Shown here: piece by piece, positions 1-47,431 of the stretch
How positions within the stretch are numbered: position 1 is the first letter of the stretch
How the letters are laid out: each line of letters begins with the position of its first letter
Origin: Erysipelotrichaceae bacterium
GTDB taxonomy: Bacteria; Bacillota_I; Bacilli_A; Erysipelotrichales; Erysipelotrichaceae
DNA: 47,431 bases
NCBI GenBank assembly: GCA_017441765.1
Contig: JAFRVK010000003.1
Coordinates: forward strand, 1 to 47,431
Direction of reading: 5' to 3'
Translations under genes and position numbers: made by a program
The notes under the pieces: generated by a model
What the model was told of the DNA's origin: nothing
Seen by the model: the letters and a program-made list of their open reading frames with translations, nothing else
The model's database searches: none

Positions 1-227
1 AGCCAGTATCTCCACTCGCCGTACACTTCGATTGCTTCCAGCCTGTTTCTGCTCCCTGCTTCTTTCATCAGCTGCGCAACCTGATCTTCAATCGGCTGAT
101 TGGTTTCGATCTGAGGATAGAGGCTGATGAGCCTTTCCAGTTTCCCATAGTAATCGTGTTCTTTTTCACTGGCGATGTGGAAGTCTCTTCCTAATTCTTC
201 AATGTTTTTGGTGATTGTTTTTGTCAT
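1..227 (-). CDS. Hypothetical protein, 3' end beyond window (mobile element early gene)
   Basis: The first 75 residues of a protein run off the left edge of the window. The start ATG at 227 follows a good SD (AAAGGAG, 7 bases upstream). The visible part begins MTKTITKNIEELGRDF and is charged and probably helical; I recognise no domain. It is transcribed divergently from the XRE repressor at 416, and the operator-like palindrome lies directly upstream of its start. In prophages and integrative elements this is the position of the first early gene, controlled by the repressor. That role is inferred from context only. Confidence 0.6.
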   Translation of the reverse strand, partial: MTKTITKNIEELGRDFHIASEKEHDYYGKLERLISLYPQIETNQPIEDQVAQLMKEAGSRNRLEAIEVYGEWRYW

Positions 228-255
228 TTTGGATTCTCCTTTTTCTGTTTTTGAA

Positions 256-285
256 GATTTTATCAATTTTCATTTTGATAAAATC
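256..285. promoter_or_regulatory. Palindromic operator for the XRE repressor
   Basis: A perfect 10-base inverted repeat, GATTTTATCA (256-265) and TGATAAAATC (276-285), is separated by 10 bases. A third exact copy of GATTTTATCA lies at 361-370, just upstream of the -10 box of the repressor gene. The pattern (two arms next to the divergent gene, one by the repressor promoter) fits an autoregulated lysogeny-type switch. Binding by the neighbouring HTH protein is inferred. Confidence 0.6.
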
Positions 286-360
286 AACTTTTGTACCCTA
301 ATTATCTCACTTTTCTTGATATTGTCAAGTATTTTGTTGATTTTTTGAAATAAAGATTTT

Positions 361-390
361 GATTTTATCAAAAATGTGTTATTCTATAAT
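361..390 (+). promoter_or_regulatory. Promoter of the XRE repressor with overlapping operator half-site
   Basis: A consensus -10 box TATAAT lies at 385-390. The region where the -35 should be (about 361-368) is occupied by the operator half-site GATTTTATCA. Repressor binding here would block its own promoter. The -35 itself is poor, so the exact hexamer is uncertain. Confidence 0.5.
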
Positions 391-415
391 CGACAAAACA
401 AACGAGGTGAAATTT

Positions 416-844
416 ATGAACACAGTTGCCGAAAGGCTGAAAATACTCAGATTTGAGTTAGGCAAAAAGGCCGGAAAAGTAAAAAAGACCACCGGAGAAC
501 CGATGGCCTTAACGCAGGATGAATTTGCAAGCAAGCTGGGTGTTGGAGGTAGTTTAATCTCTGCAATAGAGAACGAAAGAAATGATCAGAAATTAACCGA
601 ACGTCTGGCCAACGATATCTGCGATGTCTATAACGTCAATTATCAGTGGCTGGTCGATGGCGAAGACGTTCCGATGTTCTTCGATGATCAGACGATGCTG
701 GACGAGATCGCCAAGGAATATGGTTTAAATAAAAATGAGCGGATCCTGATCGAGTATTATCTGAACAACCCGGACAAGCGTGAAGCGATCGTCAAGGAGA
801 TCTACGCTCTGGCCGAAAGAATGGACAACAAAAAGAGCGAATAA
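416..844 (+). CDS. XRE-family helix-turn-helix repressor of the mobile element
   Basis: A 142-aa DNA-binding regulator. I start it at 416 because an SD (GAGGTG) sits 6 bases upstream and the -10 box at 385-390 lies downstream of earlier start codons in frame. Residues about 30-85 form a Cro/CI-type HTH: LTQDEFASKLGV then a recognition helix SLISAIENER, ending in the typical NVNYQWLVDGE segment. The C-terminal third is helical and has no peptidase motif, so it is not a LexA/CI-type self-cleaving repressor. It is divergent from the gene at 227 and upstream of the integrase, as in the control region of prophages and integrative conjugative elements. Confidence 0.85.
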   Translation: MNTVAERLKILRFELGKKAGKVKKTTGEPMALTQDEFASKLGVGGSLISAIENERNDQKLTERLANDICDVYNVNYQWLVDGEDVPMFFDDQTMLDEIAKEYGLNKNERILIEYYLNNPDKREAIVKEIYALAERMDNKKSE

Positions 845-856
845 ATCGCCCTTAAC

Positions 857-976
857 CTATTTCAGATTCCTTCTGCGGTAAATCGCAAGGATCCTGAAAT
901 AGATATAGATAACCATATCGTCATCCAGTTTCTCGAGCATCTTGTTGATGAGCTCGATGGCTTTTTCTTTACGCAT
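857..976 (-). CDS. Small 39-aa protein between repressor and integrase
   Basis: A short reading frame of 39 residues (MRKEKAIELINKMLEK...) opposite in strand to its neighbours. An SD-like AGGGGTG lies 5 bases before the ATG at 976. It has an acidic/basic amphipathic N-terminal helix followed by a hydrophobic and basic stretch (MVIYIYFRILAIYRRR). Small proteins of this shape are common beside XRE regulators in Bacillota mobile elements, but their function is unknown to me. It fills most of the gap between repressor and integrase and ends 12 bases after the repressor stop, converging with it. Confidence 0.5.
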   Translation of the reverse strand: MRKEKAIELINKMLEKLDDDMVIYIYFRILAIYRRRNLK

Positions 977-1032
977 TTTTTCACCCCTGATTCTATTGTT
1001 TTGTCTTAAGCGTCAAATAGAAAGGAGGTTAT

Positions 1033-2067
1033 ATGTCTGTCAATAAGGAAGATAACGGTACATTCACCGTGAGATGGTACGAAAGAAACGCGATGACCGG
1101 CGAGCAGATCAGAAGGTCGAAGCGCGGTTTCAGGACCAAAAAGGAAGCAAGGAAGTTCGAAGAGGCCATGCAGGACAATTCCGGCTTCATTATCTTCAGA
1201 GATCTGATGGAACTCTATCTGAAGTCTGAGATCGGCTTTGCCAACGATGAGACGATAAGGGCAAAGCGTAACCTTCTGAAGAAATATGCGAGCGAATTTC
1301 TCGACAGAGACATCCGGAGGATAAAGAGATCAGATCTTCTTGAATGGAGGATCAGGGTCGCTTCCCTGGATCTGTGCACCTTCCGGAAGAACCGGCTGAT
1401 CCAGAACGTGAAGGCCGTCTCGAAGTTCGGCATGACCTATTACGACTATCCGGATTTCGCCGTGTGTCTGAAGTCGTTCCCGAAATCATCGGACGACGTT
1501 CACGAGATCCACATCATTTCCCCGGAGGATTTCGACAGGCTGATGGAGAAGATCCCCAACGAAGTATATAAGAAGTTCTTCATATTCCTGTATCATACCG
1601 GACTGCGCAGAGGCGAGGCTATGGCGCTCACAAAGTCAGATATAGAGGGAAACAGGGCGAACATCAATAAAAGTATCAGGTCGATGAACAAGGGCCTGAA
1701 CAGGCTTAAAAACCCCCAGAGCAGACGCTCTATCCTTCTGGATGAGACCGCAATGGAAACCATAAAGCCGTTGATGAAGGAAGAAGGCGACTTCGTGTTC
1801 GGCGGCATCGAATGTCTGAAGTGCACTTCCATGAGAAGATACCTGGATCAGGCAGCAGCTGCCGCAGAGCTCCCGCACTGTAGGGTCCACGACTTCCGCC
1901 ACAGCTTTATCTCGAACGCCATCCTCAACGGCATGGATATCGTCACGGTGTCCAAGTACGTCGGCCATTCCAATATCGAGATGACGCTGAACCGATACTC
2001 GCATTTGCTGAAGGATTCGGAGCAGAAGATGATCGAAAAGATGAATGAGATATATAAAAAGTCTTGA
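1033..2067 (+). CDS. int: Tyrosine recombinase (site-specific integrase)
   Basis: A 344-aa phage/ICE-type integrase that would insert and excise the element by strand exchange through a covalent phosphotyrosine. An N-terminal arm-binding domain (about residues 1-55) is followed by a core-binding SAM-like domain and a catalytic domain from about 160. Catalytic residues are visible: Arg in HTGLRRGEA, the HDFRH box, the final His in VGHSNIEMT and the nucleophile Tyr in LNRYSHLL. It is preceded by a strong SD (AAAGGAGG). The stop lies 64 bases from the CCA end of tRNA-Ser, the usual attachment site of such enzymes. Length is normal and the gene looks intact. Confidence 0.93.
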   Translation: MSVNKEDNGTFTVRWYERNAMTGEQIRRSKRGFRTKKEARKFEEAMQDNSGFIIFRDLMELYLKSEIGFANDETIRAKRNLLKKYASEFLDRDIRRIKRSDLLEWRIRVASLDLCTFRKNRLIQNVKAVSKFGMTYYDYPDFAVCLKSFPKSSDDVHEIHIISPEDFDRLMEKIPNEVYKKFFIFLYHTGLRRGEAMALTKSDIEGNRANINKSIRSMNKGLNRLKNPQSRRSILLDETAMETIKPLMKEEGDFVFGGIECLKCTSMRRYLDQAAAAAELPHCRVHDFRHSFISNAILNGMDIVTVSKYVGHSNIEMTLNRYSHLLKDSEQKMIEKMNEIYKKS

Positions 2068-2069
2068 AA

Positions 2070-2091
2070 TGGACCCACTTTGGACCCACTT
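2070..2091 (+). repeat. Tandem 11-base repeat after the integrase stop
   Basis: Two exact, adjacent copies of TGGACCCACTT lie 3 bases after the integrase stop and about 40 bases before the tRNA-Ser 3' end. Short direct repeats here are plausible arm-type binding sites for the integrase N-terminal domain. That is inference from position. Confidence 0.6.
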
Positions 2092-2094
2092 AAA

Positions 2095-2126
2095 CAAAAA
2101 ATGCCCTATTTTAGGGCACTTTTTTA
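2095..2126. terminator. Terminator between integrase and tRNA-Ser
   Basis: Hairpin TGCCCTA (2102-2108) / TAGGGCA (2112-2118) with a 3-base loop is flanked by A and T runs on both sides. It can therefore stop both the integrase transcript and the tRNA transcript coming from the other strand. Confidence 0.8.
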
Positions 2127-2130
2127 TACA

Positions 2131-2218
2131 TGGCGCTGACTACAGGATTTGAACCTGTGGTACCTTGCAGTACGCCGCCTTTCCAAGACGGTGGAATAAG
2201 CCGCTCTCCCAAGTCAGC
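2131..2218 (-). tRNA. tRNA-Ser(GGA)
   Basis: An 88-base tRNA including an encoded CCA. The acceptor arms GCTGACT and AGTCAGC pair perfectly. The anticodon loop TTGGAAA gives GGA, reading UCC/UCU serine codons. A long variable arm is present, as expected for serine tRNAs. Its 3' end faces the integrase gene and is the likely attachment site (attR or attL) of the element at the left of the window; the other att copy is outside. Confidence 0.95.
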
Positions 2219-2285
2219 ATATCTACTCTTCTATTTTGTCTTAGAGTTCATTTTTTTGCAATATCTCTTCTGAAAATCGTTAGCC

Positions 2286-2314
2286 TTGAGAGAAAAAATC
2301 AGAACCGATATAAT
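2286..2314 (+). promoter_or_regulatory. Promoter of the nucleoside hydrolase gene
   Basis: A near-consensus promoter with TTGAGA (2286-2291), a 17-base spacer and TATAAT (2309-2314). Transcription would begin near 2321, giving a short leader that contains the 9-codon reading frame at 2330. Confidence 0.8.
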
Positions 2315-2329
2315 GCAATCAGGAGAACG

Positions 2330-2359
2330 ATGACTCAAGTTCATCAGATAGAAATATGA
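2330..2359 (+). CDS. Nine-codon leader ORF coupled to the nucleoside hydrolase
   Basis: A 9-residue frame (MTQVHQIEI) starts at 2330 behind an AGGAG SD, 4 bases upstream. Its stop TGA overlaps the ATG of the nucleoside hydrolase as ATGA. The hydrolase start itself has no good SD, so ribosomes finishing this mini-frame may reinitiate on it (translational coupling). The peptide sequence shows no obvious attenuation codon run. Confidence 0.4.
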   Translation: MTQVHQIEI

Positions 2360-3261
2360 CAAATAGAATCTCTATCATAGTCGATACCGATCCGGGTGTC
2401 GATGATTTCTTCTGTATCGCTCTGGCTTGTGCCTATCCGGAACTTTTCGATGTGAAAGCGATCTGTACGATCGGCGGAAACAACGCGACCGATGTGACGA
2501 CCAGAAATGCGCTGAATATTCTGAAACTGTTACGAAGAGAAGACATTCCGGTCGCCCGAGGGGCAGACAGTTATCTTATGGAAGAATTCGATGAGCCGGT
2601 GGAACAGTTTCACGGGCGTAACGGTCTGGGAAATGTCGAGATCCCGGAAACAGAAAAGACAGCGGATCCCTTGTCTGCCTGTGAAAAGATCTATCAGGTT
2701 GCCAAAGAATGCGGCGGGGAACTGGTCATAGTGACCGTAGGTCCGGAGACCAATCTGGCGCTGGCTTTCAGCAGGTATCCCGATCTTCCTTCTCTGGTGA
2801 AGAAAATCGTGGTCATGGGCGGTACCACAGACAAAGGAAATGTCACGGAATACGCGGAAGCCAACATCTGGCATGATGCTCCGGCAGCCAGGATCGTTTT
2901 TGAAAGCGGAGTCCCTGTGGATATGATCGGTCTGAATGTGACCAGACAGGCGCCTTTGCGGCAGGAGATCTTCGATGGCATCACTGAAGTCTGCGGGGAT
3001 GTGAAAGAAGTGATGTCCAAGCTGATCGATTTCCGCAATCAGGAAGCCATGCATGATTCGATCGCGTTCGCGTGCTTGCTGAATGACGAAATATTTACCT
3101 GGCTTGGTGCATACACTTATGTGATTGCCGATCACAGTGAACACCATGGCCAGACGGTCGTCGAGGAAAAAGAACCGCACAATTCCCGGGTCGCTGTCGG
3201 TATCGATACAGAGGCTTACTACCGTGTCATGAAGGATATGATAAGCCGTTATACCGAATGA
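2356..3261 (+). CDS. Inosine-uridine nucleoside hydrolase family protein
   Basis: A 301-aa ribonucleoside N-glycosidase, predicted to cleave nucleosides to base plus ribose in salvage. The calcium-binding signature DTDPGVDD sits near residue 10. Further conserved family segments are GPETNLALA and the Asn-containing block EANIWHDAPAARIVF. Length is standard for the family (about 300-320). Substrate preference (purine, pyrimidine or broad) cannot be read from the sequence. The gene is monocistronic, with its own promoter at 2286 and a terminator at 3272. Its start shares four bases with an upstream mini-frame. Confidence 0.9.
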   Translation: MTNRISIIVDTDPGVDDFFCIALACAYPELFDVKAICTIGGNNATDVTTRNALNILKLLRREDIPVARGADSYLMEEFDEPVEQFHGRNGLGNVEIPETEKTADPLSACEKIYQVAKECGGELVIVTVGPETNLALAFSRYPDLPSLVKKIVVMGGTTDKGNVTEYAEANIWHDAPAARIVFESGVPVDMIGLNVTRQAPLRQEIFDGITEVCGDVKEVMSKLIDFRNQEAMHDSIAFACLLNDEIFTWLGAYTYVIADHSEHHGQTVVEEKEPHNSRVAVGIDTEAYYRVMKDMISRYTE

Positions 3262-3271
3262 AAACGTTAAC

Positions 3272-3297
3272 AGCACAGCGAAAGCTGTGCTTTTCTT
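3272..3297 (+). terminator. Terminator of the nucleoside hydrolase gene
   Basis: Perfect 8-base stem AGCACAGC / GCTGTGCT with a GAAA tetraloop, followed by TTTTCTTT. The T run overlaps the -35 of the next promoter. Confidence 0.85.
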
Positions 3298-3324
3298 TAC
3301 ATTGCCTGCCGAATTGGTTATGAT
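3296..3324 (+). promoter_or_regulatory. Promoter of the anchored lysozyme gene, close to its start codon
   Basis: TTTACA (3296-3301), a 17-base spacer and TATGAT (3319-3324). Only 6 bases separate the -10 box from the ATG at 3331, so the transcript should start at or next to the start codon. No SD is present. Confidence 0.75.
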
Positions 3325-3330
3325 AGGTTC

Positions 3331-4308
3331 ATGCGCTTTTTAAACAAACGAAATATCTTATTGCTTATAGCGATCGTTGTAGCAACAATCCTTTTTGACC
3401 GATACCGTCTTTATCGCAAGACTTACGAGGAACTGACCGTTGCTTTCAAGAATCAGAAAATCGAATACGGTTCAAACGCCGCAGCGAAGGATCTGATCAT
3501 TGAATCCCATGGCGAACTGACGGTCGATCAGGACATCGATTCCTATTCAATCGGCGAACAGGAACTGACCGTAACCGTGAAAGCAGAATCTCCACGTTAC
3601 CATCAGACCGTTTCCAGGACCTACAGCCAGATCTATGAGGTCACCGATACCCAGGCCCCGATCATCGAATTCAAGAAGGATACGATCGTTAAATATGTCG
3701 GAACGGATTATGATCCGAAAGAGAATATCGAACGTATCTATGATGTCGTCGATGGCGATATCACGGATTACACGATTGGTGGCGATTATGATCTTCAGAA
3801 CAAAGGCATCTACAATGTCACGGTTACCGCAACAGACAGGAACGGACTGACCAGTGAAGCGTCCTACTGTCTGACCATCAGAAACAAGGTCATCATGAAC
3901 ACAGGAGAAGCTTACCAGTATATCTATGACAGGCTGACCGGTGACTATGGCTTCAGCAGAGCTGCCGCCTGTGGCATCCTTGCGAACATGTCATATGAGA
4001 GCAGTTTCAATCCGACAGTCGGCGATTACTATTACGGACTGATCCAATGGGGCGGAGGAAGAAGAGATTCCCTGGTCAGCTGGTGCGGAGCAAACGGATA
4101 TGAATATGACACGATCGATGGACAGCTGGCGTTCATGTATCATGAACTGACCGGAGGCTACCGTGCCACATATGATTTTCTGATGAGCGTACCGGATACG
4201 GCACAGGGAGCTTACGATGCAGGCGAATACTTCTGCAGATACTATGAAGTTGCCGCTTCGGTATCCGCACGGCCTGATCTGGCTGCCGCATATTTCAACG
4301 GAGAATAA
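3331..4308 (+). CDS. Membrane-anchored Ig-like and phage-tail-lysozyme domain protein
   Basis: A 325-aa surface protein. Residues about 7-25 (ILLLIAIVVATILF) form one N-terminal membrane segment after a short basic tail, so the rest is outside the cell. Residues about 110-185 look like an Ig-like/DUF5011 domain (DTQAPIIEF, VVDGDITDYT, YNVTVTATDRNG). The C-terminal 125 residues match the phage tail lysozyme fold: GFSRAAACGILANMSYESSF supplies the Glu expected as catalytic acid, followed by YYYGLIQWGGGRR. The predicted role is local peptidoglycan cleavage or remodelling. It is monocistronic and probably translated from a leaderless mRNA. Confidence 0.8.
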   Translation: MRFLNKRNILLLIAIVVATILFDRYRLYRKTYEELTVAFKNQKIEYGSNAAAKDLIIESHGELTVDQDIDSYSIGEQELTVTVKAESPRYHQTVSRTYSQIYEVTDTQAPIIEFKKDTIVKYVGTDYDPKENIERIYDVVDGDITDYTIGGDYDLQNKGIYNVTVTATDRNGLTSEASYCLTIRNKVIMNTGEAYQYIYDRLTGDYGFSRAAACGILANMSYESSFNPTVGDYYYGLIQWGGGRRDSLVSWCGANGYEYDTIDGQLAFMYHELTGGYRATYDFLMSVPDTAQGAYDAGEYFCRYYEVAASVSARPDLAAAYFNGE

Positions 4309-4329
4309 AAAACGGTGATTCCACCGTCA
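4306..4329 (-). terminator. Terminator of the MATE gene
   Basis: On the minus strand a stem ACGGTG / CACCGT is followed by TTTTTTATTC, just after the MATE stop. It lies between two converging genes. Confidence 0.7.
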
Positions 4330-4340
4330 GCAATGATTGA

Positions 4341-5711
4341 TCAAACCTCATCCCGGGATGGGGTTTTTCTTCTCTCCCAGATCGTTTGAAGCAGATCTCT
4401 GGACATGAAGATTGCAGCCAGTACCGTCAGCCAGTCCGCCACCGGCTGGGAGAACAGAATGCCGTTTTCCTGAAACAGCATCGGCAGGACGATCAGCAGC
4501 GGCACATAGATCAGACCCTGTCTGCTCAAAGAAACCACCATCGATGCCTTGCCCCGGCCTGATGCCTGAAGCAAAGTCGTAATGATGTAGTAGACGGAAT
4601 ACAGCAGCAGAGAATAGTTGTATGCCTTCAGGTATCCCGTTCCATAAGAGATCGCTACCGGATCCCTGGTAAAGAAGGAAATGAACCATTCCGCACATCC
4701 TGCCATAAACAGCATCGCCATGATGCAATATGCGGTCAACACCTTGAACGACCACATTGCCGCCTGATACAGACGAGGATAGTCATCGGCTCCATAGGCA
4801 TAGCTGGCAAACGGAAGCAGACCGTTGCATACGCCCTGGATGAAGAAATTCACAAAATAGATCGCATACTTGCCGACATTGCAACCCGCGGAGAATTCCG
4901 TGCCATAGACAAATACCTGTTTCGAAAAGACAGCCATCGAGAAGGAAGCCATGAAATTGCGCAGATAGACGCTGCTTCCCACGCTGAAGATCGCCCTGAC
5001 GCTTTCTTCATCGATCCCGAAACCGCCCGGTTTCCAGCTCAGATAGGTCTTGCCGCTCAGCAGATGATAGAAACATAAAACGCACGAAACCAGAGCCGCT
5101 ACACTGGTAGACAACGCCGCTCCGGCAATACCGAGATGACATACAAACATGAACAGCGGATCCAAGGCGATTGTGATCACGACTGACATCAGCATCACTT
5201 TCAACGGAAAACGGACATCTCCCGCGCCGCGAAAGAGACTGCATAAAGTCAGCTGGAAAACCTGAAAGATGCTGCTGATGATCGCGATATAGCCATAGGA
5301 GGTCGCATATCTGATGACCGCAGGATCGCTGGTCTGCCAATAGATGTAAGGCTTCATGACCAGAAGACAGATCGCCATCAGAATCAGCGATAGAAACAGA
5401 TCAAGTGTGATACAGGCTCTGACGATCTCCTTGGAACGGACAGAATTCCCGGCACCCAGTTGTCTTCCCAGGTAGGTCGAACCGCCGACGCCGACCGCTT
5501 CCCCGATCTGGGTGATGATCAGCACCAGCGTGACCGTGCACGAGGTCGATGCCAGCATCGCCGTATCATTCAGCTGAGCAATGAAGACCTGATGGATCAT
5601 TTCGTAAATGATCGTGATCAGAGAAATGGTCACCGAAGGGATGGCCAGCCGGATCAGTGCTCTGGAGATATTGTCGTCTTCAAAGATAGCGATACCTTTT
5701 TTGTCCGTCAT
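4341..5711 (-). CDS. MATE family efflux transporter
   Basis: A 456-aa, 12-segment multidrug and toxin extrusion transporter, expected to export cationic compounds with sodium or proton antiport. The two-fold MATE repeat is visible, with hydrophobic segments through the whole length and typical stretches such as GEAVGVGGSTYLGRQLGAG near residues 75-95. The start ATG at 5711 has no SD. Instead an extended -10 (TGTTATAAT) ends 8 bases upstream, so the mRNA is probably leaderless. It is monocistronic. Confidence 0.9.
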   Translation of the reverse strand: MTDKKGIAIFEDDNISRALIRLAIPSVTISLITIIYEMIHQVFIAQLNDTAMLASTSCTVTLVLIITQIGEAVGVGGSTYLGRQLGAGNSVRSKEIVRACITLDLFLSLILMAICLLVMKPYIYWQTSDPAVIRYATSYGYIAIISSIFQVFQLTLCSLFRGAGDVRFPLKVMLMSVVITIALDPLFMFVCHLGIAGAALSTSVAALVSCVLCFYHLLSGKTYLSWKPGGFGIDEESVRAIFSVGSSVYLRNFMASFSMAVFSKQVFVYGTEFSAGCNVGKYAIYFVNFFIQGVCNGLLPFASYAYGADDYPRLYQAAMWSFKVLTAYCIMAMLFMAGCAEWFISFFTRDPVAISYGTGYLKAYNYSLLLYSVYYIITTLLQASGRGKASMVVSLSRQGLIYVPLLIVLPMLFQENGILFSQPVADWLTVLAAIFMSRDLLQTIWERRKTPSRDEV

Positions 5712-5719
5712 ACAAGCAC

Positions 5720-5728
5720 ATTATAACA
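5720..5728 (-). promoter_or_regulatory. Extended -10 promoter of the MATE gene
   Basis: TGTTATAAT on the minus strand, 8 bases before the start codon. No convincing -35 is present, as is usual for extended -10 promoters. Confidence 0.65.
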
Positions 5729-5789
5729 TTCAAAGAAAACGGTTTTGTTTCTGATGATCAGGGAATATCCTTGTCTGTTTATATTCCTT

Positions 5790-5821
5790 TCACAAGAAAA
5801 GCAGACCCTTTCGGGTCTGCT
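5790..5821 (-). terminator. Terminator of the coiled-coil membrane protein gene
   Basis: Minus-strand stem AGCAGACCC / GGGTCTGCT with a GAAA loop, followed by TTTCTT. Confidence 0.85.
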
Positions 5822-5832
5822 ATGTATTCTGA

Positions 5833-6249
5833 TTATTCGTTATCGGTTTTTTCTTCTTTCGGTTCCAGCGTCAGACGGATCTTTTCCGCTTCCTTCTTGG
5901 CCTCTTCCGCTTCTCTGCGTGCATCTTCCGCTTCTTTTCTCAGACGCTTCGTTTCTTCGCGGTTTTCCTTTTCCTGTTCCCTCAAAGCAGCGCTTCTTTC
6001 ACGTTCGTTTCTTCTGGCGACGCTTCCGGCTTTCAGCCAGACGACCAGACAGATCAGACCGACGATGATTGCCAGGATACCCAGCCCCATCTTCTTCAGG
6101 ACATCCATCGAACCTCTGACGATCGTATTCGACAGCAGCACGACAAACAGCTGCTTGTTACGGAAGTACTCCCAGGAACAGACGCCTGCGCCGCCTGCGA
6201 TCAGCAACATTCCGATAAATCCAAATATTTTCTGTATAATTCTCATCAT
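5833..6249 (-). CDS. Membrane protein with cytoplasmic charged coiled coil
   Basis: A 138-aa protein of unknown function. Two membrane segments are visible (about residues 5-24 and 54-74), followed by a strongly charged coiled coil rich in Glu, Lys, Arg and Ala (ERERSAALREQEKENREETK onward) up to the end. I start it at the ATG at 6249, directly after the SD GAGGTGG; the second ATG at 6246 would be equally possible. The upstream AT-rich region contains the 9-base direct repeat TAATTACTT (6261-6269 and 6278-6286), a possible operator. It lies downstream of glyA on the same strand but has its own SD and terminator. Confidence 0.7.
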   Translation of the reverse strand: MMRIIQKIFGFIGMLLIAGGAGVCSWEYFRNKQLFVVLLSNTIVRGSMDVLKKMGLGILAIIVGLICLVVWLKAGSVARRNERERSAALREQEKENREETKRLRKEAEDARREAEEAKKEAEKIRLTLEPKEEKTDNE

Positions 6250-6304
6250 TGCCACCTCATTAATTACTTAATAATTATAATTACTTTGCAATATATCTTC
6301 AATA

Positions 6305-7522
6305 TCAGCCATTGATCCGGGCCATGACTTCTCTGACCTCTTCCGCGACTTCGTTCCGGGTCGTTTCACAATCGATATTATAGGTGATACGCGAGATCCA
6401 TTCCGCCACTTTACGGAATTCCGCTTCCTTGAATCCTCTGGTCGTCATAGCCGGTGTACCGATACGGATGCCGCTGGTATAGGCAGGTTTTTCATCATCG
6501 TAAGGAATGGAATTCTTGTTTACAGTGATATGGACTTTATCTAACGCGTCTTCTACCATCTTGCCTGTCACGCCCATCGGATGTTTCACATCGACAAGTA
6601 CCATATGATTGTCCGTTCCTTTGGAGATCAGGCGGAAGCCTTCTTCTCTCAGTCCCTCCGCAAGCGCCTGAGCATTGGCTAAAACCTGTTTCTGGTAATC
6701 GATGAATTCGGGCTGCAGAGCTTCATAGAAACAGACAGCCTTGCCCGCGATCACATGACACAGCGGACCGCCCTGAATACCCGGGAAAACCGCCCGATCG
6801 ATCTGCTTGGCAAACTGTTCCTTGCACAGGATCAAACCGCCTCTTGGCCCTCTGAGCGTCTTGTGCGTCGTACTGGTCACCACATCGGCATAAGGCACAG
6901 GAGAAGGATGCAGACCTGCCGCAACCAGTCCTGCCACGTGCGCCATATCCACCATCAGATAGGCTCTGGTTTCATCCGCGATCTCGCGGAATTTTTCATA
7001 ATCGATGAACCTTGTATAGGCACTGGCTCCGCAGACGATCATCTGCGGCTTGACTTCCAGTGCGATCTTTCTTATTTCGTCATAATCGAGACATTCCGTT
7101 TCCTTATCGACGCCATAGCTGTAAGCTTCATAGTCTTTGCCTGAAAAGGAAAGCCTGTATCCATGGGTCAGATGCCCGCCTGCATCCAAAGCCATTCCCA
7201 GGATCCTGTCTCCTGTCTTGAGCAACGCCCTGTACACCGCCATATTGGCACTGGAACCGGAATGAGGCTGCACATTCACATGATCGCAGCCAAAGAGCTC
7301 TCTTGCCCTTTCTCTGGCCAGTTTTTCGATCTGGTCAATATTCACGCAGCCGCCATAGTAACGGGCATTCGGATATCCTTCCGCATACTTGTTTGTGAGG
7401 ATCGAACCGACTGCCGCTCTGACTTCCTCGCTGCAGTAATTCTCTGAAGCGATTAGCTCGACATTGTTGCGTTGTCGTTCTTCCTCTGCTTCGATCAGCT
7501 CAAATATTCTATTATCTTTCAT
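6305..7522 (-). CDS. glyA: Serine hydroxymethyltransferase
   Basis: A 405-aa PLP enzyme of the cytoplasm that converts serine and tetrahydrofolate to glycine and methylene-tetrahydrofolate, the main source of one-carbon units. The PLP lysine is in [15 protein letters not shown]. The N-terminal [10 protein letters not shown] and the folate-region [15 protein letters not shown] are canonical. Length is normal. An SD GAGGT lies 8 bases before the ATG. The gene follows the xanthine phosphoribosyltransferase gene on the same strand after a 180-base gap that contains an inverted repeat. Confidence 0.97.
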
Positions 7523-7598
7523 CTTTATACCTCATCTTCATCATAGCAAAGAATGGATCATTTTATAAGAAGCATTTGTACTTTTGTGAAATAAAAGT

Positions 7599-7649
7599 TC
7601 AGGACGATCCCAAACCTCTCTGCTTTATGACTGTATGTTTCTCTCCTGA
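7599..7649 (-). other. Inverted repeat in the glyA leader region
   Basis: TCAGGA (7599-7604) and TCCTGA (7644-7649) could close a 51-base structured element upstream of glyA. I compared it by eye with glycine, THF, ZTP and purine riboswitches and found no match. Apart from this the 180-base gap shows a TATGAT -10 box about 15 bases before the SD of glyA. Confidence 0.25.
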
Positions 7650-7702
7650 GCTTTGTTTATCGTGATCCGATTCACATCCTTCTTAGGAATGTATATTTCC
7701 TG

Positions 7703-8278
7703 TCATTCAAACTCGATCTGTCCGTCATCGGACATGCTCTTGACCCTGGCCAGGACCTGAACCGGATAGCCAAGATCCGCGATCCTTTTCTCGCCGGGCT
7801 GGTACGTCTTGCAGACGACGGAACCGCAGCCCACGATATGCGCGCCTGCCTGCTTGCAGATCTCGATCAGGGAATTCATCGCCTCTCCATTGGCCAGGAA
7901 ATCATCCAGGATCAGCACTTCATCTTCTTCATTCAGATACTCTTTTGCCACCTGTACCGTATATTCGATATTCCTGGTATAGGAATGTTCCTTGGCCTCG
8001 TAGGTGTTCTTGTTCATGTTCGCAGCAACGGTCTTCTTCGCAAAAACGACCGGGATATAATCAAAAAAACGGGCAGCGCTTGAAGCGATCGCGATCCCGC
8101 TGGATTCGATCGTCAGTATCTTGGTCGGGTGGGTATCTTTGAACAGTTCATAAAACTCTTTACCGATCTCATCCATCAGTTTCACATCGATCTGATGATT
8201 CAGAAAACTGTCGATTTTCAGAATATCACCGGGTAATACCTTGCCATCTTTACGGATCCTGTCTTCTAATAAGCGCAT
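7703..8278 (-). CDS. xpt: Xanthine phosphoribosyltransferase
   Basis: A 191-aa type I phosphoribosyltransferase that makes XMP from xanthine and PRPP. The N-terminal part (VLPGDILKIDSFLNHQID) is diagnostic of Xpt, and the PRPP loop is EVLILDDFLANGEA near residue 125. Length equals that of Bacillus Xpt. The SD AAAGGAG is 7 bases upstream. In many Bacillota this gene sits behind a guanine riboswitch; here only about 75 bases separate it from the divergent lipid kinase, and no riboswitch is visible. With the nucleoside hydrolase and guanine deaminase in this window it forms a dispersed purine salvage set. Confidence 0.93.
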   Translation of the reverse strand: MRLLEDRIRKDGKVLPGDILKIDSFLNHQIDVKLMDEIGKEFYELFKDTHPTKILTIESSGIAIASSAARFFDYIPVVFAKKTVAANMNKNTYEAKEHSYTRNIEYTVQVAKEYLNEEDEVLILDDFLANGEAMNSLIEICKQAGAHIVGCGSVVCKTYQPGEKRIADLGYPVQVLARVKSMSDDGQIEFE

Positions 8279-8338
8279 ATCTTGTCTCCTTTACTCTCTT
8301 ATACTATCACAAGTCATTATTCCTGTTACGGGAAGCTT

Positions 8339-8347
8339 TGTTATAAT
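8339..8347 (+). promoter_or_regulatory. Extended -10 promoter of the lipid kinase gene
   Basis: TGTTATAAT ends at 8347, 6 bases before the GTG start at 8354. The spacing predicts transcription starting at the start codon. Confidence 0.65.
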
Positions 8348-8353
8348 GAAGAG

Positions 8354-9235
8354 GTGAAATACTTATATGTCGTAAACCGTTTCTATTTCAAAGAAAAAAC
8401 GGATGAGATCATCAAAACGTTAGAGAAAGTATCGCTGGAATTCGGTCGTGATTTCGAGATCCTTGTCAATGATACGATCGGAGATGCGCTGCTGAACAAA
8501 GAGATGTTCAAGGACCGCGAGTGTATCGTCACAGCGTTGGGCGGAGATGGCTCGGTGAACCGCATCCTGAACAATATCGTGGATACGAAGAACATTCTTT
8601 CGTATATCCCGATCGGTACAGGAAATGATTTCTATCGTGGAAATCTGGAAGTCCTGGAGAATGGGATCCATGATGTGGATCTGATCAGGATCAATGATAC
8701 CTGGTGCATCAATATCGCCTGTTTCGGGATCGATGCGGATATCGCCAATGACGACCGTTTCATCCACAACAAACTGATCCCTGAAAGCATGCGTTACAAT
8801 GCTGCTGTCGTCTATCATTTCCTGACTTATAACGGAAGACGAATGAAGATCAGCTGCAACGATGAAGTCTATGACCGGGATTATACGACGGTCGTGGTCG
8901 CCAACAGCAGGTATTACGGAAGCGGATACAAGGTATCTCCGTTCAGCGAGATCGATGACGGAATGATGGAGGTCTATCTGGTCGATCGTTTGAATAAAGC
9001 AAACATGGCAAAAGTGATCCTGTCGATGAAGGATGCGAGCCATTTGAAGAATCCAGCTGTCAAGGCGTTACAGACAGACAGGCTTGTCATCAGCGCGGAT
9101 ACGCCTTTTACTGCCAATATCGATGGCGAACTACTGACAGCAGATCGTTTCGAGATACAGATTATACCGAAAAAAGTCCGATTGGACTTCGATACGGATT
9201 TCATTAAGAAAGTAAGGGAAGTGAAATACAGCTAG
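8354..9235 (+). CDS. Diacylglycerol kinase family lipid kinase
   Basis: A 293-aa cytosolic lipid kinase of the DagK/YegS type, expected to phosphorylate diacylglycerol or a related lipid for phospholipid recycling. The nucleotide loop ALGGDGSVNRILN is near residue 60, and PIGTGNDFYRG near residue 87. I choose GTG at 8354 as start: the protein then begins (M)KYLYVVNRFYF, as in relatives, and no in-frame ATG lies nearby. Upstream codons overlap the -10 box. There is no separate SD, so a leaderless mRNA with a GTG start is likely. Confidence 0.88.
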   Translation: MKYLYVVNRFYFKEKTDEIIKTLEKVSLEFGRDFEILVNDTIGDALLNKEMFKDRECIVTALGGDGSVNRILNNIVDTKNILSYIPIGTGNDFYRGNLEVLENGIHDVDLIRINDTWCINIACFGIDADIANDDRFIHNKLIPESMRYNAAVVYHFLTYNGRRMKISCNDEVYDRDYTTVVVANSRYYGSGYKVSPFSEIDDGMMEVYLVDRLNKANMAKVILSMKDASHLKNPAVKALQTDRLVISADTPFTANIDGELLTADRFEIQIIPKKVRLDFDTDFIKKVREVKYS

Positions 9236-9259
9236 ATCAGGGATTCCTGATCTTTTTTA
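9234..9259. terminator. Bidirectional terminator between lipid kinase and phosphatidyltransferase genes
   Basis: Stem AGATCAGG / CCTGATCT with a GATT loop, followed by a T run on the plus strand. It overlaps the end of the lipid kinase frame and the 3' end of the converging gene. Confidence 0.8.
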
Positions 9260-9772
9260 TGTGTTTTCTTTTTTTGTGAAAATGTAACGCAATTCATCAA
9301 ACAGCGAGATATAGGCAATCAGCAGGATGAACAGGCTGTAATACAGAAGATACGATGTTTTCAGCATCATCGGCAACAGAAACAGCAATAGTCCTGTAGC
9401 TTTGTTCAGGATCGTATGACGGCTGGAAAATTCTTTTTTCAGCAGACCGTTCAAGATGTAGCATAAACCTCTTAAAGCCAGAATGGTTTCGATCAGAATA
9501 ATGACATAGCGAGGCAGATATTCGACCAGATACAGCCAGATCTTGCACATCATTACGCTGTAGAACAAGAGATCGGCAGCGCTGTCCAGTTTAGAACCGA
9601 GCCTGCTGACGGTATGCAGTTTGCGGGCAATAAATCCATCCAGCACATCAGTCAATCCGGTATAGATATAGACATAGAAAAAAGGAACTGACAGGGTCTT
9701 CAAAGGAAGAAGACACAAGGTGCCGACGATTCTGCTGATGGTGATGAAATTCGCTAGATTTTTTCTGATCAT
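9257..9772 (-). CDS. CDP-alcohol phosphatidyltransferase family protein
   Basis: A 171-aa integral membrane enzyme that transfers a phosphatidyl group from CDP-diacylglycerol to an alcohol. The full signature is present: DGFIARKLHTVSRLGSKLD with the following AAD supplies the DG-x2-AR-x8-G-x3-D-x3-D motif near residues 47-69. Several hydrophobic helices follow. The acceptor (glycerol phosphate, inositol or other) cannot be told from the motif, so PgsA is possible but not assigned. The start ATG overlaps the stop of the upstream MFS gene (ATGA), indicating translational coupling with that transporter. Confidence 0.82.
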   Translation of the reverse strand: MIRKNLANFITISRIVGTLCLLPLKTLSVPFFYVYIYTGLTDVLDGFIARKLHTVSRLGSKLDSAADLLFYSVMMCKIWLYLVEYLPRYVIILIETILALRGLCYILNGLLKKEFSSRHTILNKATGLLLFLLPMMLKTSYLLYYSLFILLIAYISLFDELRYIFTKKENT

Positions 9773-10998
9773 TTCTTCTTTCTTCTTAAAAAATACAATA
9801 CGATACACAGGATGACGATCACCAGCAATGCTGCCAGGAAGATGTTTTCATTCGGCAGGAAACTGGTCGTGCCATCGGAATTGACGATGAGTTCGGCATT
9901 CTTTAAAACTCTGGCGCCTATCCATGGGCCGATGACGCCCGGAATGAAGACCTGGGCGATGATACGGATGCCCTGGAACTGTCCTGCCCGGTTTTCCGGA
10001 ATCAGATCGCGGATGATGGCGCCGAAAACAGACATGCCGCAAAGATAGCCCGACATCATCAGCATCGATCCTGCAAACACGATCGCCGTATTCCTGAACA
10101 GATACAGTAATACATATCCTCCGATCAGCATGGCCATCGGCCAGATGGCTGCGGTGTCGAAGCCTTCCTTATCGTAGACCCGCCCATAGACTGCGGTCAC
10201 GATCGCTGCCACCAGGATCGCCGGAGCCATGATCAGGACATAGTTGCTCAGGCGCAGAGTCTGTTCATAGTAGATGATTAGATAAGGCATGAAGATCTGG
10301 ATCGAAGTCCCGAAGATCGCAAAAGCCAGCAGGATCAGGTACAGGTATTTATTGTCCCTATAGGTACTGTAACGGAAACTGTACAGCATGGTTTCAAAGT
10401 AAGATTCTTTGCTCTTCTGAAGTCCCGGATCTTCTTCGATGATCGCCAGACCGCTGAAGCCGATCAGCAGGGTGCAGATTCCGATGATGTAGTAGATCAG
10501 TTGCCAGTCATGGTAGCTGTTCAGATCGAAGCCCATGAAGCTTCCGAATACGACCAGTACGGAAATCAGCGGCATCATCGAGTTGATTCCTTCGATCTTT
10601 CCGCGGTTGCTGCTGTCGCCTCTGTCGGTCAGCCAGGCATTGTAGGCTGCGTCATTGGCGGTTGAGCCAAAGAAGGTCATAACACAATCCATGAAAATCG
10701 TCAGCTGCACATTGCGGATATAGGCGAAGCTGATGATCGTCAGGCCCCAGATGATATAGCCCCAGGCCATAAACAGCTTGCGCTTGCCGACTTCATCTGA
10801 CAATGTTCCCATCACAAGGGTTGTAACTGCCGCTGTAACTGCGCTGGCCATGACCATCAGTGAAATGTCTGCCGCAGTCGCATTGAACATTTTATAGATA
10901 AACACATTGAAATACATATTCTCGACGACCCAGGCGATCTGGCCCATCAGTCCGAATATCAGCATGCCTATCCAAAACTTCCTATTTAGTTTATGCAT
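9769..10998 (-). CDS. Major facilitator superfamily transporter
   Basis: A 409-aa, 12-segment MFS permease. I start it at the ATG at 10998 because AGGAG lies 9 bases upstream; a longer frame exists but would cross the -10 box TATAAT. The conserved MFS loop between helices 2 and 3 is GTLSDEVGKRKLF. The overall pattern (QIAWVVENMYFNVFIYKMF at the N terminus) resembles the SLC45-like or sugar-transporting MFS proteins of Bacillota, but the substrate is unknown. The stop overlaps the start of the phosphatidyltransferase gene by four bases, so the two are made from one mRNA. Confidence 0.82.
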   Translation of the reverse strand: MHKLNRKFWIGMLIFGLMGQIAWVVENMYFNVFIYKMFNATAADISLMVMASAVTAAVTTLVMGTLSDEVGKRKLFMAWGYIIWGLTIISFAYIRNVQLTIFMDCVMTFFGSTANDAAYNAWLTDRGDSSNRGKIEGINSMMPLISVLVVFGSFMGFDLNSYHDWQLIYYIIGICTLLIGFSGLAIIEEDPGLQKSKESYFETMLYSFRYSTYRDNKYLYLILLAFAIFGTSIQIFMPYLIIYYEQTLRLSNYVLIMAPAILVAAIVTAVYGRVYDKEGFDTAAIWPMAMLIGGYVLLYLFRNTAIVFAGSMLMMSGYLCGMSVFGAIIRDLIPENRAGQFQGIRIIAQVFIPGVIGPWIGARVLKNAELIVNSDGTTSFLPNENIFLAALLVIVILCIVLYFLRRKKK

Positions 10999-11065
10999 CT
11001 TCTTCATCTCCTGAATACTATTATAAGTCCATGCGAAATCGATGTGTTCGTTTATGCATATATTT

Positions 11066-11079
11066 CGGGATCGATCCCG
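11066..11079. promoter_or_regulatory. 14-base palindrome upstream of the MFS gene
   Basis: The sequence CGGGATCGATCCCG is a perfect palindrome about 70 bases before the MFS start. It may be an operator or simply a small hairpin; no regulator is adjacent. Confidence 0.3.
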
Positions 11080-11173
11080 TATTTCCATTCTGTGCCTGTA
11101 TCCTTTCTCCGGCTCTCTTTTGAATAAGAAGATGTCATAGGGTTGAAAAGTCTCAAAGCGTTTTCTATCCATG

Positions 11174-11214
11174 AAAATAGGCTGTTACGACAGTGATTCG
11201 TAACAGCCTATTTT
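11174..11214. terminator. Strong bidirectional terminator of the fru operon
   Basis: A perfect 17-base-pair stem, AAAATAGGCTGTTACGA against its complement, has a 7-base loop. A and T runs at the stem ends make it work on both strands. It lies 28 bases after the fruA stop. Confidence 0.88.
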
Positions 11215-11241
11215 ACAATTCCAACAGTCTTTAAATGAACT

Positions 11242-13158
11242 CTATTCTTCGACAATATCCTTCTTCAGGACACCAAGCAATATCGCACCCAATACTGTAC
11301 CGGCTATCAGGGCAACCACATACATCACCGCGTTTCCAACAACCGGGAAGACGAAGATACCGCCATGAGGAGCCATCAGTGTGCAGTTGAAGGCCATTGA
11401 TAAGGCACCTGCCAAAGCTGAACTTGCAATACATGCCGGCAGTACATGGAGAGGATCAGCAGCCGCAAACGGAATGGCGCCTTCGGTAATGAATGAGAGA
11501 CCCATGATGAAGTTTGTCGGTCCTGATTTTCTTTCCGCTTCTGTAAATTTTTTCTTGAAAAGGATCGTAGCCAGAGCGATTGCGCAAGGAGGAACCATAC
11601 CGCCGATCATGACGGCTGCCATGATGTTGTAGTTGCCTGCAGCAATCGAAGCAACACCGAAGACATATGCAGCCTTGTTGAAAGGGCCGCCCATATCGAT
11701 AGCCATCATTCCACCGAGGATCAGACCAAGCAGGATGGAATTGGCTCCGGACAATGAGCCTAAAAAGTTATTCAGGCCTGTATTAAGCGCACCGACGATC
11801 GGTTCGATCACAAACACCATCGCCAAGCCGATCAGCAGCATGCCAAACAACGGATAGATCAGTACCGGTTTGATTCCATCAAGTGAATCCGGTATGACTT
11901 TATCAGAAACCTTCTTGAGCAGATTTACCAGATAACCGGCCAGGAAACCCGCTGCAAGAGCGCCTAAGAAACCGGACTTGCCATTAGCGGCAATAGCGCC
12001 ACCGACAAAACCGACAGCCAGACCCGGACGGTCAGCGATCGACATTGCGATGAATCCGGCCAGAACCGGCAGCATGAAGCCGAAAGCAACACCGCCGACC
12101 TGTCCTTTCAGAAAGCCTGCAAGCGCAGTCAACGATCCGAAATTGGCGCGCTGTTCCGCTGTAAGCGAGTTGATATCGAACGCCAGGCCATCGACCAGGA
12201 AGGCCAAGGCAATCAGAATGCCTCCTCCGACAACAAAAGGCAGCATATGGGAAACACCGTTCATCAGATGCTTATAGATCTGGTGGCCGCCGCTATCCTG
12301 TGCCTTTTCTTTTACAACATTGGTCGCTTTATATACAGGCGCACTGCCATTGACGATCTCATCAAGCAGTTCGTCCGGTTTGTTTATGCCTTTTGATACC
12401 TGGCATTCAACGACCTTCTTGCCATCAAAACGATCCATTGGAACATTTGTATCCGCTGCAACAATGATGCCGTCAGCTTTTTCTATCTCATGATCCGTCA
12501 GGATATTCTTGGCGCCGCCTGAGCCTCTGGTTTCGACCTTGATCTGATAACCTCTGGCCTTGGCTGCTTTCTCGATCGCCTCAGCCGCCATATAAGTATG
12601 AGCGATACCTGTAGGACAGGCTGTTACAGCCAGCACCAGATGATCGCCGCTCAGAATTTCGGTAATCGGTTCAACACTCTTTTTCGCTTGAGTTTCATCT
12701 TTGGCTGCTTCTGCTTTGTCGATGATCTTCAGGAACTCATCGGCATCTTTGGCATTCTTGAGATCGGCTACAAATCGGTCATCCATCAGCATCGTTGCGA
12801 GCTTGGATAAAATCTCCAGATGGACATTTCCCGAACTCTCCGGAGCAGCGATCAGGAATATCAGATCAACCGGATTGCCGTCAAGTGCTTCATATTCAAC
12901 ACCGCCATCAACACTCATGGCTGCCAGACCGGCTTCTTTGACGCCGGAACATCTGCCGTGCGGAATGGCGATACCGCCGCCGACACCGGTTGTGCCTTCT
13001 TCTTCTCTTGCCTCAACAGCTTCCAGATAAAGCTGTTTGTCAGAAAGCTTGCCGCTGGCTTCCATCAGATCAACCATCTGTTTCAGTACATCTTTTTTGC
13101 TGCTTGCTTTTCTTCCTAAAGCGATGCTTTCTTTCGACAATAAATCGGTAATTTTCAT
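11242..13158 (-). CDS. fruA: Fructose-specific PTS enzyme IIABC
   Basis: A 638-aa fused phosphotransferase permease that imports fructose as fructose 1-phosphate. Domain order is IIA (about 1-150, phosphorylation His in GIAIPHGR), IIB (about 165-265, phosphocysteine in TACPTGIAHTYMAAEA) and membrane IIC (about 285-635). I start it at 13158: its ATG overlaps the stop of fruK as ATGA and has GGGGAG upstream, giving the usual N terminus MKITDLL. It works with FruK, encoded just upstream. All three domains look intact. Confidence 0.95.
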   Translation of the reverse strand: MKITDLLSKESIALGRKASSKKDVLKQMVDLMEASGKLSDKQLYLEAVEAREEEGTTGVGGGIAIPHGRCSGVKEAGLAAMSVDGGVEYEALDGNPVDLIFLIAAPESSGNVHLEILSKLATMLMDDRFVADLKNAKDADEFLKIIDKAEAAKDETQAKKSVEPITEILSGDHLVLAVTACPTGIAHTYMAAEAIEKAAKARGYQIKVETRGSGGAKNILTDHEIEKADGIIVAADTNVPMDRFDGKKVVECQVSKGINKPDELLDEIVNGSAPVYKATNVVKEKAQDSGGHQIYKHLMNGVSHMLPFVVGGGILIALAFLVDGLAFDINSLTAEQRANFGSLTALAGFLKGQVGGVAFGFMLPVLAGFIAMSIADRPGLAVGFVGGAIAANGKSGFLGALAAGFLAGYLVNLLKKVSDKVIPDSLDGIKPVLIYPLFGMLLIGLAMVFVIEPIVGALNTGLNNFLGSLSGANSILLGLILGGMMAIDMGGPFNKAAYVFGVASIAAGNYNIMAAVMIGGMVPPCAIALATILFKKKFTEAERKSGPTNFIMGLSFITEGAIPFAAADPLHVLPACIASSALAGALSMAFNCTLMAPHGGIFVFPVVGNAVMYVVALIAGTVLGAILLGVLKKDIVEE

Positions 13159-14072
13159 TCTTTTTCTCCCCATGTTTTGCTGTATAATTTCTCGACATCT
13201 TCAAGTGTCGCCAGTTCTTCTTTGAATGCGCTCGCGCTTCCAGTAGCCAGGCCATATCTGAACGCCTGTCTGTAATCATGATATACCAGATAGCCATAGA
13301 GGAAACCGGCCACCATCGAATCCCCTGCTCCCACGGAATTGACAAGCTGCCCCTTTGGTGCCTGAGACTGATGGACGTTTCCGAATTCATCGATCAGCAC
13401 AGCACCATCGCCACCCATCGATACCAGGACGTTGACTGCTCCTTTTTCCTGCAGTTTCTTTGCGTACGGAACGACTTCATCTCCGCTGTTGAGCTCGACA
13501 TTGAACAGTTCCGCGATCTCATCGATGTTCGGCTTGATCAGAAACGGTTTGTATTCAAGTACATTCATCAGCAGATCTCTTGTCGCATCGACCACGATCC
13601 TGATGCCCCTTCCCTGCAGATGTTTCATGATATCCGAATACATCGTTGCCGGCATGCTTGAAGGGATGCTGCCAGCCAGACACAGCGTATCCTCGTCAGT
13701 CAGTTCATCAAGTTTCTCGTAGAGTTTTCCGATCGCTTCTTCATCGATTCGCGGACCCATGCCATTCAGTTCGCTCTCTACCTTTGATTTCAGTTTGACG
13801 TTGATCCTGGAAAAGCCATTCGCTAACGGTATCATTTCGTTCCTGATTCCTTTTTCCACAATCAGCCGCCTGATCTCTTCACCTGTAAAACCAGCCAGAA
13901 ATCCCAAAGCTGTTGTGTCCATGCCGAAATTGGACAGAACGATGGAGACATTGATACCTTTACCGCCCGGGAATATGATTTCCTTTGATGCCCGGTTGGT
14001 TTCTCCCAGCCTGAAATTTTCACAGCTCGCAATGTAATCAAGTGAAGGGTTAAAAGTGATTGTATAAATCAT
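13155..14072 (-). CDS. fruK: 1-phosphofructokinase
   Basis: A 305-aa PfkB-family kinase that converts fructose 1-phosphate to fructose 1,6-bisphosphate in the cytoplasm. Signatures are FPGGKGINVSIVLSNFG near residue 35 and NSVGAGDSMVAGF near residue 250, with the catalytic Asp. The SD AAAGGGG is 6 bases upstream. It is the first gene of the fruK-fruA operon. The usual DeoR-type repressor FruR is not next to it, so regulation must come from elsewhere. Upstream, 14073-14260 is AT-rich with no recognised regulator site. Confidence 0.95.
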   Translation of the reverse strand: MIYTITFNPSLDYIASCENFRLGETNRASKEIIFPGGKGINVSIVLSNFGMDTTALGFLAGFTGEEIRRLIVEKGIRNEMIPLANGFSRINVKLKSKVESELNGMGPRIDEEAIGKLYEKLDELTDEDTLCLAGSIPSSMPATMYSDIMKHLQGRGIRIVVDATRDLLMNVLEYKPFLIKPNIDEIAELFNVELNSGDEVVPYAKKLQEKGAVNVLVSMGGDGAVLIDEFGNVHQSQAPKGQLVNSVGAGDSMVAGFLYGYLVYHDYRQAFRYGLATGSASAFKEELATLEDVEKLYSKTWGEKE

Positions 14073-14261
14073 GTATTACCCCTTTCCCGTTCATTTCTGA
14101 TTGTTTATGAACTATATTGATGATTTATGTCTTACAGTTATATCATATCATTTTCAGTCATTATTGAGCAGAGCATGCCAAATGAAACAGGAGTGAACAT
14201 CAATGAACTGATGGAAATTTTGGAAGCCAAAAAAATCAAAGAAATATGGTTCATTGATATA

Positions 14262-14285
14262 AAACCGGCTTTTTATAGCCGGTTT
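14262..14285 (-). terminator. Terminator of the GDPD-phosphoesterase gene
   Basis: Stem AAACCGGCT / AGCCGGTTT with a TATAAAA-like loop directly after the stop at 14288; a T-rich tail follows on the minus strand. Confidence 0.8.
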
Positions 14286-14287
14286 GA

Positions 14288-16291
14288 TTAGAAATTGATA
14301 TGGAGATCTTCGCCCGCACCATAACGGATGAAGTGCAATCCGTTGTCGCTTAACAGCAGCAGATCAAACAGTTCCTGGCTTGCTGAACCGAGCTGACGCT
14401 CCGGTGTGACCATCGTATCCGGTTTCTTGCCGGCATAGTCTTCCGGTTTCATCGAACCGATGCCTATGATCGGGAATCCGTGATCCTGATTCAGAGAATC
14501 CGCATGGATATGTCCATGGATGTACGCCGTGATCTGTCCTCTTTTTTTCTGGTATTTCGACAGGACCTTCATGAGCCTGTTTTCATTGTGTATCGTTTCA
14601 CCAAGATAATTCGATTTACTGATCGGCGGAATATGGGAGAACAGGATGATGCGTTTGTCTTTCGGCGTTTTGAAGAGAAGGTGACGGAGCCAGCGTATGG
14701 TCCTCAGGGAGAAACCGTTAGGTTCATCGCTTTGCGGATCATAGGAGGAAAGGAAAATCAGCCGGTAATCGTTGCGGTCGAAACAGCGATCCTCTTCCTG
14801 CTGCTGAAGATAGAACTCTTCCGCTTCCTGGCGGGTAAAAGATCCACTGTTGTTTCTGAATGTGTTGAAATCATGATCCCCCAGACAGCGATAGACAGGG
14901 ATGCTCATACGCCGCTGCGCTGCCTTGATCCGTTTGACCAGTTCCTTGGTCTGTTCCTTGGGCATGAGACCATCTGTCAGGTCTCCCAGATCGATCAAAG
15001 CATTCGGATGGACTTTGCGGCAGAGATGCTTCATATTGGTGAGACTCTGCTCGCTGACGCTTCCGTAGGCATAGTGCAGATCGCTTGTCAGCAGGTACAG
15101 CATGTCTTCTTTCTTGCGGTACATATCGGTTTTCTTGATGACCCGTTCTTCTTCCTTGCGGAAGCATTCCGCTCTCTTGTGACTGGCAGGCATGTCCAGT
15201 ACATCGAACAGCTCTTTGAACGAATGATTCTTCCTGCCTTGCAGTTCCAGACGCAGATAGCCGTCTTCTTTCATCACGAGGCCATGTCTCTGCCAATCTT
15301 CTTCAAAGTATTCCGGAACAAACGTGCTGTAGATCGCTTCATCGTCATAGACGCCGCTGTGCAGCAGTTCAGGACGGACAGGCACGCGGTAGAAATAAGG
15401 ACGGTAACGGAGATCATAACGCGGACGCAGTATCGTTCCACGGTTCAGATAGAACGGTTCATAAAAGATAGAGGAATCTTCGGAAGGGATCATCTTTCCA
15501 TTCTGCGGGTCGATCGCATAGCCGGGCATCGCTTTCTGTTTCCTGGCCGGATCTTCTTTCAGATACAGCGGTACGTAGTCCTGAACATTGTTGGTGATAT
15601 AGTCGGTGACACCCAAACGGCGCAGTTCAGAATAACTGTAGTGGTAAGGTGTGCTTTCATCAGGACATAACGGTTCCTTGTCCGCGAGATTCCAGGCCCT
15701 TACGATATATCCTGAAGCATCGAATCCTTCCAGAGAACCGATATAGGGGTGGATCTCCTTTGTTTCCAGCTGAGCTGCCGTTTTCAGACAATCCCGCACA
15801 TCATCCGCCAGTACCGCCAGATGCGCTTTCGGGCTCAACACTTTCATCAGACGCAAAGAGTCGTGATTGAATGAGGAATAGATGATATGATCCTCCAGCT
15901 CGAATGCCTTCACCATGGACAGGACTTTCTTCTCCATTCCCGGATAAGGGACGACGCTGTTTTTCAGTTCGATATTGATGTAGGTCTCATTCTCATCCAG
16001 ACTGTTTCTGAGCAGAGAAAAAACTTCCGCCAGTGTGGGGATCCGATAGATATTCCCTTTGTATCTGATTTCTGCTTCCTTGAGTTCCTCCAGGGTATAG
16101 TCTTTGACATAGCCCTGCATATTAGTCGTTCTGTTCAGTGTCTCGTCATGGATCACGACCAGCTGATTGTCTCTGCTCAGCTGGACATCCAGTTCGATTC
16201 CGCAGATATCATATTCAAAAGCATGCTGAAAAGCTTCAAGCGTATTTTCCGGATACAGATAGCTAAGTCCCCGATGTGCCCAGTAGTTCAT
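14288..16291 (-). CDS. Glycerophosphodiester phosphodiesterase fused to a calcineurin-like phosphoesterase
   Basis: A 667-aa two-enzyme protein. Residues 1-245 are a GDPD barrel that would hydrolyse glycerophosphodiesters: AHRG, the NTLEAF Glu, GIELDVQLS and VVIHDETLNRTT carry the metal and catalytic residues. Residues about 390-610 are a metallophosphoesterase: SDLH, LGDLTDG, GDHD (where GNHE/D is usual), FSHIPP and GHIHAD supply the two-metal site. The connecting 145 residues are Tyr/Arg-rich and unrecognised. No signal peptide is visible, so it is probably cytoplasmic. The SD AAGGAAG precedes the ATG, with TATAAT upstream. The first halves of such proteins are common; the fusion is unusual. 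Confidence 0.88.
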   Translation of the reverse strand: MNYWAHRGLSYLYPENTLEAFQHAFEYDICGIELDVQLSRDNQLVVIHDETLNRTTNMQGYVKDYTLEELKEAEIRYKGNIYRIPTLAEVFSLLRNSLDENETYINIELKNSVVPYPGMEKKVLSMVKAFELEDHIIYSSFNHDSLRLMKVLSPKAHLAVLADDVRDCLKTAAQLETKEIHPYIGSLEGFDASGYIVRAWNLADKEPLCPDESTPYHYSYSELRRLGVTDYITNNVQDYVPLYLKEDPARKQKAMPGYAIDPQNGKMIPSEDSSIFYEPFYLNRGTILRPRYDLRYRPYFYRVPVRPELLHSGVYDDEAIYSTFVPEYFEEDWQRHGLVMKEDGYLRLELQGRKNHSFKELFDVLDMPASHKRAECFRKEEERVIKKTDMYRKKEDMLYLLTSDLHYAYGSVSEQSLTNMKHLCRKVHPNALIDLGDLTDGLMPKEQTKELVKRIKAAQRRMSIPVYRCLGDHDFNTFRNNSGSFTRQEAEEFYLQQQEEDRCFDRNDYRLIFLSSYDPQSDEPNGFSLRTIRWLRHLLFKTPKDKRIILFSHIPPISKSNYLGETIHNENRLMKVLSKYQKKRGQITAYIHGHIHADSLNQDHGFPIIGIGSMKPEDYAGKKPDTMVTPERQLGSASQELFDLLLLSDNGLHFIRYGAGEDLHINF

Positions 16292-16335
16292 TTATCTTCC
16301 TTCATCATTATATACTGCACGTTCCGAAAACGAGA

Positions 16336-17577
16336 TCAGACTTTTCTTATTTCGCGGATAACCCAGTCGTCATGGACGAGATCATAGGAGCTTCCGCAAT
16401 GTGGACAGTTCTTCTCGTGCAGGGCATCGAAGCTTCCTCCGCAGTTGGGACACTGTATCGTTAAAAGATCAAAGCCGGGATCGGTATGGGAACCGTTTTC
16501 CCGTTCGACGGTCAGCAGGTAGTTTTCGTCTCTGTGATAGATCCGGTCTTTGTCATAGGTGTTACTCAGGAAGGCTTTTACTTTGATCTGTGTCATGTCT
16601 TCACCGATCTGTACATCCTTCAGCTGCAGAGCGCCGCGGTACTGGATATCGATCAGGTCATCCAGATCGGAAAGATCCTGATCACCTGTATAGATATACA
16701 AGGAATCACGGTCCTCAGAATAAGCGATGGTCCTGAACAGAGAAAGAATCCTTCCTTCGAAATATTCGAAAGAGAAATCAGGATCGATGCCCTGCAGTTT
16801 CTGCGAAAGTTTCTTCCTGGTTCTGATTCCGGATAACAGAGGCAGGGATCTTCCTGCTTCATGGAAGACTTTAGCGATAAGAAACATGCTACTCATCATA
16901 TAGATGTAGACAGCAGAAAAAGTACCGCAGAGCCCTCCGATAAACAGACTCATCAGTATACGAAAAATGATCCTATATTCCGTATAAGTGAAAAGACATG
17001 TGACAAAAGTCAGGATCCCTACCGATACGCCTGCGATGATCATTCTCTTTTTCAGCGTATCCATCAGAGTGGTCCGTTCGACGATGTCGTTGACAGTATA
17101 GGAGGAGGTGAAACATGGATAGCTGTCTTCTGTCTCAAAGACGGTTCCACAGAAAGGGCAACCATCGTTCAGCTCACTTAACAATGTCTGATGTCCGCAG
17201 TTGGGACAGGTGCAGAGCTTGTCTTCGTAATTCTTTTTATCTAAGAGACAGCCATAGAACGTGACAGGCTTCTTCAGTTCCTTAAGGATCTTTTCTTTGT
17301 CGCGATAGGTCAGAATGCGCTTGCTTTCACGATAAAGGATATGAGCTTCATAAGGATCTCCGTCTTTCACAAGCGATCCCCTGATCTCTTCTTTGACGCG
17401 TTCATAGCGTTCTTCCGCGTTTATACCTTTTTTCTTTAAACGTTCCTTCTGTGCATTCAGACAATAGCGCAGCTCCTTGGAAGCATATTTCAGACCTTTC
17501 CCATGAACGGTCCAGTCATGATAGCTATCCAGAAATGCATCCAGATAATACAAAGATACAGTCTTATTCTCATCCAT
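16336..17577 (-). CDS. Zinc-ribbon, Tim44-like membrane protein
   Basis: A 413-aa protein of unknown function. A zinc ribbon near residues 122-143 (CPNCG, CPFCG) is followed by two hydrophobic segments (about 180-200 and 210-240), a C-terminal domain of the Tim44-like type (FSFEYFEGRILSLFRTIAYS) and a second zinc ribbon near residues 385-400 (CPNCG, CPHCG). The two membrane segments divide it into two soluble parts. The SD GAGGA is 9 bases upstream, and the promoter box TGCTATAAT lies near 17600. The stop is 44 bases from the downstream GDPD gene, so they may share a transcript. Confidence 0.7.
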   Translation of the reverse strand: MDENKTVSLYYLDAFLDSYHDWTVHGKGLKYASKELRYCLNAQKERLKKKGINAEERYERVKEEIRGSLVKDGDPYEAHILYRESKRILTYRDKEKILKELKKPVTFYGCLLDKKNYEDKLCTCPNCGHQTLLSELNDGCPFCGTVFETEDSYPCFTSSYTVNDIVERTTLMDTLKKRMIIAGVSVGILTFVTCLFTYTEYRIIFRILMSLFIGGLCGTFSAVYIYMMSSMFLIAKVFHEAGRSLPLLSGIRTRKKLSQKLQGIDPDFSFEYFEGRILSLFRTIAYSEDRDSLYIYTGDQDLSDLDDLIDIQYRGALQLKDVQIGEDMTQIKVKAFLSNTYDKDRIYHRDENYLLTVERENGSHTDPGFDLLTIQCPNCGGSFDALHEKNCPHCGSSYDLVHDDWVIREIRKV

Positions 17578-17616
17578 AAGCAGTTTCCTCTACCACATTA
17601 TAGCATTCTCTCGTCT

Positions 17617-17666
17617 TTAGCACTCTTTTATCAGGATTGTTAGCACTATACACTTGACAGTGCTAA
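17617..17666 (+). promoter_or_regulatory. CIRCE operator (HrcA binding site) with an extra half-site
   Basis: TTAGCACTA (17640-17648) and CAGTGCTAA (17658-17666) are separated by exactly nine bases, the CIRCE arrangement, with only the innermost pair differing from the consensus. A further exact half-site TTAGCACTC lies at 17617-17625. The right arm overlaps the -35 of the hsp20 promoter. Confidence 0.9.
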
Positions 17667-17681
17667 ATAATGTGATAGTAT
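17654..17681 (+). promoter_or_regulatory. Promoter of hsp20
   Basis: Consensus TTGACA (17654-17659), a 16-base spacer and TAGTAT (17676-17681); TATATA directly after is an alternative -10. The -35 lies inside the CIRCE element, so HrcA binding would exclude RNA polymerase. Confidence 0.8.
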
Positions 17682-17727
17682 ATAGATGTAGGGATTTGAA
17701 TCCCATGGTAATAAGGAGGTAGGTAAA

Positions 17728-18141
17728 ATGAGATATTATCCTAGAAACTATAACGTATTTGAAGACATGTTTGATGATTTGTTCCCGAAAGCAAGTTATT
17801 CTGATAATCTGATGAGAACCGATGTCTATGAGAAGAATGGCTATTACAATCTTGATATCGAGCTTCCTGGCTACAACAAGGAAGATGTCCAGATGGATAT
17901 TGTTGACGGTTACCTGAATATCAAGGCGACCCACAATGTTTCCAATGAGGAAAAGGATGCCAAGGGCAATCTGGTCAGGTCTGAGAGAAGATTCGGATCC
18001 TGCTCAAGAAGCTTCTATGTCGGCGAGAATATCAAGGCCGAGGATATCAAGGCAAAATTCGAAAACGGTATGCTGAATATCGTGCTGCCGTCCAAGGAAC
18101 AGAAATCCATCGAATCGAAACAGATCGTAACGATCGAATAA
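17728..18141 (+). CDS. hsp20: Small heat-shock protein Hsp20
   Basis: A 137-aa ATP-independent holdase of the alpha-crystallin family. A short N-terminal arm (MRYYPRNYNVFEDMFDDLF) precedes the alpha-crystallin domain (about 25-130), with ELPGYNKEDV, RSERRFGSCSRSFYV and the conserved GMLNIVLP near residue 115. It ends in a short tail with an I-x-I/V-like motif (IVTIE). A strong SD (AAGGAGG) is present. A CIRCE element covers the promoter, so expression is expected to be induced when HrcA is released under heat or protein stress. Confidence 0.95.
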   Translation: MRYYPRNYNVFEDMFDDLFPKASYSDNLMRTDVYEKNGYYNLDIELPGYNKEDVQMDIVDGYLNIKATHNVSNEEKDAKGNLVRSERRFGSCSRSFYVGENIKAEDIKAKFENGMLNIVLPSKEQKSIESKQIVTIE

Positions 18142-18164
18142 TCAGCTTGAACTGAAAACAAACG

Positions 18165-18197
18165 AAAACCGCGAGTTAAAGATTCGCGGTTTTCTTC
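18165..18197 (+). terminator. Terminator of hsp20
   Basis: Stem AAAACCGCGA / TCGCGGTTTT with a 9-base loop, followed by CTTCT. The A run on the other side may also serve the opposite strand. Confidence 0.8.
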
Positions 18198-18294
18198 TAT
18201 TTTTGTATCCTTGTTGCCTGTCTGGCACTCCGCAGGCTCTGCCGGCTGAACCAGGAAGGCACAAGACATTGTTTGGGTACGTTAATGGTTTTGT

Positions 18295-18879
18295 TTATGT
18301 TTCGTTGGCAAACGGTTCCTGGGCTTTGCACAGCTTTTCATACCGATCCATTCCGTTGTTCAGAAACATGGAACGGTAGGCCATGATGTTTGGCTTGTCT
18401 TCTTCTATCTTAATTAACGAGGATTCGTCTTCATCGGGATAGATGATCTCGAAACGGTCGAAGCCGTCTTCATACAAAGGGATATCATAATCCTCATACA
18501 TCATCCGGATGACACTCTCATCGATGCTGCCTTCTCTGTTGTGATTGGCTTTCAGACATTTTTCGATCTGCCGCATCAGAAGAATTCCGGTCACTTCGGT
18601 CTCTTCGGTCAGGCTCTGCAGAAACGGCTTGCGGTATTTCCGGTAGGTATTGGTTGAATCCAGCACGACATTGTTTCCGTTTTTAAGTTCTTCCCGAATC
18701 ATGTCATACATGATGTCGAAAAGCCGGATGTTCTGTGTATCGCTGGAAGGGTCCATGCTCAGCTTCTTCCTGACGATATCACTGGAATAAATGACCGCGT
18801 TTTCCCGATTCGCGATTTTCTTACTCACATATGATTTTCCTGAGGCAGGAACGCCTACCATCATAAACAGTTTTGCCAT
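18295..18879 (-). CDS. P-loop NTPase (AAA_33/polynucleotide-kinase-like)
   Basis: A 194-aa kinase-like protein. The Walker A motif GVPASGKS is at residues 8-15, and NVVLDSTNT near residue 75 is the Walker B/second conserved block of the AAA_33, PNK-like and zeta-toxin-like group. The substrate may be a nucleic acid end or a small molecule; it is not resolved. It is last in a three-gene cluster after the GNAT-YoaP and radical SAM genes, 15 bases behind the latter. It has no SD, but TAAAAT lies 6 bases before its ATG. Confidence 0.75.
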   Translation of the reverse strand: MAKLFMMVGVPASGKSYVSKKIANRENAVIYSSDIVRKKLSMDPSSDTQNIRLFDIMYDMIREELKNGNNVVLDSTNTYRKYRKPFLQSLTEETEVTGILLMRQIEKCLKANHNREGSIDESVIRMMYEDYDIPLYEDGFDRFEIIYPDEDESSLIKIEEDKPNIMAYRSMFLNNGMDRYEKLCKAQEPFANET

Positions 18880-18894
18880 AGTTTTATTTTACAT

Positions 18895-19779
18895 TCAAAA
18901 CAGCGAAAGCTGTTCATCTGTTTTATTATCCTTGTACGCCTTAATGATGTCTTTCATCCGATAGAGGATCCCGTATCTTTCACATTCTTCCATGAATGCT
19001 TTCCATAAACGCTCATGCTTCAATACGGTACAGTCGTAACGATTGCCATAATAGCGCTGATATTTTTCCTTCAAGCCAAGGAAGTGTTCATCAAGCTTCT
19101 GATAATAGTATTCACGCTGCCGGTCACGCAGAGTCATACTCATATAGGTATAGATGAAACGGGCTCCATGTTCCGCCGCTTTCCTGACGAGAAGACGGAT
19201 GTCTTCTTCCTGATCGGTAATGAAAGGAAGGACAGGCATAAGCAGGATGCCTGTGAAGATCCCGTTGCCCGACAGTTCCTTGATTGCCGAAAAACGTTTT
19301 AAAGAGACACAGACATGCGGTTCGATGATTTCAGCCAGCTCATCATGGGGTGTCGTTATGGTTATCTTGATAATGACGTTGTTTCGTTCATTGATCTCTT
19401 TCAGCAGGTCGGTATCCCTCAGGATCAGTTCGCTTTTCGTATCGATCGCCACGCCGAAACCGTAATCTCGGATCAACTTCAGAGCCCCTCTGGTCTGTTC
19501 ATACTGCTTCTCCAGAGGATTATAGGTATCCGACATCGAACCAAGACCGATGACGCCTTTGTTTCGTTTCTTCCTCAGTTCCTGCTCCAAAAGAAACAAG
19601 GCGTTTTCCTTGCCTCTTGGCTGGTCGTAATCGTCGATGCCGTAGCACTCGCTTCTGCTGTCGCAGTAGATGCAGCCATGCGGACAGCCCCGGTAGAGAT
19701 TCATATTGTAGTCGACGCCGAACCACTGTTCGCCATAGCTGACTTTGCTTAGGATCGTTTTTGTTTTGATGAATTCCAT
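18895..19779 (-). CDS. Radical SAM protein of the SplB-like/Rv2578c type
   Basis: A 294-aa iron-sulfur enzyme. The cluster-binding motif CPHGCIYC is near residue 33, preceded by NLYRGC. GLGSMSDTYNPLEKQ and VAIDTKSELILRD are typical of the spore-photoproduct-lyase-related branch that includes Rv2578c-type proteins. The reaction is unknown. I start it at MEFIKTKTILSK (19779), two bases after the stop of the GNAT-YoaP gene; the longer frame would run into that gene. It belongs to the 18295-20525 cluster. Confidence 0.82.
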   Translation of the reverse strand: MEFIKTKTILSKVSYGEQWFGVDYNMNLYRGCPHGCIYCDSRSECYGIDDYDQPRGKENALFLLEQELRKKRNKGVIGLGSMSDTYNPLEKQYEQTRGALKLIRDYGFGVAIDTKSELILRDTDLLKEINERNNVIIKITITTPHDELAEIIEPHVCVSLKRFSAIKELSGNGIFTGILLMPVLPFITDQEEDIRLLVRKAAEHGARFIYTYMSMTLRDRQREYYYQKLDEHFLGLKEKYQRYYGNRYDCTVLKHERLWKAFMEECERYGILYRMKDIIKAYKDNKTDEQLSLF

Positions 19780-19781
19780 TC

Positions 19782-20525
19782 TTATTTCAAAAGCTTGTCG
19801 AATGCGTTCGCGTTCAGGATCGTATTGGAGAGGAACTCTCCCTGATAGAAGTTCGCCCAGTTGTTGAAGAAACAAGGCATATTCTTTGCTTTATCCAGGG
19901 AATCGACATGAATGAGATTCAGTTTCAGACCGATCTCTTCGGCGTGTTGTGAAAGCTCTTTGACTTCATATTCGACGTAAGGACATTCGTTGCTGTAGTA
20001 AATCGTGAAATCCTTATCATCGATCTTCATCGCTCTGGCAGTCTCGGTGAAATGAGGCGCTTCTTTCTCATCGAATCGTAATGCCAGCAGTTCATAATCA
20101 TTAATCTTATCGACGCTTGTGAATCCGAAATGCTCGAAGAATTTCATTTCTCCCAGAAACGGTTTTTTCTTTTTGGTGACTACTGTACAGATTCCGCTCT
20201 TGCCTTGTTTCTTCGCGTCATCGATGGCGTATTCCAGCAATTCTTTCGCGATTCCCTGACCCTTGAAGCTTCCCGCTACCCACAGACAGTAGATATATAT
20301 GTAATTATTTCCTTCCACAGGAACCCATGCTGTTTCGATCGGTTCATATTCGATGAACGTCTTTCCTCTGGCATCCAGCTTACGGAAGACATGACCATCC
20401 TGCAGTTTGTTTCTGATCCATTCTTTCTTGCGATCTACGCCTTCCTGATGCTTCGGATCTCCGATGGCGCAGCAGAGATGCTCCATATCGATGTTGTCGG
20501 CTGTAAGATTGATATACTCATGCAT
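19782..20525 (-). CDS. GNAT acetyltransferase with C-terminal YoaP domain
   Basis: A 247-aa two-domain protein. Residues about 1-155 are a GNAT fold, with acetyl-CoA loop WVAGSFKGQGIAKELL. Residues about 165-247 match the YoaP-like domain, including a thioredoxin-like strand and YYSNECPYVEYEV with a single Cys. I start at 20525 because GGAGG lies 8 bases upstream. It heads a three-gene cluster with a radical SAM enzyme and a P-loop kinase. The acetyl acceptor is unknown. Confidence 0.82.
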   Translation of the reverse strand: MHEYINLTADNIDMEHLCCAIGDPKHQEGVDRKKEWIRNKLQDGHVFRKLDARGKTFIEYEPIETAWVPVEGNNYIYIYCLWVAGSFKGQGIAKELLEYAIDDAKKQGKSGICTVVTKKKKPFLGEMKFFEHFGFTSVDKINDYELLALRFDEKEAPHFTETARAMKIDDKDFTIYYSNECPYVEYEVKELSQHAEEIGLKLNLIHVDSLDKAKNMPCFFNNWANFYQGEFLSNTILNANAFDKLLK

Positions 20526-20592
20526 ACGGTATTCCTCCATGTATGACTATCTACGCTACACTTGTGAATCTTCTTCTGATTCCCGTGGCATG

Positions 20593-21576
20593 TTACTGTA
20601 ATTCATCGATCATATCTTTGATCGATTCTCGAACCGGTCTTGTCTGATAGCCAAGATCTTTTGTTGCTTTGTCATGTGAGAAATGACCGTTGGTATTGAG
20701 GATGGCTAAAGAATAAGGAGTCACCAGCGGTTTTCCTTTTCCCAGGCGATTTCCGATGCTTTCAGCCAGTGTTCCGAACGGTTTTACCAACACATAAGGG
20801 ATCTCGATCCCTGATGATCTCCGGTTGCATACCACATTGACTTCATTCAGGATCTCCTTGACCGTCAGATAGTGACCGCTCAGGATATAAGATTCCCCAG
20901 CCTTCCCTTTTTCAGCACAAGCGACGATTCCCGCTGCTACATCCCGGACATCCACAAAATCAAACCCGCCCTGCAGACTGACCGGAATATAGCCCTTGGC
21001 CATCGCATCGATCGCCCGGATCATATGGTTATTCCGACGGACATCGCCAGGGCCGAAGATCCCTGAAGGCAAAATGATATTCACATTCAGGCCCTGTTTA
21101 TAAAAATCCAGAGCGATATTCGCCGCTTCCGCCTTGGACTTGCCATACTGATCATCGATCTGCTCAGGATGATACGACGATGCTTCTTTGGTGTCGCCTT
21201 CTTTGGCTTCTACCAGCCCGTGGACCGAACAGATGTAGACCACTTTCGATGCACCGTATTCCTGTGCCAGTTTAAGGATGTTTCGGGTTCCTTCCACATT
21301 GACTTTATGAACCAGCGGATTGGTTTTTGATGCGATCGTAACGATGCCTGCACAGTGAAGAACGACGATTTCTTTCTCTTCATCATGATGAAAAAACGCT
21401 GCCAGCGAAGCAGGATCTGTCACATCTCCGGTAATGATCCTGACACCGGAAGGCACATGGTTCTCTTCCCCGGGCAACGCCAAAGCTCTGACTGTCCTTC
21501 CTTCGTTCAGCAGCTGTTTACACAATACCGTACCCAGATGACCGGAAGCTCCGGTTACAAGATAGATCTTTTTCAT
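20593..21576 (-). CDS. NAD-dependent epimerase/dehydratase (extended SDR)
   Basis: A 327-aa Rossmann-fold oxidoreductase. The NAD(P) loop GASGHLG is at residues 9-15, the catalytic Tyr and Lys are in QYGKSKAEA near residue 144, and the CSVHG strand supplies Ser. The sequence resembles dihydroflavonol-reductase-like and 3-beta-HSD-like SDRs more than sugar epimerases, but the substrate is not readable. It is monocistronic. A TATAAT lies near 21635, giving a leader of about 50 bases, and the SD is weak. Confidence 0.82.
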   Translation of the reverse strand: MKKIYLVTGASGHLGTVLCKQLLNEGRTVRALALPGEENHVPSGVRIITGDVTDPASLAAFFHHDEEKEIVVLHCAGIVTIASKTNPLVHKVNVEGTRNILKLAQEYGASKVVYICSVHGLVEAKEGDTKEASSYHPEQIDDQYGKSKAEAANIALDFYKQGLNVNIILPSGIFGPGDVRRNNHMIRAIDAMAKGYIPVSLQGGFDFVDVRDVAAGIVACAEKGKAGESYILSGHYLTVKEILNEVNVVCNRRSSGIEIPYVLVKPFGTLAESIGNRLGKGKPLVTPYSLAILNTNGHFSHDKATKDLGYQTRPVRESIKDMIDELQ

Positions 21577-21704
21577 ATCTTTATCACTCTTTTGATTGTT
21601 CTTAACATATTAATGCTGTATCTTTATTATCATTATAACGATTGCAGGAATATCTGGACATATAAACAAGCAACCGAAACGGTGATCAAAATACAAACAG
21701 CTAT

Positions 21705-21730
21705 CAAAAAAATCCCTTTAAACAGGGATT
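21705..21730 (-). terminator. Terminator of tRNA-Gly
   Basis: Stem AATCCCT / AGGGATT followed by TTTTTT on the minus strand, 15 bases after the tRNA 3' end. Confidence 0.8.
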
Positions 21731-21744
21731 ATCGTTTTCTTCTG

Positions 21745-21818
21745 TGGAGCAGGTGACGGGAATCGAACCCGCGTTGCAACCTTGGGAAGGTCGAGTTCTA
21801 CCATTGAACCACACCTGC
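21745..21818 (-). tRNA. tRNA-Gly(CCC)
   Basis: A 74-base tRNA with encoded CCA. The acceptor arms GCAGGTG and CACCTGC pair. The anticodon loop TTCCCAA gives CCC, reading GGG. D and T arms (GTTCAATGGTAGAAC; TTCGATT) are standard. Confidence 0.93.
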
Positions 21819-21890
21819 TTTGCATATTTATTCTACCACAAAGCGATATTTCATCTCACAAACAAATCATTGAAATATCATGAATTATAT

Positions 21891-21918
21891 TTGTACTAAA
21901 AAATAAACATGATACAAT
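21891..21918 (+). promoter_or_regulatory. Promoter of tRNA-Pro
   Basis: TTGTAC (21891-21896), a 16-base spacer and TACAAT (21913-21918), 20 bases before the mature tRNA. Confidence 0.75.
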
Positions 21919-21938
21919 ATTATGTGCAGATGAACTAT

Positions 21939-22015
21939 CTGAATGTGGCTCAGCTTGGTAGAGCGCTGCGTTCGGGACGCAGAGGCCGCGGGTTCAAATC
22001 CCGCCATTCAGACCA
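21939..22015 (+). tRNA. tRNA-Pro(CGG)
   Basis: A 77-base tRNA with encoded CCA. The acceptor arms CTGAATG and CATTCAG pair. The anticodon stem CTGCG/CGCAG closes the loop TTCGGGA, giving anticodon CGG for CCG codons. It is divergent from tRNA-Gly. Confidence 0.95.
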
Positions 22016-22026
22016 TTGACTATCTT

Positions 22027-22050
22027 ATCCGGAGCGATCCGGATTTTTTT
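22027..22050 (+). terminator. Terminator of tRNA-Pro
   Basis: Stem ATCCGGA / TCCGGAT with a GCGA loop, followed by seven T. Confidence 0.88.
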
Positions 22051-22140
22051 ATGATACTACTAACCGACCCGGCTGATGGTTTTAGAGACTAAAATATCGG
22101 CTTCTAAAAGCGGATATTAATCTTTGTGCATCTGCGCTTT

Positions 22141-22509
22141 CTAGAAACGGTTCCCGCATTTTGGACAGTATTCAAAATCTTCTTCTGTCTCGTAACCGCA
22201 ACAGCTGCATCTCTTGTGGGAAGAAGGGTTCCTCCGGATCAGCATGAGATCGTCTTCATGAATCATTGTGACCGTTCCATTCTCAAGCCCTCTTCCGACT
22301 TCGCTGTTGAGTTCATACAGGGAATGGCAGCAGCTCACTTCCACGAAATACCTTCTGTTCCATTTGAATACAGGAAGAAAGAAAAGCGACAGGACCGAAT
22401 AGATCACATAGACATCATAACGGCCATAGGCTCCGCAGACATCACAGGTCACCATCTGGATATAATCGAGATCTTCTCTCTTCTGTGTCACGCCCATCAT
22501 GAAAAACAT
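22141..22509 (-). CDS. Small zinc-ribbon protein
   Basis: A 122-aa protein of unknown function. A C-terminal zinc ribbon (CSCCG, CPKCG near residues 98-119) and an additional CDVCG near the N terminus can bind zinc. One hydrophobic segment (YVIYSVLSLFFLPVF) may sit in the membrane. The SD AGGAG is 7 bases upstream. It follows the tyrosine phosphatase gene after 12 bases and so is probably the third gene of the gpsA operon. Confidence 0.65.
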   Translation of the reverse strand: MFFMMGVTQKREDLDYIQMVTCDVCGAYGRYDVYVIYSVLSLFFLPVFKWNRRYFVEVSCCHSLYELNSEVGRGLENGTVTMIHEDDLMLIRRNPSSHKRCSCCGYETEEDFEYCPKCGNRF

Positions 22510-22521
22510 ATGTATCTCCTG

Positions 22522-23349
22522 TTACTCGCAGTACTTTTCTTTCAGTTTTCTGCGCATTTCTTCATCGACATGGAGATACTTTTCCAGAAATTCCTGAGGA
22601 GATCCGGCCATTTCTTCCATTGTTTTGTAACAGGTATCGATAAACTGCTCACTGGCAGACATGGCAGTCTTGAAAGAATCGCGTATCGCTTCGTAGTTCT
22701 TATGTTCTCCGGCGATCTCTTTGACCTTCCCCAGCACTTCATTCAGGGTACGGCCGAGATGGAGATTCGTCAGAAGATAATTCTCCCTTATCATCTGACG
22801 GTCTGCGCCTAAGTCTTCCAGCAGCAGGATCGCCGCGACCCCTGTCCTGTCCTTTCCTGCCGAACAGTGCCACAGGACTTTGTCACAATCGTCCCCCGAG
22901 AGAAGTTCAAAGAAACGGGTATATCCGACAATTGCCGGTTCATCGCTGATCAGATTGCGGTATGCGCTTGATAGATGTTCCGCAAACATCGTCGGATGAT
23001 CATAGGATGCCTTGATCATCATTTCATAGAACGGTTCATCGTTATCGGTACGCTCGACCCCTTCACGCCGTTCGATTTCTCTGAACAGACTGAGGTTATA
23101 ATAAGCGACTCCTTCGATCTCGGGATCCTTGTGAACAGAAGCTTCCCGACGGGAACGGAAATCGATGATTGTATCAATGCCCAGTTCCTTGATCCGACAG
23201 ATATCTTCTTCACTTACATCATGAAGAGCGGCACTACGAAAGAGTTTTCCTTTCTTAACGGTTTTTCCATCGTTTGTCCTGATCCCGCCCAGATCACGGA
23301 AGTTCTCGATACTCTCGATCCGGTAATCGTTTTTTATCTGTTTCTCCAT
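22522..23349 (-). CDS. Tyrosine-protein phosphatase (DSP/MptpB-like)
   Basis: A 275-aa phosphatase. The signature HCSAGKDRTG near residue 161 carries the catalytic Cys and the phosphate-binding Arg. The N-terminal ENFRDLGGIRTNDGK and LFRSAAL blocks are typical of the Y_phosphatase3/MptpB-like family, some members of which also act on phosphoinositides. The ATG lies one base after the gpsA stop, so the two are translationally linked. Whether its substrate is a protein or a lipid head group is open. Confidence 0.88.
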   Translation of the reverse strand: MEKQIKNDYRIESIENFRDLGGIRTNDGKTVKKGKLFRSAALHDVSEEDICRIKELGIDTIIDFRSRREASVHKDPEIEGVAYYNLSLFREIERREGVERTDNDEPFYEMMIKASYDHPTMFAEHLSSAYRNLISDEPAIVGYTRFFELLSGDDCDKVLWHCSAGKDRTGVAAILLLEDLGADRQMIRENYLLTNLHLGRTLNEVLGKVKEIAGEHKNYEAIRDSFKTAMSASEQFIDTCYKTMEEMAGSPQEFLEKYLHVDEEMRRKLKEKYCE

Positions 23350-23350
23350 A

Positions 23351-24349
23351 TCAGTAATTGATTTCGTTTTTCTTGTCCCGTCGCATCAGTTCGATGACGG
23401 CTTCTCTTGGATCGACGCCTTCCTTGACGATCCCATTGACCATCCGGATGATCGGCATTTCCACGTGGTATTTTTCCATTAGTTCCATGGCAGCAGGCAA
23501 AGCGTTGACACCTTCGACCACCATGCCGATTTCCTGAATCGCTGACTGCGGATTTTCTCCCTGGCCGATCAGAATGCCGCAGCGGTTGTTTCTCGAATGC
23601 ATGGAGGTCGCGGTAACGATCAGATCGCCGATCCCTGCCAGTCCGCTGAACGTCTCCTGCTTGGCTCCGCAGGCTTTGCCCAGACGGATCATCTCTGCCA
23701 TGCCTCGGGTGATGATGGCGGCTTTTGCGTTATCCCCGAATCCCAAACCTGTAGAAATACCGCAAGCCAAAGCGATGATATTCTTCAAAGCGCCGCACAG
23801 TTCGACACCCAATACATCATCATTCGTATAGACGCGCATATTGTCGGTCATGAAGATATTCTGCGCATAGCGTGCCGTTTCCTGTTCTTCACACGCGGCA
23901 ACGATGGTGGTCGGCAGATCTTTCGAGACCTCTTCGGCATGAGTCGGTCCGCTCAAGGCAACCACTTTCACATTCCTGTCTTTCAGTTCATCCTTGATGA
24001 CCTGCGACATCGTATACAGAGTTCCCATCTCGATGCCTTTGGTGGCATCCACGATGACCTGTCCCTCTTTGATATGGTCTTTCAGACCTTGGATCGTCGA
24101 ACGCACAAAGACCGATGGAACTACATTTAGTAGGATATCCTTATCCTCGCAGAACTGCTGCTTATCCGAAGTGAACTGGATACTGTCTGGAATCACCATT
24201 CCCGGCAGATTCTTATGCATTCTTGTCCTTGAAAGCTCCTTCAGTTCCTGTTCTATGACCGAATAAACGGTCACTTCGTAATCCTTGTTTGCCAGAAGCC
24301 TTGCCAGCGCCATGCCCCATGTTCCGGCTCCGATCACACCTATTTTCAT
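23351..24349 (-). CDS. gpsA: Glycerol-3-phosphate dehydrogenase [NAD(P)+]
   Basis: A 332-aa cytosolic enzyme that reduces dihydroxyacetone phosphate to sn-glycerol 3-phosphate for phospholipid synthesis. The nucleotide loop GAGTWGMALA is at residues 7-16. The catalytic Lys lies in GALKNIIALACGI, and GFGDNAKAAIITRG follows. Length is standard. A strong SD (AAAGGAGG) precedes it. It is the first gene of a unit with the tyrosine phosphatase and the zinc-ribbon protein. Confidence 0.96.
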   Translation of the reverse strand: MKIGVIGAGTWGMALARLLANKDYEVTVYSVIEQELKELSRTRMHKNLPGMVIPDSIQFTSDKQQFCEDKDILLNVVPSVFVRSTIQGLKDHIKEGQVIVDATKGIEMGTLYTMSQVIKDELKDRNVKVVALSGPTHAEEVSKDLPTTIVAACEEQETARYAQNIFMTDNMRVYTNDDVLGVELCGALKNIIALACGISTGLGFGDNAKAAIITRGMAEMIRLGKACGAKQETFSGLAGIGDLIVTATSMHSRNNRCGILIGQGENPQSAIQEIGMVVEGVNALPAAMELMEKYHVEMPIIRMVNGIVKEGVDPREAVIELMRRDKKNEINY

Positions 24350-24433
24350 CGTTCGAACCCTCCTTTTTCATTTTATTAAAAAATCAGACGTTTTTAAATG
24401 CGCATTGTATAATTGAATCAGGAGGAGTATTTC

Positions 24434-25222
24434 ATGAATAATAATACAAATAAAGTCCTGGCGGCGATCGATCAGAATCCTGAGATCCTGAACCAGCTGC
24501 TCAATGGCGGCGATGGCGATATGACCAGAGGCGGAGCAGTAAATCCGCTGGTCAACATCCTGGGCAATGTCGATAAGAATGAACTGCTGCAGGTTTCCCA
24601 TGAAGTTGCAGAGAATCCGGCAGTCAAACTGTTCCTGGCTTCTTCCGGAAGTCTGGATGCGAAAGATCTGCTGAACTATGTTGGCGGTGTCGGCGGTACC
24701 AGAGCATCTGCCAACCCGGCGGTACGCGCATTATTCGATGGCAGGCTGGATCTGAAGGAGATCCTGATCCTGATCGTTCTTTTGAAGCTCTTCAAGAGAA
24801 AGAATTCCAACACCTACAACAACTCGGCGATTGGTCTGTTAGGTTCTTTGCTTGGCTACAATACCGGCTACAACAGCGGTCTGTTCAACATCCTTGGCGG
24901 AAACAACTATTCAAACGGTCTGTTCGGCAACAGCAGTTATTCCAACGGACTCTTCGGCAACAGCTATTCTTCCGGTCTGTTCGGCAATACCTACAATACC
25001 AGCTCCGGCTTAGGAAACTTCCTGGGTCTGACCAGCGGTTACGGAAGCAACTCGAGCCTGTCGAATCTGATGAATTTCGTCAATGGCAACTACAACAACA
25101 ACTCCCAGTATCATACGCTCTGGAATATCCTGAATCAGGCAGCGCCTTCCGCTGTCAGCAGCAATGGACTGGTCAGCGCATCGGGCCTGTTCTCGGTACT
25201 GGCTCATATGATGGGATATTAG
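24434..25222 (+). CDS. Asn/Gly/Ser/Leu-rich protein with GLFG repeats
   Basis: A 262-aa protein I cannot assign to a family. Residues 1-115 are ordinary and mostly helical. A hydrophobic stretch (LKEILILIVLLKLF, about 104-122) follows. Residues about 125-230 are low complexity: Asn, Gly, Ser, Tyr, Leu and Phe dominate, with GLFG at residues 162-165, 172-175 and 181-184 in a 9-10 residue period (SNGLFGNS type) and a related GLFN before. The C terminus is again mixed. There is a strong SD (GGAGGAG) and a TATAAT 14 bases before it. It is monocistronic. Possible roles include an assembling surface or spore-like coat component; none is shown. Confidence 0.75.
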   Translation: MNNNTNKVLAAIDQNPEILNQLLNGGDGDMTRGGAVNPLVNILGNVDKNELLQVSHEVAENPAVKLFLASSGSLDAKDLLNYVGGVGGTRASANPAVRALFDGRLDLKEILILIVLLKLFKRKNSNTYNNSAIGLLGSLLGYNTGYNSGLFNILGGNNYSNGLFGNSSYSNGLFGNSYSSGLFGNTYNTSSGLGNFLGLTSGYGSNSSLSNLMNFVNGNYNNNSQYHTLWNILNQAAPSAVSSNGLVSASGLFSVLAHMMGY

Positions 25223-25245
25223 AATCTTATCTGATTCATAACGAA

Positions 25246-25275
25246 AGATCCGGTTTAAAAACCGGGTCTTTTTTT
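25246..25275 (+). terminator. Terminator of the GLFG-repeat protein gene
   Basis: Stem AGATCCGGTTT / AAACCGGGTCT followed by seven T. The T run merges into the -10 box of the next gene. Confidence 0.82.
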
Positions 25276-25276
25276 A

Positions 25277-25282
25277 TATACT
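25277..25282 (+). promoter_or_regulatory. -10 box of the NudC-like gene
   Basis: TATACT is 6 bases before the ATG at 25289 and sits in the tail of the upstream terminator. No SD is present between it and the start, predicting a leaderless mRNA. Confidence 0.55.
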
Positions 25283-25288
25283 GTTTTT

Positions 25289-26098
25289 ATGATACAAGAT
25301 ATCTTTCCCGCCAGATATTCACTGGTCTATGAAAACAGACGGATCTCCGAAAACGATCCGGTCATCATCGGGGACACGAAGAAAAATCTGTTACTGATCA
25401 ATGATCATCTTCCTCTATATAAACAGGTCAGAGATCTGCTTCCAAACGAATACCGTTTCCTTTTTACGATCGATGATCAGGCCTATTTCATGAGCTATCA
25501 TGATCTTCCTGATCTGGAACATGTCCATATCCGCAATGCGATACGCATCCTGAAAGGTAAAGAAGCGTTCGGAGCTCTAACGGGTCATCATCTGCTGAAC
25601 TGGTATCTGACCAACCGCTACTGTTCCTGCTGCGGCAAGCCCTTACGTCACAGTGAGAGGGAACGTGCTCTGGTCTGCGATGAATGCGGGATGGTATTCT
25701 ATCCGCGGATCCCTCCTGCCATCATCGTGGCGGTCACAAACGGAAAGAAGCTTCTGGTATCGAAATATGCCAGAGGGGTCTACAGGAACTATGCTCTGAT
25801 CGCCGGATTCTGCGAGATCGGAGAGACGCCGGAAGAGACCTGCAGGCGTGAGGTCATGGAGGAAGTGGGGATACACATCAAAGATATCAGCTACTTTGGC
25901 TGTCAGCCTTGGGGTGTAGACGGAGGGCTGCTGCTGGGTTATTTCGCGCATCTGGATGGCGATGACACGCTGCATGTGGATCATGTGGAACTCTCGGAAG
26001 CCGAATGGATCACCAAGGATGATATCGCTCCCGACGAGAACCCTCTGACCCTGACAGCGACCCTGATGCAGGAATTCAGGAAAGAAAATTATCAGTAA
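25289..26098 (+). CDS. nudC: NADH pyrophosphatase-like Nudix hydrolase (NudC type)
   Basis: A 269-aa enzyme expected to hydrolyse NAD(H), or to remove NAD caps from RNA. An N-terminal domain precedes a four-Cys zinc ribbon (CSCCGK and CDECG near residues 112-131). The Nudix box GFCEIGETPEETCRREVMEEVG begins near residue 173. The family's SQPWPFPxS motif is changed here to CQPWGVDGG, so substrate preference may differ. The start has no SD and lies 6 bases behind a -10 box. Confidence 0.85.
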   Translation: MIQDIFPARYSLVYENRRISENDPVIIGDTKKNLLLINDHLPLYKQVRDLLPNEYRFLFTIDDQAYFMSYHDLPDLEHVHIRNAIRILKGKEAFGALTGHHLLNWYLTNRYCSCCGKPLRHSERERALVCDECGMVFYPRIPPAIIVAVTNGKKLLVSKYARGVYRNYALIAGFCEIGETPEETCRREVMEEVGIHIKDISYFGCQPWGVDGGLLLGYFAHLDGDDTLHVDHVELSEAEWITKDDIAPDENPLTLTATLMQEFRKENYQ

Positions 26099-26173
26099 TT
26101 TCTTTTAAAAACGAAAAATCAGGCAGACATAGACAACCAGCCTGCTGGATTTATTTCAATAAAGGAGATGATT

Positions 26174-27472
26174 ATGGCAGAAACGATTTATCAAGGCAAT
26201 ATCCTCTATTCCACTTCCTATGATGAACTGAAAGTGATCCCGAATGGTTATATTCTTGTAAAAGACGGATTCATCGAAGATGTATGTGAAACGCTGGATG
26301 AAAAGCATAAGAGGATAGAAGTCGTCGATTACAAAGACAAACTGATCATCCCTGCTTTTTCCGATCTGCATATCCATGCCCCGCAGTATCCGCAAAGAGG
26401 CATCGGCATGGACTGTCTTCTGTTCGACTGGCTGAATAACTATACGTTTCCTCAGGAATCCAATTTTCAAAACAGCGACTATGCCCGTTCGATCTATGCC
26501 AAACTGATACGTGATCTGATCGCCAACGGAACGTTCCAGCTTTCCTTATTCACGACGATCCATTACGGTGCCTGTGATACCCTGTTCCGCATGCTTCATG
26601 AAGCAGGCCTGTATGCCTACACAGGAATCACCAATATGGACCGCAATTCAACGGACTACTATGTCGATACGACCAAAGATTCTCTGGAAAAGACCGAGCG
26701 CTTCATTCAGGAACATCAGTATTCAAAGACAGTAAAACCGATCCTGACTCCGCGTTTTGCGCCGACCTGCACAAAAGAACTGATGCTGGGACTGGGTGAG
26801 CTGGCCAGGAAATATGATCTTGGGCTACAGACACATCTGGTCGAATCCAGGGCGGAAGCCGCCTGGGCCAAGGAACTGTTCCCTGAATATGCTTCGGATG
26901 GCGAGATCTATGAGAAATGCGGTCTCCTGCAAGGTTCCGGTCCGAAGATTTTCGCCCATGTGATTTTTCCTACCGATACAGAAGAAAGGATCCTGAAGGA
27001 GTACAGCGGGATTGCTGTTCACTGTCCGGATGCGACATCTTCGATCACGGCGGGAATCATGCCGCTGAATGAGATGCATAAGAAAGGGGTCACGATCGCT
27101 TTGGGTACGGATGTCGGAGCCTGCCACTTCATGGGTGTCTATCATCAGGTCGCCAGAGCGGTACAGATCTCCAAAATGAAAGAATTCTACGAAGAAGGAC
27201 AGAAACGGATCATGCTGGCAAACGCTTTCTATCTGGCAACAGTAAATGGCGCTTCCATATTCAATCGGATCGGCAAACTGGAGAAAGGTTACCGTTTCAA
27301 TGCCCTGGTGATCGACAATATGCTTGACGAGGAATACAACACTTCCTTGAGCGATGCTTTGGAACGTTTCTGCTACTCCGGGGATGATCGCAATATCGTT
27401 GCCCGTTATCTTGATGGAAAACTGATCGATCCCGAAGAAGTCTATCAGAGACTGGTGAACATCAGAGTATAA
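26174..27472 (+). CDS. guaD: Guanine deaminase
   Basis: A 432-aa amidohydrolase that converts guanine to xanthine, which the Xpt enzyme of this window can salvage. The metal-binding HIH lies in PAFSDLHIHAPQYPQRGIGMD, typical of GuaD. Other residues are in TPRFAPTC, LQTHLVES, FAHVIF, HCPDATSS and LGTDVGA. The SD AAGGAG is 8 bases before the ATG at 26174. The 75 bases upstream hold an imperfect hairpin but no purine riboswitch. Length is normal. Confidence 0.92.
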   Translation: MAETIYQGNILYSTSYDELKVIPNGYILVKDGFIEDVCETLDEKHKRIEVVDYKDKLIIPAFSDLHIHAPQYPQRGIGMDCLLFDWLNNYTFPQESNFQNSDYARSIYAKLIRDLIANGTFQLSLFTTIHYGACDTLFRMLHEAGLYAYTGITNMDRNSTDYYVDTTKDSLEKTERFIQEHQYSKTVKPILTPRFAPTCTKELMLGLGELARKYDLGLQTHLVESRAEAAWAKELFPEYASDGEIYEKCGLLQGSGPKIFAHVIFPTDTEERILKEYSGIAVHCPDATSSITAGIMPLNEMHKKGVTIALGTDVGACHFMGVYHQVARAVQISKMKEFYEEGQKRIMLANAFYLATVNGASIFNRIGKLEKGYRFNALVIDNMLDEEYNTSLSDALERFCYSGDDRNIVARYLDGKLIDPEEVYQRLVNIRV

Positions 27473-27542
27473 CCTGATAGAACCGTTGTTTCTAATGATG
27501 TATAGAGTCTTTTTCTGATATTCAAAAATACGATGATTCAGC

Positions 27543-27567
27543 AAGACGTCCTTCCGGACGTCTTTTT
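27543..27567. terminator. Bidirectional terminator between guaD and the esterase gene
   Basis: Perfect 9-base stem AAGACGTCC / GGACGTCTT with a TTCC loop, followed by TTT; it serves the converging genes. Confidence 0.85.
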
Positions 27568-28456
27568 ATTCATTAATGATCCCGCAGATCTGTCCGATCG
27601 CTTTTCTTCCCTCCGGAATCGGATAGGCCGGATAGACGTGACACAGCTCTTCGCCGATGTACAGCCGGTAATTCACTCCGTGTTCCTTCAGAAGATCCGC
27701 AAACTTCAGGATATCCGGATAGAACAGTTCATTGCTGCCGGTAAAAAGATAGACGTTCTTCAGACAGGAAACATTACCATACAACGGAGACAGACGATAA
27801 TCCTTCAGATCCGTACCATTGGCCCAGTATTGCGCATCCACCTGCAGTTCGCTGATGGTCAGGGTCGGATCGGTCTTTTCATATTTCTTCAGTTCAGGAT
27901 CTTCCAGGGACAGTTCCACCCAGGGCGACAGCAGGATCAGCCTGTCAGGCGTTTTCAGGCCCTTCTGAGCAAAATACATGCTTAAGCCGATACAGAGCCC
28001 GGCTCCCGCGGAATCGCCCATCAGGATAATCTTTTTATCCGGATAATACTTGAGACATTTTTTGTACAAGTCTGTCATTCTCTTATAGCACTCTTTATAA
28101 TCATGAAACGGAGCCAGAGGATAATCCGGAATGATGAACGTCGCATCGACCTTTGAAGTGATCTGATCCAGCATCAGCCAGTGCGGCACCAGCATCTCTT
28201 CGACATAAGCTCCCCCATGGAGATAGATGATCAGCTTGTCGCTCTGACTCTCCACATTCATATAGAAAAGCTCCATACCGGCAGATTCGATCTCGTCGAT
28301 ATCGTTGCGTATCTTAAGAAAAATAGGAAGATCGTAACGCTGCTTCCCGGTCTGTTTCCGATAAGCTAAAATGACATCGGTCAGGGTCTTTCCCTTGGGG
28401 ATGATGACTGTTCTGAGGATCTTTTCGCAGATCCTGGCACTTCTTGATTTTGGCAT
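27566..28456 (-). CDS. Alpha/beta hydrolase (HSL-family esterase)
   Basis: A 296-aa carboxylesterase of the hormone-sensitive lipase type. The oxyanion motif HGGAY lies near residue 82, the nucleophile Ser in GDSAGAG near residue 150, the acidic residue after GSNELFYPD, and His in CHVYP. I choose ATG at 28456 (MPKSRSARIC): a consensus TATAAT ends 7 bases upstream, so longer frames would include the promoter. No SD exists, which suggests a leaderless mRNA. It is divergent from the MutT gene, and their -10 boxes lie only 3 bases apart. Confidence 0.85.
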   Translation of the reverse strand: MPKSRSARICEKILRTVIIPKGKTLTDVILAYRKQTGKQRYDLPIFLKIRNDIDEIESAGMELFYMNVESQSDKLIIYLHGGAYVEEMLVPHWLMLDQITSKVDATFIIPDYPLAPFHDYKECYKRMTDLYKKCLKYYPDKKIILMGDSAGAGLCIGLSMYFAQKGLKTPDRLILLSPWVELSLEDPELKKYEKTDPTLTISELQVDAQYWANGTDLKDYRLSPLYGNVSCLKNVYLFTGSNELFYPDILKFADLLKEHGVNYRLYIGEELCHVYPAYPIPEGRKAIGQICGIINE

Positions 28457-28478
28457 CGATATCATTATAGCGTAAAAT
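28450..28478. promoter_or_regulatory. Back-to-back promoters of the esterase and MutT genes
   Basis: On the plus strand TTGGCA (28450-28455), 17 bases, TAAAAT (28473-28478). On the minus strand TATAAT (28469-28464). The minus -10 lies inside the spacer of the plus promoter, so the two should compete for RNA polymerase. Confidence 0.65.
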
Positions 28479-28489
28479 GAAAAGCAGAT

Positions 28490-28876
28490 ATGGATAAGAA
28501 AACATTGCGGGTCGTAGCAGCCATCATCGAGAAGGATGACAGGATCATGATCGCCAGAAGGAACCACGGCGAACATGAGGGCCTTTGGGAATTCCCCGGA
28601 GGGAAGTATGAAGAAAACGAAACAGGCGAAGAGGCTTTAAAAAGAGAGATCCGGGAAGAATTCGATACGGAGATCGATATCAAAGACTTTCTCTGTACCA
28701 TCGGACATTCCTACGATACCTTCGATCTGGTCATGGACTGTTTCATCTGTGAGTTGGTAAATGATGACATGCATCTGCATGATCATTCGGAGATACGTTT
28801 CATCGATCCTGAAGAAGGAAACATCGAATGGGTCCCGGCAGACAGGAAAGTAATCGAAGCATATAAAAAAAGATAG
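28490..28876 (+). CDS. MutT-like Nudix hydrolase
   Basis: A 128-aa (d)NTP pyrophosphohydrolase of the MutT/CTP-pyrophosphohydrolase type, expected to remove oxidised or unwanted nucleotides. The Nudix box GGKYEENETGEEALKREIREEF begins near residue 38, with all Glu residues present. WEFPGGK before it and the C-terminal IEWVPAD are typical. There is no clear SD; the -10 box is 11 bases before the ATG. The gene is followed by a decayed HxlR regulator. Confidence 0.88.
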   Translation: MDKKTLRVVAAIIEKDDRIMIARRNHGEHEGLWEFPGGKYEENETGEEALKREIREEFDTEIDIKDFLCTIGHSYDTFDLVMDCFICELVNDDMHLHDHSEIRFIDPEEGNIEWVPADRKVIEAYKKR

Positions 28877-28911
28877 AAACGGTCATCGAGTCAAGTACCT
28901 GATACCAGAAG

Positions 28912-29100
28912 GTACTGACACAGAACCTGAGGGAACTGGAACAGTTGGACATCACCAAAAGAGAAGTCTTTGCGGAGGTTTCTCCCAGGACGGATTATTA
29001 TCTGGCCGATATCGGTTATTCACTGAAGCCGATATTGGAATCGTTGTTCTTGTGGTCTTTGGACTATACGAACACTGTAAAGAGTTCTGGTAAAGATTAA
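28912..29100 (+). pseudogene. HxlR-type transcriptional regulator, C-terminal remnant
   Basis: This frame encodes about 62 residues that match the second half of an HxlR winged-helix regulator: VLTQNLRELEQL, REVFAEVSPRTDYYLADIGYSL, then KPILESLFLW. No start codon or SD fits it. Just upstream (28899-28910) the expected LIPE segment appears in another frame, pointing to a small deletion and loss of the N-terminal half. It ends overlapping the metK stop on the other strand. Confidence 0.75.
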
Positions 29101-30140
29101 CTGATTCTATACATTATAAGATCTCTAAAATGTCCATATCTCGCTTGTTCTTCGTAGCAGATATGTTTCATATCCAGTTCTTCTATAATATTCCCCGGCT
29201 CCGCTCTCTGATACATGCTCTCTTCCGGCTGTAAGTTCCCCTTATCCGAATCAATATAGATCGCCATCGGTCTTCTCATTCCGATCGCATATGAGATCTG
29301 TACCTCGCACCACTTCAGGTGGTGTTTTCTTAACAGCTCCTTCGCAAACTCCCTGGCGATATACGTCCCTGACAGGTCCACCTTGCTGGGGTCTTTGCCA
29401 TTCATGCAACCTCCACCTACATTCGAAAATGACTGATACGCATCAACTACGATCTTCCTTCCCGTCAGTCCCGCATCACCTTCGAACCCTCCGATCAGGA
29501 ATCTCCCCGTCGGATTGATCAGGAATCTCTCGATCTCCAATTCATATTCTCTACACAGATCCGTGACATAATCGACCAATATCTTATCTGTCCTCTCCCT
29601 GTTTACCTCTGCATTATTATAGGAGATCAGAAAATCCTTGATCCTTACGATATGGAAATCATCGTCATAATATCCTGTGATCTGCGCTTTCCCATCCGGA
29701 TAGAAATCCTCATCAGCATGAACCAGCTCATCATAGTATCTTGCAAACCTCTGCAGTATTACCATCGCTGTAGGCAGCAGTTCCTTTGTATCATTGCATG
29801 CATACCCGAACATCATCCCCTGATCGCCCGCACCCTTGACTTCCTCATTGGTTCCCAAAGCGATATCCTCGGACTGCAGACCGATGTTGTTGATGATGTT
29901 GTAGTCATCCTTATAACCGATATCTCTCAGCACCCTTCTTGCGATCTCCTCTACCGAGAATCTGGCCTTCGTCGTGATCTCTCCTGTAATAAAGATGATC
30001 CCCTTCCCGCCAACGGTCTCGATACCACACCTGCTTGTCTCATCCTGTCTCAGACACTCATCCAGGATCGCCGAAGAAATCTGATCGCACACCTTATCCG
30101 GATGGCCCCGGAAGACGATCTCATTCGAAAACAGTTTCAT
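29097..30140 (-). CDS. metK: S-adenosylmethionine synthetase, compact form
   Basis: A 347-aa enzyme that makes SAM from methionine and ATP. Catalytic motifs are retained: GHPDKVCDQ, GAGDQGMMFGYA, GDAGLTGRK and GKDPSKVD. It is 35-50 residues shorter than usual MetK, and the second half is divergent (AYQSFSNVGGGCMNG where relatives have a TYGG..HGGG loop; GGFEGDAG for GGPxGDAG). A SAM-I riboswitch and terminator precede it, which independently supports the function. A second, canonical metK elsewhere in the genome is possible. Its 3' end overlaps that of the HxlR remnant. Confidence 0.92.
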   Translation of the reverse strand: MKLFSNEIVFRGHPDKVCDQISSAILDECLRQDETSRCGIETVGGKGIIFITGEITTKARFSVEEIARRVLRDIGYKDDYNIINNIGLQSEDIALGTNEEVKGAGDQGMMFGYACNDTKELLPTAMVILQRFARYYDELVHADEDFYPDGKAQITGYYDDDFHIVRIKDFLISYNNAEVNRERTDKILVDYVTDLCREYELEIERFLINPTGRFLIGGFEGDAGLTGRKIVVDAYQSFSNVGGGCMNGKDPSKVDLSGTYIAREFAKELLRKHHLKWCEVQISYAIGMRRPMAIYIDSDKGNLQPEESMYQRAEPGNIIEELDMKHICYEEQARYGHFRDLIMYRIS

Positions 30141-30161
30141 ATAACCCTCTTTCTACCTAAG

Positions 30162-30188
30162 AAAAAGTCTCATCCTATGACGAGACTT
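30162..30188 (-). terminator. Regulatory terminator of the metK leader
   Basis: Ten-base stem AAGTCTCGTC / GATGAGACTT (one G-U pair) with an ATAG loop and a T run. It lies 16 bases after the riboswitch aptamer and 22 bases before metK. It is the likely off-switch formed when SAM is bound. Confidence 0.85.
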
Positions 30189-30203
30189 CACTTTAAACAA
30201 TGT

Positions 30204-30288
30204 CACCCATCGTTCAAGCTTTAGCACCTTGTTTACACAGGTTGCTGCACAGTCATCGGGCTTGTCCCTCGTGTGCTCTTCATAGGTG
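30204..30288 (-). ncRNA. SAM-I (S-box) riboswitch
   Basis: The leader contains the S-box core in order: GAGGGAC, AAGCCCGATGA, GCAACC and AAGGTGCTAA. P1 forms from CACCTAT at the 5' end and ATGGGTG at the 3' end. A terminator hairpin follows, then metK. SAM binding is therefore expected to end transcription before metK, closing a feedback loop on the product of the enzyme. Confidence 0.9.
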
Positions 30289-30293
30289 TCTTA

Positions 30294-30322
30294 ACTATAG
30301 TATATTTTCCTGACTATTTCAA
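30294..30322 (-). promoter_or_regulatory. Promoter of the metK transcript
   Basis: TTGAAA (30322-30317), a 17-base spacer and TATAGT (30299-30294) on the minus strand. The -35 overlaps the last codons of the upstream DUF4153 gene. Confidence 0.8.
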
Positions 30323-31882
30323 CAGTAATCCTTCCCAGTAGATATGATCGAACGATTTGCTGTCTTCGTTATAGTTATAATCGATGTAACGGAAAATGAT
30401 CTTGCTTCCATCCGAGAAGACATATTCCGGAAGATCCTCTTCATATTCCTTCATCTTATCCTGATCAAGATTCAGGAAGAAATCCGTCAGCTCCTCCTGA
30501 TAAGTGGCTGTTTCATTAAAGGACAGAAGATGGAATGTCGTATAATCGCTGATATCGAAATCTCTTCCTTCCAGATCGATGCTGTAATAGAAGGAACGGA
30601 TATTGTCACCATCATAAGAATAATCGCTGAAGGATTTGGCGATTTTGGACTCTTTGAATGTTTCAAAGAAAGAACTCTTGTTTCCATCGCTGTATCTGAG
30701 ATAATCGTAAGCAGATTTCGCATCCTCGAGATATTCCGCTTCCATGGCCACATTCTCATTCAGTATCCCGTTCACCAGCGCTCCGCCTTTGCTCAGGGCG
30801 TTCTTCAACCGGTTCTCCTGTGACCGGTTCGGGACATCGTAGATGTTGAGTGGCGTACAGCTGAACAGCAGTGCCAGCAACGCAATGAACAGGAAACACT
30901 TGGACACATGGAACTTCAGCATTCCTGACAGCATGAATCCGACTGCGATCGCGATCAGGATCAGGGACATGAAACGTGCCGTGGTCAGTCCGTAGGCATT
31001 CAGCCGTATGACGATCGCAAAGAGCTGTATCGCCAGTACCGGTACCAGCAGGCAGGCTCCTTTCGTCTTGAACAACGCCTGCAGCCTTCCATCCGTCTCA
31101 TCGACCGACAGATAGAAGATCACATAGAACAGCAGCGCGAAGCAACCGAACCAGTTCAGCTTTCCTACCGGCATCTGCCAGGTGATAATGATCTTGAAGA
31201 TATACAGATACAGGATCCCGATCAGGATCAGATAGATATAGAACAATGCTTTGTGAATGATCGTACGGTAGGTCGAAGGGACTGTTACCTCTTCGTTGGG
31301 TCTAGGGACATAGGACAAAAATAACGTGATACCGAAGAGTCCCAGTACCAAAAGGAAAAGGACGCTGTAGATCTTCCAGATCTCATCGAAATGGAAGATC
31401 AGGAAATGGAAGGCAGCGATACAGACACTGAAGCCTGCCACGATGACCATCGTAAAGATCCACACGATGAACGCCGACTTTGCCAGATAAGAGAAGAGAT
31501 GTCTGTTTTCTCTGTTTCTGTATAACACGTAGGCGATCAGAGACAGAACAGCAACCCCGATCCCTGCCAGGGCGGTATAGATGTATTCGTTCTCGTAATT
31601 CATCAACAGAAGGTACGAAACAAGCCCTGTGACGATGCTGACAGCGGGGGTAAGATATCTGATCCTGTGGATCTCATATTCCTGGGACAGTTCCATCAGG
31701 AAGCAGAGCATTCCTGCCATGATCAGAGAGATCGTCAGTTTGGACAGATCTTCATCCGTTATGATCATATAAGTCGCTGCAATGGTGATCAGACACAGTA
31801 TCGCAAAGCTGAATGGGAAACGCCGGATGCAGTCCTGCAGTCTTCCCGAGGCTTTTTTTATTTTTTCAAGTAAGTTTTCCAT
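30314..31882 (-). CDS. DUF4153 family multi-spanning membrane protein
   Basis: A 522-aa protein of unknown function. About 10-11 hydrophobic segments occupy residues 20-365. A soluble C-terminal domain of about 155 residues follows, rich in Asp, Ser, Tyr and Glu, probably outside the membrane. The arrangement matches the DUF4153 family. I start it at 31882, where AAAGGAG lies 5 bases upstream. Two 22-base tandem repeats lie upstream at 31922-31965. Confidence 0.75.
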   Translation of the reverse strand: MENLLEKIKKASGRLQDCIRRFPFSFAILCLITIAATYMIITDEDLSKLTISLIMAGMLCFLMELSQEYEIHRIRYLTPAVSIVTGLVSYLLLMNYENEYIYTALAGIGVAVLSLIAYVLYRNRENRHLFSYLAKSAFIVWIFTMVIVAGFSVCIAAFHFLIFHFDEIWKIYSVLFLLVLGLFGITLFLSYVPRPNEEVTVPSTYRTIIHKALFYIYLILIGILYLYIFKIIITWQMPVGKLNWFGCFALLFYVIFYLSVDETDGRLQALFKTKGACLLVPVLAIQLFAIVIRLNAYGLTTARFMSLILIAIAVGFMLSGMLKFHVSKCFLFIALLALLFSCTPLNIYDVPNRSQENRLKNALSKGGALVNGILNENVAMEAEYLEDAKSAYDYLRYSDGNKSSFFETFKESKIAKSFSDYSYDGDNIRSFYYSIDLEGRDFDISDYTTFHLLSFNETATYQEELTDFFLNLDQDKMKEYEEDLPEYVFSDGSKIIFRYIDYNYNEDSKSFDHIYWEGLLLK

Positions 31883-31921
31883 AAATACTCCTTTACCAAA
31901 CATTAATGATAGCATACATAA

Positions 31922-31965
31922 GAATTATGTGATGATTTCAAAAGAATTAAGTGATGATTTCAAAG
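31922..31965. repeat. Two 22-base tandem repeats upstream of the DUF4153 gene
   Basis: The units at 31922-31943 and 31944-31965 differ at two positions; the shared core is GTGATGATTTCAAA. On the minus strand each unit contains TTGAAA, a possible -35. They lie 40-85 bases before the DUF4153 start and could be operator sites. Confidence 0.55.
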
Positions 31966-31992
31966 CATATAATGATTTGCTTTTGTAGCAAT

Positions 31993-32023
31993 AATAAAAA
32001 GAGATCCTTTTCAGAATCTCTTT
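31993..32023 (-). terminator. Terminator of the atp operon
   Basis: Stem AAAGAGAT / ATCTCTTT followed by TTTTTATTATT on the minus strand, 20 bases after the atpC stop. Confidence 0.85.
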
Positions 32024-32042
32024 CTATCGTACATAAATGCTT

Positions 32043-34664
<2,622 letters not shown>

Positions 34665-36728
34665 TTATCTCTCCAACAGATTGAATCTCGTGGTGAAAAC
34701 GGTAATGATCTCCAAAAGCTGATCATGGAGCTCATCGGAGATCTTCTTTTCTTCTTCGATCTGTCGCATGATCTGCGGATGGACGTGGTTCATTTCCGTC
34801 AGCAGTTCTTTTTCATAATCTTTGATATCTTTTAACGGAACTTCATCGAGAAGGCCGTTCTTGTTGGCAAATAAAAGGATGACCTGATCCGCAGTGGATA
34901 GCGGAGCATACTGCGGCTGTTTCAGAAGCTCGACCACATGACGTCCGTGATCGATCTGCTTTCTGGTCGTGCTGTCAAGATCAGAGCCGAACTGGGCGAA
35001 ATCCAAAACTTCCTGGTACTGGGAAAGATCCAGTTTCAAAGAAGAAGATACGGATTTCATCGCCTTGGTCTGGGCGGCGGATCCGACTCTTGATACGGAA
35101 AGTCCGTAATCGATGGCCGGACGGATGCCGCTGTTGAACAGTTCACTCTGCAAGAAGATCTGTCCATCGGTGATGGAGATGACATTGGTCGGAATGTAGG
35201 CGCTGATATCACCTGCCTGCGTCTCGATGATCGGCAGAGCCGTGATCGAACCTCCGCCCAGATCGTCATGCATACGGCAGGACCGTTCCAGCAGACGGGA
35301 ATGCAGATAGAAGACATCGCCCGGATAGGCTTCTCTGCCCGGAGGCCTTCTTAAAAGCAACGATAACGTGCGGTATGCGACCGCATGCTTGGACAGGTCA
35401 TCATAGACGATCAGGACATCCTTGCCCTGATGCATCCAGTATTCGGCGATGCTGGTACCGGCATATGGAGCGATGTACTGCAAAGAGGCCAGATCGCTGG
35501 CGCCTGCCACCATGACGGTGGTATAATTCATGGCTCCGTACTGGTGGAGTTTTTCAATGATCTGGGCTACGGTCGAATTCTTCTGGCCGATGGCTACATA
35601 GATGCAGCAGACATCTCTTCCGTTCTGGTTGATGATCGTATCGATCGCCAACGCGGTCTTGCCGGTCTGACGGTCACCGATGATCAGTTCTCTCTGACCT
35701 TTGCCGATCGGAATCATGGAGTCGATGATCTTGATACCGGTCTGTAACGGTTCATCGATCGGCTGACGCTCGATGACGCCAGGAGCATTGTTTTCAATCG
35801 GACGGTAGTTTTCTGTTTTGATTGGGCCCTTGCCGTCGATCGGTCTTCCCAATGCATCGATGACTCTTCCTAAGAGTTCATCCCCAACAGGGACTTCTGC
35901 GACCTTGCCGGTGGAAGCGACTTTGGTTCCTTTGACGATGTCGCTATCGTTGCCTAAGAGGACCGCGGCGATCTTGTTTTCCTGCAGGTCCATGACCATG
36001 GCTTTGGTGCTTCCCACATCCAGGATCTCGCCCGCCATGGCTTTGGAAATACCGGAAAGATTGACAACGCCATCCGCGACGCTGATGACTTCACCGGTCG
36101 TATACGCGGTCTGCCTCTGCAGATCTCTCTTATTGAAAGAAGCGATCTCGTTTTTCAGTTCGGTTCCGATATCATCGCTTCTGACATCGAGTTCTTTCTG
36201 TAAGAGATTCTCCTTCAGTTCATTGATCTGGGCCTTGTAGCTGCCATCCCAGACGCTGTCGTTGATGGCGACCTTGACGCCGCCGATCAGGTCTTTGTCC
36301 AGTTTGTTTTCGAGCTTGATCGCCCGTTCCAGCTTATGGGTAAACGCAGCTTCCAGCGTGTATAACGTCCCCTTATCCAGTTCCCTGACACTGTAGGCTG
36401 TTCCTAACGTGATGCCTCTGGTCTGATAGTAGTAGACCAGAAACTCATGGATCAGCCTGGACTCATAGCCTGCTTCCGGGATCGTATCGACGATCAGAAA
36501 CAGTCCATAGAGTATGGACTCATCCAGGTCTTGATTGAACGCTTCCTGCAGCGCCTGTTTCTTTTCTGAGGAACGGTGATCCGGGGAATCGATGTATTTT
36601 AAAAGAACATCATTCTTGTTGAGTTCATCATTGATTCGTTTGATCTCCGGATAAATCAGATCGACCTGCCCTTCCTGATTGGCAAGTTCCATCAGGTTGC
36701 GGGCATACGCCTTGATATCGACACTCAT
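34665..36728 (-). CDS. atpHA: Fused ATP synthase delta-alpha subunit
   Basis: One 687-aa frame carries two subunits. Residues 1 to about 178 are delta (OSCP), ending with the usual [20 protein letters not shown] block. From about 180 alpha begins ([16 protein letters not shown]), followed by [10 protein letters not shown], Walker A GDRQTGKT near 350, and a normal alpha C terminus. Both halves have full length; only the stop, spacer and alpha start codon are missing. No in-frame ATG, GTG or TTG lies at the junction. The gene overlaps atpF by four bases and abuts atpG. Three alpha but one delta are needed per enzyme, so free alpha may arise by processing or the complex may differ. Confidence 0.93.
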
Positions 36729-37234
36729 GAATCGATCACTTCCTTAATGAAAGAACGGATCGATTCCTGTTCATTCGAAGCATCCAGCTTTTCCTGCAGG
36801 ACTTTTTCCGCGGCGCTGATGGTGACGTCGACGATCTCTTCATGCATCTGTTTCATCATCTTGTCATGCTGCAGTTCCATGTCTTTTCTGGCGTTCTCCA
36901 GAAGAAGCTTGGCTTCCTTCTGTCCTTCATCCGCCAGCTGTTCCTTGAGCAGTTTCCCTTCTTCTCTGGCTTCCTTGAGGATGACCTCCGCGGTCTTGTT
37001 GGCATCGAGGATCGCCTGCTTGGCTTCGGTATTGAGCCTTTCGTTCTCTTCGATGAGTTTTTCCGCTTCCGTGAGTTTCGCCTGTTCATAGGCGGAACGT
37101 TCATCCAGGATCTTCTTGACCGGTTTCCATGCCAGTTTATACATCAGAAAAAACAGCACGGCTGTCGCACAAAGCTGCGTGATCGCTGTCCAGACATTCG
37201 GTACGAGCTGAGACAGGATATCGACGATCTGCAT
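36725..37234 (-). CDS. atpF: ATP synthase F0 b subunit
   Basis: A 169-aa peripheral stalk subunit. It has one N-terminal membrane helix ([20 protein letters not shown]) and a long charged helix for dimerisation ([18 protein letters not shown] onward). The C terminus contacts delta. Start is one base after the atpE stop, with GGGAG upstream. It is a normal single b, so the homodimer form is expected. Confidence 0.94.
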
Positions 37235-37235
37235 C

Positions 37236-37466
37236 TTAAGCTCCCAAAATGAAGATGATCAGGAAAGCAGTAAGCAGACAGTAGATGGCACAGGTCTCGG
37301 AAATGGCAGCGCCGATGATGGCCATGGACTGGATCTTGCTGGCAGCATCGGGATTCTTGCCGATCTGTTCGACCGCAGTGATCGCGACTTTGCCTTCCAT
37401 GATGCCGGTGATACAGCCGCCTAAGACACAGAGCGTTGCCGCAAAACCTATTAATGCTTTTTCCAT
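37236..37466 (-). CDS. atpE: ATP synthase F0 c subunit, two-carboxylate type
   Basis: A 76-aa hairpin of two membrane helices forming the rotor ring. The ion-binding Glu is E57 in ISETCAIY. A second Glu, E24 in GIMEGK, takes the position of the Gln of sodium-type rings (33 residues before, as Q32/E65 in Ilyobacter). The loop is QIGKNPDA. T58 and Y62 are in positions used for sodium binding in known rings. The pair matches the two-carboxylate ring described for Fusobacterium nucleatum. Sodium coupling is thus plausible but unproven. Confidence 0.94.
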   Translation of the reverse strand: MEKALIGFAATLCVLGGCITGIMEGKVAITAVEQIGKNPDAASKIQSMAIIGAAISETCAIYCLLTAFLIIFILGA

Positions 37467-37477
37467 ATGTTTTCCCC

Positions 37478-38161
37478 CTATTCTTTCTGTGGTAGTTCTT
37501 TTCCGATAAATGATAACGACAGGATCGTAAAGATATATGCCTGCATCGCGCCGGAGAACAGATCGAAATAGAAATGCAGTACCGGAGCAAGGATGATTCC
37601 GAAGATGTTGAGCTTGCCGATCAAAGGTATTTTCGATGACACTGCCGAGAGCATCTGGTAGATGACCGACATCAGGATGCCTCCCGAGAGGATATTACCG
37701 AAAAGACGCAGAGATAAAGATAATAACGTAGAGAATTTGCTTAAGACATTCAGGACCACAAATGGTGCGAACGGTTCGAACCAGGTCTTGATGTATGCCT
37801 TGCTTCCCCTGGCTTTGCTTGAACAGACTTCGATCAGGATGCAGGTGATGGCCGCCAGGACCAGTGTCACGCTGTAGTTGGAAGTCGGTGTATCCAGGGA
37901 GAAGAGTCCTGCAATATTCGCTAAAAAGATATAGGAAATGATTGTCATGATGTATGGCGTCAAATACTTTGCGAAGCGCTCATCGGTCTTGTCTTTGACC
38001 ATCTTGTCGATCGTTTCCGCAAAGATCATGACCAGTAGAACGATGCCTTTCGGTTCGCTTAGAGGGTCGAAGGCTTTCAGTTTCCTGTTGATATACAGCA
38101 GCAAAAGCGCCATGAAGATGGTAATGATGATAATGGAATATACGGTTGTTTGAATGGCCAT
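37478..38161 (-). CDS. atpB: ATP synthase F0 a subunit
   Basis: A 227-aa membrane stator subunit with about five to six helices. The essential Arg is in LSLRLFGNILSGG near residue 165. The ATG is one base after the atpI-like stop, with AAAGGAG as SD. It works against the c ring to pass ions. Confidence 0.94.
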   Translation of the reverse strand: MAIQTTVYSIIIITIFMALLLLYINRKLKAFDPLSEPKGIVLLVMIFAETIDKMVKDKTDERFAKYLTPYIMTIISYIFLANIAGLFSLDTPTSNYSVTLVLAAITCILIEVCSSKARGSKAYIKTWFEPFAPFVVLNVLSKFSTLLSLSLRLFGNILSGGILMSVIYQMLSAVSSKIPLIGKLNIFGIILAPVLHFYFDLFSGAMQAYIFTILSLSFIGKELPQKE

Positions 38162-38162
38162 C

Positions 38163-38510
38163 CTAGGCTCCTTTCCTGCTTAAGGCATCGATCACGAGAC
38201 TGATCATGAACAGGATCAGTCCGATAGTGACACCATAGATATTGAAGTACTGCGGGTTCCTGATCGCGATATAGATCACCAAAGCCAGCAGTCCATAACG
38301 GAAGATATTGCTCATGATCAGCAGCGGGTAGTTGCGCATATCTTTCTCTTTCATCACCATCGACATGCTGGCAGAGAGAAGAAGCAGATTGACCAGACTC
38401 GCGAGGGTCGCTGTCATGATGCCGATCGAAATCGTGTAGTCGAAGAAGCAAGCGATGACGCTCAGGACGATGGCGATAAGGGCTGTCAGATAATAGATCT
38501 TCAGTTTCAT
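38163..38510 (-). CDS. atpI: ATP synthase subunit I-like membrane protein
   Basis: A 115-aa protein with four hydrophobic segments, in the position and with the topology of AtpI/UncI, which helps assembly of the c ring. Sequence identity to known AtpI is not obvious, so position is the main argument. It is the first gene of the atp operon. No SD is visible. An AT-rich region with TATAAT lies about 45 bases upstream (near 38551). Confidence 0.75.
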   Translation of the reverse strand: MKLKIYYLTALIAIVLSVIACFFDYTISIGIMTATLASLVNLLLLSASMSMVMKEKDMRNYPLLIMSNIFRYGLLALVIYIAIRNPQYFNIYGVTIGLILFMISLVIDALSRKGA

Positions 38511-38619
38511 GGTTTCGTCGGTTGTTTCTTTTTGATATTATTATTTTATTATATGAGGATATTTCTGTTCAATATTTCAAGCAGCCTGAGGGGCTCGAAT
38601 CATTGGGTTGCATTTTGTT

Positions 38620-38648
38620 TTTACAGTTGTCCCGTTTGATAATACAAT
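38620..38648 (+). promoter_or_regulatory. Promoter of rarA
   Basis: TTTACA (38620-38625), a 17-base spacer and TACAAT (38643-38648). It is only 9 bases before the start codon, leaving a leader of at most 2-3 bases. Confidence 0.75.
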
Positions 38649-38657
38649 GAAAGAGAT

Positions 38658-39974
38658 ATGAAGACACATAACCTTTTCTATAACGAGATGAATGAGCCTC
38701 TGGCAGCGCGTCTGCGGCCTCTGACATTGGATGAGATCATCGGTCAGCAGCATCTTATCGGACCCGGTAAAGTCTTAAGAAAGATGGTGGAAAGCGACCG
38801 CATCCCTTCGATGATCTTCTGGGGGCCTCCGGGTGTAGGTAAGACCACTTTAGCCAGCGTCATCGCAAGGATGACCAGGGCTTCGTTCGTGAATTTCTCC
38901 GCAGTGACCAGCGGGATCAAGGAGATCAAGGAGGTCATGAAACGGGCGGAAGAAAGCGCGGAAATGGGCGAGCGGACCATTCTGTTCATCGATGAGATCC
39001 ATCGTTTCAATAAGGCCCAGCAGGATGCCTTTCTGCCGTTTGTGGAGAAAGGAAGCATCATCCTGATCGGTGCGACCACGGAGAATCCTTCGTTTGAAGT
39101 CAACGGAGCCTTGCTTTCTAGGTGCAAGGTCTTCGTGCTGAAGCAGCTGACTGCCGACGATATCGTGGAACTGCTGAAACGGGCGATCACAGATCCCCGG
39201 GCTTTCCCTGGAAAAACGATCACGATCGATGATAAGGATCTCTATTTCATTGCGAACTTTTCCAATGGCGATGCCAGGATGGCACTGTCAACGCTGGAGA
39301 TGGTGGTGCTGAACGGTGAAGAAAAGGATGATCATATCACCGTTCACAGCGAACTGATCGAAGAGATCACTTCCAAGAAATCGCTGCTTTATGATAAGAA
39401 AGGCGAAGAACACTACAATATCATTTCCGCTCTTCATAAATCCATGCGCAATTCCGATCCCGATGCAGCTGTCTACTGGCTCGCAAGGATGCTGGAAGCG
39501 GGTGAAGATCCGCTGTATGTCGCAAGAAGGATCATCCGTTTCGCCAGTGAAGATATCGGGATGGCGGACCCCCGGGCTCTGCAGATCGCAGTCGCTGCCT
39601 ATGAGGCTTCCCACTATATCGGCATGCCGGAGTGCAGCGTCAACCTGACGGAAGCGGTACTTTATATGTCCATGGCTCCGAAGTCCAATTCCGCCTATAT
39701 GGCATACGAAAGAGCGCGAAGCGATGCCATGAAGATGCTGGATGAACCGGTCCCATTCGTTATCCGGAATGCCCCGACAAGCCTGATGAAAGATCTCGGA
39801 TACGGCGATGGATACCAGTATGCTCATGATACGGAAGAAAAGCTGACCAGTATGCAGTGTCTGCCGGATTCCTTGAAAGACAAAGTCTACTATGAGCCGG
39901 TCGATCAGGGGCTGGAACGGCAGATTTCCAAACGTCTGGAACAGATCAAAGACTGGAAAAAGAAGCATCAGTAA
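38658..39974 (+). CDS. rarA: Replication-associated recombination protein RarA (MgsA)
   Basis: A 438-aa AAA+ ATPase related to clamp loaders, acting at stalled replication forks. Walker A GPPGVGKTT lies near residue 57, Walker B ILFIDEIHRFNKAQQ near 107, and sensor 1 IGATTENPSFEVN near 138. The C-terminal MgsA domain has YWLARMLEAGEDPLYVARR. Length is standard. A full promoter ends 9 bases before the ATG. Confidence 0.94.
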   Translation: MKTHNLFYNEMNEPLAARLRPLTLDEIIGQQHLIGPGKVLRKMVESDRIPSMIFWGPPGVGKTTLASVIARMTRASFVNFSAVTSGIKEIKEVMKRAEESAEMGERTILFIDEIHRFNKAQQDAFLPFVEKGSIILIGATTENPSFEVNGALLSRCKVFVLKQLTADDIVELLKRAITDPRAFPGKTITIDDKDLYFIANFSNGDARMALSTLEMVVLNGEEKDDHITVHSELIEEITSKKSLLYDKKGEEHYNIISALHKSMRNSDPDAAVYWLARMLEAGEDPLYVARRIIRFASEDIGMADPRALQIAVAAYEASHYIGMPECSVNLTEAVLYMSMAPKSNSAYMAYERARSDAMKMLDEPVPFVIRNAPTSLMKDLGYGDGYQYAHDTEEKLTSMQCLPDSLKDKVYYEPVDQGLERQISKRLEQIKDWKKKHQ

Positions 39975-39977
39975 AGT

Positions 39978-40430
39978 ATGAAAAACAAACGATACGCAAT
40001 CCGTCCGATAAGAGAAGCGGATCTTGGTGACCTGTACCGTCTGCTGTCAGATCCGCTTGTGATGAAATATCTTGAAGTTCCTTATTCTATGAAACAGTCA
40101 AAGCGTTTCCTGCAGGAAGCAGGCTTATCTGATCCGCCGCTGATCTATGCGGCAGAATGTGACGGCCGTTTTGCGGGTTATGTCATTTATCATGATTTCG
40201 ATGAAACAGCCATGGAGATAGGATGGGTACTGTTTCCGGAACACTGGAATAAAGGGGCCGCTTCCGTATTGACAGAACAGCTGATCGAAAAAGCACTAAA
40301 CGAAGGCAAGGATGTCGTCATCGAGTGTGATACCAATCAGAAGGTGACAGAACATATCGCTGAAAAATTCGGGTTCCGCTATATCAAAGAAACAGACGAT
40401 CTGAAACTGTTCCGTCTGTCTTGTGAATGA
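39978..40430 (+). CDS. GNAT acetyltransferase
   Basis: A 150-aa N-acetyltransferase of the RimJ/Acetyltransf_3 type: AIRPIREADLGDLYRLLSDP at the N terminus, EIGWVLFPEHWNKGAAS as acetyl-CoA region and FGFRYIKE near the end. Its start lies 3 bases after the rarA stop, so it is co-transcribed. The substrate is unknown. Confidence 0.82.
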   Translation: MKNKRYAIRPIREADLGDLYRLLSDPLVMKYLEVPYSMKQSKRFLQEAGLSDPPLIYAAECDGRFAGYVIYHDFDETAMEIGWVLFPEHWNKGAASVLTEQLIEKALNEGKDVVIECDTNQKVTEHIAEKFGFRYIKETDDLKLFRLSCE

Positions 40431-40456
40431 TAACATTGATGAATGGTTTCTCAGTA

Positions 40457-40479
40457 AAAAATGCCCATGAGGCATTTTT
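40457..40479. terminator. Bidirectional terminator between GNAT and ktrA
   Basis: Perfect stem AAAAATGCC / GGCATTTTT with a five-base loop between converging genes. Confidence 0.85.
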
Positions 40480-41131
40480 ATAATTTCTTCTCAAAGCATT
40501 TCTGCACATCACCGTTCCTGCCAATGATGATCATGCGTTCCCCTTTCACCAGAGGACTATCCGGATGGGAACCAATCATGAGATCATTGTCCGTTTTCAA
40601 GGCAACGACATTCAGTGAATGTTTCCTGCGGACATCCAGCTCGCTTAAAGAATGGCCGACCCACTTTTCCGGTACTTCGACTTCAAAGAGGACCATGTCG
40701 TTACCTAAGGTGATGTAGTCAAGAATGTATTCGGAGCTGTGTCTGGTTGCCGTCCATTCGGCCATCATCCTTTCGGGATAAACGACTTCATCAGCACCGT
40801 TACGTAACAGGAATTTCGCCTGTACGTCTCTGCTGGCTCTTGAGATGACTTTTTTGGCTCCCAGTTCTTTCAACGTGGATGTTGTTTCCAAAGCGCTCTG
40901 GAAATCATCGCCGATCGCGACGATACACAGATCGAAATCTTCGATTCCCAGAGATTCCAGGAAATCCTGTCTGGTGCTGTCGCCGATCACCGCGTTGGAC
41001 AGATAGCTCAAAGCCGCATCGACTCTGTCTTCGTTGCGATCGACCGCCAGGACCTGATGCCCCAGTTCCGTCAGTTTGACACCGCAGTGCCGTCCGAATC
41101 TACCTAAACCGATCAACAATACATTTTTCAT
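40478..41131 (-). CDS. ktrA: Potassium uptake regulatory protein KtrA/TrkA
   Basis: A 217-aa cytosolic RCK protein gating the KtrB channel. The nucleotide loop GLGRFGRHCG is at residues 8-17, with VLAVDRNEDRV following. An RCK_C (TrkA_C) domain occupies about residues 135-217. The SD AGGAGAG precedes it. It follows ktrB after 11 bases. Confidence 0.92.
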   Translation of the reverse strand: MKNVLLIGLGRFGRHCGVKLTELGHQVLAVDRNEDRVDAALSYLSNAVIGDSTRQDFLESLGIEDFDLCIVAIGDDFQSALETTSTLKELGAKKVISRASRDVQAKFLLRNGADEVVYPERMMAEWTATRHSSEYILDYITLGNDMVLFEVEVPEKWVGHSLSELDVRRKHSLNVVALKTDNDLMIGSHPDSPLVKGERMIIIGRNGDVQKCFEKKL

Positions 41132-41142
41132 TTTATTCTCTC

Positions 41143-42480
41143 CTAACCGACGTTGATATTGCCCATAGGCAGTTTCATCGGATCTTTTCTTACACGAGGC
41201 AACGCTGCATAGATCAGCGTCAGACAGCCGACTCTTCCGAAAAACATCAGGAAGATCAGGATGATCCTGGTCGGCACCTTGACAAGCGTCGTGATGCCCT
41301 TGGTGATGCCGACGGTACCGATCGCGCTGGCTGTCTCAAACAAGCAATCGATCAGCGGCAGATCTTCGATGCTGCTGATGAAGATGGCTGAAAAAATAAA
41401 CAGAACCACATACAGCAGGAAGATCGCGGAAGCCGCCTTGACCGTGTTATCTGGAATGCGGCGGGTCTTAGTATGTGCCGTATCACTCTGACTGAACACG
41501 GAAACACTGGAAAGGATCAGCACGGCGATCGTCGTCGTCTTCATTCCTCCCGCGGTTGATCCCGGACATCCCCCGATCAGCATCAATATAATACTGATCA
41601 GGCTTGCGGAATTGGACAGCTTTGCCAGGTCGGTCGTATTGAAACCTGCTGTCCTGCAGGTGACGGATTGAAACAGGGAAGCCAGCACTCTTTCTTTTCC
41701 ATAGAGATCCGTGTATTCGAAACAGCAGAAATAGATCGCCGGAATCACGAAGAGCCAGAAGCTGGTGTAAAGGATGACCTTGCTTTGGAAGGTGTAGTTC
41801 TTCAGATCGAACCTGTGTCTTTTGACATCCTGCCAGGTATAGAAACCGATGCCTCCGAAGATGATCAGGGTCATGATCACCAGATTGATGTAGGTATTGC
41901 CAAGATAAGTCGTCAGCGACTGGAAATTGCCAAAGAGATCGAAACCGGCATTGCAGAAAGCGGAAACCGCGTGGAAGACTGCAAAAGTCATCCCTTTGAT
42001 CAGACCGAATTCTTTACAGAATGGAATCATCAGCAGTAAAGCTCCTATCCCTTCAAACAGCAACGTGATCTTGATGATGAACGAGATCATCTTCATGACC
42101 CCTCCGCCGTGATCGACACTCAGAGAATCCTGAACCACGCTGCGCTGATAGATGCTGATCTTTCTTCCTGAAAGCCGGACCAGAGCGATCGTCATCGTAA
42201 TGACACCCAGACCGCCGATCTGTATCATGATGAAGATGATGAACTTGCCGAACTGCGACCAGTAGTTTCCCGTATCCAGGACCGTCAGACCGGTCACGCA
42301 GGACGCGGAGGTCGCGGTAAACAGGCAGTCCAGAAACGGCGTAGCCTGATGTGTCCGGCTGGAGATCGGCAGCATCAATAAAAAAGTCCCGATCATGATC
42401 AGGGCCAGAAAGCCGAAAAGGATAAGCCGGAAGGAGGTGATCCTCGCTCTTTTTAACAGGGGTTTCCTGATATCATTCAT
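41143..42480 (-). CDS. ktrB: Potassium uptake channel subunit KtrB/TrkH
   Basis: A 445-aa membrane protein of the SKT potassium transporter family, with four pore repeats (SASCVTGLTVLDTG; AVSAFCNAGFDLFGN; GGCPGSTAGGMKT; SAIGTVGITKG). It forms an operon with ktrA. The ATG at 42480 has no SD; an extended -10 (TGCTAAAAT) ends 8 bases before it, so a leaderless mRNA is likely. Confidence 0.93.
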   Translation of the reverse strand: MNDIRKPLLKRARITSFRLILFGFLALIMIGTFLLMLPISSRTHQATPFLDCLFTATSASCVTGLTVLDTGNYWSQFGKFIIFIMIQIGGLGVITMTIALVRLSGRKISIYQRSVVQDSLSVDHGGGVMKMISFIIKITLLFEGIGALLLMIPFCKEFGLIKGMTFAVFHAVSAFCNAGFDLFGNFQSLTTYLGNTYINLVIMTLIIFGGIGFYTWQDVKRHRFDLKNYTFQSKVILYTSFWLFVIPAIYFCCFEYTDLYGKERVLASLFQSVTCRTAGFNTTDLAKLSNSASLISIILMLIGGCPGSTAGGMKTTTIAVLILSSVSVFSQSDTAHTKTRRIPDNTVKAASAIFLLYVVLFIFSAIFISSIEDLPLIDCLFETASAIGTVGITKGITTLVKVPTRIILIFLMFFGRVGCLTLIYAALPRVRKDPMKLPMGNINVG

Positions 42481-42488
42481 AGGCTATT

Positions 42489-42497
42489 ATTTTAGCA
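42489..42497 (-). promoter_or_regulatory. Extended -10 promoter of ktrBA
   Basis: TGCTAAAAT on the minus strand, 8 bases before the start codon of ktrB. Confidence 0.6.
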
Positions 42498-42528
42498 CTA
42501 AATTATCACGAAACGCCATATCCCTGCA

Positions 42529-42557
42529 TTGTATGTCGGTCATAAAACGGTTAGAAT
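42529..42557 (+). promoter_or_regulatory. Promoter of the ferredoxin-rubredoxin gene
   Basis: TTGTAT (42529-42534), a 17-base spacer and TAGAAT (42552-42557). Confidence 0.65.
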
Positions 42558-42579
42558 TAAGATAATGGAGGTACTTGTT

Positions 42580-42942
42580 ATGAAAGCTCATGTCGATCAG
42601 GAATTATGCATTGGCTGCGGTCTGTGCACGACTCTGTGTCCCGATGTTTTTGAATTGAATGAAGAAGGAAAAGCGGTAGCGGTCAATGAAGGTGATGTAC
42701 AGGACGCTATCGATAACTGCCCTGTTTCTGCGATCGCTGTAGAAGAAGCGGTGGAAGAAGTAGCAGAAGCTGTTGAAGAAGCGGTCGAGGAAACGATCGA
42801 GGAAAAGCCGGCTGTCTATACCTGCAGCGTCTGCGGCTATGTCTATGATCCTGCACAGAACGATGGCGTTGCCTTCGAAGATCTGCCGGAAGACTGGGTC
42901 TGCCCACTCTGCGGTGTCGGCAAAGACATGTTTAACGCATAA
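42580..42942 (+). CDS. Ferredoxin-rubredoxin fusion protein
   Basis: A 120-aa two-centre electron carrier. Residues 1-55 are a single-cluster [4Fe-4S] ferredoxin ([11 protein letters not shown], with the last Cys in NCPVSAI). Residues about 57-80 are an acidic Ala/Val/Glu linker. Residues about 82-120 are a rubredoxin ([23 protein letters not shown]). Start 42580 follows GGAGG. Linking a low-potential cluster to a rubredoxin iron suits electron delivery to oxygen or peroxide defence enzymes in anaerobes; the partners are unknown. Confidence 0.93.
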
Positions 42943-42967
42943 GATCCGATCCGAAACGCAATGAATG

Positions 42968-42992
42968 ACAGTCATCCAAGGATGGCTGTTTT
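42968..42992 (+). terminator. Terminator of the ferredoxin-rubredoxin gene
   Basis: Stem ACAGTCATCC / GGATGGCTGT with an AA loop (one G-T pair) and a short T run. Confidence 0.65.
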
Positions 42993-43031
42993 CAATGATG
43001 GAGCTATAATGTAGATAAGAAGGTAAGAAAT

Positions 43032-43292
43032 ATGGATAAAGATAGAAAACTGCAGACTTTAAAAATACGCTACAGTTCGCCTGAGGGCGGAATGATCAAC
43101 GCAGATCTGCCGCTCGGGATCCTGAAACCCGGTTTCGAGCTTGGTCTTTTAGATACGTTGCTCAAGGAACATAAAGCTCTGGGGAATATTGATTTCGACC
43201 GTATCATGGAACTGGTGGATCAGGGTCATACAGGTGAAGTCATGAATGAGAAGATAGAGGAGGGTGGCGATCTGAGTATCGTCATTGAATGA
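43032..43292 (+). CDS. Small protein resembling the YvlB/LiaX N-terminal (SHOCT-like) domain
   Basis: An 86-aa protein. A beta-rich start leads to NADLPLGILKPGFELG, a helix with IDFDRIMELVDQGHTGEV and a final strand LSIVIE. This pattern resembles the small domain at the N terminus of YvlB/LiaX-type envelope stress proteins. That match is by eye. TATAAT and an AAGG SD precede it. The next gene starts one base after its stop and shows the same layout. Confidence 0.65.
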   Translation: MDKDRKLQTLKIRYSSPEGGMINADLPLGILKPGFELGLLDTLLKEHKALGNIDFDRIMELVDQGHTGEVMNEKIEEGGDLSIVIE

Positions 43293-43293
43293 G

Positions 43294-43536
43294 ATGAAGA
43301 TCACGATTTATCGTAAAACGGGAAAAGACTTCATTGTACCGATGCCTTTATCTGCCATGGCATCGAAACTGTTCTGGAAGACGCTGGATCTCGAGCAGGA
43401 TACCAATGACGCCTACCAGCAGGGGCTGATCAAGGAAATGATCGAGGTTCTGAACGAATATAAAAAGAAAAACGGCAGCTTCACTCTGGTGGATGCCAAA
43501 GACAGCGAAGGTGCCGGTATAAAAATCGTTATCTGA
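43294..43536 (+). CDS. Second small YvlB/LiaX-like domain protein
   Basis: An 80-aa protein. I use the ATG at 43294 rather than the TTG at 43285. The segments VPMPLSAMASKLFWK, LIKEMIEVLNEYKKKNGSF and IKIVI line up in order with those of the preceding gene, so the two are probably diverged tandem paralogues that may pair. There is no SD, and translation is likely coupled to the upstream gene. Confidence 0.6.
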   Translation: MKITIYRKTGKDFIVPMPLSAMASKLFWKTLDLEQDTNDAYQQGLIKEMIEVLNEYKKKNGSFTLVDAKDSEGAGIKIVI

Positions 43537-43557
43537 CTGCCTAAGGGCAGTTTTTTT
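43536..43557. terminator. Terminator after the small-protein pair
   Basis: Stem ACTGCC / GGGCAGT with a TAA loop and a seven-T run, overlapping the end of the converging gene. Confidence 0.82.
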
Positions 43558-44107
43558 ATGATTTCTTTCTTTCAAGCAGGACGCTTAGTCCGTTAAAGAG
43601 GAAATAGATGATATAAGCGTCCATGACGATCGTGACCAGGATCAGCAGGATGGTGTTCGTATCGCTGAATGCCGTACTCCAGTCCGTGACCGTCTGAAGC
43701 AGATTGACGATCAGCAACACTCCCAGCAGCAGGCTCAGGCATACGACCAGGATCAGTTTACGGGTCTCGGTCGTCTCCTGTTTGTCTCTTAACGACAGAT
43801 TCTTCGGGATGTCGATATTCTCATAGGCAGTGAGCGTATTCAGGAATCGACGATAGAGGTATTCGAAAATAGCTAATGCCAGCAAAGCCAGGGGAACTGC
43901 TGCGTACCAGCTGAAATAGAAACCCACCATCACCAGGATGATCAGCGGAATCGAATAACGCTGCTGATAGAGGTACAGTTTCTTCTGACTGTTTCGGTCG
44001 ACCGCATAAAGGATCTTCTTTTTCTTGTCTCCTACATACATGCGATCTTTACTGTCTTCGTAGACGCCTCCACCCATCGGTTTCAATCCATCGATCTTGC
44101 TTTTCAT
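43556..44107 (-). CDS. Hypothetical membrane protein
   Basis: A 183-aa protein of unknown function. A basic N-terminal cytoplasmic part (to about residue 48) is followed by two membrane segments (about 50-85), a charged loop (to about 115) and two more segments (about 118-135 and 152-172). Its ATG overlaps the stop of the GNAT gene (ATGA). It is the last gene of a unit with the aldo/keto reductase and GNAT. Confidence 0.65.
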   Translation of the reverse strand: MKSKIDGLKPMGGGVYEDSKDRMYVGDKKKKILYAVDRNSQKKLYLYQQRYSIPLIILVMVGFYFSWYAAVPLALLALAIFEYLYRRFLNTLTAYENIDIPKNLSLRDKQETTETRKLILVVCLSLLLGVLLIVNLLQTVTDWSTAFSDTNTILLILVTIVMDAYIIYFLFNGLSVLLERKKS

Positions 44108-44571
44108 ACGCTGTGTCCTTTCCTGATTCTTTTGTATAACCTGGCACTCCAGAATTCCATATCCAGTTCATCCAGATAGAAATGAAGGATGCTTTTATAG
44201 TTTTTTGTTGCGGTTGACAGGACGATGTATTCTTCTTCGGAAAGAATTTCTTCCAGATAACGGAAGAGTTTCGTACCGATGCCCTGATTCCGTTCCTTAG
44301 GAATCACATAGAGCTCTTCGACTTCAAAGAATAAAGTCCCTTCTTTCATGATGGAACGCATATTCTCGGAGTGTTCCTGATGTCCAAAAAGATAGGCGAT
44401 GATCTGCCCCTCCTTTTCCGCAACGAAGATCCTGTTGCCTTCGATGTCTTCTTTTGTATTGGCCCGATAGCCATACGTGGAATTCTCTTTTTCCCAGTCA
44501 CAGGAAAAAGCGATCAGGCAAGACAGGATCTCTTCGTCTAATATAACTTCTTTATAATCGATCTCGCTCAT
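44104..44571 (-). CDS. GNAT acetyltransferase
   Basis: A 155-aa N-acetyltransferase. The acetyl-CoA site is LYVIPKERNQGIGTKLFRYL near residue 87, preceded by EGQIIAYLFG. Its start lies 20 bases inside the end of the aldo/keto reductase gene, and its end overlaps the next gene, so expression is coupled. The substrate is unknown. Confidence 0.82.
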   Translation of the reverse strand: MSEIDYKEVILDEEILSCLIAFSCDWEKENSTYGYRANTKEDIEGNRIFVAEKEGQIIAYLFGHQEHSENMRSIMKEGTLFFEVEELYVIPKERNQGIGTKLFRYLEEILSEEEYIVLSTATKNYKSILHFYLDELDMEFWSARLYKRIRKGHSV

Positions 44572-45685
44572 CCAGCAACTTGGATGCTTTCTGCATCAGT
44601 TCGATGATCGGAAGATGCTGCGGACAGACACTCTCGCACTGACCGCACTGCAGACAGTCGGAAGCCTTGCCATGATCCTTGTTCAAAAGGAAACCGTAGC
44701 TGAATTTCGCTTTATCAACATTTTCATAGATCGTATGTTCATTAACGATTCTGAAGATGTCCGGAATGGCGATATTCATCGGGCAGCCTTCGGTACAGTA
44801 GCGGCAGGCTGTGCAGCCGATCTGTTCGACGCTGAACATTTCTTTTACGACCTGATCGATCAGTTCTTTTTCTTTCTCATTCAATGGTTCGAAATGAGTA
44901 AAAGTATTCACATTGTCCTTCATCTGTTCCAGAGCGGACATGCCCGACAGGATCGTCATGACACCCGGCAGAGACCCTACGAAACGCAATGCCCACGACG
45001 CGATCGATTTGTTCGGTTCCGCTTCGAGATAATGCGCTTCCAGTTCCGGTCTGAGCTTCGCCAAAGTGCCGCCCTTGATCGGCTCCATGATCACCATCGG
45101 AATATTCCGTTCACACAGGATCTGATGCAGTTCTCCGGATCTTACCTTCGGGTTGTCCCAGTCGGCATAGTTCAGCTGAATCTGTACGAATTCTACCTCA
45201 GGATGTTCATCCAGGAGTTCCTTCAGAAGACCCGGTGTCCCATGAAAGGAGAAACCGAAATGTATGATCAGGCCTTCGTCCCGTTTCGCTTTTGCCCATT
45301 CGAAGCAGTCGTTCTCCCGGTAGATATGGATGTTGCCATCCTCGACCGAGTGCAGAAGATACATATCGAAGTACCCTGCTCCGGTTCTTTCCAACTGTTC
45401 ATTGAAAATGCGGTCGCGATCCTCTTTGCTGTGAATCTCCCAGGCAGGAAGTTTGTCTGCCAGGATGAAGCTTTCTCTTGGATAACGGTCGATGATCGCT
45501 TCTTTGATCGCAACTTCCGATTTGCCGCGATGATAAACATAAGCAGTATCGAAGTAGTTCAGTCCTGCATTGAGATACAGATCGACCATTTCTTTCATCT
45601 GTTCGATATCGATCTCATCATCTTTGACAGGAAGACGCATGCAGCCGAATCCGAGCTTTGGCATTTTACTTAAGTCAATACTCAT
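44552..45685 (-). CDS. Aldo/keto reductase with C-terminal 4Fe-4S domain
   Basis: A 377-aa oxidoreductase. The AKR barrel (about 1-265) has GFGCMRLP, NYFDTAYVYHRGKSE (catalytic Asp and Tyr), the KLP catalytic Lys and the LLHSVED His. The C-terminal 100 residues carry two Cys sets, CTACRYCTEGC and CLQCGQCESVC, for iron-sulfur clusters. The type is common in anaerobic Bacillota; the substrate is unknown. SD GGAGG. It is the first gene of a three-gene unit. Confidence 0.92.
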   Translation of the reverse strand: MSIDLSKMPKLGFGCMRLPVKDDEIDIEQMKEMVDLYLNAGLNYFDTAYVYHRGKSEVAIKEAIIDRYPRESFILADKLPAWEIHSKEDRDRIFNEQLERTGAGYFDMYLLHSVEDGNIHIYRENDCFEWAKAKRDEGLIIHFGFSFHGTPGLLKELLDEHPEVEFVQIQLNYADWDNPKVRSGELHQILCERNIPMVIMEPIKGGTLAKLRPELEAHYLEAEPNKSIASWALRFVGSLPGVMTILSGMSALEQMKDNVNTFTHFEPLNEKEKELIDQVVKEMFSVEQIGCTACRYCTEGCPMNIAIPDIFRIVNEHTIYENVDKAKFSYGFLLNKDHGKASDCLQCGQCESVCPQHLPIIELMQKASKLLDERDRL

Positions 45686-45755
45686 TGTGTTCCTCCGCTA
45701 GAAATATTTATAATTTAATTATATAGGAATTTTCTTAAGAAGGAGATTTCTTAGC

Positions 45756-45791
45756 ATGAATCATCAGGATGAGACCGATGGTCTTAATTGA
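45756..45791 (+). CDS. Possible 11-aa leader peptide
   Basis: A frame MNHQDETDGLN begins at 45756 behind an AAGGAG SD, 10 bases upstream. It lies on the leader of the zinc-ribbon gene at 45818. Function unknown; it may be a regulatory short frame or chance. Confidence 0.3.
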   Translation: MNHQDETDGLN

Positions 45792-45817
45792 ATATATATG
45801 AAGAAAGGAATCATGAA

Positions 45818-46684
45818 ATGAAATACTGTACCTATTGCGGAAGCGCTATGGAAGATGATGCGAACTACTGCCCGAACTGTGGCGGAGAAGCTTATGATGC
45901 CGGAGCGGAACGGCCGATAACGGAAGAGCCGGATGATCTGGATGTCGGTTACCGCATCGTACTGTTTTCCAGAGGAACGTGCTCGTTGAAGACGACGAAG
46001 GAAGTCCTCTGTGACTTGCTGGGTTACACGACAGCGACAGTGGAAGATCTGCTGGAAAACATGCCGGTCGAAATTGCGGATGAACTGACGGAGCTTCAGG
46101 CCGTGACGATCGCCCAGGTCCTGGCGGAATATGGCATGGAGATCACGATCGTTGATGAATACAACAATTATGTCGATCTCTCTTATAAAGCGCAGACTTC
46201 GGTGTTTGACGATTCAGGAAGGATGCTGGATTCGGCTTTGAGGACACTGGCGACATTGTCTGCTTTGAATCGTGTGCATCGCTACCGCCGTTATCGCAAG
46301 CCGAGTCTTCTGAGTCTTCTGTTTATGCCGAGTTATGTCAGACCGAGACCGGTCCATGTGAGAAGACATATCAATCTGGATCCGGAACCGCGTAGACGTA
46401 TCGTGATCCAGCAGAAACCGTCTCATTACAACACCTGGCAGTCTTCCAATCATCACAGGCCTCAGAACAGCGTGTGGCCATCCAATCGACCGCAGAGCAA
46501 TTCCAAACCACAGCATACGCCGAAAGCGCAGAACAGTATTAAGCCAAACGGTCTAAAACCATCCGCTGGTTTCAGACCTAACTCACAGAAATCTGCTGGT
46601 CTTGGAAATAGGTTGCCGGGCAATGTCAGACGGGGCATTTCGGGCGGACGTAAAGCACCAACCGGAAGAAACGTTAAAAATTAA
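45818..46684 (+). CDS. Zinc-ribbon protein with L7/L12-like middle domain and basic low-complexity tail
   Basis: A 288-aa protein of unknown function. I start it at 45818 (MKYCTYCGSAM) after AAGGAA. A zinc ribbon (CTYCG, CPNCG, residues 4-24) leads into residues about 44-115, whose strand-helix-helix-strand pattern (YRIVLFSRG, TTKEVLCDLLG, AVTIAQVLAEYGMEITIV) recalls the ribosomal L7/L12 C-terminal fold. From about 150 the protein is rich in Arg, Asn, Pro, Gln, Ser and Lys and probably disordered, suggesting RNA or nucleic-acid contact. Homology claims are by eye. Confidence 0.6.
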   Translation: MKYCTYCGSAMEDDANYCPNCGGEAYDAGAERPITEEPDDLDVGYRIVLFSRGTCSLKTTKEVLCDLLGYTTATVEDLLENMPVEIADELTELQAVTIAQVLAEYGMEITIVDEYNNYVDLSYKAQTSVFDDSGRMLDSALRTLATLSALNRVHRYRRYRKPSLLSLLFMPSYVRPRPVHVRRHINLDPEPRRRIVIQQKPSHYNTWQSSNHHRPQNSVWPSNRPQSNSKPQHTPKAQNSIKPNGLKPSAGFRPNSQKSAGLGNRLPGNVRRGISGGRKAPTGRNVKN

Positions 46685-46717
46685 GGGTTGTTCTATTTTT
46701 AACCGGTATCAAACGAC

Positions 46718-46750
46718 AAAAGAAGGGAATCCTGAGATACCCTTCTTTTT
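46718..46750. terminator. Bidirectional terminator
   Basis: Stem AAAGAAGGG / CCCTTCTTT with a 12-base loop and flanking A and T runs between converging genes. Confidence 0.8.
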
Positions 46751-46774
46751 AAACTGCCTTTTGTCTATATCCTG

Positions 46775-47431
46775 TTAATGAATCACTTCTATCTCATCCG
46801 CAGATTGTAGTGAGAAGATGCTCATGGCCGCATTGTCCGTGACAAGAGATGATCCACCCATGATGTAGCCTGAAGTGATGCTGTTGTTTGAACAGTATTC
46901 AGAGGCCAATGAGTAGTTGTTCTTGTCTACAAGGATAATAGGCGCATTTAATGCATTGGCCAATGGTCCTGATGATAAACCGTCAGGGAAGGTCCAGGCA
47001 TAGGCAAGGACTGCCTTTGATGGTGAATCGAAGAAGGTGTCTGCGATGACGATGGAGGTGACGTATCTGTTTTGTCCGTAGATCCTTTCCACTTCCGGAA
47101 GGATGCTTTCAAGTTCGGACTGGACAGCTTCGGATACAGCGCCAGGTCCTCCGATGATGCAGACCTTCGAATCGGTATGGGAAGAAAGGAAGTCTTTCTG
47201 TTCAGAAGTAAGTTTAGTGCTTACCAGGAAGACAGGAAGTCCTGTGGCTCCTGCCGACAATGAATCTGCGAAGCCCCAGCCGTTGCATACAAGGATCGTT
47301 TCGCCATTGACTCCCAGGGCATTGAGGATGTCGAGGTTGGTTCCGAATCTGTCGGATCCCGCATATCTTGTGATGGTGTAGCCCTGTAAGTCTGACAGTG
47401 ATTCCTCTGCCACCGCACCTGTTCCTCCAAG
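46775..47431 (-). CDS. Cell-wall-binding repeat 2 protein, 5' part outside the window
   Basis: The C-terminal 218 residues of a longer protein; the frame is open to the window edge, so the GTG-initiated shorter frame is not the true start. It contains the end of one and then two cell-wall-binding type 2 repeats: GGTGAVAEES, then RYAGSDRFGTNLDI with IIGGPGAVSEAV, then RIYGQNRYVTSIVIAD with IMGGSSLVTDNA. Such repeats (as in clostridial Cwp proteins and Bacillus LytB) hold proteins to the wall polymer. The functional domain would be upstream, unseen. Confidence 0.9.
   Translation of the reverse strand, partial: LGGTGAVAEESLSDLQGYTITRYAGSDRFGTNLDILNALGVNGETILVCNGWGFADSLSAGATGLPVFLVSTKLTSEQKDFLSSHTDSKVCIIGGPGAVSEAVQSELESILPEVERIYGQNRYVTSIVIADTFFDSPSKAVLAYAWTFPDGLSSGPLANALNAPIILVDKNNYSLASEYCSNNSITSGYIMGGSSLVTDNAAMSIFSLQSADEIEVIH

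Follow-up and report, generated by a model that had tools for sequence, protein, structure and literature searches.

Does a bacterial gene that encodes regularly spaced GLFG motifs specify a protein acting in the manner of the FG-nucleoporins, or do the repeats serve another end? The question is raised by P0001, a gene located in a 47,431-nt stretch of an Erysipelotrichaceae genome (contig JAFRVK010000003.1, positions 1–47,431; hereafter the window). A preliminary description of the locus had likened the product in composition to the cohesive FG-nucleoporins, of which GLFG repeats are the hallmark, and had recognised no protein family.

The P0001 locus

P0001 is an intact open reading frame on the forward strand of the window (24434–25222), running from an ATG at 24434 to a TAG at 25222 and encoding a protein of 262 aa that belongs to an unnamed Erysipelotrichaceae family. 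The strong Shine-Dalgarno sequence described earlier is present (AGGAGGAG, 24420–24427, forward strand), 6 nt ahead of the start codon, and the gene indeed has its own intrinsic terminator, a structure of 13 pairs (25243–25272, forward strand) supported by consensus. As to the promoter, there is a perfect TATAAT −10 hexamer (24408–24413, forward strand), a probable promoter element, but its −35 partner, CAGACG, agrees with the consensus at only three of six positions and the pair is absent from the promoter-scan list; the claim that P0001 has a promoter of its own is thus plausible rather than proven. The sequence TTGTATAA likewise lies upstream of the gene in two other loci (L011 and L012).

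In the window P0001 is flanked by a divergent gene and a same-strand gene, which we take from their sequences to be gpsA-like and NUDIX, respectively. We considered and rejected a conserved operon: neighbouring genes vary by clade, and the gpsA and NUDIX genes accompany P0001 only in near-identical species. Since the neighbourhood is not conserved across the family, gene context does not name a pathway. A phage or plasmid origin was also rejected, there being no PHROG match, phage or plasmid record, viral contig or BFVD fold match. One copy of P0001 is present in its genome, a draft of 1.5 Mb in 65 contigs that is 77% complete. We infer that its product is cytoplasmic.

Predicted architecture of the protein

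Three parts can be distinguished in the AF2 model. The N-domain (residues 1–124; 24434–24805, forward strand) is helical and carries two degenerate EF-hand-like motifs (SSGSLDAKDLL and FDGRLDLKEIL); its pLDDT values are mostly 78–90, except at about residues 26–35. It is followed by an uncharged sticker-and-spacer tail (residues 125–205; 24806–25048, forward strand), in which residues 128–191 have pLDDT values of 25–45, all below 50, and are predicted to be disordered. The C-terminal element (residues 206–262; 25049–25219, forward strand), conserved in sequence across members and modelled with pLDDT values of mostly 72–87, comprises a pair of helices together with the third of the degenerate EF-hand-like motifs, SNGLVSASGLFSVL. 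With a deeper alignment of 47 rows the model was no better (pLDDT 65.8 vs 67.9). DSSP assigned isolated bridge residues at position 74, which lies in an N-domain loop, and close to the C-terminus at positions 241 and 247; a pairing of the C-terminal loop with the N-domain loop would fit these positions of the model. The preliminary reading would have been refuted by a known protein family with an ordered fold across the repeat region; none was found.

Helix 107–124 (EILILIVLLKLFKRKN) contains a strong hydrophobic run followed by KRK, and peptides of the GLF/GLLG type can be membrane-active, so that this helix and the LLG/GLF motifs might insert into a membrane face. The hydrophobic core, however, comprises only about 12 residues, the Kyte-Doolittle 19-mer maximum is 1.56 (values above 1.6 were reached by only 5 of the 50 ORFs scored), the helix is replaced by LDIKDLLALITLMSGN in distant members of the family, and AF2 places it beside the N-domain with high confidence. 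Membrane association appears improbable.

The tail repeats

The motifs reported earlier, GLFG at residues 162, 172 and 181 and GLFN at 149, were all confirmed, as was the uncharged, low-complexity, FG-like composition of the region that contains them. On the forward strand the stickers of the tail are GLLGSLLG (residues 134–141; 24833–24856), the most conserved one and found also in DUF937 proteins, GLFNILGG (149–156; 24878–24901), the three GLFG motifs (162–165, 24917–24928; 172–175, 24947–24958; 181–184, 24974–24985) and GLGNFLGL (192–199; 25007–25030). Successive GLF motifs are 13, 10 and 9 residues apart. Residues 125–205 are composed of 22% G, 18.5% S, 18.5% N, 15% L and 10% Y, and not a single K, R, D or E occurs across residues 125–262. 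Repeat detection revealed a degenerate tandem array with a 27-nt unit (24898–24987, forward strand; 3.2 copies, 75% match), the copies of which encode the same residues with different codons. When the residues of the tail (125–205) were shuffled 20,000 times, three GLFG motifs were never obtained (shuffle mean 0.03), nor were four GLF motifs (shuffle mean 0.17). Since no shuffle reaches three GLFG, the repeats are not explained by chance.

The P0001 family and its variation

In line with the earlier statement that no family is recognised, P0001 matches no model of Pfam, NCBIfam or PHROGs. Sequence and profile searches of the PDB, Foldseek searches against PDB and BFVD, and VIA-align yielded no usable match; the sole fold match in the PDB (E = 5.3) is due to chance. 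A candidate with an E-value of 0.005 (L028) proved to be an unrelated membrane protein. The homologue search proposed in the preliminary description did uncover an unnamed family of at least 45 members, seen only in genomes of Erysipelotrichaceae. Profile matches were obtained in 60 of 272 such genomes, some of them confined to the tail and corresponding to DUF937 proteins. At the level of the order, all of the matches listed fell within the Erysipelotrichaceae, and a class-level sample of 296 genomes returned P0001's own genome as the sole match. The named relatives are Erysipelotrichaceae or Solobacterium MAGs, from ruminant guts where the source is stated.

In the family alignment (47 members) the common plan of N-domain, tail and C-terminus is kept, and P16, L66, G72, L79 and G103 of the N-domain are invariant. 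The tail varies widely in both length and spacer composition: spacers are made of N, G, S and Y in the genus of P0001 and are rich in Q, P and T in many members of another genus. Two to three GLFG motifs occur only in close relatives of P0001 and in one other genus, whereas the remaining members have one or none, and where GLFG is scarce LLGxLLG or LFGxLFG stands in its place (for example LLGSLLGG, SLFGNLFG or LFSNLLGG). The number of repeats varies as well: tails of most members contain 2–7 L[FL]G motifs, compared with about 0.2–0.7 in shuffles, and in most members charged residues are few or absent. The sticker pattern is retained down to about 25% identity. GLFG itself is thus a local variant; the conserved property is a regular series of hydrophobic L-[F/L]-G stickers in an uncharged chain, of which GLFG is one spelling.

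A second, Q-rich paralog was observed in another genus at four loci (L059, L060, L061 and L088). In three of the four it lies near a gene that we take, from its sequence (MGWKDMFG...), to be SepF-like, and in three of the four it adjoins AddA/AddB-like genes.

Selection on the tail

Among three close species, dN/dS is 0.041–0.073 for the tail, 0.031–0.093 for the repeat core and 0.077–0.12 for the N-domain. The tail is thus under strong purifying selection and evolves no faster than the folded parts. Over 18 relatives, identity is 75% in stickers and 50% in spacers; low dN/dS and the better conservation of stickers than of spacers argue that the tail is functional. These values bear directly on the idea that the tail does no more than link its neighbours flexibly, its composition having drifted by repeat slippage, and that only the N- and C-terminal parts are of importance. 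Wide variation in tail length and spacer composition and the degenerate tandem array would be expected of such a linker, but a dN/dS no higher than in the folded parts, stickers that outlast spacers, repeat copies written in different codons and a pattern kept in highly diverged members would not, and we find the idea hard to sustain.

A related tail on DUF937 proteins

The genome of P0001 encodes a 242-aa DUF937 (PF06078) protein (L110:4669-5397; G000:C34:7701) with a tail of the LLGSLLG type. A search of the entire 1.5 Mb at the DNA level for the pattern [L/F][L/F]G[S/T][L/F][L/F]G gave three places: P0001, the DUF937 gene (G000:C34:8214) and a Ser-rich low-complexity frame, which was judged spurious and not a gene. 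Profile alignment of the tails of the P0001 family with those of DUF937 proteins was significant (97%, E = 9.8e-11). As the reversed tail gave an E-value of 3.3e-5 and column shuffles gave 0.6–1, composition accounts for part of the match, but not for all of it. Low-complexity tails can also come to resemble each other through convergence. Homology between the N-domain and DUF937 was rejected (profile probability 1%).

The DUF937 proteins of Erysipelotrichaceae resemble P0001 in the sticker-and-spacer tail (NTYSNPAAGLLGSLLG in L027 vs NTYNNSAIGLLGSLLG in P0001) and in a short C-terminal end of the form [DN]G..LL..L; they differ in that their N-domain is unrelated, their tail contains K, D and E (charged residues amount to 5–14%, vs none in the P0001 tail) and they occur in more genera. 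Of the 18 partial matches found in other genomes, 14 are DUF937 proteins with a sticker tail. Across the genus, a DUF937 match is present in all 15 genomes that carry the P0001 family and in 14 of the 21 that do not (p = 0.014, uncorrected for phylogeny). In the genomes read, DUF937 tails are longer (p = 0.011) and have more stickers (p = 0.004) where the P0001 family is present, again uncorrected for phylogeny. Co-variation between paired tails was not significant for the F content of their stickers (p = 0.12); for N and Q content it gave p = 0.005 and p = 0.047, respectively, phylogeny being uncorrected. Two genomes, G049 and G052 (the latter 100% complete), carry the P0001 family with no DUF937 match; DUF937 is therefore not an obligate partner. 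Searches of the literature on DUF937/YidB and on FG repeats in prokaryotes retrieved no functional account.

DUF937 proteins of other genera (L090, L091 and L093) end in the calcium-loop-like DADGDGDVMDD or DSDKDGEMMDD, whereas the sticker-tailed ones end in only [DN]G..LL; this degenerate end may be derived from a calcium-loop-like motif. In one DUF937-like protein (L137:3054-3917) the sticker tail is inserted mid-protein and is followed by K-rich and E-rich runs.

A possible function of the tail

Because it is kept by selection and is common to a second, otherwise unrelated protein, the tail of P0001 probably serves to glue proteins together. The reading we favour, with a probability of roughly 45%, is that P0001 would be a cytoplasmic scaffold or adaptor whose tail would engage in weak multivalent contacts, both with itself and with the tail of DUF937. 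A flexible uncharged loop would be held out between the helical N-domain and the conserved C-terminal helices, which possibly close that domain. The loop would carry short hydrophobic stickers, four to seven in number, of the form L-[F/L]-G and often in pairs such as LLGSLLG. These could then contact, weakly and multivalently, other copies of P0001 and the matching DUF937 tail of the same cell, and the proteins might gather into small clusters or a mixed assembly, or form a condensate for which oligomerising folded domains provide the seed. Both the binding of sticker to sticker and the meeting of the two proteins are what we infer from their tails.

The main rival is that the stickers are docking motifs, LLGSLLG and GLFG forming short amphipathic helices that sit in the groove of a folded partner (the protein's own N-domain, the DUF937 domain or another protein), so that the tail would be a multi-site leash and not a cohesive phase. 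Docking needs few motifs; the first sticker, the most conserved of all, is modelled as helical (residues 131–139, low confidence); and the exchange of F and L tolerated in the stickers is common among groove-binding motifs. Against this, no candidate groove or partner was found, and specific docking less typically involves many degenerate copies that vary in number and spacing. We regard docking as possible, though not probable.

Returning to the scaffold, a bolder and rather doubtful extension of it is that the shared modular FG-like tail is a 'glue code' by which the P0001 family and DUF937, two unrelated folded domains, co-assemble into a bacterial condensate or scaffold of their own, an independent invention of FG repeats. 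If the tails do bind each other, they would represent an independently evolved, bacterial case of the FG-repeat principle, and would offer a way into the study of DUF937, a domain that is widespread but has no assigned function. A tail of about 80 residues is small enough for dissection by NMR, and at least 45 sequences offer natural variants that have F or L in the stickers, N or Q in the spacers and 2–7 motifs.

Comparison with known systems

FG domains of Nup98 are charge-depleted and contain about 50 FG or FG-like motifs, GLLG variants among them, at one per 12 residues over 500–700 residues (PMC9579204, PMC8245513). The P0001 tail is alike in having motifs every 9–13 residues, uncharged N/G/S/T spacers, predicted disorder and a mixture of FG and LLG motifs; both charge depletion and motif density are those of a Nup98-type domain. 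It falls short in motif number and domain length, with three GLFG and about six stickers in about 80 residues, and is unlike Nup98 in being Tyr-rich, flanked on both sides by folded parts, bacterial, and part of a family in which GLFG is not conserved. The Pfam model Nucleoporin_FG (PF13634) matched 7 of the 47 family members at E ≤ 1, weakly (best 5.6e-5), and did not match P0001; matches between low-complexity sequences do not demonstrate descent, and these are best read as convergence.

Extrapolated to six repeats, below its tested range (N 26–70), the published Nup98 saturation formula predicts a saturation concentration of about 4.3 mM at 300 K, falling to 2.9 mM at 310 K; on this model the P0001 tail by itself is not expected to condense at the concentrations of a cell. 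With motifs about a tenth of those of Nup98 and an extrapolated saturation of 3–4 mM, autonomous FG-type condensation by P0001 is unlikely, unless the folded domains oligomerise. A true FG-nucleoporin-like phase formed by P0001 alone would be in keeping with the GLFG spacing of 9–10 residues, the zero charge and the N/G/S spacers, which match the density and charge depletion of Nup98; set against the 5–6 stickers, the millimolar saturation and the absence of GLFG from many relatives, it seems very doubtful. The likeness to FG-nucleoporins first proposed therefore stands for composition and predicted disorder, but not for Nup98-type autonomous phase separation, for which, on the published thermodynamics, three to six motifs are far too few.

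The G-x-[LIV]-[DSN]-x-x-[DE]-[LI] motifs of the N-domain, and the similar motif at the C-terminus, recall EF-hand or dockerin-like proteins (PF13499). However, the P0001 loops RALFDGRLDLKE and FLASSGSLDAKD are devoid of acidic residues at calcium-ligand positions 1 and 3, the protein does not show the EF-hand ligand set (acidic residues at loop positions 1, 3, 5 and 12), and the best Pfam E-values, 0.08–0.1, are far below the cut-off. Three proteins of about 101 aa from elsewhere in the family, with two EF-hand-like DGKL loops (L130:4569-4874, L131:3949-4257 and L132:4754-5059) match the N-domain alone (per-genome E of about 4e-5 to 4e-4) and have no Pfam match above the cut-off.

Prion-like or condensing disordered regions are known in bacteria, for example in Rho of Clostridium botulinum and Bacteroides thetaiotaomicron (PMC4703818, PMC10284900). 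With these P0001 has in common a disordered low-complexity segment and a gut bacterium as its source. It differs in having neither Rho nor another known enzyme domain, and in its regular hydrophobic stickers, as opposed to a plain stretch rich in N and Q. Sticker-and-spacer disordered tails are an already known kind in bacteria; the P0001 family and the tail it shares with DUF937 are new with respect to the libraries and literature searched, and what is unusual is a tail common to two unrelated folded domains.
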